Origin: Deltaproteobacteria bacterium RIFCSPLOWO2_12_FULL_60_19
GTDB lineage: Bacteria; Desulfobacterota; Binatia; UBA9968
Length of the DNA stretch: 49,926 bases
Assembly: GCA_001798595.1 (NCBI GenBank)
Contig: MGSS01000003.1
Location: 1-49,926, forward strand
Reading direction: 5' to 3'
Part shown: positions 1-49,926 of the stretch, in pieces
Layout of the letters: every line of letters starts with the position of its first letter
How positions within the stretch are numbered: the stretch's first letter is position 1
Position numbers and translations under genes: made by a program
The notes under the pieces: generated by a model
What the model was told of the DNA's origin: nothing
The model's input: the letters and a program-made list of their open reading frames with translations, nothing else
The model's database searches: none

Positions 1-368
1 ATCAACAGAAGTTGGAAGTTGCCGGTGAGGACATATTCCCGCACGGCCGCGTTCAAACATCCCCTGAGCACCAGCGCCACTTCGACTCCCATTTTTGTTA
101 AGGCATCCCTGGCGACGGCGATTTTTCTTTCCGCCAATCGCGTCTGTTTCTCCCAAGAGTATCGAGCCGAGAGTCTCTGCGCCTTCCACATCGCCTTGCG
201 CGGCGATTCGGTCGTTATCCAATGATCCCTCAGCCATGGCCGCAGGCTCGCGGGATAGGGCATAAGAAAAGTAACTTTAGCTCCGGGCTTGGCTACTTTC
301 TGAAGGATAGAGGCGATCTCCTGGATTTGATCGTCCCGTTTCAGCGCCACCAGAATTTTTTCCGCCAT
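1..368 (-). CDS. Universal-stress-like protein, 3' part outside window
   Basis: The reading frame opens at an ATG at 368, preceded by a good AGGAGGG ribosome site, and runs without a stop to the left edge, giving about 122 visible residues. The protein begins MAEKILVALKRDD and continues with an alpha/beta pattern (KVTFLMPYP, then a long charged helix, then MGVEVALVLRG and a segment ending near NFQLLL). That resembles the UspA-type nucleotide-binding fold, in which a first strand carries the IL(V/I)A motif and later strands carry a Gly-rich loop. The Gly-rich loop itself would lie beyond the edge, so ATP binding cannot be judged. No neighbour gives a functional hint; the next gene on this strand is separated by a repeat. 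The family assignment is moderate, the existence of the gene is solid. Confidence 0.6.
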   Translation of the reverse strand, partial: MAEKILVALKRDDQIQEIASILQKVAKPGAKVTFLMPYPASLRPWLRDHWITTESPRKAMWKAQRLSARYSWEKQTRLAERKIAVARDALTKMGVEVALVLRGCLNAAVREYVLTGNFQLLL

Positions 369-852
369 CGTTCTTCCCTCCTTCGTTCGACTTCTGTTTG
401 ATTGCTATGGCAACCGGCGTGCCAAAAGAGGACGACCGGCGAAAATATCCGCAAGTTCTTGAATTGGCTGGGAACTCACTGGCGACGGGCTTCGGGGAGA
501 GCTGGCGCGCGAAAGAAAAGTGTAGCGAAGATGCAGCGCTCTAGGAGCGAAAATGCTTCACTCCTTATCACGAAACGCTTGACCTGGATTCCTCCGAAGG
601 CGAGCCCTCACGGCGCGAGTCTTCGGGCCGCGGCCGATAGGTAGTTACCATGAGTCGAACCATTCTCATCGGACGTCCGCGGCCCTCTCCCTCGCGCCCC
701 TCGGCCTCGCAGGGAAAGACGGCGCCCGTTCGAGGAGCCTGCGCATCCGATACTGCCGGTGAGAATAAGCAGCGACCCATTGCGCAGGCTCGGAGAGCGG
801 GTGGCGTCTTTCATACGGACAAGGCTCCGCGTGAAAGTCCGGCGTACAGGAT
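369..852. other. Gene-poor stretch with dispersed repeat
   Basis: This stretch separates the stress-like gene from the signalling operon. Its right half (589-811) is one copy of a dispersed repeat also found near 40.2 kb. The left half (about 400-560) contains only short overlapping frames, including a 45-codon ATG frame at 407-544, with no recognisable product and no convincing ribosome site. I see no RNA gene here. Confidence 0.5.
589..811 (-). repeat. Dispersed 223-bp repeat, copy A (inverted relative to copy B)
   Basis: The reverse complement of this segment aligns without any gap to 40090-40312. A hand count gives about 29 mismatches in 223 positions, roughly 87 percent identity. Both copies carry a frame of about 70 codons starting ATGGGT that stays open, with a shared core containing EAEGREGEGRGRPMR and RPRPEDSR. 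The mismatches are spread over all codon positions and many change the residue, so the open frame may be a by-product of GC-rich sequence. No terminal inverted repeats, target duplications or transposase are visible. Internal palindromes (GGACGTCC, CGGCCGCGGCCCG) suggest a structured element. Confidence 0.75.
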
Positions 853-2205
853 TCACTCGATATGCAGGCTCTTCATTAATCTGGCGAGATGGGTTCGGTG
901 AAGGCCGAGGGTTTTGGCGGCGGCGGCCTGATTGCCTTGCGAGTCCCGCAGCGCCCTCAGGATCAGCTGTTTTTTCGAGGCTTCCAGGTGGTCCCGGTAA
1001 GAGAGATTGTCCGCCGGCGCCGTAAGCTCCGTGCCGACGATGCGCGGCGGCAGGTCGTGGAGCGCGACTTTGGGTCCCTGGCCGAGAACTACCGCGCGCT
1101 CGATCACATTGGCCAGCTCCCTCACGTTGCCGGGCCACCGATAACGGACGAGTTTCTCCTCGGCCTCCCGGCTGACCTCGGTGAAAGGTTTTTTGGTCTC
1201 GGAACAGAAGCGCTTCAGAAAAAAATGGGCCAGCTCGGGAATGTCCTCAGCGCGTTCCCTCAAGGGCGGAAGGGTGATGGGAATTACGTTGAGACGGTAA
1301 TATAGATCCTCGCGGAAGCGGCCTTCCTTGACCGCCGCATCCAAGTCGCGGTTCGTAGCCGCGACGATTCTTACGTCCACATGGATGGGTTTGGTCCCTC
1401 CAACCCGCTCAAACTCCCGTTCCTGGAGAAATCTCAAGAACTTTGTTTGAAGTTCCGGCGAAATATCGCCGGCCTCGTCAAGAAATACCGTCCCGCCATG
1501 AGCCAGTTCCATCTTGCCTTTTTTAGCCTGGTGGGCTCCGGTAAATGCTCCTTTTTCGTGGCCGAACAGTTCACTCTCCAGGAGTTCCTTAGAGAGACCG
1601 ACGCAGTTGATGGCAATAAATGGTCCGCCTTTCCGCTCACCCCACTTGTGGACGCCCCGGGCAAAGATTTCCTTGCCCGTGCCACTTTCACCTAGAAGTA
1701 AGACAGTGGCCTTGCTCGTGGCTGCCTTCTTAGCTAAATCTATCGCCTGGTTCATCTTGGCGCTCGTGCCCACAATCAGACGGTAGCGCTCGTCTACCTC
1801 TCCCGAAAGCAGTTCCACCCCTCTCTTGAGCCTTTCTCGCTCCAGGGCCTTTTGCACTATGAGGGCGATGTGGTCCGGCTCAAACGGCTTAGGGATAAAA
1901 TCATACGCCCCTTCCTTCATCGCTTGAACGGCCCGTTCGATCGTGCCGTAGGCCGTGATCATCACCACAGTGGTATCGATCTCTCTCCGACGAATCTCCG
2001 TGAGAACCTCGAGGCCGTTCATGCCGGGCATCTCGATGTCCAGAAGAACCATCTGCGGGCTCTGTTTTTCCAGAAGCTCTAAGCCCTCTTTACCACCAGG
2101 GGCCGCTAGGACTCGGCAACCCAAGGATTCCAGACGATCTCTTAAGACTTCCCGGATGTCCGGGTCATCGTCCACCACAAGGACGGTCCCACTAAAGGAT
2201 TTCAT
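853..2205 (-). CDS. NtrC-family sigma54-dependent response regulator
   Basis: 450 residues from the ATG at 2205 with three standard parts. The receiver (about 6-125) has acidic residues D12/D13, phospho-acceptor D56 in LLDIEMP and Lys in IPKPFE. The AAA+ sigma54 activation domain (about 150-375) shows Walker A GESGTGKE, the sigma54-contact loop GAFTGA, Walker B TVFLDEAGD and an Arg-rich sensor region. The C-terminal Fis-type helix-turn-helix ends GLHRTHLARLMKSLHIE. It should activate RNA polymerase-sigma54 promoters after phosphorylation by the kinase encoded upstream in the operon. The frame extends further upstream, but those residues are a shifted reading of a duplicated neighbour, so the ATG matching the paralogue is chosen; it lacks a clear Shine-Dalgarno. 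The receiver is about 90 percent identical to that of the next gene upstream. Confidence 0.93.
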   Translation of the reverse strand: MKSFSGTVLVVDDDPDIREVLRDRLESLGCRVLAAPGGKEGLELLEKQSPQMVLLDIEMPGMNGLEVLTEIRRREIDTTVVMITAYGTIERAVQAMKEGAYDFIPKPFEPDHIALIVQKALERERLKRGVELLSGEVDERYRLIVGTSAKMNQAIDLAKKAATSKATVLLLGESGTGKEIFARGVHKWGERKGGPFIAINCVGLSKELLESELFGHEKGAFTGAHQAKKGKMELAHGGTVFLDEAGDISPELQTKFLRFLQEREFERVGGTKPIHVDVRIVAATNRDLDAAVKEGRFREDLYYRLNVIPITLPPLRERAEDIPELAHFFLKRFCSETKKPFTEVSREAEEKLVRYRWPGNVRELANVIERAVVLGQGPKVALHDLPPRIVGTELTAPADNLSYRDHLEASKKQLILRALRDSQGNQAAAAKTLGLHRTHLARLMKSLHIE

Positions 2206-2213
2206 GAATATCG

Positions 2214-2288
2214 CTACGGGGCGATGCTGTGGACCTTTTCGATCTTGGCCTTCAGCTCTTCCCACTCAAAGGGCTTAAGAACGTATTT
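2214..2288 (-). pseudogene. Duplicated tail of the receiver gene
   Basis: Read on the minus strand this segment encodes the end of a receiver domain (KYVLKPFEWEELKAKIEKV, then HSIAP and a stop). It is nearly the same as the last 24 codons of the gene at 3334-3702. The stop-to-ATG spacing to the next gene is also conserved. Everything 5' of it is missing. It marks the left boundary of a tandem duplication of roughly 450 bp (about 1834-2287 against 2954-3407) that also copied the receiver of the following gene. Confidence 0.8.
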
Positions 2289-2317
2289 ATGGATTTGTGA
2301 CGGTCATAAAGTTTCCG

Positions 2318-3325
2318 CTAAACGTTTTCTTTTTGCCCTTTGAGATCCGTAATATTAAAGGCGCTGACTGGGCGGACAAATCCCTTCAGGTGCAATTCGT
2401 TGATCGGCTCAGCCTCTACCAAGCCTTCGATCCTGCTAAGCGTCTTTTGATCGGTAAGGATCTGGCCACCCTTGGCCTCCCCGCATAGGCGGGAGGCGAG
2501 ATTCGTTACATTGCCGATCGCCCCATAGTCCATCCGACCTTGAAAGCCGATATTCCCAACAGCCGCGTAGCCGGCAGCCAGCCCTATCCCTAAATCCAGG
2601 TCGTAGCCTTTTTTTAACCATCCGACCCGGAGCTCTTTCGCCCTATCACGCATTTCCAGAGTCATACGCACTGCTCTCTCCGTGTGATCCTTGTAGGGCA
2701 TAGGGGCGTTGAAGAAGGTCATGATTCCGTCTCCGGTAAAACGCTCCAGAGTTCCCTCAAACTTAAATATCAGCTTGCCCATTTCCGCATGGTAGATCCT
2801 GAGCAGCTGTAGCACCTCTTCGGGCTCGGCGGCGTCAGAGAACGCGGTAAAACCGCGCAAGTCCAGGAAAACTACGGTGATCTCACGGCGGCGGCTTGCG
2901 AAGAGGTTGGTATCCTCCCCTTCCGAGAGGATATTTACTTCTCTTTTCAGCCTTTCTCGCTCAAAGGCCTTTTGCACTATGAGGGCAATATGGTCCGGCT
3001 CAAACGGCTTAGGGATAAAATCATACGCCCCATCCTTCATTGCTTGAACGGCGCGATCGACCGTGCCGTAAGCGGTGATCATAACTACAGTAACATCGAT
3101 CTCTCGCCTGCGAATCTCTTTGAGAACCTCGAGGCCGTTCATGCCCGGCATCTCGATGTCCAGAAGGACCATTTGCGGGCTTTGCTTCTCCAGTAGCTCT
3201 AGGCCCGCCTGACCGCTGGGGGCCAGTAATACCCGGCAACCCAAGGATTCCAGACGATCTCTTAAGACCTCCCGGATGTCCGGGTCATCGTCCACCACAA
3301 GGATGGTCCCGCTGAAGGATTTCAT
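2318..3325 (-). CDS. Response regulator with class III nucleotide cyclase output
   Basis: 335 residues. The receiver (about 6-125, D56 in LLDIEMP) is followed by a short linker and a class III adenylate/guanylate cyclase catalytic domain. Visible cyclase features are the metal-binding aspartates in VVFLDLRGFT and FTGDGIMTFF, and the transition-state Asn and Arg in NVTNLASRL. The usual purine-specifying Lys before the second Asp is Arg (LERFTGDG) and the later Asp is Asn (AIGNVTN), so the cyclised nucleotide cannot be called from sequence. The ATG at 3325 lies 8 nt after the stop of the receiver gene, implying translational coupling. It probably makes cAMP or a related second messenger under control of the upstream kinase (inference). 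It shares a recent duplicated receiver with the sigma54 activator downstream. Confidence 0.9.
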   Translation of the reverse strand: MKSFSGTILVVDDDPDIREVLRDRLESLGCRVLLAPSGQAGLELLEKQSPQMVLLDIEMPGMNGLEVLKEIRRREIDVTVVMITAYGTVDRAVQAMKDGAYDFIPKPFEPDHIALIVQKAFERERLKREVNILSEGEDTNLFASRRREITVVFLDLRGFTAFSDAAEPEEVLQLLRIYHAEMGKLIFKFEGTLERFTGDGIMTFFNAPMPYKDHTERAVRMTLEMRDRAKELRVGWLKKGYDLDLGIGLAAGYAAVGNIGFQGRMDYGAIGNVTNLASRLCGEAKGGQILTDQKTLSRIEGLVEAEPINELHLKGFVRPVSAFNITDLKGQKENV

Positions 3326-3333
3326 GAATATCG

Positions 3334-3702
3334 CTACAGGGCGATGTTGTAGACTTTCTCGATCTTGGCCTTCATTTCCTCCCACTCAAAGGGCTTCAGA
3401 ACGTATTCATTGGCCCCTTTGGCCATGGCTTCGATGGCTGCCTCTCGGGTGGAGGAGGAGGTGATAATGATGATGGGGATTTTGGTGTCCCTCTTACGGA
3501 TCCGCTCCAAGGCCTCAATCCCGCCCATCTCCGGCATCTTGACGTCCAGGAAGATCCCATCGAATCTTTCCGTGGAAAGCTTCTTTAATGCCTCCAGGCC
3601 GTTCCCAGCGGTTGCCACGGTGAATCCATAAGCCTCCAGCCGATCCTGAATCACCTCAACGATGTCTGCCTCATCATCGACGACGAGGACCTTAAGTCCC
3701 AT
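3334..3702 (-). CDS. Stand-alone receiver (CheY-like) protein
   Basis: 122 residues, a single receiver domain. D9/D10 form the acidic pocket, D53 in FLDVKMPE is the phospho-acceptor, the switch Ser/Thr lies in ITSSST and the conserved Lys in LKPFEW. The ATG at 3702 has AGGAGG five nucleotides upstream; a GTG at 3708 is also in frame but overlaps the spacer. The gene sits 10 nt after the kinase and 8 nt before the receiver-cyclase, so it is in the middle of the operon and may act as a phosphate shuttle or sink. Its 3' end was copied in the tandem duplication seen at 2214-2288. Confidence 0.92.
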   Translation of the reverse strand: MGLKVLVVDDEADIVEVIQDRLEAYGFTVATAGNGLEALKKLSTERFDGIFLDVKMPEMGGIEALERIRKRDTKIPIIIITSSSTREAAIEAMAKGANEYVLKPFEWEEMKAKIEKVYNIAL

Positions 3703-3712
3703 AACCACCTCC

Positions 3713-5401
3713 TCACTGCGCAGGCATCTCGATCTGAAGCGGCTGTTGCGCAGGCACGGTAAACGAGAAGGTACTCCCTCCGCCTATGGCACTTTCCAAC
3801 CAGATCTTTCCCCCGTGCATTTCCACAAGGACCTTAGAAATGGCCAGGCCAAGCCCCGTCCCTCTGGCTTTCTGTTTTCCTGTTTGGTCAATCTGATAGA
3901 ACCGGTCGAAGATTTTTTCCGCCTCCTCCGGAGCGATACCCGGTCCCGTGTCCGTAACGGAGATCTGCGTCCACTGATCCCCGTTTCTGTTGACGGCAAC
4001 GGTCACCTTTCCGTGAGGCGGGGTGAACTTGACCGCATTGCCGACTAGATTCATCAGCACCTGAGTGATTTTGTCTCGATCCGCCCAAGCAGTCACGCCG
4101 ATATCAGGAGAGGCAACTTCAAGACTAATCAACTTCTCCGTCGCCACAGGCCTTATGCTCTCTGCGACCTCTTGGGCTAGAGTGACGAGAGAAAGGTAGG
4201 CGGACTTGAGATCGATTTTCCCCGCTTCGATTCTTGAGAGATCCAGGACATTGTTGATGAGCCGCGTGAGCCGGTCGGCGTTCGATTTCATGCGCGTGAG
4301 ATAGCGGGTCTGTTTTTCGTTCAGCGGGCCGGTGATGCCGTCCAGCATGTTGTCCGCGGAGCCTTTGATGGCAGTGAGGGGTGTTCTCAGCTCGTGGGAG
4401 ACGTTTGAAACAAAGTCCGACTTCATCCTGTCGAGCTCTCTGAGCCTCTGTTCGTACCGCTTTTTCTCGGTGATGTCCCTGGCCAGATGGAGAAAACCGC
4501 TTACATTGCCTACCTTGTCATTGATGGGCGAGACCGCCAAGGCCACGTCAATCATGACGCCGTCTTTCCTTTTCCTACGAACCTCCAGGTTACGGATTAT
4601 CCCTGTAAGCTGGACCTTGTTCCGAACCTCTTCCAATTCCCTCATGCGGTCTGGAGGAAGCAGAATCGCCAGGCTTTGTCCGATAGCTTCATCCTTGCTG
4701 TAGCCAAAAATAACCTCCGCTCCACGGTTCCATGTCAGTATGCGGTCCTCCAGATTCGTGGAGAGGATAGCGTCGCCGGCATTCTCTACAAGATCCTCGA
4801 TATAGGCCTTGCCTTTGGCGACCTCATCATAGAGCTGGGCATGCTCCAGCGCCATACCTAGCTGGGAGCCGAACGCCTTTAAGAGACTAATTTCCTTTTT
4901 CAAGAACTTATGTAGCTTCCGGCTCCCGATGACCATGACCCCTAGAACGCGGTTCTTAGACATGACTGGAACCCACACCGCGGAGATTAGCCCCGCTTGC
5001 TCCATGGTCCGGTTCTTGAAGACGGGATCTTTGCGAATGTCGGAAGAGATATGCGGCTCGCGAGTCTCAAAGATGATTGTGGCAACGTTACGTCGCTCTG
5101 AATCTATAGAAACGACACGACTCAGGTACTCGGGGGCATTGAGGCCTCGGGCGGCCCGGACGACTAAATTACTAGTCCCCGGCTCCAAAATACGAAGAAA
5201 ACCTGCATCAAAACGGAGGATCTCCAACGATTTATCCAGGGTATCATTGAGGACCTTCTCCGTGTCCAGGGATTGAGTCGTGGTTTCCGCGATGGTGAGA
5301 AGGGCTGAAAGGTGTCGGGTCTGCGCAACTAATTGTGCTCTTGCAGGCAGGTTTGAGGAGGGCTTCTCTCTCGCGCTCTGGGGCCGCGTCGACCTTGACA
5401 T
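3713..5401 (-). CDS. Cytoplasmic GAF-PAS sensor histidine kinase
   Basis: 562 residues without transmembrane segments. Order: a GAF domain (about 33-190), a PAS domain (about 198-312, ending DITEKK, followed by a coiled linker), a HisKA dimerisation domain with phospho-acceptor H336 in SHELRTPLTAI, and an ATPase domain (about 435-550) with NLVGNAVKFT, DTGPGIAPEE and GTGLGLAI boxes. It should sense a soluble ligand or redox signal through GAF or PAS and phosphorylate the receivers encoded immediately downstream. The start ATG lies 7 nt after the stop of the preceding gene, suggesting coupling, with only a weak ribosome site of its own. Confidence 0.93.
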   Translation of the reverse strand: MSRSTRPQSAREKPSSNLPARAQLVAQTRHLSALLTIAETTTQSLDTEKVLNDTLDKSLEILRFDAGFLRILEPGTSNLVVRAARGLNAPEYLSRVVSIDSERRNVATIIFETREPHISSDIRKDPVFKNRTMEQAGLISAVWVPVMSKNRVLGVMVIGSRKLHKFLKKEISLLKAFGSQLGMALEHAQLYDEVAKGKAYIEDLVENAGDAILSTNLEDRILTWNRGAEVIFGYSKDEAIGQSLAILLPPDRMRELEEVRNKVQLTGIIRNLEVRRKRKDGVMIDVALAVSPINDKVGNVSGFLHLARDITEKKRYEQRLRELDRMKSDFVSNVSHELRTPLTAIKGSADNMLDGITGPLNEKQTRYLTRMKSNADRLTRLINNVLDLSRIEAGKIDLKSAYLSLVTLAQEVAESIRPVATEKLISLEVASPDIGVTAWADRDKITQVLMNLVGNAVKFTPPHGKVTVAVNRNGDQWTQISVTDTGPGIAPEEAEKIFDRFYQIDQTGKQKARGTGLGLAISKVLVEMHGGKIWLESAIGGGSTFSFTVPAQQPLQIEMPAQ

Positions 5402-5408
5402 GCTTACT

Positions 5409-6002
5409 CTACGGATGAGCCGCTCCGCCTAAATTAAAATTTGCTTCAAGAAAAGCCACCAGGGCATTGTTGCCGCCGGTGCCTTTAGCCCAGTGTTTTA
5501 GTGCGGTTTCAACTTTTGCCTCGTTCTGAGGGGTTTGAGGGGGGTTTTGAAAGCCAACCGTCAATGTACCTGCTTTACGGTTTTTAGCTTTTATACAAAC
5601 GTACCGCCGCCAATTGAAATGCAATACCCTCGCATCCTGGTCGAACGGGTCACGTTGGTGCCCAGAGGTCGGGTCGGGTTTTTTCTCCTGGTCATGGTCA
5701 TTAGGATATTTTCGCTTCGCGTGATTAGCGGGGTCTCCGTAAGCCTCACTATAAACTGGCGAACCGTGATTCCCCCCAATTGGGTTGAACGCACTCGGTG
5801 GTTGTTCGACCCACGCACACCAAATAGGAGCAGCCGTTGACTGATTCGTTTCATTCAGGCGGCAGTTAACCAGTATTTTAGTACCAGCAGGAAACCCCGA
5901 TTGTCCGATTAGGTCAGGCAGCACAGAGTTTTTTAGTAGCTTCTCTAAGTCCTGAATCTCTGGAGTGGCTCTGGTAAGGTTAGCGTCAACATTTTGAGCC
6001 AT
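5409..6002 (-). CDS. Unknown protein heading the kinase operon
   Basis: 197 residues starting MAQNVDANLTRATPEIQDLE, without signal peptide or membrane segment. I do not recognise the family. The central part is rich in Pro, Asp, Lys and Asn (EKKPDPTSGHQRDPFDQD). The last third alternates strands and a helix (RRYVCIKAKNRKAGTLTVGF then a helix ending ALKHWAKGTGG), faintly like the end of a GAF-type sensor. It ends 7 nt before the histidine kinase start, so it very likely works with that kinase, perhaps as its input or partner. Its base composition is less GC-rich than its neighbours. Function unknown. Confidence 0.65.
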   Translation of the reverse strand: MAQNVDANLTRATPEIQDLEKLLKNSVLPDLIGQSGFPAGTKILVNCRLNETNQSTAAPIWCAWVEQPPSAFNPIGGNHGSPVYSEAYGDPANHAKRKYPNDHDQEKKPDPTSGHQRDPFDQDARVLHFNWRRYVCIKAKNRKAGTLTVGFQNPPQTPQNEAKVETALKHWAKGTGGNNALVAFLEANFNLGGAAHP

Positions 6003-6294
6003 ATGCGCCCCCGTTCTTTGTTGCTGAATTTGGCTTTGTTACACACCGGTAAAAACAAACCTCGGCCGGCTGAAAGCCAGTCGGCCCCTAAAGGTGCGAA
6101 TCAACGATGTTGCCTGATCGGTATCGACAGGCAGATTGGTTATAAAAATCATTTATCGCAACTCGTCCGAGCTGTCAAGGCGGCACAGGCGGCACAGGCG
6201 CCTTGGGCCGCCCCCTGGCTGCCGGAACGCGTTGACATAGGCGGGAATTTCTAATATTTACCTTGCATTACGGTAGCAAAGGCGGTCCCGGCGT

Positions 6295-6480
6295 ATGCAA
6301 GAGCTAAGCGGCCTACAGAATTTTTTAGAGATCGTTACCAAGCCCGATAATATCCCCATCGTGGGCATGCTTCTTCTGATCCTTTTCTTTACCTGGATCG
6401 GCATGAGGCAGGCCTTTCGCCACGACAAACTCATCGCGGAGGGCAGGAAGGACGAGATCCCGGAAGAGATGTGGAAGTAG
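6295..6480 (+). CDS. Small single-span membrane protein
   Basis: 61 residues with one transmembrane helix (IPIVGMLLLILFFTWIG, about residues 21-37) and a charged C-terminal tail ending EEMWK. One nucleotide separates its stop from the start of the TPR gene, and the ferredoxin gene follows, so the three form an operon. It may anchor or organise an electron-transfer or assembly complex; this is inference from context only. The family is not recognised by name. Confidence 0.7.
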   Translation: MQELSGLQNFLEIVTKPDNIPIVGMLLLILFFTWIGMRQAFRHDKLIAEGRKDEIPEEMWK

Positions 6481-6481
6481 G

Positions 6482-7327
6482 ATGTCCAGCATCCGGGGCT
6501 TCGCTCTTCTGGCCGTCTTCGCCGCCGTCAACCTTTCGCTCGCTCACAGCGCCGAAAATCCCCTCTCTCGCGAACAACGCCGGGAACTGGGCAAGAAATA
6601 TCTGGCCGAAGGAAAGCCCAAAGAGGCGAAAGATCTCTTCGAGGAGCTGTCCAAGAGTTATCCCAAGGAGGCCGAGATCCATTTATTCCTGGCGCTGGCC
6701 TCTCTGAGACTCCGCGATCCGACCGCGGCGGAGATCGCCGTGCGGCGAGCGCTCAGCCTGGAGCCGAACCACGTGGAAGCCGGGACGTTGCTCGGCTGGA
6801 TCGCCATGGAAGTCCGGCGCGACTATCCCACCGCCGTTCAGGCTTATGCGCGGGTTGTCGAATTAAAACCCGATCGGCCCGAGGCGCTGAACAATCTTGG
6901 CGTGGCGTTAAAGAAAAACGGAGAGTTGGACAAGGCGATTGAAAATTTCAACCGGGCGGTGGCGCTTAAAAGCGATTACGCCGAGGCGCTCAGCAACCGC
7001 GGCTGGGCCTACGTGGAGCAAAGGAAGTGGCGCGAAGCCCAGGCGGACTTCGAGCAGGCGCTCAAAGTCAACGCCGAGGACGAAGCGGCGCTCTACGGCC
7101 TCTCGCAAGTCTTGAGAGAAAGCCGCGATTATGCCGGCGCCGGGCAGGCGCTCCGGCGGCTGATCGCCCGTGCGCCGAATTTCGTCTATTGGCTGGAATG
7201 GGGCAGGGTGGAGCTGGTGCGCTACTACTGGGTCTTTCTTTTGGTGGCGGTTTTGGTTTATCTTCAAGGTCGGTATCGAAGAACAAGGAGAAGATCCGAT
7301 GGCGGAGGCGACGGCCAAAAAACGTAA
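6482..7327 (+). CDS. Secreted, C-terminally anchored TPR protein
   Basis: 281 residues. An N-terminal signal-like segment (about 1-24, FALLAVFAAVNLSLAHSA) is followed by about six tetratricopeptide repeats (about 30-240). Clear TPR signatures are PEALNNLGVALKKNGELDKA and YAEALSNRGWAYVEQRKW. Near the C-terminus a membrane helix (YYWVFLLVAVLVYLQG) precedes a basic tail, RRTRRRSDGGG. The repeats would sit outside the cytoplasmic membrane as a protein-binding scaffold. The last 29 nt overlap the start of the ferredoxin gene, indicating coupled expression. Confidence 0.88.
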   Translation: MSSIRGFALLAVFAAVNLSLAHSAENPLSREQRRELGKKYLAEGKPKEAKDLFEELSKSYPKEAEIHLFLALASLRLRDPTAAEIAVRRALSLEPNHVEAGTLLGWIAMEVRRDYPTAVQAYARVVELKPDRPEALNNLGVALKKNGELDKAIENFNRAVALKSDYAEALSNRGWAYVEQRKWREAQADFEQALKVNAEDEAALYGLSQVLRESRDYAGAGQALRRLIARAPNFVYWLEWGRVELVRYYWVFLLVAVLVYLQGRYRRTRRRSDGGGDGQKT

Positions 7328-7853
7328 GGGAACGGCGCTCCTCGCCGTGATGAACGAGAACTGTTCGAGCTGCGCGGGCTCGCCCATATGCGAGCTCCAT
7401 TGTCCGGTCGACGGGTGCATCAATCTACTCTACGAGGAGACGCCGCAAGGGGGGCTGAAGCCCTACCGGGTCTGGGTAGACAATGAAAAGTGCATCGGTT
7501 GCCAGATGTGCTACAGCGACGACCTCACCAAAATCCACCAGCACAAGGAGACCGGAGAACTCTTCTACGAGTACGCCGGCAGATTCTACGACAGCTCCAA
7601 AAAGCCGCTCGAGGCGGACAAAATGCCGAAGAAGTTCCAGCTCCAACTGGTAGGCACGGAGTCGGAGGACCGCCTCGACAAGAAGATCTGCCCGTGGGAC
7701 GCGATCAAGATGTACGAATACGACGAGGGGCTGGAAGTCTCGCAATATTTTTACGACGCGGAAAAAATCAAAAAAGTAAGCGGCGTTTACGTCGTCGAAG
7801 CCGAAGAGAAAGAGCGGCTGGAGGAGAAGCAGGGGGAGCTCTACGGCGGATAG
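7299..7853 (+). CDS. Two-cluster 4Fe-4S ferredoxin-like protein
   Basis: 184 residues from the ATG at 7299, chosen because AAGGAG lies upstream at normal spacing. Two cysteine groups are visible: a CxxCx6CxxxCP-like set (CSSCAGSPICELHCPVDGC) and a CxxCxxC set (CIGCQMC) that is completed by a distant CPWDAI. This arrangement fits two iron-sulfur clusters with a long insertion between the third and fourth ligand of the second. The tail is rich in Glu and Lys. It is likely a soluble electron carrier for an oxidoreductase not encoded in the window. It overlaps the TPR gene by 29 nt. Confidence 0.85.
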   Translation: MAEATAKKRKGTALLAVMNENCSSCAGSPICELHCPVDGCINLLYEETPQGGLKPYRVWVDNEKCIGCQMCYSDDLTKIHQHKETGELFYEYAGRFYDSSKKPLEADKMPKKFQLQLVGTESEDRLDKKICPWDAIKMYEYDEGLEVSQYFYDAEKIKKVSGVYVVEAEEKERLEEKQGELYGG

Positions 7854-7885
7854 CAGGCTGTAACGCTTGAATCGCTATCGGCGCT

Positions 7886-7963
7886 CCGTTCGCACTTCGA
7901 CGCGCTCAGTACGAACGGAACAAGGGAAAGGCCGTTCGTGGTGAGCCTGTCGAACCACAACGG
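7886..7963. repeat. Two intergenic palindromes, GAGC-TGTCGAA family
   Basis: Two hairpins lie between the ferredoxin and carboxyltransferase genes. The first (7886-7918) has CCGTTCG and CGAACGG arms. The second (7932-7963) has CCGTTCGTGG and CCACAACGG arms around a TGAGCCTGTCGAA core. Related units occur inside 48439-48570. This core is a widespread intergenic repeat type in several bacterial phyla (known from general experience, not searched here). It may terminate or stabilise transcripts. Confidence 0.75.
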
Positions 7964-8006
7964 CGCTTGCGGTTTCGCTGTTACGTGAGGATAGGCGGGT
8001 TTAGGC

Positions 8007-9350
8007 ATGGGGAAAAAAATCGAGCTGACGGAGACGGTGCTGCGCGACGCGCACCAGTCGTTGCTGGCGACGCGCATGCGCACGGAAGACATGCTGCCGA
8101 TCGCCGGAAAACTCGATCAGGTGGGCTACTGGTCGCTGGAGATGTGGGGTGGCGCGACCTTCGACGCCGCGCTCCGCTATCTCAAGGAGTGTCCCTGGGA
8201 GCGGCTGCGCAAGCTGCGCCAGGCGATGCCGCGCACCCGCTTTCAGATGCTCTTGCGCGGGCAGAATATCGTCGGCTACCACAACTATCCCGACGACATC
8301 GTCGAGAAATTCATCGAGCGGGCGGCCGCGGGGGGCATCGATGTCTTTCGGATCTTCGATGCCATGAACGACATGCGCAATATGCAGGCCGGGATCAAGG
8401 CGGCGCTCAAGACCGGAAAATTGGTGGAAGGCGCCATCTGCTACACGATCAGCCCGGTCCATTCCGTGGACTACTTTCTCAGGCTTGGAGAAAAATTGGC
8501 GGAGACCGGCGTTCAGATCCTCTGTCTCAAGGATATGGGAGGCCTGCTGGCGCCTTACGTGACCTACGAGCTGGTGAAGGGGCTCAAATCGCGCTTCGCG
8601 CTCCCCGTGCATCTCCATTCGCACTGCACCGCCGGGCTGGCGCCGATGAGCTACATGATGGCGATCGAGGCGGGAGTGGATATCCTCGACACGGCGCTTG
8701 CTCCGCTCTCCCAGGGAACGTCGCAGCCGGCGACGGAGGCGATCGTCGCGGCGCTCCAGGGAACCCCTCATGACACGGGATTGGACCTCAAACTGCTCAG
8801 CGAGCTGGCCAGCTATTTCTACGGCGTGCGGCGCAAATATGCCGAGTTCGAGAGCCCGGTCAACAACCAGGTCAACACCAACATTCTCATATCCCAAATC
8901 CCGGGCGGCATGCTGTCGAACCTCGTGGCCCAACTGCGCCAGCAAAACGCCGAGGACAAGCTGGAGGCGGTGCTGCGGGAGACGCCCGAGGTGCGCAAGG
9001 ATCTCGGCTATCCGCCGCTGGTGACGCCGACCAGTCAGATCTGCGGCTCCCAGGCCGCTCTCAACGTAATGACCGGAAAGAGATATGCCGTGGTGGCCCA
9101 GGAGACCAAGAACTACTTGATGGGACTTTACGGCGAGCCGCCCGGCCCGATCAGCGAGGAGATCAAGAAGAAAGTATTGGGTAAAAAGGAGCCGATCACC
9201 TGCCGCCCGGCGGATCTGTTAAAGCCGGGTCTGGAGCAGGCGCGCAAGGAGATCGGATCGCTGGCTAGAAACGAAGAGGATGTGGTTTCGTACGCGCTAT
9301 TCCCCGAGATCGCGAAAGAATTCTTTATCTGGCGGGAATCGCACCCCTAA
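8007..9350 (+). CDS. Biotin-dependent carboxyltransferase subunit (5S / PycB / OadA type)
   Basis: 447 residues of the HMGL-like TIM-barrel carboxyltransferase family. It opens with [16 protein letters not shown], giving the metal ligand D14. The carbamylated-Lys motif is LCLKDMGG (K175) and the metal-binding HxH lies in HLHSHCTAG (H204, H206). The conserved post-barrel domain follows ([14 protein letters not shown]). It lacks the C-terminal biotinyl domain with its AMKM motif, so it matches the transcarboxylase 5S subunit or a split pyruvate carboxylase/oxaloacetate decarboxylase and needs a separate biotin carrier not seen here. The exact substrate (pyruvate or oxaloacetate) is inferred. 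The 3' end overlaps hisG, transcribed in the opposite direction, by 4 nt. Confidence 0.9.
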
Positions 9351-10249
9351 ATCACTTTGTTGAGCGGGTATTCGATAATTCCCACGGCGCCGTTCTCAAT
9401 CAGCTTGGGGATGAGGTCCCGCACCACGTCCTCCGCGATCACGCTTTCGACCGAGAACCACTTGACGCCGCGCAAAGCCGCGGCGGGATAGAGCGGCGAG
9501 ACCGTCGGGGCGGTGATGCTGGGAATCAAACCGACGACCTTGTCTACGTCAGTCTCCGCCACGTTCATCTTGATCCCGACTTTATTCTCCGCCGACAGCG
9601 CGCCTTGAAGAAGCAGCCGGATCTGCTCGATCTTCGCTCTTTTCCACGGATCGTCCCAGGCTTTCTTGTTGGCGATCAACTGCGGGCTTGACTCCAGCAG
9701 CTCCGCCACGATTTTCAGCCCGTGCGCGCGGATCGTGCTGCCGGTCTCCGTGACCTCCACGATCGCGTCCACCAACCCTTCGGCCGCCTTGGCTTCGGTG
9801 ACGCCCCAGGAGAACTCGATCTCCACCGGGATTTTCCTTTCCGCAAAGTAGCGCCGGGTGAAGTTCACCATCTCGGTGGCGATGCGCTTGCCTTTCAGAT
9901 CTTCGATCTTTTTGATCGGCGAGTCGTGAGGCACGGCGAGCACCCAGCGCGTCGGCTTGAAGCTCGTCTTGGAATAGACCATCTGGGCGACGACGTGAAC
10001 ATCGGACTGATTTTCTATGGTCCAGTCCTTGCCGGTGATCCCGGCGTCGAGCGTGCCGGTCTCGACGTAGCGCGACATCTCCTGCGGCCGCACCAGACTG
10101 CAGCGCAGCGTGTCGTCGTCGACCGACGGGAAATAGCTGCGGCTGGTGGCCGAGATTTTCCAGCCCGACTTCTTGAAAAGCTCGATGGTCATCCCCTCGA
10201 GGCTTCCCTTCGGCAGGCCGAACCTTAGCTCTTTATTTTTTTCCTTCAC
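9347..10249 (-). CDS. hisG: ATP phosphoribosyltransferase, long form
   Basis: First enzyme of histidine biosynthesis: ATP plus PRPP gives phosphoribosyl-ATP. 300 residues match the long (HisG-L) form with two periplasmic-binding-like catalytic lobes and a C-terminal PII-like regulatory domain. Visible motifs are [12 protein letters not shown] near the N-terminus, DAGITGKDW and the phosphate loop [16 protein letters not shown]. The C-terminal segment (about 230-300, [12 protein letters not shown]) is where long forms bind histidine for feedback inhibition. hisI follows the same strand upstream, separated by a palindromic AT-rich repeat, so histidine genes are clustered but not tightly packed. 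Confidence 0.96.
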
Positions 10250-10282
10250 GTCTTAACCCCTAACCCCTTGCGCCTTCGGCGT

Positions 10283-10370
10283 ATTGCAAAATGAAAATTG
10301 CAAAGTAAAAAATTTAAATTGCCCGGTCTTAACTCAAGAAATTTTCATTTTGAACTTTGCATTTTGCAAT
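10283..10370. repeat. AT-rich long inverted repeat
   Basis: Between hisI and hisG, the left arm (ATTGCAAAATGAAAATTGC) and right arm (ending GCATTTTGCAAT) form an imperfect hairpin around a GC-rich loop (CCCGGTCTTAAC). It is sharply more AT-rich than its surroundings. It could act as a processing or attenuation signal between the two his genes, or be a parasitic repeat. Confidence 0.65.
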
Positions 10371-10383
10371 TTGCATTTCCTCT

Positions 10384-10767
10384 TTAGCCCTTCGACTTTT
10401 TATAAACCATTTCCGGTTGGAAAGTTCGCTTGCCGATGACTTTCCAGTCCTTCTTTGTTTGCTTGCGGAAAAAGCAGCTCTGGTAGCCGAGGTGGCAGGC
10501 GCCGCCGGTCTGCCTCACTTTGAGCAGCAGCGTGTCGTTGTCGCAGTCGATCAAAATGTCTTTCACCATCTGAAAATGACCGGACTCTTCTCCTTTGAGC
10601 CAGAGACCGCGCCGCGAGCGGCTGTAGTAGTGGGCCTTGCCGGTCTTCTGCGTCTTTTTCCAGGCCTCCTCGTTCATGTAGGCGACCATCAATACTTCCC
10701 GCGTCTGGTAATCCTGAACGATCACCGGGACCAGTCCATTTCCCTTGGCAAAGTCGATTTTTTGCAT
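10384..10767 (-). CDS. hisI: Phosphoribosyl-AMP cyclohydrolase
   Basis: Third step of histidine biosynthesis, opening the adenine ring of phosphoribosyl-AMP. 127 residues, the length of the single-domain enzyme without the HisE pyrophosphatase. Metal and substrate motifs are present: [26 protein letters not shown] (Mg-binding aspartates) and the zinc-binding cysteines in [13 protein letters not shown] plus the earlier Cys in DCDND. The start ATG at 10767 gives [15 protein letters not shown], the expected N-terminus. Confidence 0.95.
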
Positions 10768-10877
10768 GGCGAATCACTCGCTGAAAAGTTTTCTCAGTTA
10801 AACATACAAGTCCTGGGGTTTCAACACGATCCGGCGATCAAGTGAAGCGGCAAGGGCGAGGCTGAATTAAGGATATC

Positions 10878-11300
10878 TCAATAACCAGGAACCGGGTATT
10901 CGGTCACGGAGCGGCTTTGGAGAATCTGTTTCAGTTGCTTCAGCGTGAAGGGCTTGGCGAGGTAGGCGTCGAAGCCGCCGGCCAGGCACTTGTCCCGGTC
11001 GCCGGGCATGGCCATCGCCGTGGCGGCGAGAATCCGGGCGCCGCGCGTGCGCGGTTCGCCGCGCAATCGCGCGACGATCTCGAATCCGTTCAGCCTGGGC
11101 AGCCGAACTTCCATGATGATGAGGTCGGGCGCTTCGCTCAATGCCTTGTTGAGCGCCTGTTCCCCATCCTCCGCCTGGGTCGGGGCCGGGTAGTTGAGGA
11201 TGCCGAGATAGAGGCATACGAGCTCCCGATAGTCGGCGCTGGGGTCGGCCAGCAGGATTTTCCCGCCGCGACCGTTATTTTCTCCGGCTTCGCTTTCCAT
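10878..11300 (-). CDS. Receiver-domain protein with Glu at the phosphorylation site
   Basis: 140 residues consisting of a single receiver fold (about 13-132). The hydrophobic strand carries Glu (E64, in LIIMEVRLP) where the phospho-acceptor Asp should be. The acidic pocket is reduced to D19 in LLADPSADYRE. The switch Thr (AATAMA) and conserved Lys (LAKPF) remain. Glu can mimic a phosphorylated Asp in some receivers, so this protein may be permanently in an active-like state rather than switched by a kinase (inference). Its start overlaps the end of the small HTH gene by 26 nt, so the two are co-translated. Confidence 0.85.
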   Translation of the reverse strand: MESEAGENNGRGGKILLADPSADYRELVCLYLGILNYPAPTQAEDGEQALNKALSEAPDLIIMEVRLPRLNGFEIVARLRGEPRTRGARILAATAMAMPGDRDKCLAGGFDAYLAKPFTLKQLKQILQSRSVTEYPVPGY

Positions 11301-11481
11301 CGGGTTGGATTCCCAGGATTTCGCCGATCTGCTTCTCCAGCCGGCGCGATCTTCGCTCGCCCCTCAACAGGCGGGTGACGGTGGAGGGATTGACGCCGAG
11401 TTTTTGCGCCAATGCCTTCTGAGTGTAGATTCCTTCTTCCAGCATGCGGATCTTGATTTCGATCCAGCGCATTGGTAGCAT
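11275..11481 (-). CDS. Small XRE-type helix-turn-helix regulator
   Basis: About 68 residues with one helix-turn-helix: YTQKALAQKLGVNPSTVTRL, followed by a basic tail, PDGKRSRRK. ATG codons at 11481 and 11472 are both possible; neither has a strong ribosome site. The gene overlaps the receiver protein downstream and is divergent from a second XRE-type gene at 11565. The shared 70-bp AT-rich intergenic region with a repeated ATATTC(T/G)AT motif is a likely operator for one or both. Confidence 0.75.
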   Translation of the reverse strand: MLPMRWIEIKIRMLEEGIYTQKALAQKLGVNPSTVTRLLRGERRSRRLEKQIGEILGIQPDGKRSRRK

Positions 11482-11520
11482 AGGCAACAAAATTGCCCTG
11501 ACGTTAAGCTCTTATCCTGC

Positions 11521-11559
11521 ATATTCTATTTCGAATTGATTGTCAACGGAATATTCGAT
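11521..11559. promoter_or_regulatory. Possible operator: direct repeats ATATTCTAT / ATATTCGAT
   Basis: The divergent region between the two XRE genes is AT-rich and carries ATATTCTAT at 11521 and ATATTCGAT at 11551, exactly 30 bp apart (about three helical turns). TTCGAA lies between them. The spacing places two binding sites on the same DNA face, as expected for a small dimeric repressor; binding is not shown. Confidence 0.35.
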
Positions 11560-11564
11560 AACGC

Positions 11565-11948
11565 ATGAATAGAAACTTTTCTATCCGTCTCGGCGAAGCC
11601 GTCGAGGCTCTGGGCGTCAACCCGACTGAGTTCGCCCGCAGGGCGAAGATCCCGCAGGGCACCGTCTCGAAATGCTTCAACGGCCACGTGCCCACCGCGC
11701 GAATCTTGATGCGACTTTCGAAATCCACGGGAAAGAGCGTGGACTGGTTGCTCGGGGGGACGAGCCGAGCAAGCTCCGGTGAAGGCCGCATCGAGGAACC
11801 GCCCGCGCGCTACGGGCGGGCGGGCGCGGCGCCTAGAGCTGGAGTAGGCGAGGATATCTGGGTGGAAAAGCTTCGCAAAGTGCTGCGCAGCGGCAAGCCG
11901 CGCGAAAAACAGATGGTCAAAGACCTTCTGGATCTTCTAAGCCGTTAG
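11565..11948 (+). CDS. XRE-family helix-turn-helix regulator
   Basis: 127 residues. The N-terminal helix-turn-helix (about 5-65, with NPTEFARRAKIPQGTVSKCF and a following helix, ARILMRLSKSTGKSVDWLLGG) matches the Cro/CI-type DNA-binding domain. A Gly/Ala/Pro-rich linker (about 67-95) leads to a charged helical C-terminus (VEKLRKVLRSGKPREKQMVK). No ribosome site precedes the ATG, and the likely operator ends only a few bases upstream, so the message may be nearly leaderless and autoregulated (inference). Confidence 0.82.
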   Translation: MNRNFSIRLGEAVEALGVNPTEFARRAKIPQGTVSKCFNGHVPTARILMRLSKSTGKSVDWLLGGTSRASSGEGRIEEPPARYGRAGAAPRAGVGEDIWVEKLRKVLRSGKPREKQMVKDLLDLLSR

Positions 11949-12020
11949 TCTTTTCTTCTCTCCCAGGCTCCCTTTTTCTGCGATTGACTCCCTGAGAAGC
12001 GCGGTTGTAAGATCACGGCC

Positions 12021-12350
12021 ATGACCGAGTTTGTTGTGGTTTTGGTCACAGTGGGTTCGTCGAAGGAAGGCGAGCGCCTGGCGCGCGCCCTGGTGGAGGA
12101 GCAGCTGGCCGCCTGCGTAAACCGCATCAAGGGCATCCAGTCGATCTACCGCTGGCAGGGGCAGGTCGAGCAGAGCGAGGAGGAGCTGCTGGTTATCAAG
12201 AGCCGGCGCGATCTGTTCGAATGTGTCAAAAAGAGGGTGCAGGAGCTGCACAGTTATTCGGTTCCGGAGATTATCGCGTTGCCGATCGTTGATGGAAATG
12301 AAAACTATCTCCGGTGGCTTGAGGAAGAGCTCACGCGTAAAGACAAATAG
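12021..12350 (+). CDS. cutA: Divalent-cation tolerance protein CutA
   Basis: 109 residues of the trimeric CutA fold, related to PII. Typical motifs are VVLVTVGSSKEGERLARAL, LAACVNRIKGIQSIYRWQG and the C-terminal VPEIIALPIVDGNENYLRW. Linked to copper and other divalent-metal tolerance in enterobacteria; the general role is still poorly defined. Its stop is 11 nt before the Nudix gene, suggesting a short operon. Confidence 0.95.
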   Translation: MTEFVVVLVTVGSSKEGERLARALVEEQLAACVNRIKGIQSIYRWQGQVEQSEEELLVIKSRRDLFECVKKRVQELHSYSVPEIIALPIVDGNENYLRWLEEELTRKDK

Positions 12351-12361
12351 GTCGTCCCTCC

Positions 12362-12859
12362 ATGCGCACGGTCAAAGAAATATCGTCGGGCGGCGTTGTC
12401 TACCGCAACCGGCAAGGAGTTTTGGAAGTCGCGCTTATCATGGCGCGCAGACGGTGGCGTCTTCCCAAAGGCCAGGTCGAAGAGGGGGAAGGGCTGGAAG
12501 AGACGGCTCTCAGGGAGGTGCGGGAGGAGACCGGCCTGGAAGGAAAGGTAGTTGAAAAGCTCGGCGATATCACCTATTGGTACACGAACAAAACGCATGA
12601 CGGAGAGACGATCAGGATCTTCAAACGCGTCTATTTTTATCTGGTCCGCTACCTGAGCGGGGATACCGCGCGGCACGATGAAGAGGTTGAAGACGTTCGC
12701 TGGTGGCCGATCGAGCAGGCCCGCAAAAGGCTCTTCTATCCCACCGAGCGAAAAATGATGCTCCAGGCGATCGCTTGCCTGGCCGACGGCCGTTTGAAGA
12801 CGCCCGGCGCGCGGATCGAGCGCGCGGGCAAACGGACGCGGGATGAAGGAGTAGTATAG
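12362..12859 (+). CDS. Nudix hydrolase
   Basis: 165 residues with a complete Nudix box: Gly in KGQVEEGEG, then Glu, then REVREETGLEG. This family hydrolyses nucleoside diphosphates linked to another moiety. The substrate is not evident, but SSGGVVYR near the N-terminus and the short length resemble diadenosine-polyphosphate or MutT-like members. The C-terminal 30 residues are basic and Arg-rich. It starts 11 nt after cutA and ends 4 nt before the lyase gene. Confidence 0.93.
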   Translation: MRTVKEISSGGVVYRNRQGVLEVALIMARRRWRLPKGQVEEGEGLEETALREVREETGLEGKVVEKLGDITYWYTNKTHDGETIRIFKRVYFYLVRYLSGDTARHDEEVEDVRWWPIEQARKRLFYPTERKMMLQAIACLADGRLKTPGARIERAGKRTRDEGVV

Positions 12860-12863
12860 CGAG

Positions 12864-14219
12864 ATGAGTTTTTCGATCCCCTACGAGATCGCGGCGACGC
12901 GCCCGCTCAGGCAGACGACCCGCGAGGAGAGGGAAATGGCGCTTGAGCGGGCCTGCTTCAACACGGAGCTGCTGCCGCAGGAGCTGATCTACGTCGACTT
13001 GAAGACCGACAGCGGCGTCAGCTCGGTCAGCACTTCACAGCTCGCGGCGTCGATGGGCGGCGCGAGCCTGGAGGCGACGCCGGAGATGGCGCCGGAGAGC
13101 CATACGGCTTTCAATGCGCTGGCGCGACGGTTCCAGGAGATCACCGGATTTCCGCACGTTCTTCCGTGCACGCAGGGGAGGGCGGCCGAGCGCGTCTGGA
13201 CCAAGCTGCACGTCAAAGAAGGCACCGTGGTGGCGGGCAATATGCTCTTTCCCTCGACCCGCTTCCACGTCGAATCGAACCGCGCCAAGGTCGTGGACGT
13301 GATTGCAGACAAGGCCTACGAGCTTTTTTCCGACGAACCTTTCAAGGGCAACATCGATATCGGAAAACTCGAGAGCGCGGTCAAAGAGCATGGGGCCGAT
13401 AAAGTATCGTGCATTTACGTCGAGCTATGCGTGAACTCCTGCGGCGGCCATCCGGTCTCTCTCGCCAACCTGCGTGAGGTCCGGGCGGCGGCGAACGCGC
13501 ACAAGATTCCTCTGTTTCTCGACGCCTGCCGCATCCTTGAAAACAGCCATTTGATCCAGCAGCGCGAGCCGGGCTGTCAGGATCGCTCGATCCAGGAGAT
13601 CGTGCGCGAAACTTGCTCGCTCGCCGACGGCTGCACGATGAGCGCGCTCAAGGATTTTCTCGTGCCGCTCGGCGGCTTTATCGGCATGCGCGACGAAAAG
13701 CTCTATCAAAAGGCCTATTTCCAGCAGTTTCTCGAAGGCGGGCAGCCGCCCAGCGGCGCGTTGGCGAGCCTCAGCGCGTCGCTCGACGAGATTTTCTCAC
13801 CCTCCAACTACGTGCGAAGCCGCGTGGAGCAGGTCACTTACCTCTGGCAAAAATTGAGCGGCAGCGTGCCGGTTCTCCATCCGGCGGGGGGGCACGGAGT
13901 GTTCCTCGACGCGCGGAGCTTTCTCCCGGGCCTTGCGCCGGAGAAACATCCGGCGGAGGCGTTGGCGGCGTTTATCTATGCGATCTCCGGCGTGCGCGTG
14001 ACCAAAGGGCCGCCGCTGACGCAGCATCAGACGGCTCGCGGCATCGAGCTGTTGCGTCTCGCCGTGCCGGCGCGTAGATACCTGAACGGCCATCTGGACG
14101 ACGTGGCGGAAGCCGTGCTCTACGCCCATTTGCATCGCGACGAGATCCGCGGCTTCAAGCGCCTCGACAAGCCGGGAAGATCGAAATACGATCCACCGTT
14201 GTTCGCTCCGATTACGTGA
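12864..14219 (+). CDS. PLP-dependent beta-eliminating lyase, tryptophanase / tyrosine phenol-lyase family
   Basis: 451 residues. The fold-type I core shows the tryptophanase-family signatures SAGG-like NSCGGHPVSLANLRE, the PLP-contacting Asp in PLFLDACRILEN, and the Schiff-base Lys (K263) in CTMSALKDFLVPLGGF. Tryptophanase cleaves tryptophan to indole, pyruvate and ammonia; tyrosine phenol-lyase releases phenol. The usual tandem KKD at the active site is LKD here, with the catalytic Lys retained, so the substrate may differ. The stop overlaps the start of an acyl-CoA synthetase gene (TGATG), a strong sign the two enzymes act together, perhaps activating a carboxylic acid derived from an amino acid (inference). 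Confidence 0.88.
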   Translation: MSFSIPYEIAATRPLRQTTREEREMALERACFNTELLPQELIYVDLKTDSGVSSVSTSQLAASMGGASLEATPEMAPESHTAFNALARRFQEITGFPHVLPCTQGRAAERVWTKLHVKEGTVVAGNMLFPSTRFHVESNRAKVVDVIADKAYELFSDEPFKGNIDIGKLESAVKEHGADKVSCIYVELCVNSCGGHPVSLANLREVRAAANAHKIPLFLDACRILENSHLIQQREPGCQDRSIQEIVRETCSLADGCTMSALKDFLVPLGGFIGMRDEKLYQKAYFQQFLEGGQPPSGALASLSASLDEIFSPSNYVRSRVEQVTYLWQKLSGSVPVLHPAGGHGVFLDARSFLPGLAPEKHPAEALAAFIYAISGVRVTKGPPLTQHQTARGIELLRLAVPARRYLNGHLDDVAEAVLYAHLHRDEIRGFKRLDKPGRSKYDPPLFAPIT

Positions 14220-15991
14220 TGGAAGCGACGGCACACTCATCCGGCGCGGAGCCGCGCCATCTCGGCGCGCTGTTTTTTCAGCGAGTCGAACAGCTCAGCG
14301 AGCGGACGTTCATCAAGCTTCAACGTCACAATCGCTTCGAGGAGATTTCCTGGGAAGACTTCGGGTCGAGAGCGGGCGAAGCGATTCTCGGCCTCTATTC
14401 GCTGGGAATGCGGCGAGGGGAGCGGATTGCCATCGTCTCCGAAAACCGGCTCGAGTGGCTGTGCGCGGACCTCGCAACGCTGGCCGCGGGCTGGCCCAAT
14501 ATCGTCATCTCTCCGCGGCTCTCCGACTCGATGATCCTCAGGCTGCTCGGCCATTCGCAGGCGCGCGCGGTCTTTGTAGAGGATGAGATCGGGGTGGGGA
14601 GAATTCTAAACCTCAAAGGCCAGCTGCCTTCGCTCGCTTACATCATTGTGTTTGACCCCTCGACCGCCGCTCTTCCCAACACGCTCGGCTTCGATGCCCT
14701 TCTATCGCGCGGGCGAACGGGAACGAGAGAAGAGCTTCAGCGCATCCTCGAAGCGGTGCACGAGGACGATCTGGCGACGATCATGTACACCTCGGGCTCG
14801 ACCGGCGAGCCGAAGGGCGTGATGAAGACGCAGCGAAATATCCTCGCCAACATCGCCTCGGGCGCGCCGATCACGCTGAGCAAACCGGAGGAGGTGGTGG
14901 CACTGGTCTTGAGCATGAACCATCTCCTCGGGCGGTTCGGTTTTCACAAGAGCGCGGCGACCGGCAGGACCACGGCGGTGCTGGAGGCGACCGAGTTGGA
15001 GGTGGATCTCGAAAGCATTCAGTCGCTGTCGCCGACTTCCATGACGCTGGTGCCGCGGGTGATGGAGAAGATCTGGGCGGCGATTCTCGCCGAACACGAC
15101 AACCAGCGCCAGTGGGACGAGCTGGAAAGGCTCGATCGGCATAAAGCCGAGAGGAGTTATTTAAGCCCGGGTGAGGTCAAGCGGGTGGAGGAATTGAAAG
15201 GACTTCTGAGAGAAGCGGTCAAGGGCGCCCTCGGCGGACGGATCAAATACGTCACCTACGGCGGCGCCGCCATGCCGCCGAGGATCATGCGCTTCTTCGA
15301 GCTGATCGGCATTCCCCTGCTTGGTTCCTACGGCTCCACGGAGTGCGGCGGCGTCACGCTCAGCGGCATCGGCGAGACCAAGCCGGGAAATCTGGGAAAG
15401 CCGTTCGCCAATATCGAGCTCAGCATCGCCGACGACGGCGAGATTCTCGTCCGCGGGCCGACGGTGACGCCGGGATATTTTCAGAACCCGGAGGCGACGC
15501 GCGAGGTGCTCGATGCCGACGGCTGGTTTCACACCGGAGATCTGGGCGCCATCGAGCCGGACGGCTCGCTAAGAATCGTCGGACGCAAGAAAGATATCTT
15601 TTACTGCCCCGACGGCTCGAATATCTATCCGAGCTTCATCGAGCTGCAGCTCGAAAACAATCCGTTTATCCGTCAGGCCGTGCTGCTGGGCGACCGCCGG
15701 CCGTTTATCGCTGCGCTGGTGGTGGCCGATACTGAAAAGATCGCCGCAGAGTTAAAGAAGGACAAAGCATCCCTCGGCGAGCGGGAAGTGGAAGAGGCGC
15801 TCTGGTCGCATCTGCGGCGGATCAACGAGCGGTTGGAGGACATCGAGAAAGTCCGAAAGATCGTCGTCATGAAAACCGACTTCCCCGAAACCGTCAGAAG
15901 CATCACCGCCTTCCAGAAGGTGAAGGTCGACCGCAAGGCAGTCGAAGAGTTGTACCAGAAGGAAATCCAGCAAATCTACGAGAGTAAGTAA
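14219..15991 (+). CDS. AMP-forming long-chain acyl-CoA synthetase-like enzyme
   Basis: 590 residues of the adenylate-forming superfamily. P-loop YTSGSTGEPKGVM, the adenine-binding SYGSTECGG, the ribose-binding Asp in GWFHTGDLG and the C-terminal hinge GRKKDIF are all present. Length and the EHDNQRQWDELERLDRHK insert match FadD15/long-chain type synthetases. It makes an acyl-AMP and then the CoA thioester. The ATG at 14219 overlaps the preceding stop by one base; a GTG three bases earlier is also possible. The actual acid is unknown. Confidence 0.9.
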   Translation: MEATAHSSGAEPRHLGALFFQRVEQLSERTFIKLQRHNRFEEISWEDFGSRAGEAILGLYSLGMRRGERIAIVSENRLEWLCADLATLAAGWPNIVISPRLSDSMILRLLGHSQARAVFVEDEIGVGRILNLKGQLPSLAYIIVFDPSTAALPNTLGFDALLSRGRTGTREELQRILEAVHEDDLATIMYTSGSTGEPKGVMKTQRNILANIASGAPITLSKPEEVVALVLSMNHLLGRFGFHKSAATGRTTAVLEATELEVDLESIQSLSPTSMTLVPRVMEKIWAAILAEHDNQRQWDELERLDRHKAERSYLSPGEVKRVEELKGLLREAVKGALGGRIKYVTYGGAAMPPRIMRFFELIGIPLLGSYGSTECGGVTLSGIGETKPGNLGKPFANIELSIADDGEILVRGPTVTPGYFQNPEATREVLDADGWFHTGDLGAIEPDGSLRIVGRKKDIFYCPDGSNIYPSFIELQLENNPFIRQAVLLGDRRPFIAALVVADTEKIAAELKKDKASLGEREVEEALWSHLRRINERLEDIEKVRKIVVMKTDFPETVRSITAFQKVKVDRKAVEELYQKEIQQIYESK

Positions 15992-16061
15992 GTCGAGACG
16001 AGGTTGGTCGCCGAGGGAGCTTGTGATACTATACGATCAAAATTTGGCTGGAGGGTAGGTT

Positions 16062-16244
16062 GTGGAAACAAAACAACAGATTTTGAAAGCAATCGAACAG
16101 ATGCCCGACGACGCCAGCGTCGAGGACGCCCTCGAACGACTCTACCTGCTCTATAAAATCGAGAGAGGCCTTCAGCAGGCGGACCGTGGTGAGTTGCTCA
16201 CTCAGGAGGAAGCCCGCCAGCGGATGGCGAGATGGCTGAAGTAA
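16062..16244 (+). CDS. Small antitoxin of a ParE-type module
   Basis: 60 residues from a GTG at 16062 preceded by GGAGGG. The acidic helical sequence METKQQILKAIEQMPDDASV then a region of Glu/Arg and a basic C-terminal helix (EEARQRMARWLK) resembles antitoxins paired with RelE/ParE toxins. The toxin gene starts 13 nt before this one stops, the usual arrangement for such modules. It should neutralise the toxin and repress the operon (family knowledge). Confidence 0.8.
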   Translation: METKQQILKAIEQMPDDASVEDALERLYLLYKIERGLQQADRGELLTQEEARQRMARWLK

Positions 16245-16537
16245 AGTGGACGTTACAAGCTCTCGATGACCTTGAGGCGATCTGCCTCTTTATCGCTCGC
16301 GATGCACCGCAAATTGGGGCCGTGTTCGCCGACCGCGCCTTCCGCGCCACCGATCGCCTCGCAGATTATCCCCGCTCGGGCAGGATCGTGCCTGAGCTGG
16401 ACATCGAGAACATCCGAGAGATCATCCTCGGCAACTACCGCCTCATTTACCGGATTCGAGAAGACCAGGTCCAAGTCGTAACCGTCCATCACGGCGCTCG
16501 GCTGCTCGACATCGGCAAGATCGAGGGCGGCGCATAA
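16232..16537 (+). CDS. RelE/ParE-superfamily toxin
   Basis: 101 residues with the ParE/RelE layout: EVKWTLQALDDLEAICLFI at the start, the basic middle segment RLADYPRSGRIVPEL, and a strand pair IREIILGNYRLIYRI with VVTVHHGARLL. Members either poison gyrase (ParE) or cut mRNA (RelE); the sequence favours ParE. It overlaps its antitoxin. Immediately after the stop is an attC-like stretch (TAAC ... GTTAGAA). Confidence 0.88.
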   Translation: MAEVKWTLQALDDLEAICLFIARDAPQIGAVFADRAFRATDRLADYPRSGRIVPELDIENIREIILGNYRLIYRIREDQVQVVTVHHGARLLDIGKIEGGA

Positions 16538-16620
16538 CACACGGCGGCAGTCGGCAACGCGGTGGCTCGTCCAGAAGCGAGTGAGATCATTTTATCTGCT
16601 ACTCAACCGACGCGTTAGAA
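16535..16620 (+). other. attC-like stretch after the toxin gene (speculative)
   Basis: The toxin stop overlaps TAAC, and 80 bases later GTTAGAA occurs. The sequence pairs as TAAC...GTCGG with CCGAC...GTTA, the outline of an integron attC site. The inner part is not a clean palindrome and the final base deviates from GTTRRRY, so this is only a suggestion. A second shorter TAAC...GTTAGAC pair lies at 17894-17929 after vapC. Confidence 0.25.
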
Positions 16621-16648
16621 TCCATCGGGAAAAGCCGCACCCACGGAT

Positions 16649-16867
16649 ATGGGTCCAAACCCAAAGTATATTTTTCAGGGATTATTCTTACTTACCGGCA
16701 TCCTCGTTTTTGTCGCTGTCGTCATGTTCTTGAAAGTTCGCTCCGGGAGGAGTTTCAAGGAGATACTCGCCGACTGTAACCGGATATCCGCGTTCTCGTT
16801 GGGAGCGGCGGCGATCCTGTTGGTCGTGGGGTTGGTCATTTTCGTAGTTCTCAAGAATTGGGGATAG
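16649..16867 (+). CDS. Small two-span membrane protein
   Basis: 72 residues with two hydrophobic helices (about 8-28, FQGLFLLTGILVFVAVVMFL, and 48-70, LGAAAILLVVGLVIFVVL) joined by a polar loop. No family is recognised. It lies inside the toxin-antitoxin strip but without a strong ribosome site. Confidence 0.55.
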   Translation: MGPNPKYIFQGLFLLTGILVFVAVVMFLKVRSGRSFKEILADCNRISAFSLGAAAILLVVGLVIFVVLKNWG

Positions 16868-16884
16868 GGTTTCAGACACGAAAC

Positions 16885-17202
16885 ATGAGAATCAACCAGC
16901 TTCGCAAGCGATTGCGCAAAGGTCGGCCGATGACGAGCGTGACGCTCCGCATCCCGGAGGACGTGATTGACGACCTAAAACGGGTGGCGCCGATGTTGGG
17001 GTTCTCGGGGTACCAGCCGCTCATCCGCGCGTACATTGGTCAGGGACTTCGGCGGGACCTTGAGCGGCTCGCGGGTCCGCCGGACATGCAACGTGTCGTG
17101 ACCAGCCTTCGCCGTCACGGGGTGAACGAAAAGGTCATCCAGTCGGCGGTGGAAAACCTACAAGAGGATTTAACTACGCGATTCAGACGGACGCGCGCGT
17201 AG
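16885..17202 (+). CDS. CopG/BrnA-like ribbon-helix-helix protein, orphan
   Basis: About 105 residues from the ATG at 16885. A ribbon-helix-helix core follows a basic leader (RKRLRKGRPMTSVTLRIPED), then helix-rich sequence with GFSGYQPLIRAYIGQGLRRDL. This matches antitoxins of the BrnA type, but no BrnT toxin gene sits next to it. The C-terminal helices (VEKVIQSAV-like stretch and LTTRFRRTRA) are not assigned. It could be an orphan antitoxin or a plain transcription factor. Confidence 0.7.
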   Translation: MRINQLRKRLRKGRPMTSVTLRIPEDVIDDLKRVAPMLGFSGYQPLIRAYIGQGLRRDLERLAGPPDMQRVVTSLRRHGVNEKVIQSAVENLQEDLTTRFRRTRA

Positions 17203-17318
17203 AGCTACGGTTTTACAGATGAATAAGATACTCCAGGGTGAAAAATGTACCGGGAGTCTCCGCCGCTTTTAACGACCAAGTCAGGCCCTTGACGCGTATG
17301 CATGGATAGGGCATCTTG

Positions 17319-17525
17319 ATGCATATGAGGACAACACTTAATATCGACGATTCTCTCTTGCGGCATGCCGCTAAGCTGACCGGAATCAAGGAGAAGACCT
17401 CGCTCGTGCGCCTGGGGCTCGAAGCCCTGGTCTCCAAAGAAAGCGCCCGCCGCTTGGCGAACCTCGGTGGAACCGAGAAACAACTTCGACCGGTTCGAAG
17501 GCGACGATCCGGCAACAGTGCATGA
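17319..17525 (+). CDS. vapB: VapB-family antitoxin
   Basis: About 68 residues; ATG codons at 17319 and 17325 are both plausible, with AGGG upstream. The sequence RTTLNIDDSLLRHAAKLTG followed by a KTSLVRLGLEAL helix and RRLANLGGTE is characteristic of VapB antitoxins that pair with PIN toxins. The last four bases overlap the vapC start (ATGA). It should bind and inhibit VapC and repress the pair. Confidence 0.9.
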   Translation: MHMRTTLNIDDSLLRHAAKLTGIKEKTSLVRLGLEALVSKESARRLANLGGTEKQLRPVRRRRSGNSA

Positions 17526-17878
17526 TTCTGGTTGATACCTCGGTCTGGATCGAGCACCTCCGAGCAGGAAGCGATCGTCTAAAAACTCTGCTGCTGGACG
17601 AGCAGGTTCTTTGCCATCCATTCATTGTAGGCGAGTTGGCCTGTGGAACGCTGCAGAACCGGCGGGAGATTTTAAGTATGTTGAGAGCCTTGCCCGAGGC
17701 TCAGCTGGTCGGCCATGACGAAGTCCTCAGTTTTCTAGAGGGACGACGTCTATATGGGCACGGTATCGGCTGGGTGGATGCTCATCTTCTCGCCTCGACG
17801 CTGTTCACGGGCTGCGCGCTTTGGACTCTCGACAAGCCTCTCCGGACGGCAGCGGCTGCGTTGAACGTCTCAGTGTGA
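17522..17878 (+). CDS. vapC: VapC-family PIN-domain ribonuclease toxin
   Basis: 118 residues of a PIN domain. Four acidic metal ligands are in place: D5 in MILVDTSVWI, E38 in VGELACG, D86 in WVDAHLLAS and D104 in LDKPL. VapC toxins cleave RNA, often tRNA or rRNA. Its start overlaps vapB by 4 nt. A short TAAC...GTTAGAC pair follows, which may be a remnant of a cassette boundary. Confidence 0.93.
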   Translation: MILVDTSVWIEHLRAGSDRLKTLLLDEQVLCHPFIVGELACGTLQNRREILSMLRALPEAQLVGHDEVLSFLEGRRLYGHGIGWVDAHLLASTLFTGCALWTLDKPLRTAAAALNVSV

Positions 17879-18084
17879 AGTATCCCAGTGAGATAACCAG
17901 CGGCGCCGCTTACCTGCACGCCGTTAGACAAAGGGCCCCTTATACATTCCCGTCGTACAGCGGTCCATCCGGAAAGCCCGGGAAATCTCTGTTTGACACC
18001 CCGATCTCGCCGCTGTAAATTCCGGTAAGTAACTTTTGGGCCGCTCCACGGCCGACTTAACTGAGAAGACAAAAAGGAGAAGAC

Positions 18085-18141
18085 ATGCTGCGCTCGATCG
18101 GCTTGACGCATACCCACTGGGAGGTCGCCTCGCCGAATTGA
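18085..18141 (+). CDS. 18-codon leader ORF before the FMN oxidase
   Basis: An ATG at 18085 has a strong AAAAAGGAGAAGAC ribosome site, but its frame (MLRSIGLTHTHWEVASPN) stops after 18 codons. The stop is 5 nt before the ATG at 18147 that fits the following enzyme, which itself has no ribosome site. The best explanation is a leader peptide whose translation lets ribosomes restart at the enzyme; a one-base frameshift in the sequence is the alternative. Confidence 0.45.
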   Translation: MLRSIGLTHTHWEVASPN

Positions 18142-18146
18142 TTCCC

Positions 18147-19175
18147 ATGGTGGAAAAACCGCTCGGGCAGATGAGCCTCCGCGAGATCCGCGAACTCGCC
18201 CGGCTCCGAATGCCCCACGAGGCCTGGGAACACTTCATGGGCGCCGCCGAGAGCGGCGCGACGCTCAGGCGCAATCAACGGACGTTTCGCCGCTATCTTT
18301 TCCGTCAAAAAATCTTCCACGACATCACAAAGCCGGATATCTCCATCGAGCTTTTCGGCCGCCGCATTGCGATGCCCGCGGCGATTGCGCCGATCGGCAG
18401 CTTCAGCCTGATCGGTGACGATACCGAGCGCCAGGTAGGGGAGGCGGCGGCCCGCGTGGGGACCATGATCTTCGCCAGCCACGCCGCTCACTCCAGCGTG
18501 CGCGATTGGGCGCGAGCGACTTCCGCGCCGATCGTTTTTATGGGCTATCTGAGCCGCGGGCGAGAGGCCGTGCTCGATCAAGCCAAACAGGCCGAAGAGC
18601 TGGGATTTGCCGCTGTGGGGATTACGATGGACGTGGTCCAGCCGGTGAAACTCGGCTCCGTGGTCCCGCTCTCGACCAAAGACGGCAAGCCCAGGAGGGG
18701 ACAAACCGCTTCTCCTAAGGACATCGAGTGGCTCAAGCGGCAAGTTTCTCTGCCGGTCGTCATTAAAGGCATCATGAGCGGCGAAGACGCGCGCACTGCC
18801 GTGGAGGCGGGCGCGGACGCGCTGATCGTTTCAAACCACGGCGGGAGAATTCTCGACTTTAACCGCGCGGCGATCGAAGCCTTCCCGGAAGTGGCGGAGG
18901 CCGTCGGCAAAAAAGTTCCGCTGCTGCTCGACAGCGGCATCAGAAGCGGTGGCGACATTGTGAAGGCCCTGGCCCTGGGGGCCAAGGCCGTGCTGGTGGG
19001 ACGGCCGGTCGGTTGGGGCGTGGGCGCGGCGGGCGTGGAGGGCGTCGTGCGGGTGATGGACCTGCTCGCCGAGGAGATTTCGCGGGTGCTGATCATGACC
19101 GGCACCGCTTCAATTCAAGAAGTCAGTAAATCTATTTTGATTCGCGACGACGGCGCGGGACACAGACTGTCTTAG
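18147..19175 (+). CDS. FMN-dependent alpha-hydroxy-acid dehydrogenase/oxidase-like protein
   Basis: About 342 residues from the ATG at 18147. The TIM barrel shows the family core IKGIMSGEDARTAVEAGADA and SNHGGRILDF, supplying the active-site Lys, His and Arg, plus the FMN-phosphate loop LLDSGIRSGGDIVKALALGA. The N-terminal Tyr usually found in glycolate/lactate oxidases is replaced by Phe (WEHFMGAAESGAT), and the mid-sequence Tyr region is altered (MGYLSRGREA). The activity may therefore differ from simple hydroxy-acid oxidation. The frame is open further upstream to 18036, but a leader ORF with a good ribosome site precedes the chosen start. lemA follows 13 nt later with its own ribosome site. 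Confidence 0.85.
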   Translation: MVEKPLGQMSLREIRELARLRMPHEAWEHFMGAAESGATLRRNQRTFRRYLFRQKIFHDITKPDISIELFGRRIAMPAAIAPIGSFSLIGDDTERQVGEAAARVGTMIFASHAAHSSVRDWARATSAPIVFMGYLSRGREAVLDQAKQAEELGFAAVGITMDVVQPVKLGSVVPLSTKDGKPRRGQTASPKDIEWLKRQVSLPVVIKGIMSGEDARTAVEAGADALIVSNHGGRILDFNRAAIEAFPEVAEAVGKKVPLLLDSGIRSGGDIVKALALGAKAVLVGRPVGWGVGAAGVEGVVRVMDLLAEEISRVLIMTGTASIQEVSKSILIRDDGAGHRLS

Positions 19176-19188
19176 GAAGGAGCAAACT

Positions 19189-19746
19189 ATGGAATGGGTC
19201 GTCCTCGGTCTTCTATTGGCCGTCATGGCCTGGATCATCTGGACCTACAATCTGTTCGTCAGTCTCCGCCACCGGATTCAGGCCGCCTGGAAACAGATCG
19301 ACGTCCAGCTCAAGCGGCGGCACGATCTAATTCCCAACCTGGTCGAGTCGGTCAAGGGCTACATGAAATACGAGCAGGAGACGCTTACAAAGGTGATGGA
19401 GGCGCGGAGCCGGGCGGTTTCCTCGGCCGGCGTCAAGGCCAGCGCCGAGGCGGAAAACGTGCTGACGCAAACTTTGGGGCGGATATTCGCTTTGATGGAA
19501 AATTATCCGGAACTCAAAGCGAATGAGAACGTCCTGCGCCTGCAGGAGGAGCTGACGACCACGGAGAACCAGATCGCCTTTGCGCGGCAGTATTACAACG
19601 ATCTGGTCATGCGCTTCAACATGCGGCAGGAGGTTTTCCCCGCGAGCCTCGTCGCCGGCTTCTTTAATTTCAAGCCCAGCGAGTTCTTCAACGTGGCGGA
19701 GGCCGAGAAGGTGACGCCGCGCGTCGACCTCAAGTTCGGCGCTTAG
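19189..19746 (+). CDS. lemA: LemA family protein
   Basis: 185 residues. An N-terminal membrane helix (VVLGLLLAVMAWIIWTY) precedes the LemA coiled core. Conserved segments include RRHDLIPNLVESVKGYMKYE, NENVLRLQEELTTTENQIAF and ARQYYNDLVMRFN. LemA proteins are commonly encoded beside M48 proteases, as here with 3 nt between the genes; their biochemical role is unclear. GGAAGGAGC gives a good ribosome site. Confidence 0.95.
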   Translation: MEWVVLGLLLAVMAWIIWTYNLFVSLRHRIQAAWKQIDVQLKRRHDLIPNLVESVKGYMKYEQETLTKVMEARSRAVSSAGVKASAEAENVLTQTLGRIFALMENYPELKANENVLRLQEELTTTENQIAFARQYYNDLVMRFNMRQEVFPASLVAGFFNFKPSEFFNVAEAEKVTPRVDLKFGA

Positions 19747-19749
19747 CCA

Positions 19750-20721
19750 ATGGCGGCGGAATCGCAGGGCGCCGCGTCCGAGGACTTCGCCGAGCGCCAG
19801 GCTCGGAACCGCCGGCTGAGCACGCTGATCGTTTTTCTTTTCATCTGCCTGTTTCTGCTGATCGGCTCGGCGGTCGATTATCTCTACTTCGACGCGTTCA
19901 CCCCTTCAGCGTTGAAGCTGCCGGTGGCCACCCTCACGGCCTTTACTATGGCTACTCTGATCTCGCTCATGTCCTACTACCAGGGCAGCGCGCTGGTTCT
20001 GGGCTCCGTCGGCGCGGAAGCGTTGGATTTGAAACTTCCCGAGCACCGCGAGCTGCGCAACATCGTGACCGAGATGGCGCTGGCCTCCGGCTCCCCGATG
20101 CCGAAAATCTACGTGGTGTTCGATCCGGCCCCCAATGCCTTCGCCACGGGACGGGACGAATTTCATTCGGCGATCTGCGTGACGACGGGCTTGCTGGCGC
20201 TGTGCAGTCGGGAGGAGACTCAAGGGGTCATCGCGCATGAGGTCGCGCATATCCGCAACAACGATATTCTCCTGATGACGCTCGTGAGCGTCCTGCTCGG
20301 CGGTATCGCGCTGCTGTCGGACTGGGCGTCGCGCTCTTTCTATAGCTCGCGGACGCGGGACCGCGCGGTGGGCAAAAGCGCGCTGCTCGTCGTCCCCGCC
20401 TTCCTGCTGATTCTACTGTCGCCGCTGATCTCGCGCCTGCTGGCGATGGCCGTCTCGCGGCAGCGGGAGTATCTGGCCGACGCCACGGGAGTCGAATTCA
20501 CGCGCAATCCCCTGGGGTTGGCGAAGGCGCTGGAGAAGCTCCGCGACGCGGCGATGCCGTTTCAAGGGGCGAGTCGCGGCACGGCGCATCTGTTTTTCGT
20601 CAATCCGCTCAGGCGCCGCGTCGACGATCGGGAAGGGCATCTGGCCGATCTGTTGAGCACGCATCCGCCGATTGCGAGGCGGATCATGCTGCTCTATCAA
20701 ATGACCGGGGCAGGGCGGTGA
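19750..20721 (+). CDS. HtpX-like M48 zinc metalloprotease
   Basis: 323 residues, membrane-bound. Two N-terminal membrane helices (about 22-45 and 58-80) precede the catalytic domain. The zinc site is HEVAHIRNND (HExxH, about residue 163) with the third ligand Glu in REYLADATG, and further membrane helices lie around SALLVVPAFLLILLSPLI. Proteases of this family remove damaged membrane proteins. The lemA-M48 pairing is a common arrangement, and the two probably work as a unit (inference). Confidence 0.92.
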   Translation: MAAESQGAASEDFAERQARNRRLSTLIVFLFICLFLLIGSAVDYLYFDAFTPSALKLPVATLTAFTMATLISLMSYYQGSALVLGSVGAEALDLKLPEHRELRNIVTEMALASGSPMPKIYVVFDPAPNAFATGRDEFHSAICVTTGLLALCSREETQGVIAHEVAHIRNNDILLMTLVSVLLGGIALLSDWASRSFYSSRTRDRAVGKSALLVVPAFLLILLSPLISRLLAMAVSRQREYLADATGVEFTRNPLGLAKALEKLRDAAMPFQGASRGTAHLFFVNPLRRRVDDREGHLADLLSTHPPIARRIMLLYQMTGAGR

Positions 20722-20724
20722 AAG

Positions 20725-20789
20725 GATTTTAGATTTTGGATTTGGGATTTTGGATTCAATCGGAAATCGAAAATCCAAAATCGAAAATG
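20725..20789. repeat. AT-rich palindrome, GATTTT family
   Basis: Left arm with repeated GATTTTGGATT units and right arm with AATCGAAAATCC units form an imperfect hairpin. A related element lies at 24983-25032. Both are AT-rich islands squeezed between adjacent GC-rich genes on the same strand. Confidence 0.7.
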
Positions 20790-20816
20790 GGGAGGGTTTA
20801 GAGGCGAGAGGCGGAT

Positions 20817-21383
20817 ATGGTGCGATGTCCACACTGCGATATCGGGATGGGCGAGGTGTCGGTGCGCGCCAATCCCGGCACGTTGATTATCCTGGACCAG
20901 TGCGGCCGGTGCGGCGGGATCTGGTGCGATAAGTGGGAGCTTTTTCCGGTGGAACCCGATGAAGCGAAGCGGCTCGATCCGGTGGACGAGACGGCGCTTA
21001 AAGATTCGGCCGCGCTCGAAGAAAAGCCGCTCTATTGCCCGCGCTGCACGGCGGAGCTTCAACGTTTCCACGATCCGCTTCTGCCGCTCGACATCCGGCT
21101 TCAGCGCTGCCGGCGCTGCGAGGGGATCTGGCTCAACCGGGGGCAGTTCGGGCGCTACAAAAACTTTCAGCAAAAGACCCGGGCGGAAAAAATGCCGGAG
21201 GAGGAGAGGCTGCGCAAACTGGCTGAAGCCTACCACGATCCGCGCGCCTGGGTGACCACGGGGACGCAGGGCATGTTCGCCTATCCGCAGGGCGTCGCCG
21301 CGGGGGATGACCTCAAGGAAGCGGGCAAAGGCGCGGTCAGGTTGATTCTACAAACATTACTCAGACTGATTCTCGGTTTCTGA
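20817..21383 (+). CDS. Protein with two TFIIB-like zinc ribbons
   Basis: 188 residues. Two zinc ribbons of the zf-TFIIB type are evident: CPHCDIGMGEVSV with CGRCGGIWCD, and CPRCTAELQRF with CRRCEGIWLN. The second is followed by a Lys/Arg/Glu-rich helix and a hydrophobic C-terminal helix (AVRLILQTLLRLILGF) that may associate with membrane. Prokaryotic proteins of this kind are uncharacterised; binding to nucleic acid or protein is only inferred from the ribbons. No strong ribosome site is visible. Confidence 0.82.
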   Translation: MVRCPHCDIGMGEVSVRANPGTLIILDQCGRCGGIWCDKWELFPVEPDEAKRLDPVDETALKDSAALEEKPLYCPRCTAELQRFHDPLLPLDIRLQRCRRCEGIWLNRGQFGRYKNFQQKTRAEKMPEEERLRKLAEAYHDPRAWVTTGTQGMFAYPQGVAAGDDLKEAGKGAVRLILQTLLRLILGF

Positions 21384-21403
21384 GGAACGGGAGCCGCTTC
21401 CGC

Positions 21404-21432
21404 TTGACCATTCGGCCTTCCCTGGTTAGTCT
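21404..21432 (+). promoter_or_regulatory. Possible sigma70 promoter for exbBD
   Basis: TTGACC at 21404 and TAGTCT at 21427 are spaced by 17 bp, with TATATT just downstream, in the gap before exbB. The -35 match is good and the -10 match is weak. Confidence 0.3.
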
Positions 21433-21458
21433 ATATTTTTATATCGAAGGGAGCAGGC

Positions 21459-22082
21459 ATGCAGCAAGGGCTAAGCTTTATCCAGATTATCCATCAGGGG
21501 GCGATCACCACCTATCCGCTGGTTTTGCTTTCGATCGTGAGCGTCGCCGTGGTGCTGGAGCGTTTTTGGTCGCTGCGCGACGTCGGCGCCACGACGCGGC
21601 GACTGACCGAGATGCTCGCCTATCCGGCGAATCGCGGCCGGCGGGATATTGCCCTGGCGATCTGCAGGCAGAACACCCGCTCCCCTGCGGCGCGAGTTTT
21701 TCTCGCCGTATTATCGCAGCCGCCCGGAGACGGGCTGGAGAAAACCGTGGCGGTCGTCACGGAGGCGATGTTTGAAGAGAGCCAGAAGATGAAAAAGTAC
21801 CTCTGGATCCTGGGCACCGTCGCCAGCAGCGCGCCGTTCATCGGCTTGTTGGGCACCGTTATCGGCATCATCAAGTCTTTCGAAAACATGGCCGTGGTCG
21901 GCACCGGCGGCTTCGCGGTGGTCGCCGCCGGAATCTCCGAGGCGCTCGTCGCGACGGCCCTCGGCCTGGGCATCGCCATCATCGCGCTGATTTTCTACAA
22001 CTATTTCCAGGTGCGGATCGGAAACTTCACCGGCCTTTTCCGCATCCACGCGATCAAGCTCGCGCAAAGCCTCGAGGTTTGA
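21459..22082 (+). CDS. exbB: MotA/TolQ/ExbB proton-channel family protein
   Basis: 207 residues with the ExbB/TolQ layout: an N-terminal helix (TYPLVLLSIVSVAVVLERFW), a cytoplasmic loop, and two more helices. Conserved family segments are TVASSAPFIGLLGTVIGIIK and the last span EALVATALGLGIAIIALIFY. With ExbD it forms a proton-driven motor in the inner membrane that powers TonB-dependent uptake or Tol-Pal. No TonB or TolA gene is next to it, so which system it serves is unknown. The ribosome site is GAAGGGAG. Confidence 0.92.
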   Translation: MQQGLSFIQIIHQGAITTYPLVLLSIVSVAVVLERFWSLRDVGATTRRLTEMLAYPANRGRRDIALAICRQNTRSPAARVFLAVLSQPPGDGLEKTVAVVTEAMFEESQKMKKYLWILGTVASSAPFIGLLGTVIGIIKSFENMAVVGTGGFAVVAAGISEALVATALGLGIAIIALIFYNYFQVRIGNFTGLFRIHAIKLAQSLEV

Positions 22083-22083
22083 G

Positions 22084-22530
22084 ATGGCGTTCGCCGGGCA
22101 GGACCCCAGTCAAAACTCGGATATCGTCGCCGAGATCAACATCACGCCGCTGACGGATATCTTTCTCGTGCTGCTGATTATTTTTATGATCACCAGCTCC
22201 GCGATCGTGGAATCCGGCGGCAAGGTCAACCTCCCGGCCGCGGCAAAGACGCAGACGGTCACGCGCGGCACCACCGTGACGCTGACGCCCGCCCGTGAGA
22301 TCTATGTCAATCAGATGAAGGTGTCCGAGGCGGACTTCGAGGCAACCCTGCGGAACGCGCTCAGCGCGAACTCCGACCGCACGGTCATTCTCAGAGGCGA
22401 CCGGCAGGTTGTTTTGGGCGACGTCGTGAAGATCCTGTCGCTGGCGAAGAGGGCAGGGGCGGCCGAGATCGCCATCGCCGCGGAGGCGGAGAAGAGCGAG
22501 AAGGGCGAGAGGGTCCGGAGACGGAAATAA
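22084..22530 (+). CDS. exbD: ExbD/TolR family protein
   Basis: 148 residues. A short cytoplasmic N-terminus leads into one membrane helix containing the proton-carrying Asp (INITPLTDIFLVLLIIFMIT), then a periplasmic domain (VNLPAAAKTQTV to VILRGDRQVVLGDVVKIL). The start overlaps the exbB stop region by a single spacer base (TGAGATG), so they are translated together. The C-terminal tail is basic (GERVRRRK). Confidence 0.93.
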   Translation: MAFAGQDPSQNSDIVAEINITPLTDIFLVLLIIFMITSSAIVESGGKVNLPAAAKTQTVTRGTTVTLTPAREIYVNQMKVSEADFEATLRNALSANSDRTVILRGDRQVVLGDVVKILSLAKRAGAAEIAIAAEAEKSEKGERVRRRK

Positions 22531-22532
22531 GC

Positions 22533-22916
22533 TCAGCCCGCAAGCGCAATCAGATCGATCTCGACCAGCGCTCCTCTCGGCAGCTCTGTTACCGCGACCG
22601 TCGAGCGGGCGGGCTTGGAGCCGCCGAAGTATTCCGCATAGACCTCGTTCATCGCCGGGAAATCCGACATATTTTTCAGGAACACGGTCGCCTTGACGAC
22701 GCGGTCCAAGGACGAGCCTCCGGCTGCAAGAACGGCTTTGAGATTCTCCAGCACCCGGCGCGTTTGCGGGACGATGCCGCCCTCGACCAGGTTTCCGGTC
22801 TTGGGGTCGAGCGGAATCTGGCCCGCCGTAAAGACCAAACCGTCAACCCGCATCGCCTGCTCATAAGGACCGATCGCCTTGGGCGCGCCGTCGGTGCTGA
22901 TCGCTGTTCGATTCAT
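22533..22916 (-). CDS. ridA: RidA/YjgF family enamine/imine deaminase
   Basis: 127 residues from the ATG at 22916 with GGAGAGG upstream. Family segments include APKAIGPYEQAMRVDGLVFT, GQIPLDPKTGNLVEG and SKPARSTVAVTELPRGALVE, the last with the catalytic Arg and Glu positions. RidA hydrolyses reactive 2-aminoacrylate-type intermediates made by PLP enzymes. It is convergent with exbD, whose stop is 2 nt away. Confidence 0.95.
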   Translation of the reverse strand: MNRTAISTDGAPKAIGPYEQAMRVDGLVFTAGQIPLDPKTGNLVEGGIVPQTRRVLENLKAVLAAGGSSLDRVVKATVFLKNMSDFPAMNEVYAEYFGGSKPARSTVAVTELPRGALVEIDLIALAG

Positions 22917-23059
22917 CGTTGCCTCTCCTCCGCCTTCATTAGATTTTCCGGAAAGCCTACAACAGGGCGAGCGGGGTGGCAAATCCCCCAATTCTTTGTT
23001 GAACTCTCCACGCCCTTTGTCCTATGATGCTTACGATGCGGCAAGATCACGGAGGAAAC

Positions 23060-24490
23060 ATGCGTTGGACGATGGTTTCTACGCTTCTCGCTGTTCTCTG
23101 GGCTCCGCGGGCATGGGCGGATGTGGGCCACGGCGCTCATCCGATTAAGGCGGCCGCGCCGCTCTGGGTCTGGGTTGCGGGTCTCGGCGTTTTGACGCTC
23201 ATCGCGCTTTTCCTCATTCGACAAGCCCGCCGCGGCACGCTGATGAGCGAACGCTTCAGAGGCTTCAGCCGCAACGCCCGGCTGCTCATCCTGCGCAGCC
23301 CTTTCAGCGGCCTCTCGGCCAGCCTGATCCGTCTCCTGTTCAATCTCTATCTGCTCGCGGTCGGCTTCGACACGCTCTTCGTCGCCAAGTTCGCGGCGAT
23401 CAACTGGACCTGTCACGGTCTCTCGGTTATCCCATCCGGAATCCTCTCCGACCTCTTCGGTCGCAGGCGTGTCTTTCTGATCTCCTACGCGGGCAACCTG
23501 CTTGCCACGACGGCGATCATTTTTGTCACCGATCCAACGTGGCTGCTCGTTCTCGCGGCGTTGATCGGCCTCTTCGAAGGCGGCCACGCCATCGTCGGCC
23601 CGCCCTTCATGGTCGAGCAGAGCCGGCCGGATGAGCGGGTTCACCTGTTCAGTCTCAACGGAGGAATCCAGGTCGGCGCGGCAAGCTTGGGCAATCTGGC
23701 CGCAGGCATGTTGCCGTTGCTTTTTGCCTCGCTGTTTGAAATCGGGCCGGAAAGCGCCTGGGCGCGCCGGGCCGCCCTGGCCTGCGCCTTGCCGGTCATG
23801 CTCGCCTCCGTGATCCCGATCTATCTGATCCGGGAGGAGTGGCAGCCGATCGATATCCGCCGCTGGGTGAAGGGGATTGAGAGCTACGACCGGATCGGAA
23901 TGCTGGCGCTGACCGAGGGATTGATCGGCTTCGGCCTGGGCTTCTCGGCGCCGTTCTTCAACATCTTTTTCGATCAGAATCTCAGGGCCTCAACTGCGGA
24001 GATCGGCCTCATTTTCGCCCTCGGCTCGATCATGACCGCGGTCATGACGCTCTTTATTCCGCTTCTGGTTCACCGGCTGGGCCGCGTGCGCACCGTGACT
24101 CTGGTCAAGCTTCTGGGCGTTCCCGCGCTCATCTTTCTCGGCATGGCGGAAAATATTTTCTGGGCCGGAGCGCTTTACATCTTTGCGATTCTCTGCATCG
24201 GCGGCGCCTTTCCGAACAAGGGGATCTCCGATCCGATCTACACTCTCTTTGCGATGGAAGTGGTGAAAGAGCGGGAGAGGGGAACGACCAACGGCATCAT
24301 GCACGCCTTTGTGGAGTTTCCGATGGGGATCGGCGCCGCTCTCGCGGGTCCGTTCATGGCTGCGGGCGACTGGCAGACTCCTTACGCGATCGGGGGCGGG
24401 ATCTTCGCTGTTGCCTTTATCCTTTACTATCTCTATTTTGCGAGGATTGACGCTCGCGAGCCCGCCCTCCAACCGGCGACGGCGAGCTGA
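23060..24490 (+). CDS. MFS-type transporter with extra N-terminal segment
   Basis: 476 residues from the ATG at 23060 (GGAGG upstream). A signal-like segment (MRWTMVSTLLAVLWAPRAWA) and a short polar stretch with His (DVGHGAHP) come first. One extra hydrophobic helix (LWVWVAGLGVLTLIALFLI) then leads into about 12 spans with the MFS A-motif region SDLFGRRRVFLISYAG. The extra secreted-looking start is unusual for MFS. Substrate unknown. A 63-residue membrane protein follows. Confidence 0.82.
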   Translation: MRWTMVSTLLAVLWAPRAWADVGHGAHPIKAAAPLWVWVAGLGVLTLIALFLIRQARRGTLMSERFRGFSRNARLLILRSPFSGLSASLIRLLFNLYLLAVGFDTLFVAKFAAINWTCHGLSVIPSGILSDLFGRRRVFLISYAGNLLATTAIIFVTDPTWLLVLAALIGLFEGGHAIVGPPFMVEQSRPDERVHLFSLNGGIQVGAASLGNLAAGMLPLLFASLFEIGPESAWARRAALACALPVMLASVIPIYLIREEWQPIDIRRWVKGIESYDRIGMLALTEGLIGFGLGFSAPFFNIFFDQNLRASTAEIGLIFALGSIMTAVMTLFIPLLVHRLGRVRTVTLVKLLGVPALIFLGMAENIFWAGALYIFAILCIGGAFPNKGISDPIYTLFAMEVVKERERGTTNGIMHAFVEFPMGIGAALAGPFMAAGDWQTPYAIGGGIFAVAFILYYLYFARIDAREPALQPATAS

Positions 24491-24496
24491 GGTGTC

Positions 24497-24688
24497 ATGA
24501 CCCTGCTCACGGCACATAAGATTCTCATCGCGACCGCCGTGGTCTTTTTCTTCGGCTTCGGCCTCTGGGAATTGCGCAACTATTTCACCGCGGAAAATCC
24601 GTGGGCGATTTTTCGGGCGGGACTCTACATGCTGGTCGCGGCCGGCTTCGGCTTCTATCTTCGCACGCTGAAGAAGTGGGTAAGGTAG
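24497..24688 (+). CDS. Small two-span membrane protein
   Basis: 63 residues with two hydrophobic segments (ILIATAVVFFFGFGLWEL and AGLYMLVAAGFGFYL) and a basic C-terminus. It begins 6 nt after the MFS gene, so it may be an accessory subunit. Family not recognised. Confidence 0.65.
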   Translation: MTLLTAHKILIATAVVFFFGFGLWELRNYFTAENPWAIFRAGLYMLVAAGFGFYLRTLKKWVR

Positions 24689-24697
24689 CTTCAGACT

Positions 24698-24982
24698 ATG
24701 GATGCTGTCCCATTTCTTGTCACCGTCAGCGACGAAGAGATTCGGCGCGAGCGCAACAAGGCGCGAGAACTTCGCGCCGGCCAGTGGTGGAAGCGGCGCT
24801 GCTCGGCGGGGCTATGCCACTACTGCGGCAAAAAAGTTCCGGCACGCGCCCTGACGATGGACCATGTCGTGCCGATCATCCGCGGCGGCAAGAGCGCCAA
24901 GGGCAACGTCGTGCCAGCCTGTAAGGAATGCAACACCAAGAAAAAACACAGCCTGCCGATGGAGTGGGAGGAGTATAAGTAA
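24698..24982 (+). CDS. Small HNH endonuclease
   Basis: 94 residues. The HNH zinc finger is complete: CHYCGKKVP, the catalytic DHVVPIIRGGKSAKGNVVP with His and Asn, and CKECNTKKKH. A basic N-terminal helix (RRERNKARELRAGQWWKRR) probably contacts DNA. Stand-alone small HNH proteins of this size are common and their roles vary; no methylase or phage genes accompany it. Confidence 0.9.
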   Translation: MDAVPFLVTVSDEEIRRERNKARELRAGQWWKRRCSAGLCHYCGKKVPARALTMDHVVPIIRGGKSAKGNVVPACKECNTKKKHSLPMEWEEYK

Positions 24983-25032
24983 TTTTCGATTGCCGATTTT
25001 CGATTCAATCTAAAATCTAAAATCGAAAATCG
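24983..25032. repeat. AT-rich palindrome, GATTTT family, second copy
   Basis: CGATTTTCGATT and the complementary AATCGAAAATCGG units bracket a loop of AATCTAAAATCT. It begins directly at the HNH stop codon and belongs to the same family as 20725-20789. Confidence 0.7.
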
Positions 25033-25063
25033 GTGAGGATGCAGGTTTCGAAGGCAAAGTCAC

Positions 25064-25618
25064 ATGGGGGAGCTGAAAAGATTTTTGCAGGGGCGCGTGG
25101 TGGTCAAGGTCGGCGACATCACCAAGGAGGATGCGCAGGCGATTGTGAACGCGGCGAACGGCTCGTTGCTGGGCGGCGGGGGAGTGGACGGCGCGATTCA
25201 TCGCGCGGGCGGGCCGGAGATTCTCAAAGAATGCAAAGAGATTCGCCGGACGCGATATCCGGACGGCCTCCCGACCGGCCAGGCGGTCATCACGACCGCG
25301 GGGAAGATGGCCGCGAAATATGTCATTCACACGGTCGGACCGGTTTATGGCAGAGGCGGCAAGGAGAAAGCCGAGTTGCTCGCGTCTTGTTACCGCAACT
25401 CTTTGGCTCTCGCTGTCAAAAACGGACTTAAGACCATCGCCTTTCCAGCGATTTCGACGGGCGTGTACGGTTATCCTCTGGAGGAAGCGGCTCAGGTTTC
25501 CTCGAAGGCGGTCGAAGAATTTCTCAAATCAGAGCCATCGATGCAGGAAGTGCGGCTGATTTTGTTTAGCGCCGGCGATGTCGAGATCTTCTTAAAGCAT
25601 CACCGCTTCTCATCTTAG
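25064..25618 (+). CDS. Macro-domain ADP-ribose deacetylase-like protein
   Basis: 184 residues, a single macro domain. Characteristic segments are VKVGDITKEDAQAIVNAANG, the Gly-rich ADP-ribose loop LLGGGGVDGAIHRAGG and the second loop PAISTGVYGYPLEEAA. Such proteins bind ADP-ribose and many hydrolyse O-acetyl-ADP-ribose or ADP-ribosyl-protein bonds. The ribosome site is weak. It is convergent with the SBP gene at 25625. Confidence 0.93.
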   Translation: MGELKRFLQGRVVVKVGDITKEDAQAIVNAANGSLLGGGGVDGAIHRAGGPEILKECKEIRRTRYPDGLPTGQAVITTAGKMAAKYVIHTVGPVYGRGGKEKAELLASCYRNSLALAVKNGLKTIAFPAISTGVYGYPLEEAAQVSSKAVEEFLKSEPSMQEVRLILFSAGDVEIFLKHHRFSS

Positions 25619-25624
25619 AAGTTT

Positions 25625-26635
25625 CTATTTCCCGTAGAGACTCTTGATAAAGCCCGAGTCCTCCAGCTCTTTGATGAAGCGCGAGTCGATAAAGTCCCTG
25701 GCGTTCGCCTGAGCGGCCTTGGGATTCGTCGCCGCCATGTCTTGCAGGATCGTCTGATAACCGTCTACCGGAGCATATGGGGCGTTCGGAATGTATTGCA
25801 CGTGCCAGTCCCAGGACTCTTCGACCGGCTTGCGGTCGGCCATGCGGGAATACTTCTGCATGATCTTGATCGAGTCCTCTTTGTGCGTTTTGAAATAGTG
25901 GATCGCCTCAACGTACGCCCGCACGTAGCGCCGCACCGTGTCGGGGCGTTCTCTGACGAATTTGGTCGAGGCGTAGATGCCGTTTTGCGGGAAGGGGATC
26001 TGCAGCGCCGCCATATCGACAATCATCGGGAAGCCCAGCTTTTCCGCCATCGCCTTGCCGGCCTCCGTCACGACGGTGAAGTTGACGATGCCTTTTTGCA
26101 ACGCCACCATCCGTTCGATCGAGCCGCCGATGACTCTGAGGTTGACGTCCTTCACGGGATCGAGACCGATCTTTTTAAGCCCCACGCGCAGGGCGAATTC
26201 GGCGGTGGTTCCCGCGATGTGGTTGCCGCCGATCTTTCCCTTAAGATCTTCGGCCTTCTTGATGGCCGGTTCGGAGACCAGGTAGTAGGGTAGAACGTTC
26301 ACGTTGCCTGCGAGCGCCACGACCTCGCCGCCGGCAAGCCGCGCGCTGGCCAGCCCAGGTCCTCCGCCCTCGCCGATGGCGATCTCGCCCGCCAGAATCG
26401 ACTGGATTCCCCGGATGCTCCCTGAGATGAAGATAGGGGTTGCGTCCAGCCCGTGCTTCTCGAACAGGCGCGCGTCCTTGGCCACCCAGATAATGGATGA
26501 GGAAGAGGGAGAGATCGAAATATAGGAGGTGTTCATTTTCTCCGCGGCGCCGGGCGCGCCGGCGGCGGAGGCGAGAAACAATCCGACAAAGGAGTAAAAT
26601 AAAGCGGTTCGCCGTTTTCGGTTAAATCTCCACAT
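25625..26635 (-). CDS. Orphan NMT1-like ABC substrate-binding protein
   Basis: 336 residues from the ATG at 26635, with AGGAGG five bases upstream; the in-frame GTG at 26641 overlaps that site and is not preferred. A basic N-terminus and hydrophobic signal segment (LFYSFVGLFLASAAGAPGAA) precede a two-lobed periplasmic-binding fold of the NitT/TauT/THI5 type, with GLDATPIFISGSIRGIQSIL and ALAGNVNVLPYYLVSEPA. No permease or ATPase gene lies beside it. A second relative is at 29770. Ligand unknown; family members bind sulfonates, nitrate or pyrimidines. Confidence 0.88.
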   Translation of the reverse strand: MWRFNRKRRTALFYSFVGLFLASAAGAPGAAEKMNTSYISISPSSSSIIWVAKDARLFEKHGLDATPIFISGSIRGIQSILAGEIAIGEGGGPGLASARLAGGEVVALAGNVNVLPYYLVSEPAIKKAEDLKGKIGGNHIAGTTAEFALRVGLKKIGLDPVKDVNLRVIGGSIERMVALQKGIVNFTVVTEAGKAMAEKLGFPMIVDMAALQIPFPQNGIYASTKFVRERPDTVRRYVRAYVEAIHYFKTHKEDSIKIMQKYSRMADRKPVEESWDWHVQYIPNAPYAPVDGYQTILQDMAATNPKAAQANARDFIDSRFIKELEDSGFIKSLYGK

Positions 26636-26754
26636 AGACACCTCCTTTAACCATCGCCCTTATGCTACCACTTCAGGCGGCGCTAGAAAACAACAAAATC
26701 CCGATTGACAGCTTCGCCCGCGGCGTCTATCTTGCGGTCAAATCGCCTCGCGCC

Positions 26755-27402
26755 ATGAAAAAACAAATAGACCTGGTGATGTTCGACCTCGACGGGACGC
26801 TGGCGGCCACGGGGCGGGATCTGGCGAACTCGGTAAACTACATCCGCTCCGCGCTCCGTCTCGATCCGTTGGACGACAAACTCGTCTATAGCCACGTGGG
26901 GCGCGGCGTGGAGCATCTGTTGCGCATGTCGCTGCCGGAAAACTCCCAGGACCGGTTCAAGGAAATCATGGAACTGTTTCTCAAGCACTACGCGGAACAC
27001 CTGCTCGACACCACCGCCCTCTATCCCCACGTGCGGGAGACGCTCGAATACTTCGAGAAAAAGAAACGGGTGGTCGTCAGCAATAAGCTCCACCGGCTGA
27101 CCGTGCCGATCTTACGCGGCTTGGGCATCGAGGCGTGCTTCGACGCCGTTCTCGGAGGCGACAGCGCGGCTGAGAAAAAGCCCCATCCCGGCGCGCTGAA
27201 TCGGGTGCTTGCAGATTTCAGGATCGAGCCGGCGCGGGGGCTTATCGTCGGCGACGGCGACGCCGACATCGAAGCCGGCCGCGGAGCGGGTGTCCACACT
27301 TGCGGCGTCACCTACGGCTTGGGTAGAAAGGAGGAACTCGTGGCGGCGCGACCGGACTATCTCATCGACGACCTCAGCGAGCTGGAAAAGTACTTTTATT
27401 AA
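26755..27402 (+). CDS. HAD-superfamily phosphatase, phosphoglycolate-phosphatase-like
   Basis: 215 residues from the ATG at 26755. HAD motifs are in order: nucleophile DLDGT (MFDLDGTLAA), motif II VVSNK, motif III Lys in EKKPHPGALN and acidic motif IV GDGDADIEAGRGAG. A helical cap sits between motifs I and II, as in Gph-like enzymes. The frame is open upstream to an ATG at 26662, but the extra 31 residues lack family similarity. The PPOX gene follows 10 nt later. Confidence 0.88.
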   Translation: MKKQIDLVMFDLDGTLAATGRDLANSVNYIRSALRLDPLDDKLVYSHVGRGVEHLLRMSLPENSQDRFKEIMELFLKHYAEHLLDTTALYPHVRETLEYFEKKKRVVVSNKLHRLTVPILRGLGIEACFDAVLGGDSAAEKKPHPGALNRVLADFRIEPARGLIVGDGDADIEAGRGAGVHTCGVTYGLGRKEELVAARPDYLIDDLSELEKYFY

Positions 27403-27412
27403 GGAGGAAACT

Positions 27413-27811
27413 ATGGCGGCGACAATTCCTGCAAAATTTCGCGATCTGTTTACCAAGCAAGCTTTCGCCCATCTCGGAACGCTGATGGCGGACGGGAGCC
27501 CGCAAGTCACGCCCGTGTGGTGCGATTATGACGGGACGCACATCCGAATCAACTCCGCGAAGGGGCGCGTCAAGGACAAAAACATGCGACGCAACAAGAA
27601 GGTCGCTCTGTCGATCATGGACCCGGACGATCCCTATCGCTATCTGGCCGTCCAGGGAGTCATCGTGGAGATCACGGAGCAGGGGGCCGACGCGCACATC
27701 GATTCGCTGGCGAAGAAATATCTCGGCAAGGACAAGTATCCGTTCGGCCAGCCCGGCGAGGTGCGGGTGATCTACAAAATCCGGCCGGAGAAAGTCTCCA
27801 CGATGGGGTAG
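27413..27811 (+). CDS. PPOX-class (F420- or FMN-dependent) oxidoreductase-like protein
   Basis: 132 residues with AAGGAGGAAACT just upstream of the ATG. The split-barrel flavin fold is marked by FAHLGTLMADGSPQVTPVW, RINSAKGRVKDKNMRRN and LAVQGVIVEI. Relatives bind FMN or F420 and reduce small molecules. No F420-biosynthesis gene is in the window, so the cofactor is open. Confidence 0.87.
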   Translation: MAATIPAKFRDLFTKQAFAHLGTLMADGSPQVTPVWCDYDGTHIRINSAKGRVKDKNMRRNKKVALSIMDPDDPYRYLAVQGVIVEITEQGADAHIDSLAKKYLGKDKYPFGQPGEVRVIYKIRPEKVSTMG

Positions 27812-27858
27812 CCGGCCGTTTCTTGTGCCGGATGTGAAATTGGGCTATCGTTGAAACC

Positions 27859-28008
27859 GTGAAGGAAGCAGACTTTCTAAAGAAGGTCGGGATCTACGCC
27901 CGCTACCTGACGCAATTCCTGAACGATTCCGACGTTCCCAAGATTCTCGAAACCATCCGGGATCTGGAGAAGATCCGCCAGCAGGCAGAGAAGGAAAAGG
28001 TGGAATAA
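27859..28008 (+). CDS. Possible 49-residue protein
   Basis: A GTG at 27859 opens a frame of 49 residues: KEADFLKKVGIYARYLTQFL, then a polar helix ending RQQAEKEKVE. It is amphipathic and coiled-coil-like, and codon use looks coding. There is no strong ribosome site. GC-rich hairpins (CCGCCGGAGGCGG and CAGCC...GGCTG) follow, as if terminating the transcript. Confidence 0.45.
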   Translation: MKEADFLKKVGIYARYLTQFLNDSDVPKILETIRDLEKIRQQAEKEKVE

Positions 28009-28081
28009 GGGGCCTGTTGCCTTCTTCCGCCGGAGGCGGATCAGCCTCTCTTTGTGGCTGAGCCTCTTGCCTCTGATTCTT

Positions 28082-28582
28082 TCAGGCTTGCGGGTCGAAA
28101 TCTTTCCGGAGCTTCTTCATCATCGCGCGCAGATCCTGCCGCAGCTCTTCCGCCGTCGGGCGTCCCACGTACCAGTAGCCGCAGTAGAGATTGTGCACCG
28201 TCAAGTCCGGCATGAGCGAAAACGCGTAGGGGATCGCCGTATCGCCGCGCGATTTAGAACTCTCGACCATGTCCAACTGCCTGACCACCGAGCGGTCGTG
28301 GTCGCTCAAGAACGGAAAAGTCGCCCCCAACCCCGCGCGAAAGGCGGCGTTGACCTCCGGCGGATCGACGCTTGCCGCCGCGAGCTTGCAGTAGTTCACC
28401 GCCAACTCTTGCTGGAATTCGGTCAGCAGGCGCAACTGCACCTGGCATTTGGGTCACCAGTAGCCGCGGTAGAAAACCAAAATAAGCGGGAAGTTAGCCG
28501 CGATGTCGGAGAGTTTGATCTTTTTGCCGTCTTGATCCGGCATCTCCAGATCGGGAAATCGTTTGCCGATGGTTTGGTTCAT
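28082..28582 (-). CDS. Candidate selenoprotein: peroxiredoxin-like, Sec43 in UPKC
   Basis: An ATG at 28582 with AGGAGG upstream starts a 166-residue frame closed by a normal stop, with one in-frame TGA at codon 43 (28454-28456). The context is FYRGYW-TGA-PKCQVQLRLL. In the AhpC/TSA peroxiredoxin-like family this position is the redox Cys of the WCPxC motif, so TGA replaces exactly that Cys and leaves C46 as partner. The rest is a normal family sequence: GKRFPDLEMPDQDGKKIKL before, PFLSDHDRSVVRQL and IPYAFSLMPDLTVHNLYCGY after. A hairpin suited to a bacterial SECIS lies at 28427-28444. Translation as selenocysteine by SelB would give a Sec-containing thiol peroxidase. The alternative is a nonsense mutation or sequencing error; no frameshift or other stop supports decay. 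It was probably missed by standard gene callers, which would keep only the part after the TGA. Confidence 0.85.
28427..28444 (-). promoter_or_regulatory. Putative bacterial SECIS hairpin
   Basis: Read on the minus strand, CAGGUGC pairs perfectly with GCGCCUG (7 bp, one G-U) around the tetraloop AGUU. The loop starts about 16 nt after the UGA, and a G is among its first two bases, as described for bacterial SECIS elements read by SelB. The stem overlaps codons for conserved residues, so part of the pairing could be chance. Confidence 0.65.
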
Positions 28583-28616
28583 GGGGTTGCCTCCTGTTTG
28601 GCGGTATTCCCGACAC

Positions 28617-28679
28617 GTTTGAACGGCTTGAACGTTTTGAACGCATGAAACCGTTCAACTTGTTCAAAATGGTTCAAAC
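28617..28679. repeat. TTGAAC-rich inverted repeat
   Basis: Three TTGAAC units in the left arm (from GTTTGAACGG) and three GTTCAA units in the right arm (to GGTTCAAAC) make a 63-base imperfect palindrome. It lies between the GYD gene and the selenoprotein ribosome site. It may be a terminator-like or regulatory element or a dispersed repeat. Confidence 0.6.
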
Positions 28680-28724
28680 TGTAACGGCGCCAGCCAACTC
28701 ACTTGAGCCGCTGTGTCGGCTGTC

Positions 28725-29018
28725 TCACGGCATCTTCGCCAGAATCTTGCTCATCTCATCCGCCGAGTAGGCGCGCATGGTCTGCGTGCGGATGTTGCCC
28801 AGCGAGCCGACGCTTAAGCACAACGCCGTCATAGCCTCGTCGTCCGGCGCGTCGGCAACCAAAACCGCGTCATACGCGCCCAACGTCCAGAAGGTATCCT
28901 TTACTTTGACACCGAGCTTGGTCCCGGCCGCGGCAAGCGCCTTAGCCCTTTCAGTGGTCTGCTTGATGTTGCGCACGCCTTGATCCGTAAAGCTTACTAG
29001 AACTACATAGGTAGCCAT
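28725..29018 (-). CDS. GYD-domain protein
   Basis: 97 residues from the ATG at 29018 with AAGGAGGGACTC upstream. The short alpha/beta domain has the motif LGAYDAVLVADAPDDEA, the GYD-like region, and starts MATYVVLVSFTDQGVRNIK. Family proteins are uncharacterised small dimeric domains related in shape to ferredoxin-like folds. It lies upstream of the candidate selenoprotein on the same strand, separated by a repeat. Confidence 0.88.
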   Translation of the reverse strand: MATYVVLVSFTDQGVRNIKQTTERAKALAAAGTKLGVKVKDTFWTLGAYDAVLVADAPDDEAMTALCLSVGSLGNIRTQTMRAYSADEMSKILAKMP

Positions 29019-29077
29019 AAGAGTCCCTCCTTGTTTAAGGTTTGGAACGGCCTGACCCATCCTCCCGGATTTTGGAC

Positions 29078-29280
29078 CTACGTGTCGAGCGTGCTCGGGT
29101 GAAACATCTCCTCGGGTTTGAATCGACATAGAATTCGGCGACGTCGAATTGTGTCTGCGGGCGTCCCGGATCGTCGGTGACGTGAATATCTAGATCGATC
29201 CCTTCGGGCCTCACTTCTCCCTTGATCAGCGCCTGGGCGCGGTCGTAGGGGCCGCAGGTCATGGTTAACTTCAATCCCAC
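29078..29280 (-). pseudogene. Remnant of a 4,5-dihydroxyphthalate-decarboxylase-like gene
   Basis: A GTG at 29280 begins MGLKLTMTCGPYDRAQALIK and GEVRPEGIDLDIHV, the start of this substrate-binding-like family. After about 50 codons the sequence jumps, in another frame, to FKPEEMFHPSTLDT and a stop at 29078, which resembles the family C-terminus. The middle, probably some 250 codons, is missing. The remnant lies just upstream of the GYD gene, so the GYD gene may have lost an operon partner. Confidence 0.75.
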
Positions 29281-29311
29281 GTTGTTCGGGTCCTTCAGTC
29301 AGGCGGAAGAT

Positions 29312-29725
29312 TCACCGCGTGCTGGGCTGCTTCGGCGGGGCGTAAAGCTGGAGTAGATTCCCCTCGGTATCGAAAAAATAGAAGCCTCGTCCGGTGGCGC
29401 GTTCCACGGTTGGGATGTTGTAGACTTTTACGCCCCAATCTTTCATTTGTTTTACCGCCAGCTCGAAATCCTCAGGCTCCACGACAAAAGCCTGATGCGT
29501 TGCGCCTTCTTCTTCCAGCGCGTTTTTCTCTACGGGATGGGGACGCCGGAACAACGCGACCATGTCGTCGCCCGAGCGGAGATCGGCGCGGTTGAGCTTG
29601 TCTCCCATGTCGTCACGGCCCAACTTGGCGATCCTCATACCGAGAATCTCCGTGTAAAACTTAACCGCCCGCTCCATGTTGTTAACCGGAATGCCGATAT
29701 GGTGAATGCCCTTGGTCTTGATCAT
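29312..29725 (-). CDS. VOC/glyoxalase-family protein
   Basis: 137 residues, two beta-alpha-beta-beta-beta units. Likely metal ligands are the His in GIHHIGIPV, the His in EGATHQAFVV and the Glu in DTEGNLLQLYAPP. Phe and Tyr-rich C-terminal sequence (GFYFFDTEGN) is typical of VOC proteins. The reaction (isomerase, dioxygenase or glyoxalase) cannot be told from sequence. It sits beside an orphan SBP and a decarboxylase remnant. Confidence 0.9.
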   Translation of the reverse strand: MIKTKGIHHIGIPVNNMERAVKFYTEILGMRIAKLGRDDMGDKLNRADLRSGDDMVALFRRPHPVEKNALEEEGATHQAFVVEPEDFELAVKQMKDWGVKVYNIPTVERATGRGFYFFDTEGNLLQLYAPPKQPSTR

Positions 29726-29769
29726 CGTTCAGCCCCCGTGGGTCGTCGGGCGGAGTTTTGAAAAGCGGG

Positions 29770-30765
29770 CTACGGATATCGCTTCGCCATCTCGGCGAAG
29801 AAACCTTCCTTCTCCAATTCCTGAAGCAGGCTCAAGTCGACGAACTGCTCCGGTTTGGCGTTCTTCGCCTGGGGGAACTGCGGCGCGAATTCATCGAGCA
29901 GAAACTGAATCCCCTTGAGAGTCGGATAAGGTTTTTTGGCGACTCGCTTGACGAACCAGCCGGTGGTCGCCTCGAGCACCTCGGCATCGGTCGTGCGGAG
30001 ATACTTGGCGACGATCTTCTTGCTCTCGTCGCGTCTGCCGTGGATGTAATGGATCGCTTCGACGTAGCCCCGGAGCGCGGCTTTGACCGTGTCCCGCTGG
30101 CTCTTGATGAACGAGCGCGTCGTCGCAAAGCCGTTTCCCTGCACTTCCAGCCCCAGGTCCATCATGTCGTAGATTTCGGCGAAGCCCTGTTTTCTCGCGC
30201 GCGGGATTTCCGACGGAGTGAGCAGCGTTGCATCGATCCTGCCGGCGTCCATCGCCGCCAATCTCTCGATCGTGCCGCCGGCTAGCAGGATCGCCACGTC
30301 TTTGTTGGGCTCGAGGTTCAACCGGCGGAGCAAAATCAACGCCGCGTTGTGCGACGCGGAGCCGAAGCCGCTGACGCCTAATTTTTTGCCTTTGAGCTGC
30401 TCGATCTTGCCGATGCCCTGGCGGCCGACCACCGTATAAGCGTAGGCGTTTTCCGACGAGCCTATCAGCGCGAGGTCGTGGCCCTGGAGGCCCGCCTGCA
30501 CCACGGTGCCGATGTTGACGATGGGCGGGTCGCCGGCGACCAGCGCCTGGGTCGCCAACTGGCCGCCCCGGAAAAAAACCAACTCGGCGTCCAATCCGTA
30601 TTTTTTAAAGAGACCGGCTTCCTTGGCGATCCAGATGTGGATCTGGTTGTAGGAGATGGCCGGGTAGCCGATCTTGATTTTTTTGAGATCCTGGGCGCCG
30701 CCGGCGTTGGGTTGCGAGAGCAGCCAGATGCCGATCAGCAGAGCGAAGTAGTTCTTAAACTTCAT
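29770..30765 (-). CDS. Orphan NMT1-like ABC substrate-binding protein
   Basis: 331 residues with a signal peptide (FALLIGIWLLSQPNAGGAQ). The fold is the same NMT1/TauA type as the protein at 25625: HIWIAKEAGLFKKYGLDAEL and YVEAIHYIHGRRDESKKIVA resemble segments of that protein, so they are paralogues. No transporter genes are adjacent. Ligand unknown. Confidence 0.88.
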   Translation of the reverse strand: MKFKNYFALLIGIWLLSQPNAGGAQDLKKIKIGYPAISYNQIHIWIAKEAGLFKKYGLDAELVFFRGGQLATQALVAGDPPIVNIGTVVQAGLQGHDLALIGSSENAYAYTVVGRQGIGKIEQLKGKKLGVSGFGSASHNAALILLRRLNLEPNKDVAILLAGGTIERLAAMDAGRIDATLLTPSEIPRARKQGFAEIYDMMDLGLEVQGNGFATTRSFIKSQRDTVKAALRGYVEAIHYIHGRRDESKKIVAKYLRTTDAEVLEATTGWFVKRVAKKPYPTLKGIQFLLDEFAPQFPQAKNAKPEQFVDLSLLQELEKEGFFAEMAKRYP

Positions 30766-30793
30766 TTGACGACCTTGCCGGGTGGTCGCCGGA

Positions 30794-31069
30794 CTACCGG
30801 CGCTTCGTCTTGGCGGCCTTTTCGGCAGCCTCTTTCATATCGCTGATCTCTTTTTCCATGGTGAGCTTCTCGTTGGTGACCTTCCCGAGATTCGCCTCGG
30901 TGTCCGTCATTTTCTTCTTCATTTCGCCCATCTGCGCCTGTGCCGCCGCCAGCTCCTGTTCCACGCCGGCCAGCCGCCCGGCGCGCGCTCCCCAAACGAG
31001 GTAACCGAAAAGGATGCCGACAACAAAAGCTCCCACGGCGATGCCGGTCCAGTAGCCGTTCTTCATCAT
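30794..31069 (-). CDS. Small membrane-anchored coiled-coil protein
   Basis: About 91 residues from the ATG at 31069 (or 31066), with GGGAGGG upstream. One membrane helix (GIAVGAFVVGILFGYLVWG) is followed by a long charged coiled coil (LAGVEQELAAAQAQMGEMKK and onwards) that ends KAAKTKRR. Function unknown. Confidence 0.72.
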   Translation of the reverse strand: MMKNGYWTGIAVGAFVVGILFGYLVWGARAGRLAGVEQELAAAQAQMGEMKKKMTDTEANLGKVTNEKLTMEKEISDMKEAAEKAAKTKRR

Positions 31070-31140
31070 GATACCCTCCCTGTAGTTTAAGTGCGTTGGG
31101 CGTTGAACTACGGCAGTTTTATAAGAAATCTCCCGTTTCG

Positions 31141-31869
31141 TCAATTGGATTTGTTGAGCCAGTCGCGCGCGTCGAAAGATTTTCCAGTTACCCCTATGGA
31201 TTCGGGCGAGGCGAGATAAACAAAGACTGCCGTGATTTCATTGGGCGTCGGCAGCGTCAACGGGTCTTCCTCCGGGTAAGCCTCTGCGCGCATTTCGGTT
31301 CGCGTGGCGCCCGGGTTGACCGCGTTCACGCGGATGTTGAATTCCTTGACCTCTTCCGCCAGCAGCTGCGTCAACCCCTCGATGCCGAACTTCGACGCCG
31401 CATAGGCGCCCCAGCGCGCCTTGCCGATCCGCCCGACGCCGGAGGAGACGTTGATGATCGATCCTTCACGCCGGGCTATCATCAAGCGCAGAACTTCTTT
31501 GGTCACCAGGAACTGCGCCGTCAGATTGACCTTCAACACTTGTTCCCACGCGGCCAGGGGATATCGCGCGATCGGCTCGCGCGGGCCGAGAATACTCGCG
31601 TTGTTGACCAGGATGTGGATCGTGCCGTAGCGCCTCTCAGCCTCGCGCACCAGGCGCTTCACGTCGTTCGACCTGGCGATGTCCGCCGCGATCCAGCTTG
31701 CTTCACCGCCTGCGGCCTGAATCTCCCGCGCCGCCCGCTTAAGCTCCGCCTGCCTCCGCGCGCAGATCACGACCTTGGCGCCTTCCCGGGCATGGGCCAT
31801 CGCCACCGCCTTGCCGATTCCCCGGCTCGCGCCGGTGACGAGCGCAACTTTACCGGTCAAAACACCCAT
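31141..31869 (-). CDS. Short-chain dehydrogenase/reductase
   Basis: 242 residues from the ATG at 31869. NAD(P)-binding Gly motif TGASRGIGKAVA, structural NNAS (VNNASILG), catalytic Asn115 in VNLTAQ, Ser142/143 in NVSSG, Tyr156 and Lys160 in YAASK. An ATG at 31899 is an alternative start. Substrate is not evident; the gene is divergent from the benzoate-CoA-ligase-like gene. Confidence 0.92.
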   Translation of the reverse strand: MGVLTGKVALVTGASRGIGKAVAMAHAREGAKVVICARRQAELKRAAREIQAAGGEASWIAADIARSNDVKRLVREAERRYGTIHILVNNASILGPREPIARYPLAAWEQVLKVNLTAQFLVTKEVLRLMIARREGSIINVSSGVGRIGKARWGAYAASKFGIEGLTQLLAEEVKEFNIRVNAVNPGATRTEMRAEAYPEEDPLTLPTPNEITAVFVYLASPESIGVTGKSFDARDWLNKSN

Positions 31870-32092
31870 ACAGCATTCTTTCCCCGTACTTTCTATCATT
31901 CCGAGGAATGACTTCAAAGGCTGTTGCACGGCACTTCACAGTCCGTCTAAACGGCGCCATCCTTGCTGATGCTGCCGACGTTATGCCGGGATTGATGAAG
32001 AGTGCGTTATCGGATACTTTCCCTCTACAGAGACCCTCTTGAGTTTTGATCGCGCTCAAGACTACGTCGACGTACACAGTGAAGGTGCAGAT

Positions 32093-33682
32093 ATGGAAGG
32101 AATAGAACTTCGTCCGTGGGAGCCGGGCTTCACCGTACCGGAACGCTTCAATATGGCGAGCCTCCTTTTGGAGCGTCACGTGGAGCAGGGCCGTGGCCAT
32201 CGCACGGCGATTTACTATGGCGACGACAAGATTACCTATCAGCAGCTTTATGAGCTCGCCAATCGAGCAGGCAACGCGCTTGCTGGTCTGGGGGTGGAAC
32301 CCGAGCAGCGGGTGATACTGCTTTTGCCCGACGGCCCCGAATTCGTGGCAACCTTCCTGGGGGCGATGAAGATCGGAGCGGTCCCGGTTCCGATCAACGT
32401 CCTGGCGACCTCTTCCGATTTAGCTTATTTTTTGAACGACAGCCGCAGCAAAGTAGTGGTGACGGGGCAGGAGTTCCTGCCCAAAGTTGAAGCCGTTAAG
32501 GCGCAATCTTTTAGCCTGCGACACATCGTTGTGGCCGGCGAAGATCCGGGAGAGAACCATTCATTCCATCGTCTGGTCGCGGCAAGTTCGCCCCGGCTCG
32601 AAATTTTTCCAACCCAGCGCGACGATGCCTCTTACTGGTTATATAGCTCCGGCACAACCGGCCAGCCCAAAGGCGTCATCCACCTGCACCATGATCTCGT
32701 CTACTGCGTAGAAACCTGGGGCTGCCACGTAGCACGTTTCACTCCGGACGATGTCGTCTATTGCGTGCCCCGCCTGTTTTTCTCTTTCGGTCTTAATATG
32801 GCCCTCTATCTTCCCCTGTATTACGGGGCCGCCGTAGCCCTTTCGCCTCGTCGCCAGGAGCCCGCCGTGGCCTTGGAAAATATTCGCCGCTACCGTCCCA
32901 GTTTCTTCGTCTCCGTTCCTACTTCCTATGGACAGATCCTGCGTGAGATCGAGGACAAAGGAATTGAGGCTGACCTGGGTTCAGTCCGCCATTGCGTTTC
33001 CGCCGGGGAACCCCTGCCCGCGCCTCTCTACGATCGCTGGCTGCGGCGCTTCGGCATCGAAATCATCGATGGCTTGGGCTCGACGGAGGTCGGATGGGTC
33101 TATATCAGTAACCGCCCTGGAAAGGTAAAGCGCGGAAGCAGCGGCTTATTGCTTCCCGGCTACGAGACGAAAATTGTCGATCCGGAAGGCCGAGAGGTCT
33201 CTCCCGGCGAAGTCGGGGACCTGCTGGTCTCAAGCGAAAGCTTGGCGGCCGGCTATTGGAACAAACACGCCAAGACCAAGGAAACCTTTTCCGGCTCATG
33301 GATGAGGACCGGCGATCGCTACTCGCGGGATGGGGAAGGATACTTTTTCTACGGCGGCCGGTCGGACGACGTGCTGAAAGTCGGCGGCATCTGGGTCTCT
33401 CCTCTCGAAGTGGAGCAGGTTTTACTGGAGCATGAGGCCGTGGCTGAATGCGCAGTGATCGGCGCCGCCGATGAAACCGGTCTTGTGAAACCGAAGGCTT
33501 TCGTCACGCTGCGCGCCGGGTTTCAGCCCGGCCCCGAGCTTGCGGGAGAGCTTCAGAGGTTCGTGAAAGGGCGGCTGTCGCCGTACAAATACCCGCGCTG
33601 GATTGGGTTCGTCGACGATCTCCCCAAGACCGTTACGGGCAAGATCCAGCGCTATAGACTGCGCCAGCTTCAAAAGAGTTAA
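32093..33682 (+). CDS. Benzoate-CoA-ligase-type acyl-CoA synthetase
   Basis: 529 residues from the ATG at 32093. The adenylate-forming motifs are complete: YSSGTTGQPKGVIHLHHDL, LGSTEVGWVYIS, the Asp in WMRTGDRY, and the C-terminal catalytic Lys region LPKTVTGKIQRYRLR. The whole sequence resembles benzoate-CoA ligases (HHDLVYCVETWG, FSFGLNMALYLPLYYGAA). It would activate an aromatic or related acid to a CoA thioester for degradation. No ring-reducing or other aromatic-pathway genes are nearby. Confidence 0.9.
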   Translation: MEGIELRPWEPGFTVPERFNMASLLLERHVEQGRGHRTAIYYGDDKITYQQLYELANRAGNALAGLGVEPEQRVILLLPDGPEFVATFLGAMKIGAVPVPINVLATSSDLAYFLNDSRSKVVVTGQEFLPKVEAVKAQSFSLRHIVVAGEDPGENHSFHRLVAASSPRLEIFPTQRDDASYWLYSSGTTGQPKGVIHLHHDLVYCVETWGCHVARFTPDDVVYCVPRLFFSFGLNMALYLPLYYGAAVALSPRRQEPAVALENIRRYRPSFFVSVPTSYGQILREIEDKGIEADLGSVRHCVSAGEPLPAPLYDRWLRRFGIEIIDGLGSTEVGWVYISNRPGKVKRGSSGLLLPGYETKIVDPEGREVSPGEVGDLLVSSESLAAGYWNKHAKTKETFSGSWMRTGDRYSRDGEGYFFYGGRSDDVLKVGGIWVSPLEVEQVLLEHEAVAECAVIGAADETGLVKPKAFVTLRAGFQPGPELAGELQRFVKGRLSPYKYPRWIGFVDDLPKTVTGKIQRYRLRQLQKS

Positions 33683-33748
33683 AGAAACCCCGCTCCTGCT
33701 TTAGAGGTGCCCGGAGAAAGAACTCACTCGGTTGAAGACTCTCGATTC

Positions 33749-34672
33749 ATGAAAAGTTACCAAAGAGCATTTGTCCTTCTGCTCGTCGCGCTGGCGGTCG
33801 CCGCTCTGCTCAGTCCGTGGGTCGCCGCGCTGTGGAATGCCGTCCTCGCCGCGCGGCCGGAGTGGGAGCGCTACCGCTATTCGTTCTCCCACATCTTCGG
33901 GCGCACGTTCATGATCGCCGGCGTGGCGATCTTTTTATCCTGCCGGTCATGGATCGGGATTCGGTCGGCGCGGGATTTAGGCCTCGGGCCGCTGCGCCAG
34001 GCGTTGGCGAATGTGCCGCTTGGATTTTTTCTCGCCGTCGCTTCCGTAGCTCTGCTCGGTCTCGTGATGTCCGTCGCGGATGTCTTTGATCCTTACTTCC
34101 GCCTTTCGCTCTCAGGCGGCTTGCAGCGCTCCGTGAAGGCGCTGTTGGCGGCGCTGACCGTCGGTTTTCTCGAAGAGATGTTTTTTCGCGGCATTATCTT
34201 CAAAGGCCTCGCGGAAAACACCCGGCGCGCGACGGCTTTCACCGCGGCCAGCCTGTTTTTCGCCGCGATCCACTTCGTCCGCCCGGGCGAGAGATTTTCC
34301 GTCGAAGGAATCGATCCTCTTGCGGGAGCGCGTTACCTGGGCCAGGCCTTTGCGCCGCTTCTCGATCCGCTTCCGATTTTACCCGGCCTCTTCGGCCTGT
34401 TTGTCATCGCCCTGGTGCTGAGCTACGCGTTTCTGCGCACCGGGTCGATCTATCTTTCGATGGGGCTGCACGCGGGATGGGTTTTTGGAATCAAGACCAT
34501 CCGCGTTTACGGCGATTTTTCTCGCGGCGATCTAGGCTGGCTCTTCGGCTCATCGGACCCGAAGATCGTCAGCGGAGTTGCGACCTGGCTGGGCGTCCTG
34601 TGCGTCGGCGTCGTCGTTCACTTCATGACGCGCAAGAAGCAGCTTCCAAGGTCAAGGGCTCCAGCGGAATGA
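33749..34672 (+). CDS. CPBP-family intramembrane metalloprotease
   Basis: 307 residues with about eight hydrophobic helices. The CPBP/Rce1-like catalytic motifs are FLEEMFFRGIIFK (EExxxR), FAAIHFVRPG and GLHAGWVFG. Such proteins cut within the membrane or act in prenyl-protein-like processing; bacterial roles are diverse. The ATG at 33749 follows a weak ribosome site. A large palindromic repeat follows its stop. Confidence 0.87.
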   Translation: MKSYQRAFVLLLVALAVAALLSPWVAALWNAVLAARPEWERYRYSFSHIFGRTFMIAGVAIFLSCRSWIGIRSARDLGLGPLRQALANVPLGFFLAVASVALLGLVMSVADVFDPYFRLSLSGGLQRSVKALLAALTVGFLEEMFFRGIIFKGLAENTRRATAFTAASLFFAAIHFVRPGERFSVEGIDPLAGARYLGQAFAPLLDPLPILPGLFGLFVIALVLSYAFLRTGSIYLSMGLHAGWVFGIKTIRVYGDFSRGDLGWLFGSSDPKIVSGVATWLGVLCVGVVVHFMTRKKQLPRSRAPAE

Positions 34673-34689
34673 TGAAAGAGTCCGTCTTC

Positions 34690-34814
34690 AGGCCGGTCAA
34701 AAAGGTCCCAGATACAAGGCGCGCGAAGGTCTGCGAGCGGAGGCGTACTTGACCAGTACGTTGACGCGAAGCGGACCGAGCGCAACGCCGTAGATGGGCC
34801 TTTTTCAACGGCCT
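34690..34814. repeat. Large intergenic palindrome, AAAAAGG...CCTTTTT type
   Basis: Begins AGGCCGGTCAAAAAGGTCCC and ends GGGCCTTTTTCAACGGCCT, giving long imperfect arms around a GTAC-TTGACCA-GTAC centre. It lies between convergent genes, where a bidirectional terminator would be useful. Similar elements are, from general experience, dispersed in several bacterial genomes; copy number here is not known beyond this one. Confidence 0.8.
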
Positions 34815-34815
34815 G

Positions 34816-35907
34816 TTATTCTTCGCCGACCAGGACGCAATGATCGGGATGGGCTACGGCGAAGACCTTCTGTCCCGGCTCGTAGCGCTGCGAAGGGGGG
34901 GCGACGACGCGCAGCTTTAACTGGCCGGCCGGAAGCTCGACGATGTAGTCGATGGCGTCGCCGAAGTAGATGCGCCGCTGAATATTGCCGGAGAAGACGT
35001 TGTATCCCTTTTGCCGCGGCTCTCGGGTCTCCAACTCAGTGCCCAAAAGAGAGATGTTGTGCGGGCGGATGCAGACGAAAGCCTCGGCGCCTTTGCTGGG
35101 ATTTTCCGCCGAGCTTACCTGCAAGCTCAGCCCGGCGCCCAAATCCACTTGCCGGTTTTCTTCCAGCTTGCCCTTGAGGATATTCGTCTTGCCGATGAAC
35201 TCCGCGACAAAGCGGGTCCTGGGCCGGTCGAAGATTTCGTCGGAGGTGCCCACTTGAACTATTTTTCCCTGGTGCATGACTGCGATCCGGTCCGAAGTCA
35301 CCATCGCCTCGGCCTGGTCGTGCGTGACATAGATCGTGGTGATGCGGAATTCCTCGTGCAGCCGGCGGATCTCGAAGCGCATCTCCTCGCGGAGATTGGC
35401 GTCGAGGTTGCTGAGCGGCTCGTCCAATAGCAGAATCTGCGGCTCGACCACGAGCGCTCGCGCCAGCGCGACGCGCTGCTGCTGCCCGCCCGAGAGCTCG
35501 GCCGGGTAGCGGCCCGCCAAAGTTTCCAGGTGGACGAGGCGCAGAATGCGATCCACCTTTTTCTCGATCTCTCCGCCGAGGCGCTTCTTGAGCTTCAGGC
35601 CATACGCGACGTTCTGGAATACGGTCATGTGCGGCCAGACGGCGTAGCTCTGAAAGATCATCGACATGTGACGCCGCTCGGGCGGGATCAAGAGCGACGG
35701 CGAGGAAATCACTTCGCCGTTGACTCGTATCTCTCCCGCGTCCGGCTGGAGAAAGCCGGCGACGAGCCGGAGCGTCGTCGTTTTGCCGCACCCCGAGGGG
35801 CCGAGCAGCGAGACGAGCTCGCCGTCGGCGATTTCCAGATTAAGATCATCGACCGCCGCCGACTCGGCGAAGCGCTTGGTTAACCCGCGAAGCGAAACTG
35901 TAGCCAC
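34816..35907 (-). CDS. ABC importer ATPase, iron(III)/polyamine type
   Basis: 363 residues. Walker A GPSGCGKTTTLR, Q-loop FQSYAVWPHM, signature LSGGQQQRVALARAL, Walker B LLLDEPLSNLD and H-loop VTHDQ are all present. The C-terminal TOBE-type domain (about 240-360) is typical of PotA/FbpC-family ATPases. It is the last gene of a substrate-binding/permease/ATPase operon, starting 3 nt after the permease stop. Confidence 0.94.
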   Translation of the reverse strand: MATVSLRGLTKRFAESAAVDDLNLEIADGELVSLLGPSGCGKTTTLRLVAGFLQPDAGEIRVNGEVISSPSLLIPPERRHMSMIFQSYAVWPHMTVFQNVAYGLKLKKRLGGEIEKKVDRILRLVHLETLAGRYPAELSGGQQQRVALARALVVEPQILLLDEPLSNLDANLREEMRFEIRRLHEEFRITTIYVTHDQAEAMVTSDRIAVMHQGKIVQVGTSDEIFDRPRTRFVAEFIGKTNILKGKLEENRQVDLGAGLSLQVSSAENPSKGAEAFVCIRPHNISLLGTELETREPRQKGYNVFSGNIQRRIYFGDAIDYIVELPAGQLKLRVVAPPSQRYEPGQKVFAVAHPDHCVLVGEE

Positions 35908-35910
35908 CTT

Positions 35911-37638
35911 CTACTCCCTCGTTGCCACGACTTCCCTCGCCAACATCCACTGGACGGAAAGGACCACGGCGAAAGAGACCACGAGCAAAAGAATTCCCAG
36001 GACGGCGATGACGCCGACCTGACCTTCCTCCTTGAGGTCGAAAATAACCACGGAGATGACCTTCGACTTGGGCGTGAAAAGGAGGATCGAAGCGCTCAGC
36101 TCGCGAATCACGCCGATGAAGATGAAACACCAGGTCGCGATCAGCCCCGACCTTGCCAGCGGCGCGGTGATGTCTTTCAACACCCTCAACCGATTCGCGC
36201 CGAGAATCCGGCTGGCGTCTTCCAGCTCCGGGTGGATGCTCTTGAACGTCGTCTCGGCCTGTGAGAAGCCGATCGGCATCTCTTTGGTAAGATAGGCGAC
36301 GAACAGAATCCAGATCGTGCCGTAGAGGACGATGGGCGGGCGCGTATAGGCGATGAAAAGGCCCACGGCCAGGACGACGCCCGGCACGACCAGAGGCGCC
36401 AGCGCGAAAAAGGTGAGGTAGCGCGCCCCGCGGAAAAGCCGGCGATTGGTGATGTAGGCGATGAGCGCCGCGATTCCCGTTCCTACGGTCGCGGTAAGGA
36501 TGCCGAGCTGGAACGTGTTGATAATTGCGTTCTGCGTATCGCCGTACTCGAAAAAAGTGAACGTAAAATTGTGCAACGTGAAGTTGTCCCACGTGAGCGG
36601 CATCGCCCATGCCTTGGCCAGAGACGCTTTTAAGAGAATCCAGTAGGGAAGAAAGACGGAAAGGGCGAGGATGCCTACAACGAGCAAAAAGAGCGGGATG
36701 CGCAGCGCCCCCAGCCGCACCAGCCGTTTCTGTCCGCCTTTTCCTCCTACGGTGCTATAGCCGCGCCGGCCGAGGAGCTTTTTCTGCACGGCAAGCAGCG
36801 CCATGGTCGCCAGGAGCAGCGGCACGGAAAGCGCGGCCGCCAGGTCCAATCGAGGCGGATACTGGAACAAAGCCCAGATCTGCGTCGTGATCGTATGGAG
36901 TCCCGCCGGCAGGCCGAGGATCGCGGGCGCGCCGAATAGAGAGAGCGAATGGAGAAAGGCGAGGATGAACCCGCCGATCAACGCCGGCGCGGCCAGCGGC
37001 AGAGTGACGGTCAGCGCCACTCTCCATTTCCTTGCGCCCAGGATATTGGCCGCGTCCTCCAAATCCGAGGACATCAACTCGCAGACGTTGGCGATCATGG
37101 AAAAGACGTAAGGGAAGCTATAAAGCGCCATGACGATGATGAGCCCTTCCCGGCTGAAGATATTGAACAGATGGCCTTCCGCCCCCGTGAGCCAGCGGTA
37201 GAGCTTGTTCAGCTCGCCGGCATTGGGCCCGGCCAAAAGCGTCCAGGCAAAGGCGCCGAGAAACGGCGGCGTGACGAACGACGCCATGACCAGCGCGCGC
37301 ACGGTCCGCTTGAACGGCAGATCGGATCGCGTCACCAGCCAGCCCAGCAGCGCGCCGATCACGACGGCGATGACGCCGACCCAGGTGGAGATGATGAGGG
37401 TTTGCCAGATCGCTTTGAGGAGCGCGCCTTCCTTGAAGACTTGTAGGTAACCGTCGAAGGTGAAGCCCTGCTCGCCCTTGACGCTGGTCACGAAGATCCA
37501 GCCCAACGGCAGGATCATCAAAAAGATGAGGAAGAGGGCCGCGCCGATCCAGACCGGAAGCGTCCGGTCCACCGCCTTCAGTCTGAGCCAGGTCCCCGCC
37601 CTCAACCGCCCAACCGCTTCCGCATAGGACATCCGCAT
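35911..37638 (-). CDS. Fused-domain ABC permease, iron(III)-type importer
   Basis: 575 residues with two permease halves in one chain, each with about six spans. EAA-type ATPase-contact loops occur in both: EDAANILGARKWRVALTVTL and EDASRILGANRLRVLKD. This arrangement is typical of FbpB-like iron(III) and related importers. Gene order SBP-permease-ATPase with 9 and 3 nt gaps indicates one operon. Confidence 0.93.
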   Translation of the reverse strand: MRMSYAEAVGRLRAGTWLRLKAVDRTLPVWIGAALFLIFLMILPLGWIFVTSVKGEQGFTFDGYLQVFKEGALLKAIWQTLIISTWVGVIAVVIGALLGWLVTRSDLPFKRTVRALVMASFVTPPFLGAFAWTLLAGPNAGELNKLYRWLTGAEGHLFNIFSREGLIIVMALYSFPYVFSMIANVCELMSSDLEDAANILGARKWRVALTVTLPLAAPALIGGFILAFLHSLSLFGAPAILGLPAGLHTITTQIWALFQYPPRLDLAAALSVPLLLATMALLAVQKKLLGRRGYSTVGGKGGQKRLVRLGALRIPLFLLVVGILALSVFLPYWILLKASLAKAWAMPLTWDNFTLHNFTFTFFEYGDTQNAIINTFQLGILTATVGTGIAALIAYITNRRLFRGARYLTFFALAPLVVPGVVLAVGLFIAYTRPPIVLYGTIWILFVAYLTKEMPIGFSQAETTFKSIHPELEDASRILGANRLRVLKDITAPLARSGLIATWCFIFIGVIRELSASILLFTPKSKVISVVIFDLKEEGQVGVIAVLGILLLVVSFAVVLSVQWMLAREVVATRE

Positions 37639-37647
37639 CGTCCGATC

Positions 37648-38667
37648 TTACGCGCCGAAGAACTCGACAAAGCGCTTCTTGATCTCCTCGTTCCGCTTCT
37701 CCAACTCGTCCGGGCTGACAGCCAGGAGCTTCAACGCTTTTAGCACAGGCTTATCTTTGGGGTACGTCACTTCAGGGTGGCCGGTATACAAACCCTCGCG
37801 ATCGGCGAGCGTCTGCTGCGCCTCTTTGGTGAAGATAAATTCGGTAAACAGCTTCGCGGCATTGGGGTGCGGGGAATCCTTGGCGATTGCGGTCGGCGAA
37901 ACCACCAGGGGCACGCCCTCCTTCGGATAGACGATCTTGATGGGGTTACCTTGCTTGAGAGTTTTATAATAAAAGTATTCGGCGCCATTGACCCCCACGG
38001 GCCTTTCGCCGGAGGCGACCACGCCGGCGGGATCGTTGGCCGACTGGACCAGGTGAAGCTTGTTTTGCGCCAGCGCCTTAAAATAGTCCCAGCCAAACTC
38101 TTTCACCAGCGCGAGCACGTGCGTCATAATGATGCCGCTGTAGCCGGGATGGGCGGTCACCTGCTTGCCCCTCCACTTGGGATCCAGAAGATCTTTCCAG
38201 GCCTGTGGCGCCTCTTTATCAGCAAGGATTTTAGGGTTGTAAGCAATGACCGAGAGAGTCGCCCGCATCCCGTAATAGAACCCATCGCTGTCCTTGAAGC
38301 CGGCGGGGAAGCTTTCCACCGCCTTGGGAACATACTTCATCAGTAGCCCTTTGTCTTTGAGGAGCACAAAGTGGCCGGCATCGGAGGTGTGGATGATATC
38401 GACGTTCTTGATGCCGGCGGATATCTCCTGCATCGTCCTTTGAAGCACGCGCTGCGAGCCGCTTCTATGAACCTCTACTTCGATTCCCTTGTACTTGTTC
38501 ATGAAGAGGTGGGCCAGCATGGTGGAGGAGGGGATGGCGAGCGAGGTGTACCAAACCACCTTCCGCTCTTTTTTGGCCGCCTCGATCAACGCCGCGTCTT
38601 GAGCCAAGGCGGTAGCCGACCAGGCGATGAGCAGAGCCGATAGCGCGAGTCCAATAGACTTTTTCAT
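37648..38667 (-). CDS. Periplasmic binding protein of the iron(III)-type ABC importer
   Basis: 339 residues with a signal peptide (IGLALSALLIAWSATALAQ) and AAGGAGGGACG upstream. It has the two-lobed fold of the FbpA/SBP_bac family: VVWYTSLAIPSSTMLAHLF, PAGVVASGERPVGVNG and VVSPTAIAKDSPHPNAAKLF. A Tyr-rich segment (AEYFYYKTL) sits where FbpA proteins place iron-binding tyrosines, which would fit ferric iron, but other oxyanion ligands are possible. Confidence 0.9.
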   Translation of the reverse strand: MKKSIGLALSALLIAWSATALAQDAALIEAAKKERKVVWYTSLAIPSSTMLAHLFMNKYKGIEVEVHRSGSQRVLQRTMQEISAGIKNVDIIHTSDAGHFVLLKDKGLLMKYVPKAVESFPAGFKDSDGFYYGMRATLSVIAYNPKILADKEAPQAWKDLLDPKWRGKQVTAHPGYSGIIMTHVLALVKEFGWDYFKALAQNKLHLVQSANDPAGVVASGERPVGVNGAEYFYYKTLKQGNPIKIVYPKEGVPLVVSPTAIAKDSPHPNAAKLFTEFIFTKEAQQTLADREGLYTGHPEVTYPKDKPVLKALKLLAVSPDELEKRNEEIKKRFVEFFGA

Positions 38668-38701
38668 CTTCGTCCCTCCTTAGGATAGTCTCGGCGTAAC
38701 A

Positions 38702-38754
38702 CTACCATATCCCCGCCGCGCCACTCAAGCTTAACTTCGGGGTTAACATGGTAG
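38702..38754. repeat. Inverted repeat in the divergent region
   Basis: CTACCAT...CCCCG and CGGGG...ATGGTAG form a two-part hairpin upstream of the iron-type importer operon and the beta-propeller gene. It could be an operator for the divergent pair; no Fur-box match is apparent. Confidence 0.4.
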
Positions 38755-38899
38755 GGAAAGAGTGTGGACTTCGGCGGCACACGTGTGGGTGTTCGCCAAG
38801 GTACAATTAGTCCATGCCCGGCTAGATAAGGGCCACAACTCCGGCTTGCAATCCAATCATTGTCCGGTGTAACTTTCTCCCTGCGAAAGGAGACCCGCC

Positions 38900-40033
38900 A
38901 TGAAGTCGCTCGTCCGTGTCTTACTTGTGATGTCGTTTGTCCTGTCGGTATCTTCGGCACGGGCCGAAATCCTGGCGCTGCTCAACTACGAGACCAAGCC
39001 CGAGCAGACTATCAGAAGGGAAGGGCTCGCCGTCATCGACGTGGACCCCAAGTCGCCGACCTTCGGCAAGCTGCTGATGGACATCCCGCTGCCGCCGGAT
39101 CTCGTGGCCCACCACATCTACTTCAACCGCAACAAGAGCAAAGCCTACATCACCGCGCTGGGCAAAAGCATTCTGCACGTCATGGACCTTACCCGCTTTC
39201 CCTATCGGATCAAAGCCGTGCCGGTGCCGGACTGCCAGGTGCTGGAGGATGTGGTCTTCTCCGAGGACAACCGGATCTGGCATCTCACCTGCATGGGTTC
39301 GAGCAACGTGATCATGGGCGACGCCACAACCGACAAACCTACCAAGACGATATCGTCGCCCGGAGGGTCCACTTTCATCAAACATCCCCATGGCATCAGC
39401 CTCCATACCGGTATCGATCGACTCATCATCACGAGCACGGTGCGGCCGTCCGACCTTGGCGACCCCGGCGAGACCGTGACCATACTTGAAGCCAAGAGCG
39501 GAAAGGTGCTCTCGACCCACAAGGTGTCTCTCAAGCCGTCGCCCGCAGGCGAGGCGCCGGTCGAGGCGATGTTCCTGCCCGGCTCGAACCCGCCGGTTGC
39601 CTACATCACCAATATGTACGGAGCGACGCTCTGGATGGCGGTCTGGAACGCAGCGACCAAGAGCTTCAGCTTCAGCCAGGTGGACGACCTCGGCTCACGC
39701 GGCCACGGAGTGGCGCTGGAAATGGAGCACAACAAAAAGCGCGACCGGCTGTACGTCACCACCGCCAAGCCGGGACACGTCAGCATCTACGACGTAAGCA
39801 GCCCGCAGAAGCCCAAGTTCCTGAAAGCCGTCGCCGCAGCCGAGGGGGCGCACCACCTGGCCTTCTCGCCGGATGAACGTTACCTTTTCGTCCAGAACAG
39901 TCTGCTCAACCTGCCGGGCATGAGCGACGGCTCGATCACCGTGATCGACATGGCCAAGGAAGAGCCTGTCGCGCGCGTGGACACGCTCAAAAACATGGGT
40001 CTCAACCCTAACTGCATCGTGCTGCTTCCTTGA
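38900..40033 (+). CDS. Secreted beta-propeller protein (YVTN/SBP56-like)
   Basis: 377 residues with a signal peptide (VRVLLVMSFVLSVSSARA) and GAAAGGAGACC upstream. The remainder is a run of blade-like units: GLAVIDVDPKSPTFGKLLMD, KSILHVMDLTRFPYRIKAV, SGKVLSTHKVSLKP, GHVSIYDVSSPQKPKF and GSITVIDMAKEEPVARV. The blade sequences recall YVTN and the SBP56/methanethiol-oxidase propeller, but the cysteine that SBP56 uses is not evident. Ligand and activity unknown. Confidence 0.78.
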   Translation: MKSLVRVLLVMSFVLSVSSARAEILALLNYETKPEQTIRREGLAVIDVDPKSPTFGKLLMDIPLPPDLVAHHIYFNRNKSKAYITALGKSILHVMDLTRFPYRIKAVPVPDCQVLEDVVFSEDNRIWHLTCMGSSNVIMGDATTDKPTKTISSPGGSTFIKHPHGISLHTGIDRLIITSTVRPSDLGDPGETVTILEAKSGKVLSTHKVSLKPSPAGEAPVEAMFLPGSNPPVAYITNMYGATLWMAVWNAATKSFSFSQVDDLGSRGHGVALEMEHNKKRDRLYVTTAKPGHVSIYDVSSPQKPKFLKAVAAAEGAHHLAFSPDERYLFVQNSLLNLPGMSDGSITVIDMAKEEPVARVDTLKNMGLNPNCIVLLP

Positions 40034-42249
<2,216 letters not shown>

Positions 42250-42356
42250 AAAGCCGGCGGTGTTCGGCCCGTCCCCGGGGACAGTTAAAGGATTCCATGA
42301 ATTTTTTGCTTTAAGTTATGGCAGAGCATGAGAGAATTATTTTTCCTCTATGCCCC

Positions 42357-42386
42357 TTGACGGGTGCCGCGCGCGTGGTGTATTCT
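42357..42386 (+). promoter_or_regulatory. Sigma70-type promoter upstream of carD
   Basis: TTGACG and TATTCT are spaced by 18 bp. The predicted start, about 42393, is only a few bases before the terminator hairpin, so transcripts would stop early unless read through. Confidence 0.45.
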
Positions 42387-42399
42387 TAAAATACTCGAT

Positions 42400-42432
42400 A
42401 GCGGTCCGTAGTGCGGGACCGCTAATTTTTTT
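42400..42432 (+). terminator. Rho-independent terminator
   Basis: An 8-bp perfect stem, AGCGGTCC with GGACCGCT, is followed by seven T. It lies between rimI and carD and directly after a promoter, so it may end the rimI transcript or act as an attenuator for carD. Confidence 0.75.
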
Positions 42433-42626
42433 GCACATTCTCCTCTCGATCGGGCGGATTGACATTGTGCCAGCGCTAAAACACGAACCACCCATGCGCT
42501 CCTACGGATCGTTCTCGCCTGTGGTCTCGCCGAACGTTTTTCACCTCATTTCGCATCCTCGCCACGCAAGTGTCAGGCCTGGAGAATATGGGATGCACGG
42601 AGTCTATTATTTTTCAGGAGGTGGCT

Positions 42627-43109
42627 ATGTTTAAGGTCGGCGAGAAGGTGGTGTACCCGGCGCATGGCGTGGGCCAGATCGAGGCGATTCGCAGCCAGGT
42701 GATCTCAGGAACGGAGAAGCGATTTTACATGCTGCGGATTCTAGACAGCGATATGAAGATCATGATCCCGGTCGACAACGTGGATTCGGTCGGGCTCAGA
42801 AAAGTCATCGACAGAAATATGGTCAATCAAGTCTACAAGGTGTTGCGCCAGAAGAAGATCGAGGCGGATCAGCAGACCTGGAACCGGCGCTATCGAGAGT
42901 ACACAGAGAAGATCAAGACCGGATCGATCCTGGAAATTGCCAAAGTCATGCGCGATCTGTTCGTGTTGAAGGGGGACAAGGAGCTGTCCTTCGGCGAGCG
43001 CAAGATGCTCGACACGGCCCGGAACCTCCTGGTAAAGGAACTCTCCATCGCGCGCTCCCACTCCGAAGACAGGATCATGGAAGAGCTGCGCCACATCTTC
43101 ACTCATTAA
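42627..43109 (+). CDS. carD: CarD/CdnL-family transcription regulator
   Basis: 160 residues from the ATG at 42627 with AGGAGGTGGCT upstream; longer frame readings are not supported. The N-terminal RNA-polymerase-binding domain shows FKVGEKVVYPAHGVGQIEAI and the DNA-binding helical C-terminus follows, with LVKELSIARSHSEDRIMEEL. CarD proteins stabilise the open promoter complex on rRNA and other promoters. ispD follows after a terminator, an order familiar from deltaproteobacterial-type genomes. Confidence 0.95.
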   Translation: MFKVGEKVVYPAHGVGQIEAIRSQVISGTEKRFYMLRILDSDMKIMIPVDNVDSVGLRKVIDRNMVNQVYKVLRQKKIEADQQTWNRRYREYTEKIKTGSILEIAKVMRDLFVLKGDKELSFGERKMLDTARNLLVKELSIARSHSEDRIMEELRHIFTH

Positions 43110-43135
43110 CCGTGCGTGTCCCGAACGAGGACTTT

Positions 43136-43175
43136 AAGGGCCGGGGGAAAGATGCCCTCGGCCCTTTGTTTTTTT
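43136..43175 (+). terminator. Rho-independent terminator after carD
   Basis: AAGGGCCG pairs with CGGCCCTT around a short loop and is followed by a T-run. It ends just before the ribosome site of ispD, so ispD probably has its own start of transcription or depends on read-through. Confidence 0.85.
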
Positions 43176-43191
43176 GCGCCAAGGAATTGAG

Positions 43192-43887
43192 ATGCGTGTC
43201 AATGCCGTAATCGTCGCCGCCGGAGAAGGCAAGCGAATGGGCGGCGAAATCGCCAAGCCCTTGGTGGCGATCGCCGGACGCCCGTTGATCTTACACACGC
43301 TCGGCCGTTTCGCCGCCTCTCAAATACGCAGAGTCATTTTAGTCGTGCCGCAACAGGATCGCGCGAGCTTTGAGCGACTGGTCGCTTCGGACCCCGAGGC
43401 GAGCCGGTTAAACTGCGTCGTTCAGCCGGGCGGCGCGAGACGGCAGGACTCCGTGAGGCAAGGATTGGCGCGGTTGGATGAGGACTGCGAGATCGTCGTG
43501 ATTCACGACGGAGCGCGCCCGCTCATCTCTCCGGCGCTCATCGACAGCTGTGTCGAGGTCGCGGTGAAGGAGGGCGCGGCGGTCGTCGGCGTGCCGGTCC
43601 GTGACACGATTAAAATCGTCTCCGCCTCAGGCCGCGTCGAATCGACGCCGGCGCGGGATTCACTCTGGGAGATCCAGACTCCGCAGGCTTTCCAGGTGGA
43701 AATTATCCGCGAGGCCCATCGCCGCGCCGAAAAGGACGGCATCGAGGCGACCGACGACGCGATGCTGGTGGAGCGCTTGGGTGGAAGCGTCGTTGTCCTG
43801 CAAGGCGACAGAACGAACTTGAAGATCACGACCGCGGAGGATCTCCTGATCGCCGAGGCGCTGATCCGCGAGCGACGCATCCGCTAG
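43192..43887 (+). CDS. ispD: 2-C-methyl-D-erythritol 4-phosphate cytidylyltransferase
   Basis: 231 residues from the ATG at 43192 (AAGGA upstream). IspD transfers CMP to methylerythritol phosphate in the MEP isoprenoid pathway. The signature AAGEGKRMG, VIHDGARPL and DSLWEIQTPQAF are present with the usual length. ispF is not in the window. Confidence 0.95.
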   Translation: MRVNAVIVAAGEGKRMGGEIAKPLVAIAGRPLILHTLGRFAASQIRRVILVVPQQDRASFERLVASDPEASRLNCVVQPGGARRQDSVRQGLARLDEDCEIVVIHDGARPLISPALIDSCVEVAVKEGAAVVGVPVRDTIKIVSASGRVESTPARDSLWEIQTPQAFQVEIIREAHRRAEKDGIEATDDAMLVERLGGSVVVLQGDRTNLKITTAEDLLIAEALIRERRIR

Positions 43888-44019
43888 CCTCGGCCGCCTC
43901 TTTCAACTAACCATTAATTAATATTGTCGGTAAGAAAATCACCCTTCTTTTTCCTAGTTCTCGGAAAAAGCAATCTGCGCGCCTTGCCATTACGCCGTCA
44001 TTCGCCGGAAAAAAGGCGC

Positions 44020-44036
44020 TTGGCACGAGTTCTGCT
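44020..44036 (+). promoter_or_regulatory. Sigma54 promoter (-24/-12)
   Basis: TTGGCACGAGTTCTGCT contains GG at 44022-44023 and GC at 44034-44035 with exactly 10 bases between them. The -24 half, TGGCACG, matches consensus completely and the -12 half differs at one position. Transcription would start about 44047, leaving a 145-base leader before the beta-helix gene. Two weak hairpins (CCAGG...CCTGG and ATCTG...CAGAT) lie in the leader. Confidence 0.65.
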
Positions 44037-44191
44037 CTACCGTTTCCTCTTGACACGCAAGTGAGCCTATTTTGCGCCGAGTCAAGTCGGCCCAGGCTTT
44101 CCGACCTGGTCGCATCTGTGCTTGGCAGATCCTAACCCAGACCGGCCAGCTCGCTGTTCCGACTCCATCTACGACTGGAAAGGAGCTGGCC

Positions 44192-45736
44192 ATGAATCGG
44201 ACCAACGATCAAAGAAACGATCTTTTAGCTCCCTCGTACAAGAAAGCCAGTAGAAGCACCCTGGTAGGCTTCAGCCTGCTTATCGCCGTCGTGACGACCC
44301 TCCTCCCGGACGTGGGGCAGGCTGCCGTCTTCAATATTTCCGACGGTGATGTGGCGGGGTTGATTGCCGCAATCAACACAGCGAATAGTAACGGGGAAGC
44401 AGATACCATCAACCTGGCCGCGGGCGGGACCTACACTCTGACCGCTATAGACAACGCGGACAACGGCTTGCCCATCATCACCAGCAAGATCACCATCAAC
44501 GGCAGCGGAGCGACCATTCAGAGAAGCAGTGCTGCAGGCACACCGAACTTCCGGATCTTGAGAATAAACGCCCCTACCGGTGACTTAACGCTAAATGAGC
44601 TGATCATTCGAGGCGGCAGAACCGTCGGCAGCGGCGGCGGCATCTTTGTGCACACCGGCGGCATTAACATCGCAAGTACCAGGTTGACGCTGGTCAACAG
44701 CACGGTCAGCGGCAACACGGCCACCACAGGAGGCGGCATCGACAACGAGGGCACGCTGACCCTGGTCAACAGCACGGTCAGCTTCAACACGGTAACAGGT
44801 TCCGGCGACGGCGGCTGCATCCGGAACATCGCCGGGGTGGCCACCCTGACCAACAGTACGGTCAGCGGCAACACGGCTCCCCACTCCGGCGGCGGCATCC
44901 AGAACTTCGCCACGCTGACCCTGACCAACAGCACGGTCAGCGGCAACACAGCCGGCGTCGCTGGTGGCGGCATGCGGAACTTCGCCACGCTGACCCTGGT
45001 TAACAGCACGGTCAGCGGCAACACGGCCCCCTTCGGCGGCGGCATCTACAACAATGGCACTCTGACCCTGAAGAACACGATCGTTGCCAACAACAGCCCC
45101 ACCGACTGCGGCGGCGTAATCACTTCATTGGGCCACAACATAGTCAGCGACGGATCTTGTGGGCTCCCCGGCAGCGGCGACATGAATAGCACTGACCCGC
45201 TGCTGGACATCCTCGCCGGCAATGGTGGCCCGACCCAGACCCATGCGCTGCTCTCTGGCAGCCCGGCCATCGATGCCGTACCGCTAGCAGACTGCACCGA
45301 CGCCGATGGCAACCCGATCACTACGGATCAGCGCGGAGTCGCCCGGCCCCAGGGCACGGCCTGCGACATTGGCGCCTACGAGGTCGAGGCCGAGATTACT
45401 GTGGCCATCGACATCAAGCCGGGCAGCTTCCCGAACAGCATCAATCCCCAGAGCAAGGGGGTCATCCCGGTCGCCATCCTGACGACTGGAACCTTTGATG
45501 CTACCACCGTGGACCCGACCACAGTCCTCTTTGGTCCAACCGGGACTGAGGCCGCTCCGGTGCACTCTGCGCTGGCGGATGTCGATGAAGACGGAGACAC
45601 CGACATGATCCTCCACTTCAACACCCAGGGCACAGGCATTGTGTGTGGAGATACGTCCGCCTCTCTCACGGGAGAGACCTCTGGTGGTGAAGCGATTGAG
45701 GGGTCCGATTCCATAAACACGGTAGGGTGCAAATAG
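44192..45736 (+). CDS. Secreted right-handed beta-helix repeat protein
   Basis: 514 residues from the ATG at 44192 with AAAGGAGCTGGCC upstream. A long signal segment (about 20-50, TLVGFSLLIAVVTTLLPDVG) leads to tandem rungs built on the unit TLVNSTVSGNTA with GGGI between them, characteristic of parallel beta-helix (CSLREA-like) surface proteins. A C-terminal module with IDIKPGSFPNSINPQSKG and VDEDGDTDMILHF follows. It is likely a surface or extracellular adhesin, enzyme or matrix protein. The upstream sigma54 promoter would put it under an enhancer-binding activator. Confidence 0.85.
   Translation: MNRTNDQRNDLLAPSYKKASRSTLVGFSLLIAVVTTLLPDVGQAAVFNISDGDVAGLIAAINTANSNGEADTINLAAGGTYTLTAIDNADNGLPIITSKITINGSGATIQRSSAAGTPNFRILRINAPTGDLTLNELIIRGGRTVGSGGGIFVHTGGINIASTRLTLVNSTVSGNTATTGGGIDNEGTLTLVNSTVSFNTVTGSGDGGCIRNIAGVATLTNSTVSGNTAPHSGGGIQNFATLTLTNSTVSGNTAGVAGGGMRNFATLTLVNSTVSGNTAPFGGGIYNNGTLTLKNTIVANNSPTDCGGVITSLGHNIVSDGSCGLPGSGDMNSTDPLLDILAGNGGPTQTHALLSGSPAIDAVPLADCTDADGNPITTDQRGVARPQGTACDIGAYEVEAEITVAIDIKPGSFPNSINPQSKGVIPVAILTTGTFDATTVDPTTVLFGPTGTEAAPVHSALADVDEDGDTDMILHFNTQGTGIVCGDTSASLTGETSGGEAIEGSDSINTVGCK
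44683..45075 (+). repeat. Tandem DNA repeats within the beta-helix gene
   Basis: The segment GTCAACAGCACGGTCAGC and close relatives recur at intervals of 70 to 80 bases, encoding NSTVSGNTA units. Such DNA-level repetition can change unit number by slippage or recombination. Confidence 0.7.
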
Positions 45737-45740
45737 TGAG

Positions 45741-46007
45741 GTTACCTGGCCACACGAGCCTGTCAATCGCCTGGGCGATGGGGACACAAGCTCCGATGCG
45801 GTCATTCAGGGAAGCACGGTGATGCTCCGGGCGGAGCGATCCGAGAAAGGCAATGGGCGAGTTTATCATATCTACTTTACGGCGACCGATAACCAGGTCA
45901 CGGGCGGGTCGTGCAGCGGCTCTGTCAATATCGGCGTGCCAGACACCATGAAGTCGGGGCAATCCGCCGTTGACGACGGGCAACTGTACGACTCGACGTT
46001 GCCCTAG
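45741..46007 (+). pseudogene. Detached C-terminal domain of a surface protein
   Basis: After the beta-helix stop, a different frame encodes VTWPHEPVNRLGDGDTSSDA and onwards to VYHIYFTATDNQVTGGSCSG, VPDTMKSGQSAVDDGQLYDS and a stop. This looks like a conserved C-terminal module without a start of its own. The same ending recurs at 48053-48112. It is best read as the tail of a former gene. Confidence 0.6.
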
Positions 46008-46104
46008 AAAAGACCGTCGCCAACACATCTAAAGCGCAAAATGGCGGCTGAAACTCAGCAGAGGCAAGCATGTGATGCAAATTGAACATCCAAAGGAGGT
46101 TGCC

Positions 46105-47985
46105 ATGAGACGGATCAAAGGAAACACGGCGTTTCTAATGTTGGTCGGGCTGGCCACGATCGGCCTGGCGGCCCTTCTCTCGCACGCCGTCAGTTTCGCC
46201 CAAGCTGTTTCCTTCGGCCCCGCCACGAACTTCGCTGTGGGGACGAGTCCGTTCTCCGTGGCGATCGGCGATTTGAACGGTGATGGAAATCCGGACCTCG
46301 CCGTGGCAAATTTCCATTTCTTCCTCGGCAACAACGTCTCGATACTGCTTGGGACCGGCACTGGCGCCTTTGGAGCAGCTACCAACTTCCCCGTGGGATC
46401 ACAGCCGATTTCCGCGGCGATCGAGGATTTCAACGCAGATGGGAAGCTGGATCTTGCTGTGGCCAATCAGAGTGGCAACACCATCTCGATTCTACTCGGT
46501 GACGGCACTGGCTCCTTTGGAGCCGCCACCAACTTCCCCGTCGGGACAAGCCCTACCTCCATCGCGGTGGGAGATTTCAACGGTGATGGCAAGCCCGACC
46601 TCGCCGTGGCGAATCTCAACAGCAACAATGTTTCGATTCTACTCGGGACTGGCACTGGCGCCTTTGGGGCCGCCACTAATTTTCCCGTGGGGACTAGGCC
46701 AGCCTCTGTGGCGATGGGGGATTTCAACGGTGATGGAAATCCGGACCTGGCCACGGCCAATCGGGACAGTAACAACGTCTCGATCCTACTCGGGACCGGG
46801 ACTGGCGCCTTCGGAGCCCCCACCAACTTCACCGTCGGCAGTGTCCCGCGCTCTGTGGCAATCGGGGATTTCAACGGCGATGGGAACGCTGACCTCGCCA
46901 CGGCCAATCAGAGCGGCAACAACGTCTCGATCCTGCTCGGGACCGGCACCGGGTCCTTCGGAGTCTCCACTAGCTTCGCGCTTGGGACTCCCCCGGCCTC
47001 CGTGGCAATCGGGGATTTCAACGGGGATGGGAACGCTGACCTCGCCGTGACCAATCAGAGCACCAGCAGCGTCTCGATGCTGCTCGGGACCGGCACCGGC
47101 GCCTTCGGAATCCCCACCAACTTCCCCGTGGGGGCTAACCCGGTCTTCGCTGCGATCGGGGATTTCAACGGCGATGGGAGGCCTGACCTCGCCGTAGTCA
47201 ATTTCACCAGCAACAATGTCTCGATTCTGCTCAACACAACTATGCCGCCGAACCAGGCGCCGGTGGCGCAGTGCAAGAACGTAACAGTCAACACAACTCT
47301 GAACTTCTGCTCCGCAGCAGCATCAATCAATAACGGCTCTTTTGATCCGGATGGAGTCATAAGTACCTTGGCTCAACTGCCTGCCGGCCCGTACAGTAAG
47401 GGGACCACTATTGTCACCCTCACAGTGACGGACGACGATGGCGCGTCCAATTCGTGCACCGGAACGGTAACTGTGGTTGATAACCAGGCACCGGCCATCA
47501 CCTGTCCAGTTGATCAGGTAATAGACGCCACTGGACCGAGCGGTGCCGTTGTTACCTTCACTCCAACGGTGTCGGATAACTGCGATGGGGCTATGGTAGT
47601 AGGCTCCACGCCAGCCTCCGGTTCTACCTTCCCGATAGGGTCAACAGCGGTTTCTTGTAGTGCGACGGATGGATCAGGGAACTCAAGCTTTTGTGGTTTC
47701 ACCGTGTCTGTCACCGCGGCGGCTGGTCAAATTAGCAATCTGATTGCTACGATCCAGGCCTTTAATCTCAAGCAGGGGATTGCCAATAGCCTGGATTCCA
47801 AACTGCAGAACACCCTAGCTGCTCTCAATGCGGCTCAGGGCGGGAGTGCGGCGGCCACATGCAATCTGCTCACCGCATTCATCAACGAGACCCAGGCTCA
47901 GTCGGGGAAAGCGCTCACCGTGGACCAGGCCAATCAACTGATTACCTCGGCCAGCCGGATCACGGCGGTGATTGGATGTCCGTGA
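46105..47985 (+). CDS. Secreted FG-GAP/VCBS-repeat protein
   Basis: 626 residues from the ATG at 46105 with AAAGGAGGTTGCC upstream. A signal peptide (FLMLVGLATIGLAALLSHAV) precedes seven repeats of about 49 residues with calcium-binding-like DFNGDGNPDLA and the strand pair NVSILLGTGTGAFG, forming a propeller-like surface domain. After about residue 385 come Ig/HYR-type modules (VTLTVTDDDGASNSCTGTV, ITCPVDQVIDATGPSGA) and a Cys-ended helical tail. Likely extracellular adhesion or matrix role. Repeats are very similar at DNA level. Confidence 0.88.
   Translation: MRRIKGNTAFLMLVGLATIGLAALLSHAVSFAQAVSFGPATNFAVGTSPFSVAIGDLNGDGNPDLAVANFHFFLGNNVSILLGTGTGAFGAATNFPVGSQPISAAIEDFNADGKLDLAVANQSGNTISILLGDGTGSFGAATNFPVGTSPTSIAVGDFNGDGKPDLAVANLNSNNVSILLGTGTGAFGAATNFPVGTRPASVAMGDFNGDGNPDLATANRDSNNVSILLGTGTGAFGAPTNFTVGSVPRSVAIGDFNGDGNADLATANQSGNNVSILLGTGTGSFGVSTSFALGTPPASVAIGDFNGDGNADLAVTNQSTSSVSMLLGTGTGAFGIPTNFPVGANPVFAAIGDFNGDGRPDLAVVNFTSNNVSILLNTTMPPNQAPVAQCKNVTVNTTLNFCSAAASINNGSFDPDGVISTLAQLPAGPYSKGTTIVTLTVTDDDGASNSCTGTVTVVDNQAPAITCPVDQVIDATGPSGAVVTFTPTVSDNCDGAMVVGSTPASGSTFPIGSTAVSCSATDGSGNSSFCGFTVSVTAAAGQISNLIATIQAFNLKQGIANSLDSKLQNTLAALNAAQGGSAAATCNLLTAFINETQAQSGKALTVDQANQLITSASRITAVIGCP
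46213..47240 (+). repeat. Seven tandem 147-base repeats
   Basis: Units encoding FGAATNFPVG...NVSILLGTGTGA are about 147 bases each and share long identical stretches such as GATTTCAACGGTGATGG. Expansion or contraction by recombination is likely, and assembly here should be treated with care. Confidence 0.8.
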
Positions 47986-48052
47986 TCGAAAGCGGGAAAG
48001 GCTGCAAATTGGGGGATAGGAACCTTGCAGGTGCCTCGCATCACTACAGAGC

Positions 48053-48112
48053 ATGAAGCCGGGGCAATCCGCCGTGGATGACGGCCAGCTCTATGATTCG
48101 ACGCAGCCGTAA
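48053..48112 (+). pseudogene. Second copy of the detached C-terminal tail
   Basis: MKPGQSAVDDGQLYDSTQP and a stop mirror the ending at 45949-46007 (MKSGQSAVDDGQLYDST). The frame has no supporting upstream domain, so it is a decayed end left behind the VCBS gene. Confidence 0.6.
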
Positions 48113-48438
48113 GCGGCGGTGCCGCGCATGATTGCCGAAGGGTCACTCGAATGAGTGGCCCTTCGTGTATATGGGGCAGGAAGATCGAGGTCTACCAGGG
48201 CAGGAAATCTCTTGATTCTACAAAATTTAGAGACGGCTAGTTGGAGACCGGACGCCATCGAGGTTGCCCCTGCGCCAGTTTCAAATGAAGTTGGTTCTGC
48301 TAGGGCACTCTTGGCCATAGTGTTAGCCGAAAAGAAGGTAAAATGTGTTGGAGCGGTGCTCACACGACTCGTGGAAAGCCCTAGTGAAGACCAGTGGCTA
48401 AAGAAATATGCAGCAGGCGCGCTTCGGACTCTCTATTT
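48113..48438. other. Unassigned stretch
   Basis: Overlapping open frames exist on both strands here, but none has a ribosome site and I recognise no family. It may hold the rest of a decayed surface gene. Confidence 0.4.
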
Positions 48439-48570
48439 GATTCTGCTGAAAAACCCTCCGTTCATCCTTCGAGAACCTCAGGACGAACGGAGGGGCGGTT
48501 GGAATCATTGGAGATTTTTCCGTTCATGCTGAGCCTAGTCGAAGCATTCGTAGGGTTTTTCAGCAGAATC
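48439..48570. repeat. MITE-like element with 19-bp terminal inverted repeats
   Basis: GATTCTGCTGAAAAACCCT at 48439 is repeated in perfect inversion at 48552-48570. The interior holds two smaller palindromes of the CCGTTC...GAACGG family seen at 7886-7963. The element has no ORF of its own and no clear flanking target duplication was found. It fits a miniature transposable or REP-derived element. Confidence 0.75.
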
Positions 48571-48628
48571 CTATCTGTAACCCAGGCCCCTTCATCAAAT
48601 TTGTGTAGGAGGGGAGGTTTGGCGCGTA

Positions 48629-48657
48629 TTGACACGTAAATATATCGAAGTTACTAT
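48629..48657 (+). promoter_or_regulatory. Strong sigma70 promoter for the BrnT-like gene
   Basis: TTGACA at 48629 and TACTAT at 48652 are spaced 17 bp. The predicted start of transcription falls at about 48664, on the GTG start codon, so the transcript would be leaderless. Confidence 0.65.
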
Positions 48658-48663
48658 TCTGTT

Positions 48664-48948
48664 GTGAGGTTTGTATTTGCCCGCGAGAGAGATGGCAAGA
48701 TTCATTTTAGAAAGCGACATCCGGAAGTTACAGTCCGGGAGGTCAAGGAAGTTTTTGAGTTTAGGATGGCGATTCAGCCAGCCTATGGCGGCGCCTGGAA
48801 GGGCGTTGGGCGCACCCGCTCCAGAAGGTTTTTGGTCGTCATTTTCAAGTGGGGCAAGAAGAAAGATTACATCTTCATTCTTACGGCTTATCCCGCAAAA
48901 AGAAAACATGTTGAGGTTTACTTGAGGACTACAGGAGGGATTCAATGA
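48664..48948 (+). CDS. BrnT-like toxin
   Basis: 94 residues from a GTG at 48664 that coincides with the predicted transcription start. It shows the BrnT-type layout: FVFARERDGKIHFRKRHPEV, a helix with REVKEVFEF, a Gly-rich turn (GVGRTRSRRFLVVIF) and a C-terminal strand with LTAYPAKRKHVEVY. BrnT toxins are RNase-like proteins blocking translation. Its stop overlaps the antitoxin start (ATGA). Confidence 0.72.
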   Translation: MRFVFARERDGKIHFRKRHPEVTVREVKEVFEFRMAIQPAYGGAWKGVGRTRSRRFLVVIFKWGKKKDYIFILTAYPAKRKHVEVYLRTTGGIQ

Positions 48949-49220
48949 AGAGGAAATGTAAGAAGTGCGGCTCGGAGCTGTATCAAGCTGAGGACCTGGA
49001 ATGGTTTTGTCTCCTTTGTCTTGCAAAGGAAATAGAGGCGCATGATAAGGAGGATGATGTTAGCGGGACATGGCGGACCCTCGATCCAAAAACGAAGCCG
49101 GTGACGCTGCGCTTGAGCGAAGTGGACCTTGCCAGAGCGAGGGCGAAGGCCCGGAAGCTAGGTAAACCCTACCAAACCCTTTTAAAAGAGGTCATTCACC
49201 AAGCCCTGTCACAATCTTGA
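48945..49220 (+). CDS. CopG-type antitoxin with N-terminal zinc ribbon
   Basis: 91 residues. The C-terminal half (KPVTLRLSEVDLARARAKAR, then QTLLKEVIHQAL) is a ribbon-helix-helix antitoxin. The N-terminal part has C5, C8, C22 and C25 in KCKKCGSELYQ and FCLLCLA, the pattern of a zinc ribbon not usual in BrnA. It could give the antitoxin a metal or redox input (inference). Confidence 0.75.
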   Translation: MKRKCKKCGSELYQAEDLEWFCLLCLAKEIEAHDKEDDVSGTWRTLDPKTKPVTLRLSEVDLARARAKARKLGKPYQTLLKEVIHQALSQS

Positions 49221-49286
49221 TGGTAACTTTTCTGACCTGTGGCTGCTTGATGCTTACCTGCTTAAGACGGGCTTAGAATGCCTCTA

Positions 49287-49926
49287 TTACTGAATTAGGA
49301 TTCTGGCTTTGTTTCCCAAAGCCTCGTTCATGCTGCCGGTCCGATAGCCTTCGAGGTCCAGGCTGACGTAGGCGAAGCCGATCTCCTTGAATCTTCGGAC
49401 GATCGCGGAGCGAATCTCCTTATCGACCAGGCGGGCAATTTCCTCGGGCGCGAGCTCGATGCGCGCGGTCTCGCCGTGGTAGCGCACGCGAAACTGGCGG
49501 AAGCGGAGTTCTTTCAAGAAGCTCTCGCACGCGGCTATTTTCTCCAATCGCTCGACATTGATTTCTACGCCGTAGGGGAAGCGGGAAGAGAGGCAGGCGA
49601 TCGCCGGCTTGTCCCAGGAGGGGAGATTGAGATCGCGGCTGTAACGCCGGATATCCGCTTTCGTCATGCCGGCTTCGACGAGCGGATGGCGAATGCGCCA
49701 CTCTTTGGCCGCCTTAAGTCCGGGCCGGTGGTCTTTTAGGTCGTCGAGATTCGTGCCGTCGACCACGGTCGCGATTCCCAACTCGTCCGCCTGCTTGCGG
49801 CCGATTTTATACAGCTCGTCCTTGCATAAATAGCAGCGATTGACCGGATTGTTGACGAACGACGGGTTGTCCAACTCATGGGAATTCACGGTGATGTGGC
49901 GGCAGCCGATAAGTTTCGCGAGTTCC
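49287..49926 (-). CDS. larE: LarE-like ATP-dependent sulfur transferase, N-terminus outside window
   Basis: About 213 visible residues to the right edge. Family segments are NPVNRCYLCKDELYKIG, VVDGTNLDDLKDHRPGLKAA, RHPLVEAGMTKADIRRYSRD, PAIACLSSRFPYG and a C-terminal domain with LDLEGYRTGSMNEAL. LarE supplies sulfur for the nickel-pincer cofactor of lactate racemase and relatives. The ATP-binding PP-loop lies beyond the window. No other lar genes are visible. Confidence 0.85.
   Translation of the reverse strand, partial: ELAKLIGCRHITVNSHELDNPSFVNNPVNRCYLCKDELYKIGRKQADELGIATVVDGTNLDDLKDHRPGLKAAKEWRIRHPLVEAGMTKADIRRYSRDLNLPSWDKPAIACLSSRFPYGVEINVERLEKIAACESFLKELRFRQFRVRYHGETARIELAPEEIARLVDKEIRSAIVRRFKEIGFAYVSLDLEGYRTGSMNEALGNKARILIQ

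Follow-up and report, generated by a model that had tools for sequence, protein, structure and literature searches.

Prx-like thiol:disulfide oxidoreductases are a known family of selenoproteins, which Table 1 of a review (PMC13188914) lists as predicted, without experimental verification. The family is defined by a thioredoxin-like UxxC motif, where U is selenocysteine (Sec), that replaces TxxU (PMC1088965, 'Prx-like protein'), and it has been reported from Deltaproteobacteria (PMC1794560). In the bSECIS model as given in the review (PMC13188914), the hairpin that accompanies the UGA has a stem of 4-16 bp and a loop of 3-9 nt with a G at one of its first two positions, at a spacing of 16-37 nt and with a minimum free energy of -7.5 kcal/mol or lower. 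Sec-peroxiredoxins carry Sec at the peroxidatic position of the pattern PxxxTxxU. The ResA/TlpA oxidoreductases have CxxC, and the SelL motif is UxxU.

The gene described here lies in a stretch of 49,926 nucleotides of Deltaproteobacteria bacterium RIFCSPLOWO2_12_FULL_60_19 (contig MGSS01000003.1), which is referred to below as the window. It is read from the minus strand (Table 1). The 166 codons from the ATG to the TGA stop are interrupted only once, by a TGA at codon 43, in the sequence context YRGYW-U-PKC. A preliminary description of the locus had reported one continuous frame with a ribosome-binding site ahead of the start, the TGA at codon 43, Cys46 and a normal stop; all of these are found in the sequence, the strand having been left unstated, and the observation is real. 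As that description also anticipated, ordinary annotation misses the gene: standard ORF calling yields only a 119-aa ORF beginning with GTG (28441-28082). The window holds 11 frames that combine an in-frame TGA with a nearby Cys, and this gene is the only one among them that looks genuine when judged by eye. An Rfam scan of the window at gathering cut-offs gave no matches. The gene is almost certainly an intact selenoprotein gene, in which UGA 43 would be read as Sec to give a 166-aa thioredoxin-fold Prx-like protein with the motif UPKC. That Sec is inserted at codon 43 is what we infer, with strong support from the comparisons described below.

Table 1. Features of the selenoprotein locus and its upstream neighbours (positions in the window)
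Feature	Position	Strand	Basis or remark
Predicted gene of a 166-aa selenoprotein, a Prx-like redox protein with UxxC (PF00578)	28082..28582	-	ATG 28582-28580, stop TGA 28084-28082
In-frame UGA, codon 43, predicted selenocysteine	28454..28456	-	TGA in 31/31 close orthologues; distant relatives carry TGC or TGT
Codon TGC of Cys46, the other redox residue in UxxC	28445..28447	-	Asp in relatives L067-L071
Predicted bSECIS hairpin CAGGUGC-AGUU-GCGCCUG, loop 28437-28434	28427..28444	-	Synonymous constraint, covariation, fold, bSECIS model constraints (PMC13188914)
Shine-Dalgarno AGGAGG, 7 nt ahead of ATG	28590..28595	-	Sequence
SsuA/NMT1-like substrate-binding protein (neighbour)	29770..30765	-	In relatives, often found ahead of the selenoprotein gene
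YciK-like short-chain dehydrogenase (match below cut-off; neighbour)	31141..31929	-	In relatives, often precedes the selenoprotein gene

With Cys placed at residue 43, the full-length translation matches the AhpC/TSA domain (PF00578) with 80.4 bits against a gathering score of 26. No NCBIfam model reaches its cut-off, and for this reason the family is probably misannotated throughout. The best of these models, that of the SelL-related redox proteins (NF040769), scores 42.5 bits where 120 are required, which places the protein outside that family; it has, moreover, a single Sec, in UxxC. The AlphaFold2 model (pLDDT 90.5, pTM 0.88) has a peroxiredoxin fold, and residue 43 is located immediately ahead of a helix comprising residues 44-62, as in thioredoxin-fold active sites. 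Alignment to PrxQ-type structures pairs Cys46 with the peroxidatic Cys and Sec43 with the Thr of TxxC. Because of this alignment the predicted product is a Prx-like UxxC redox protein and not a peroxiredoxin with Sec at the peroxidatic Cys. UPKC agrees with the UxxC in place of TxxU by which the Prx-like family was defined (PMC1088965), and the PxxxTxxU arrangement is not found: the Sec-peroxiredoxins share the fold and PF00578 with the present protein, but its Sec is shifted by three residues towards the N-terminus, onto the Thr position. By their published description, the Prx-like thiol:disulfide oxidoreductases share with it the PF00578 domain, the UxxC motif, a bSECIS directly behind the UGA and the existence of Cys homologues. 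The ResA/TlpA oxidoreductases have the same spacing of redox residues and a related sequence; the present protein differs from them in having Sec, in a fold nearer to the peroxiredoxins and in the lack of a signal peptide visible by eye.

The chemistry of the protein can be read in two ways. It may, with somewhat lower probability, act as a true peroxidase with peroxiredoxin-like chemistry, given that its best sequence matches are PrxQ/BCP-type proteins and that the structures closest to the predicted fold are BcpB, Bcp4 and Prx6. In the sequence comparison, however, CxxC proteins of the thioredoxin-type ResA/TlpA group follow at a short distance, and a UxxC motif with Sec at the Thr position, instead of TxxU or TxxC, argues for a thiol:disulfide oxidoreductase. 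Residue 43 is probably the catalytic residue and a likelier nucleophile than Cys46, because all homologues have Sec or Cys there, whereas residue 46 is less conserved and is replaced by Asp in L067-L071. The earlier proposal that Sec occupies the catalytic redox Cys holds in so far as residue 43 is probably catalytic; with respect to the peroxiredoxins proper it has to be amended, since the residue aligns with the Thr of TxxC.

The gene is present in 22 of the 25 genomes of the family, and every copy contains exactly one TGA. It also occurs, with the TGA, in named relatives on GTDB contigs labelled as Deltaproteobacteria or Proteobacteria MAGs. Class-wide, matches were obtained in 46 of 148 genomes (E <= 1e-15), and a phylum-wide sample of 395 genomes contributed one further match outside the family, a distant one. 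The window gene and 30 close orthologues from independent assemblies all have TGA at the same alignment column (31/31), followed by PKC, GKC or AKC.

The hairpin stem starts 9 nt past the UGA and the loop 16 nt past it. With 7 bp, a 4-nt loop AGUU in which G is second, the 16-nt spacing and -11 kcal/mol, the hairpin lies within all the constraints of the bSECIS model as set out in the review (PMC13188914). The stem had been called a perfect one of 7 bp with an AGUU tetraloop. The seven pairs and the loop are there, but 'perfect' is a slight overstatement because one of the pairs is a U-G wobble, and many relatives form only the inner five pairs, which nearly all sequences share; 13 of the 30 orthologues lack the outermost pair and 10 the second. 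In context, the minimum-energy fold is modestly better than that of shuffled sequences (z about -1.8 to -2.1), an unexceptional value, and single-sequence folding energy was therefore rejected as sufficient proof of the hairpin. Among 30 sequences, 88.6% of the hairpin cells are paired, compared with 80.7 in shuffled alignments, and 18 cells are double-changed, with a covariation score of 0.160 compared with 0.054; none of 500 shuffles, which do not preserve the relatedness of the sequences, reached either value. Sliding the pairing partner by 1 to 3 columns reduces the pairing to 59% or less. Codons +5 to +8 past the UGA (GTG CAG TTG CGC) are identical in 29, 31, 31 and 29 of the 31 sequences, respectively, even though Val, Gln, Leu and Arg each have alternative codons. 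Synonymous identity amounts to 100% in the four-codon span from +4 to +7, the mean over 164 such spans being 50% (SD 11%). The TGA in 31/31, this synonymous identity and the covariation score reached by 0/500 shuffles place the hairpin beyond chance.

The absence of selA, selB, selC and selD from the genome had been named as an observation that would speak against a selenoprotein. All four are present in the source genome, and the objection therefore does not arise: the tRNA-Sec gene is found on contig C153 (76.6 bits, above the cut-off), and selA (603.7 bits), selB (379.5 bits) and selD (383 bits) adjoin one another on contig C142. The SelD frame of this cluster (L023, G000:C142:20857-21783) has an in-frame TGA of its own near the N-terminus, in the context KAAG-U-AAKLG, and the SelD of the source genome is likely to be a selenoprotein itself. 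SelA is encoded in 123 of the 148 genomes of the class. Two genomes that have the TGA form, G021 (completeness 100% by estimate) and G009 (93%), gave no detectable selA, selB or tRNA-Sec. Gaps in the MAG assemblies are the likely cause and the simplest reading, because the TGA-form genes of both genomes are as conserved as the others.

More distant members have Cys at the codon-43 site: L067 and L068 (genomes G426 and G425), L069 (G522) and L074 (G510). L069 is the sister of the Sec forms L070 and L071, and its site codons are TTT-TGC-CCC, as against TTT-TGA-CCT and TTC-TGA-CCC. The hairpin that follows the UGA in L070 and L071 has its loop nearer to the UGA or farther from it than in the window gene. 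SelA, selB and tRNA-Sec are all present in G438 and G450, the genomes of these two Sec forms. None of the three was detected at the cut-offs used in G522 or in G510, so the Sec machinery is undetectable in two of the four Cys-form genomes; G426 has the Cys form, yet retains all three. Three label changes are needed on the Cys/Sec tree, the direction of which can be given only tentatively because the tree is midpoint-rooted and long branches meet. The position of Cys46 is occupied by Asp in L067-L071, giving UPKD (L070, L071), CPKD (L069) and CPRD (L067, L068); none of the motifs taken from the review (PMC13188914) for PF00578 is UxxD or CxxD.

The Cys found in some relatives would also suit a UGA that is read through as Trp, Cys or a near-cognate instead of Sec. 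This reading is highly improbable. TGA also terminates this very gene and so does not act just as a sense codon in it, the genome has the full Sec machinery, and the SECIS-like hairpin is under synonymous constraint. The median dN/dS of the window gene relative to the 30 orthologues is 0.10 before the UGA and 0.14 after it, with synonymous sites near saturation, and both halves are therefore translated and selected. A pseudogene, or a sequencing or assembly error, is as a matter of general knowledge the commonest a priori cause of a lone in-frame stop in one MAG, but a chance nonsense change is scarcely credible here and is refuted by the orthologues, in which the same TGA recurs in independent assemblies with purifying selection on both sides. 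There is next to no probability that the UGA is a stop and that the functional product is the GTG-initiated ORF offered by standard ORF calling, since purifying selection acts equally on the 42 codons upstream of the UGA, and a product so shortened would be devoid of residue 43 and of the initial strands of the fold.

The selenoprotein interpretation put forward in the preliminary description is thus supported by the sel machinery, the TGA conserved in close orthologues, its exchange for TGC/TGT in distant relatives, and a stem that is conserved with covariation. In the mechanism that we propose for the selenoprotein, SelB, bound to the hairpin, would bring Sec-tRNA-Sec to UGA 43. The selenolate of Sec43 would probably attack a peroxide or disulfide substrate, Cys46 may resolve the oxidised selenium, and an external thiol system would then reset the enzyme.

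This kind of selenoprotein is already known elsewhere, and the present gene and its roughly 30 relatives are further members of it. They differ from the Prx-like family as published in that Sec is found in 31/31 close orthologues, in that distant relatives have UxxD or CxxD and in that the scores are below the NCBIfam cut-offs. The chances are about even that they represent a Prx-like subfamily without a name of its own, which belongs to an uncultured deltaproteobacterial class, seems to have used Sec for a long time and is as a rule encoded downstream of a short-chain dehydrogenase (SDR) and/or SsuA/NMT1-like gene; its more distant relatives would either have kept Sec in UPKD or have Cys for Sec, the latter in some cases where Sec machinery is missing. 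A literature search on Binatota and selenoproteins found no paper. In 20 of the 21 family genomes examined, the selenoprotein gene is preceded on its own strand by an SDR and/or SsuA/NMT1-like gene, in several of them within 30-100 bases, and there are hints that these genes and the selenoprotein gene share a transcription unit. In the window, GYD and glyoxalase genes intervene between the selenoprotein gene and these neighbours (28085-31929). The gene is a clean example of truncation by automatic annotation in a selA-rich lineage, and the conserved hairpin, together with the nearby Cys/Sec exchange, offers a ready-made set of cases for studying what SelB recognises and why Sec is retained.

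The same genome contains a second Prx-like frame (L010, G000:C143:15860-16345), with an in-frame TGA near L010:1618 in the context FYRGRW-U-PYC. The segment CAGCUC-GGC-GAGCUG past this UGA could form a hairpin, and the predicted fold of the stretch is no better than that of shuffles. The N-terminus encoded by this frame is signal-peptide-like.
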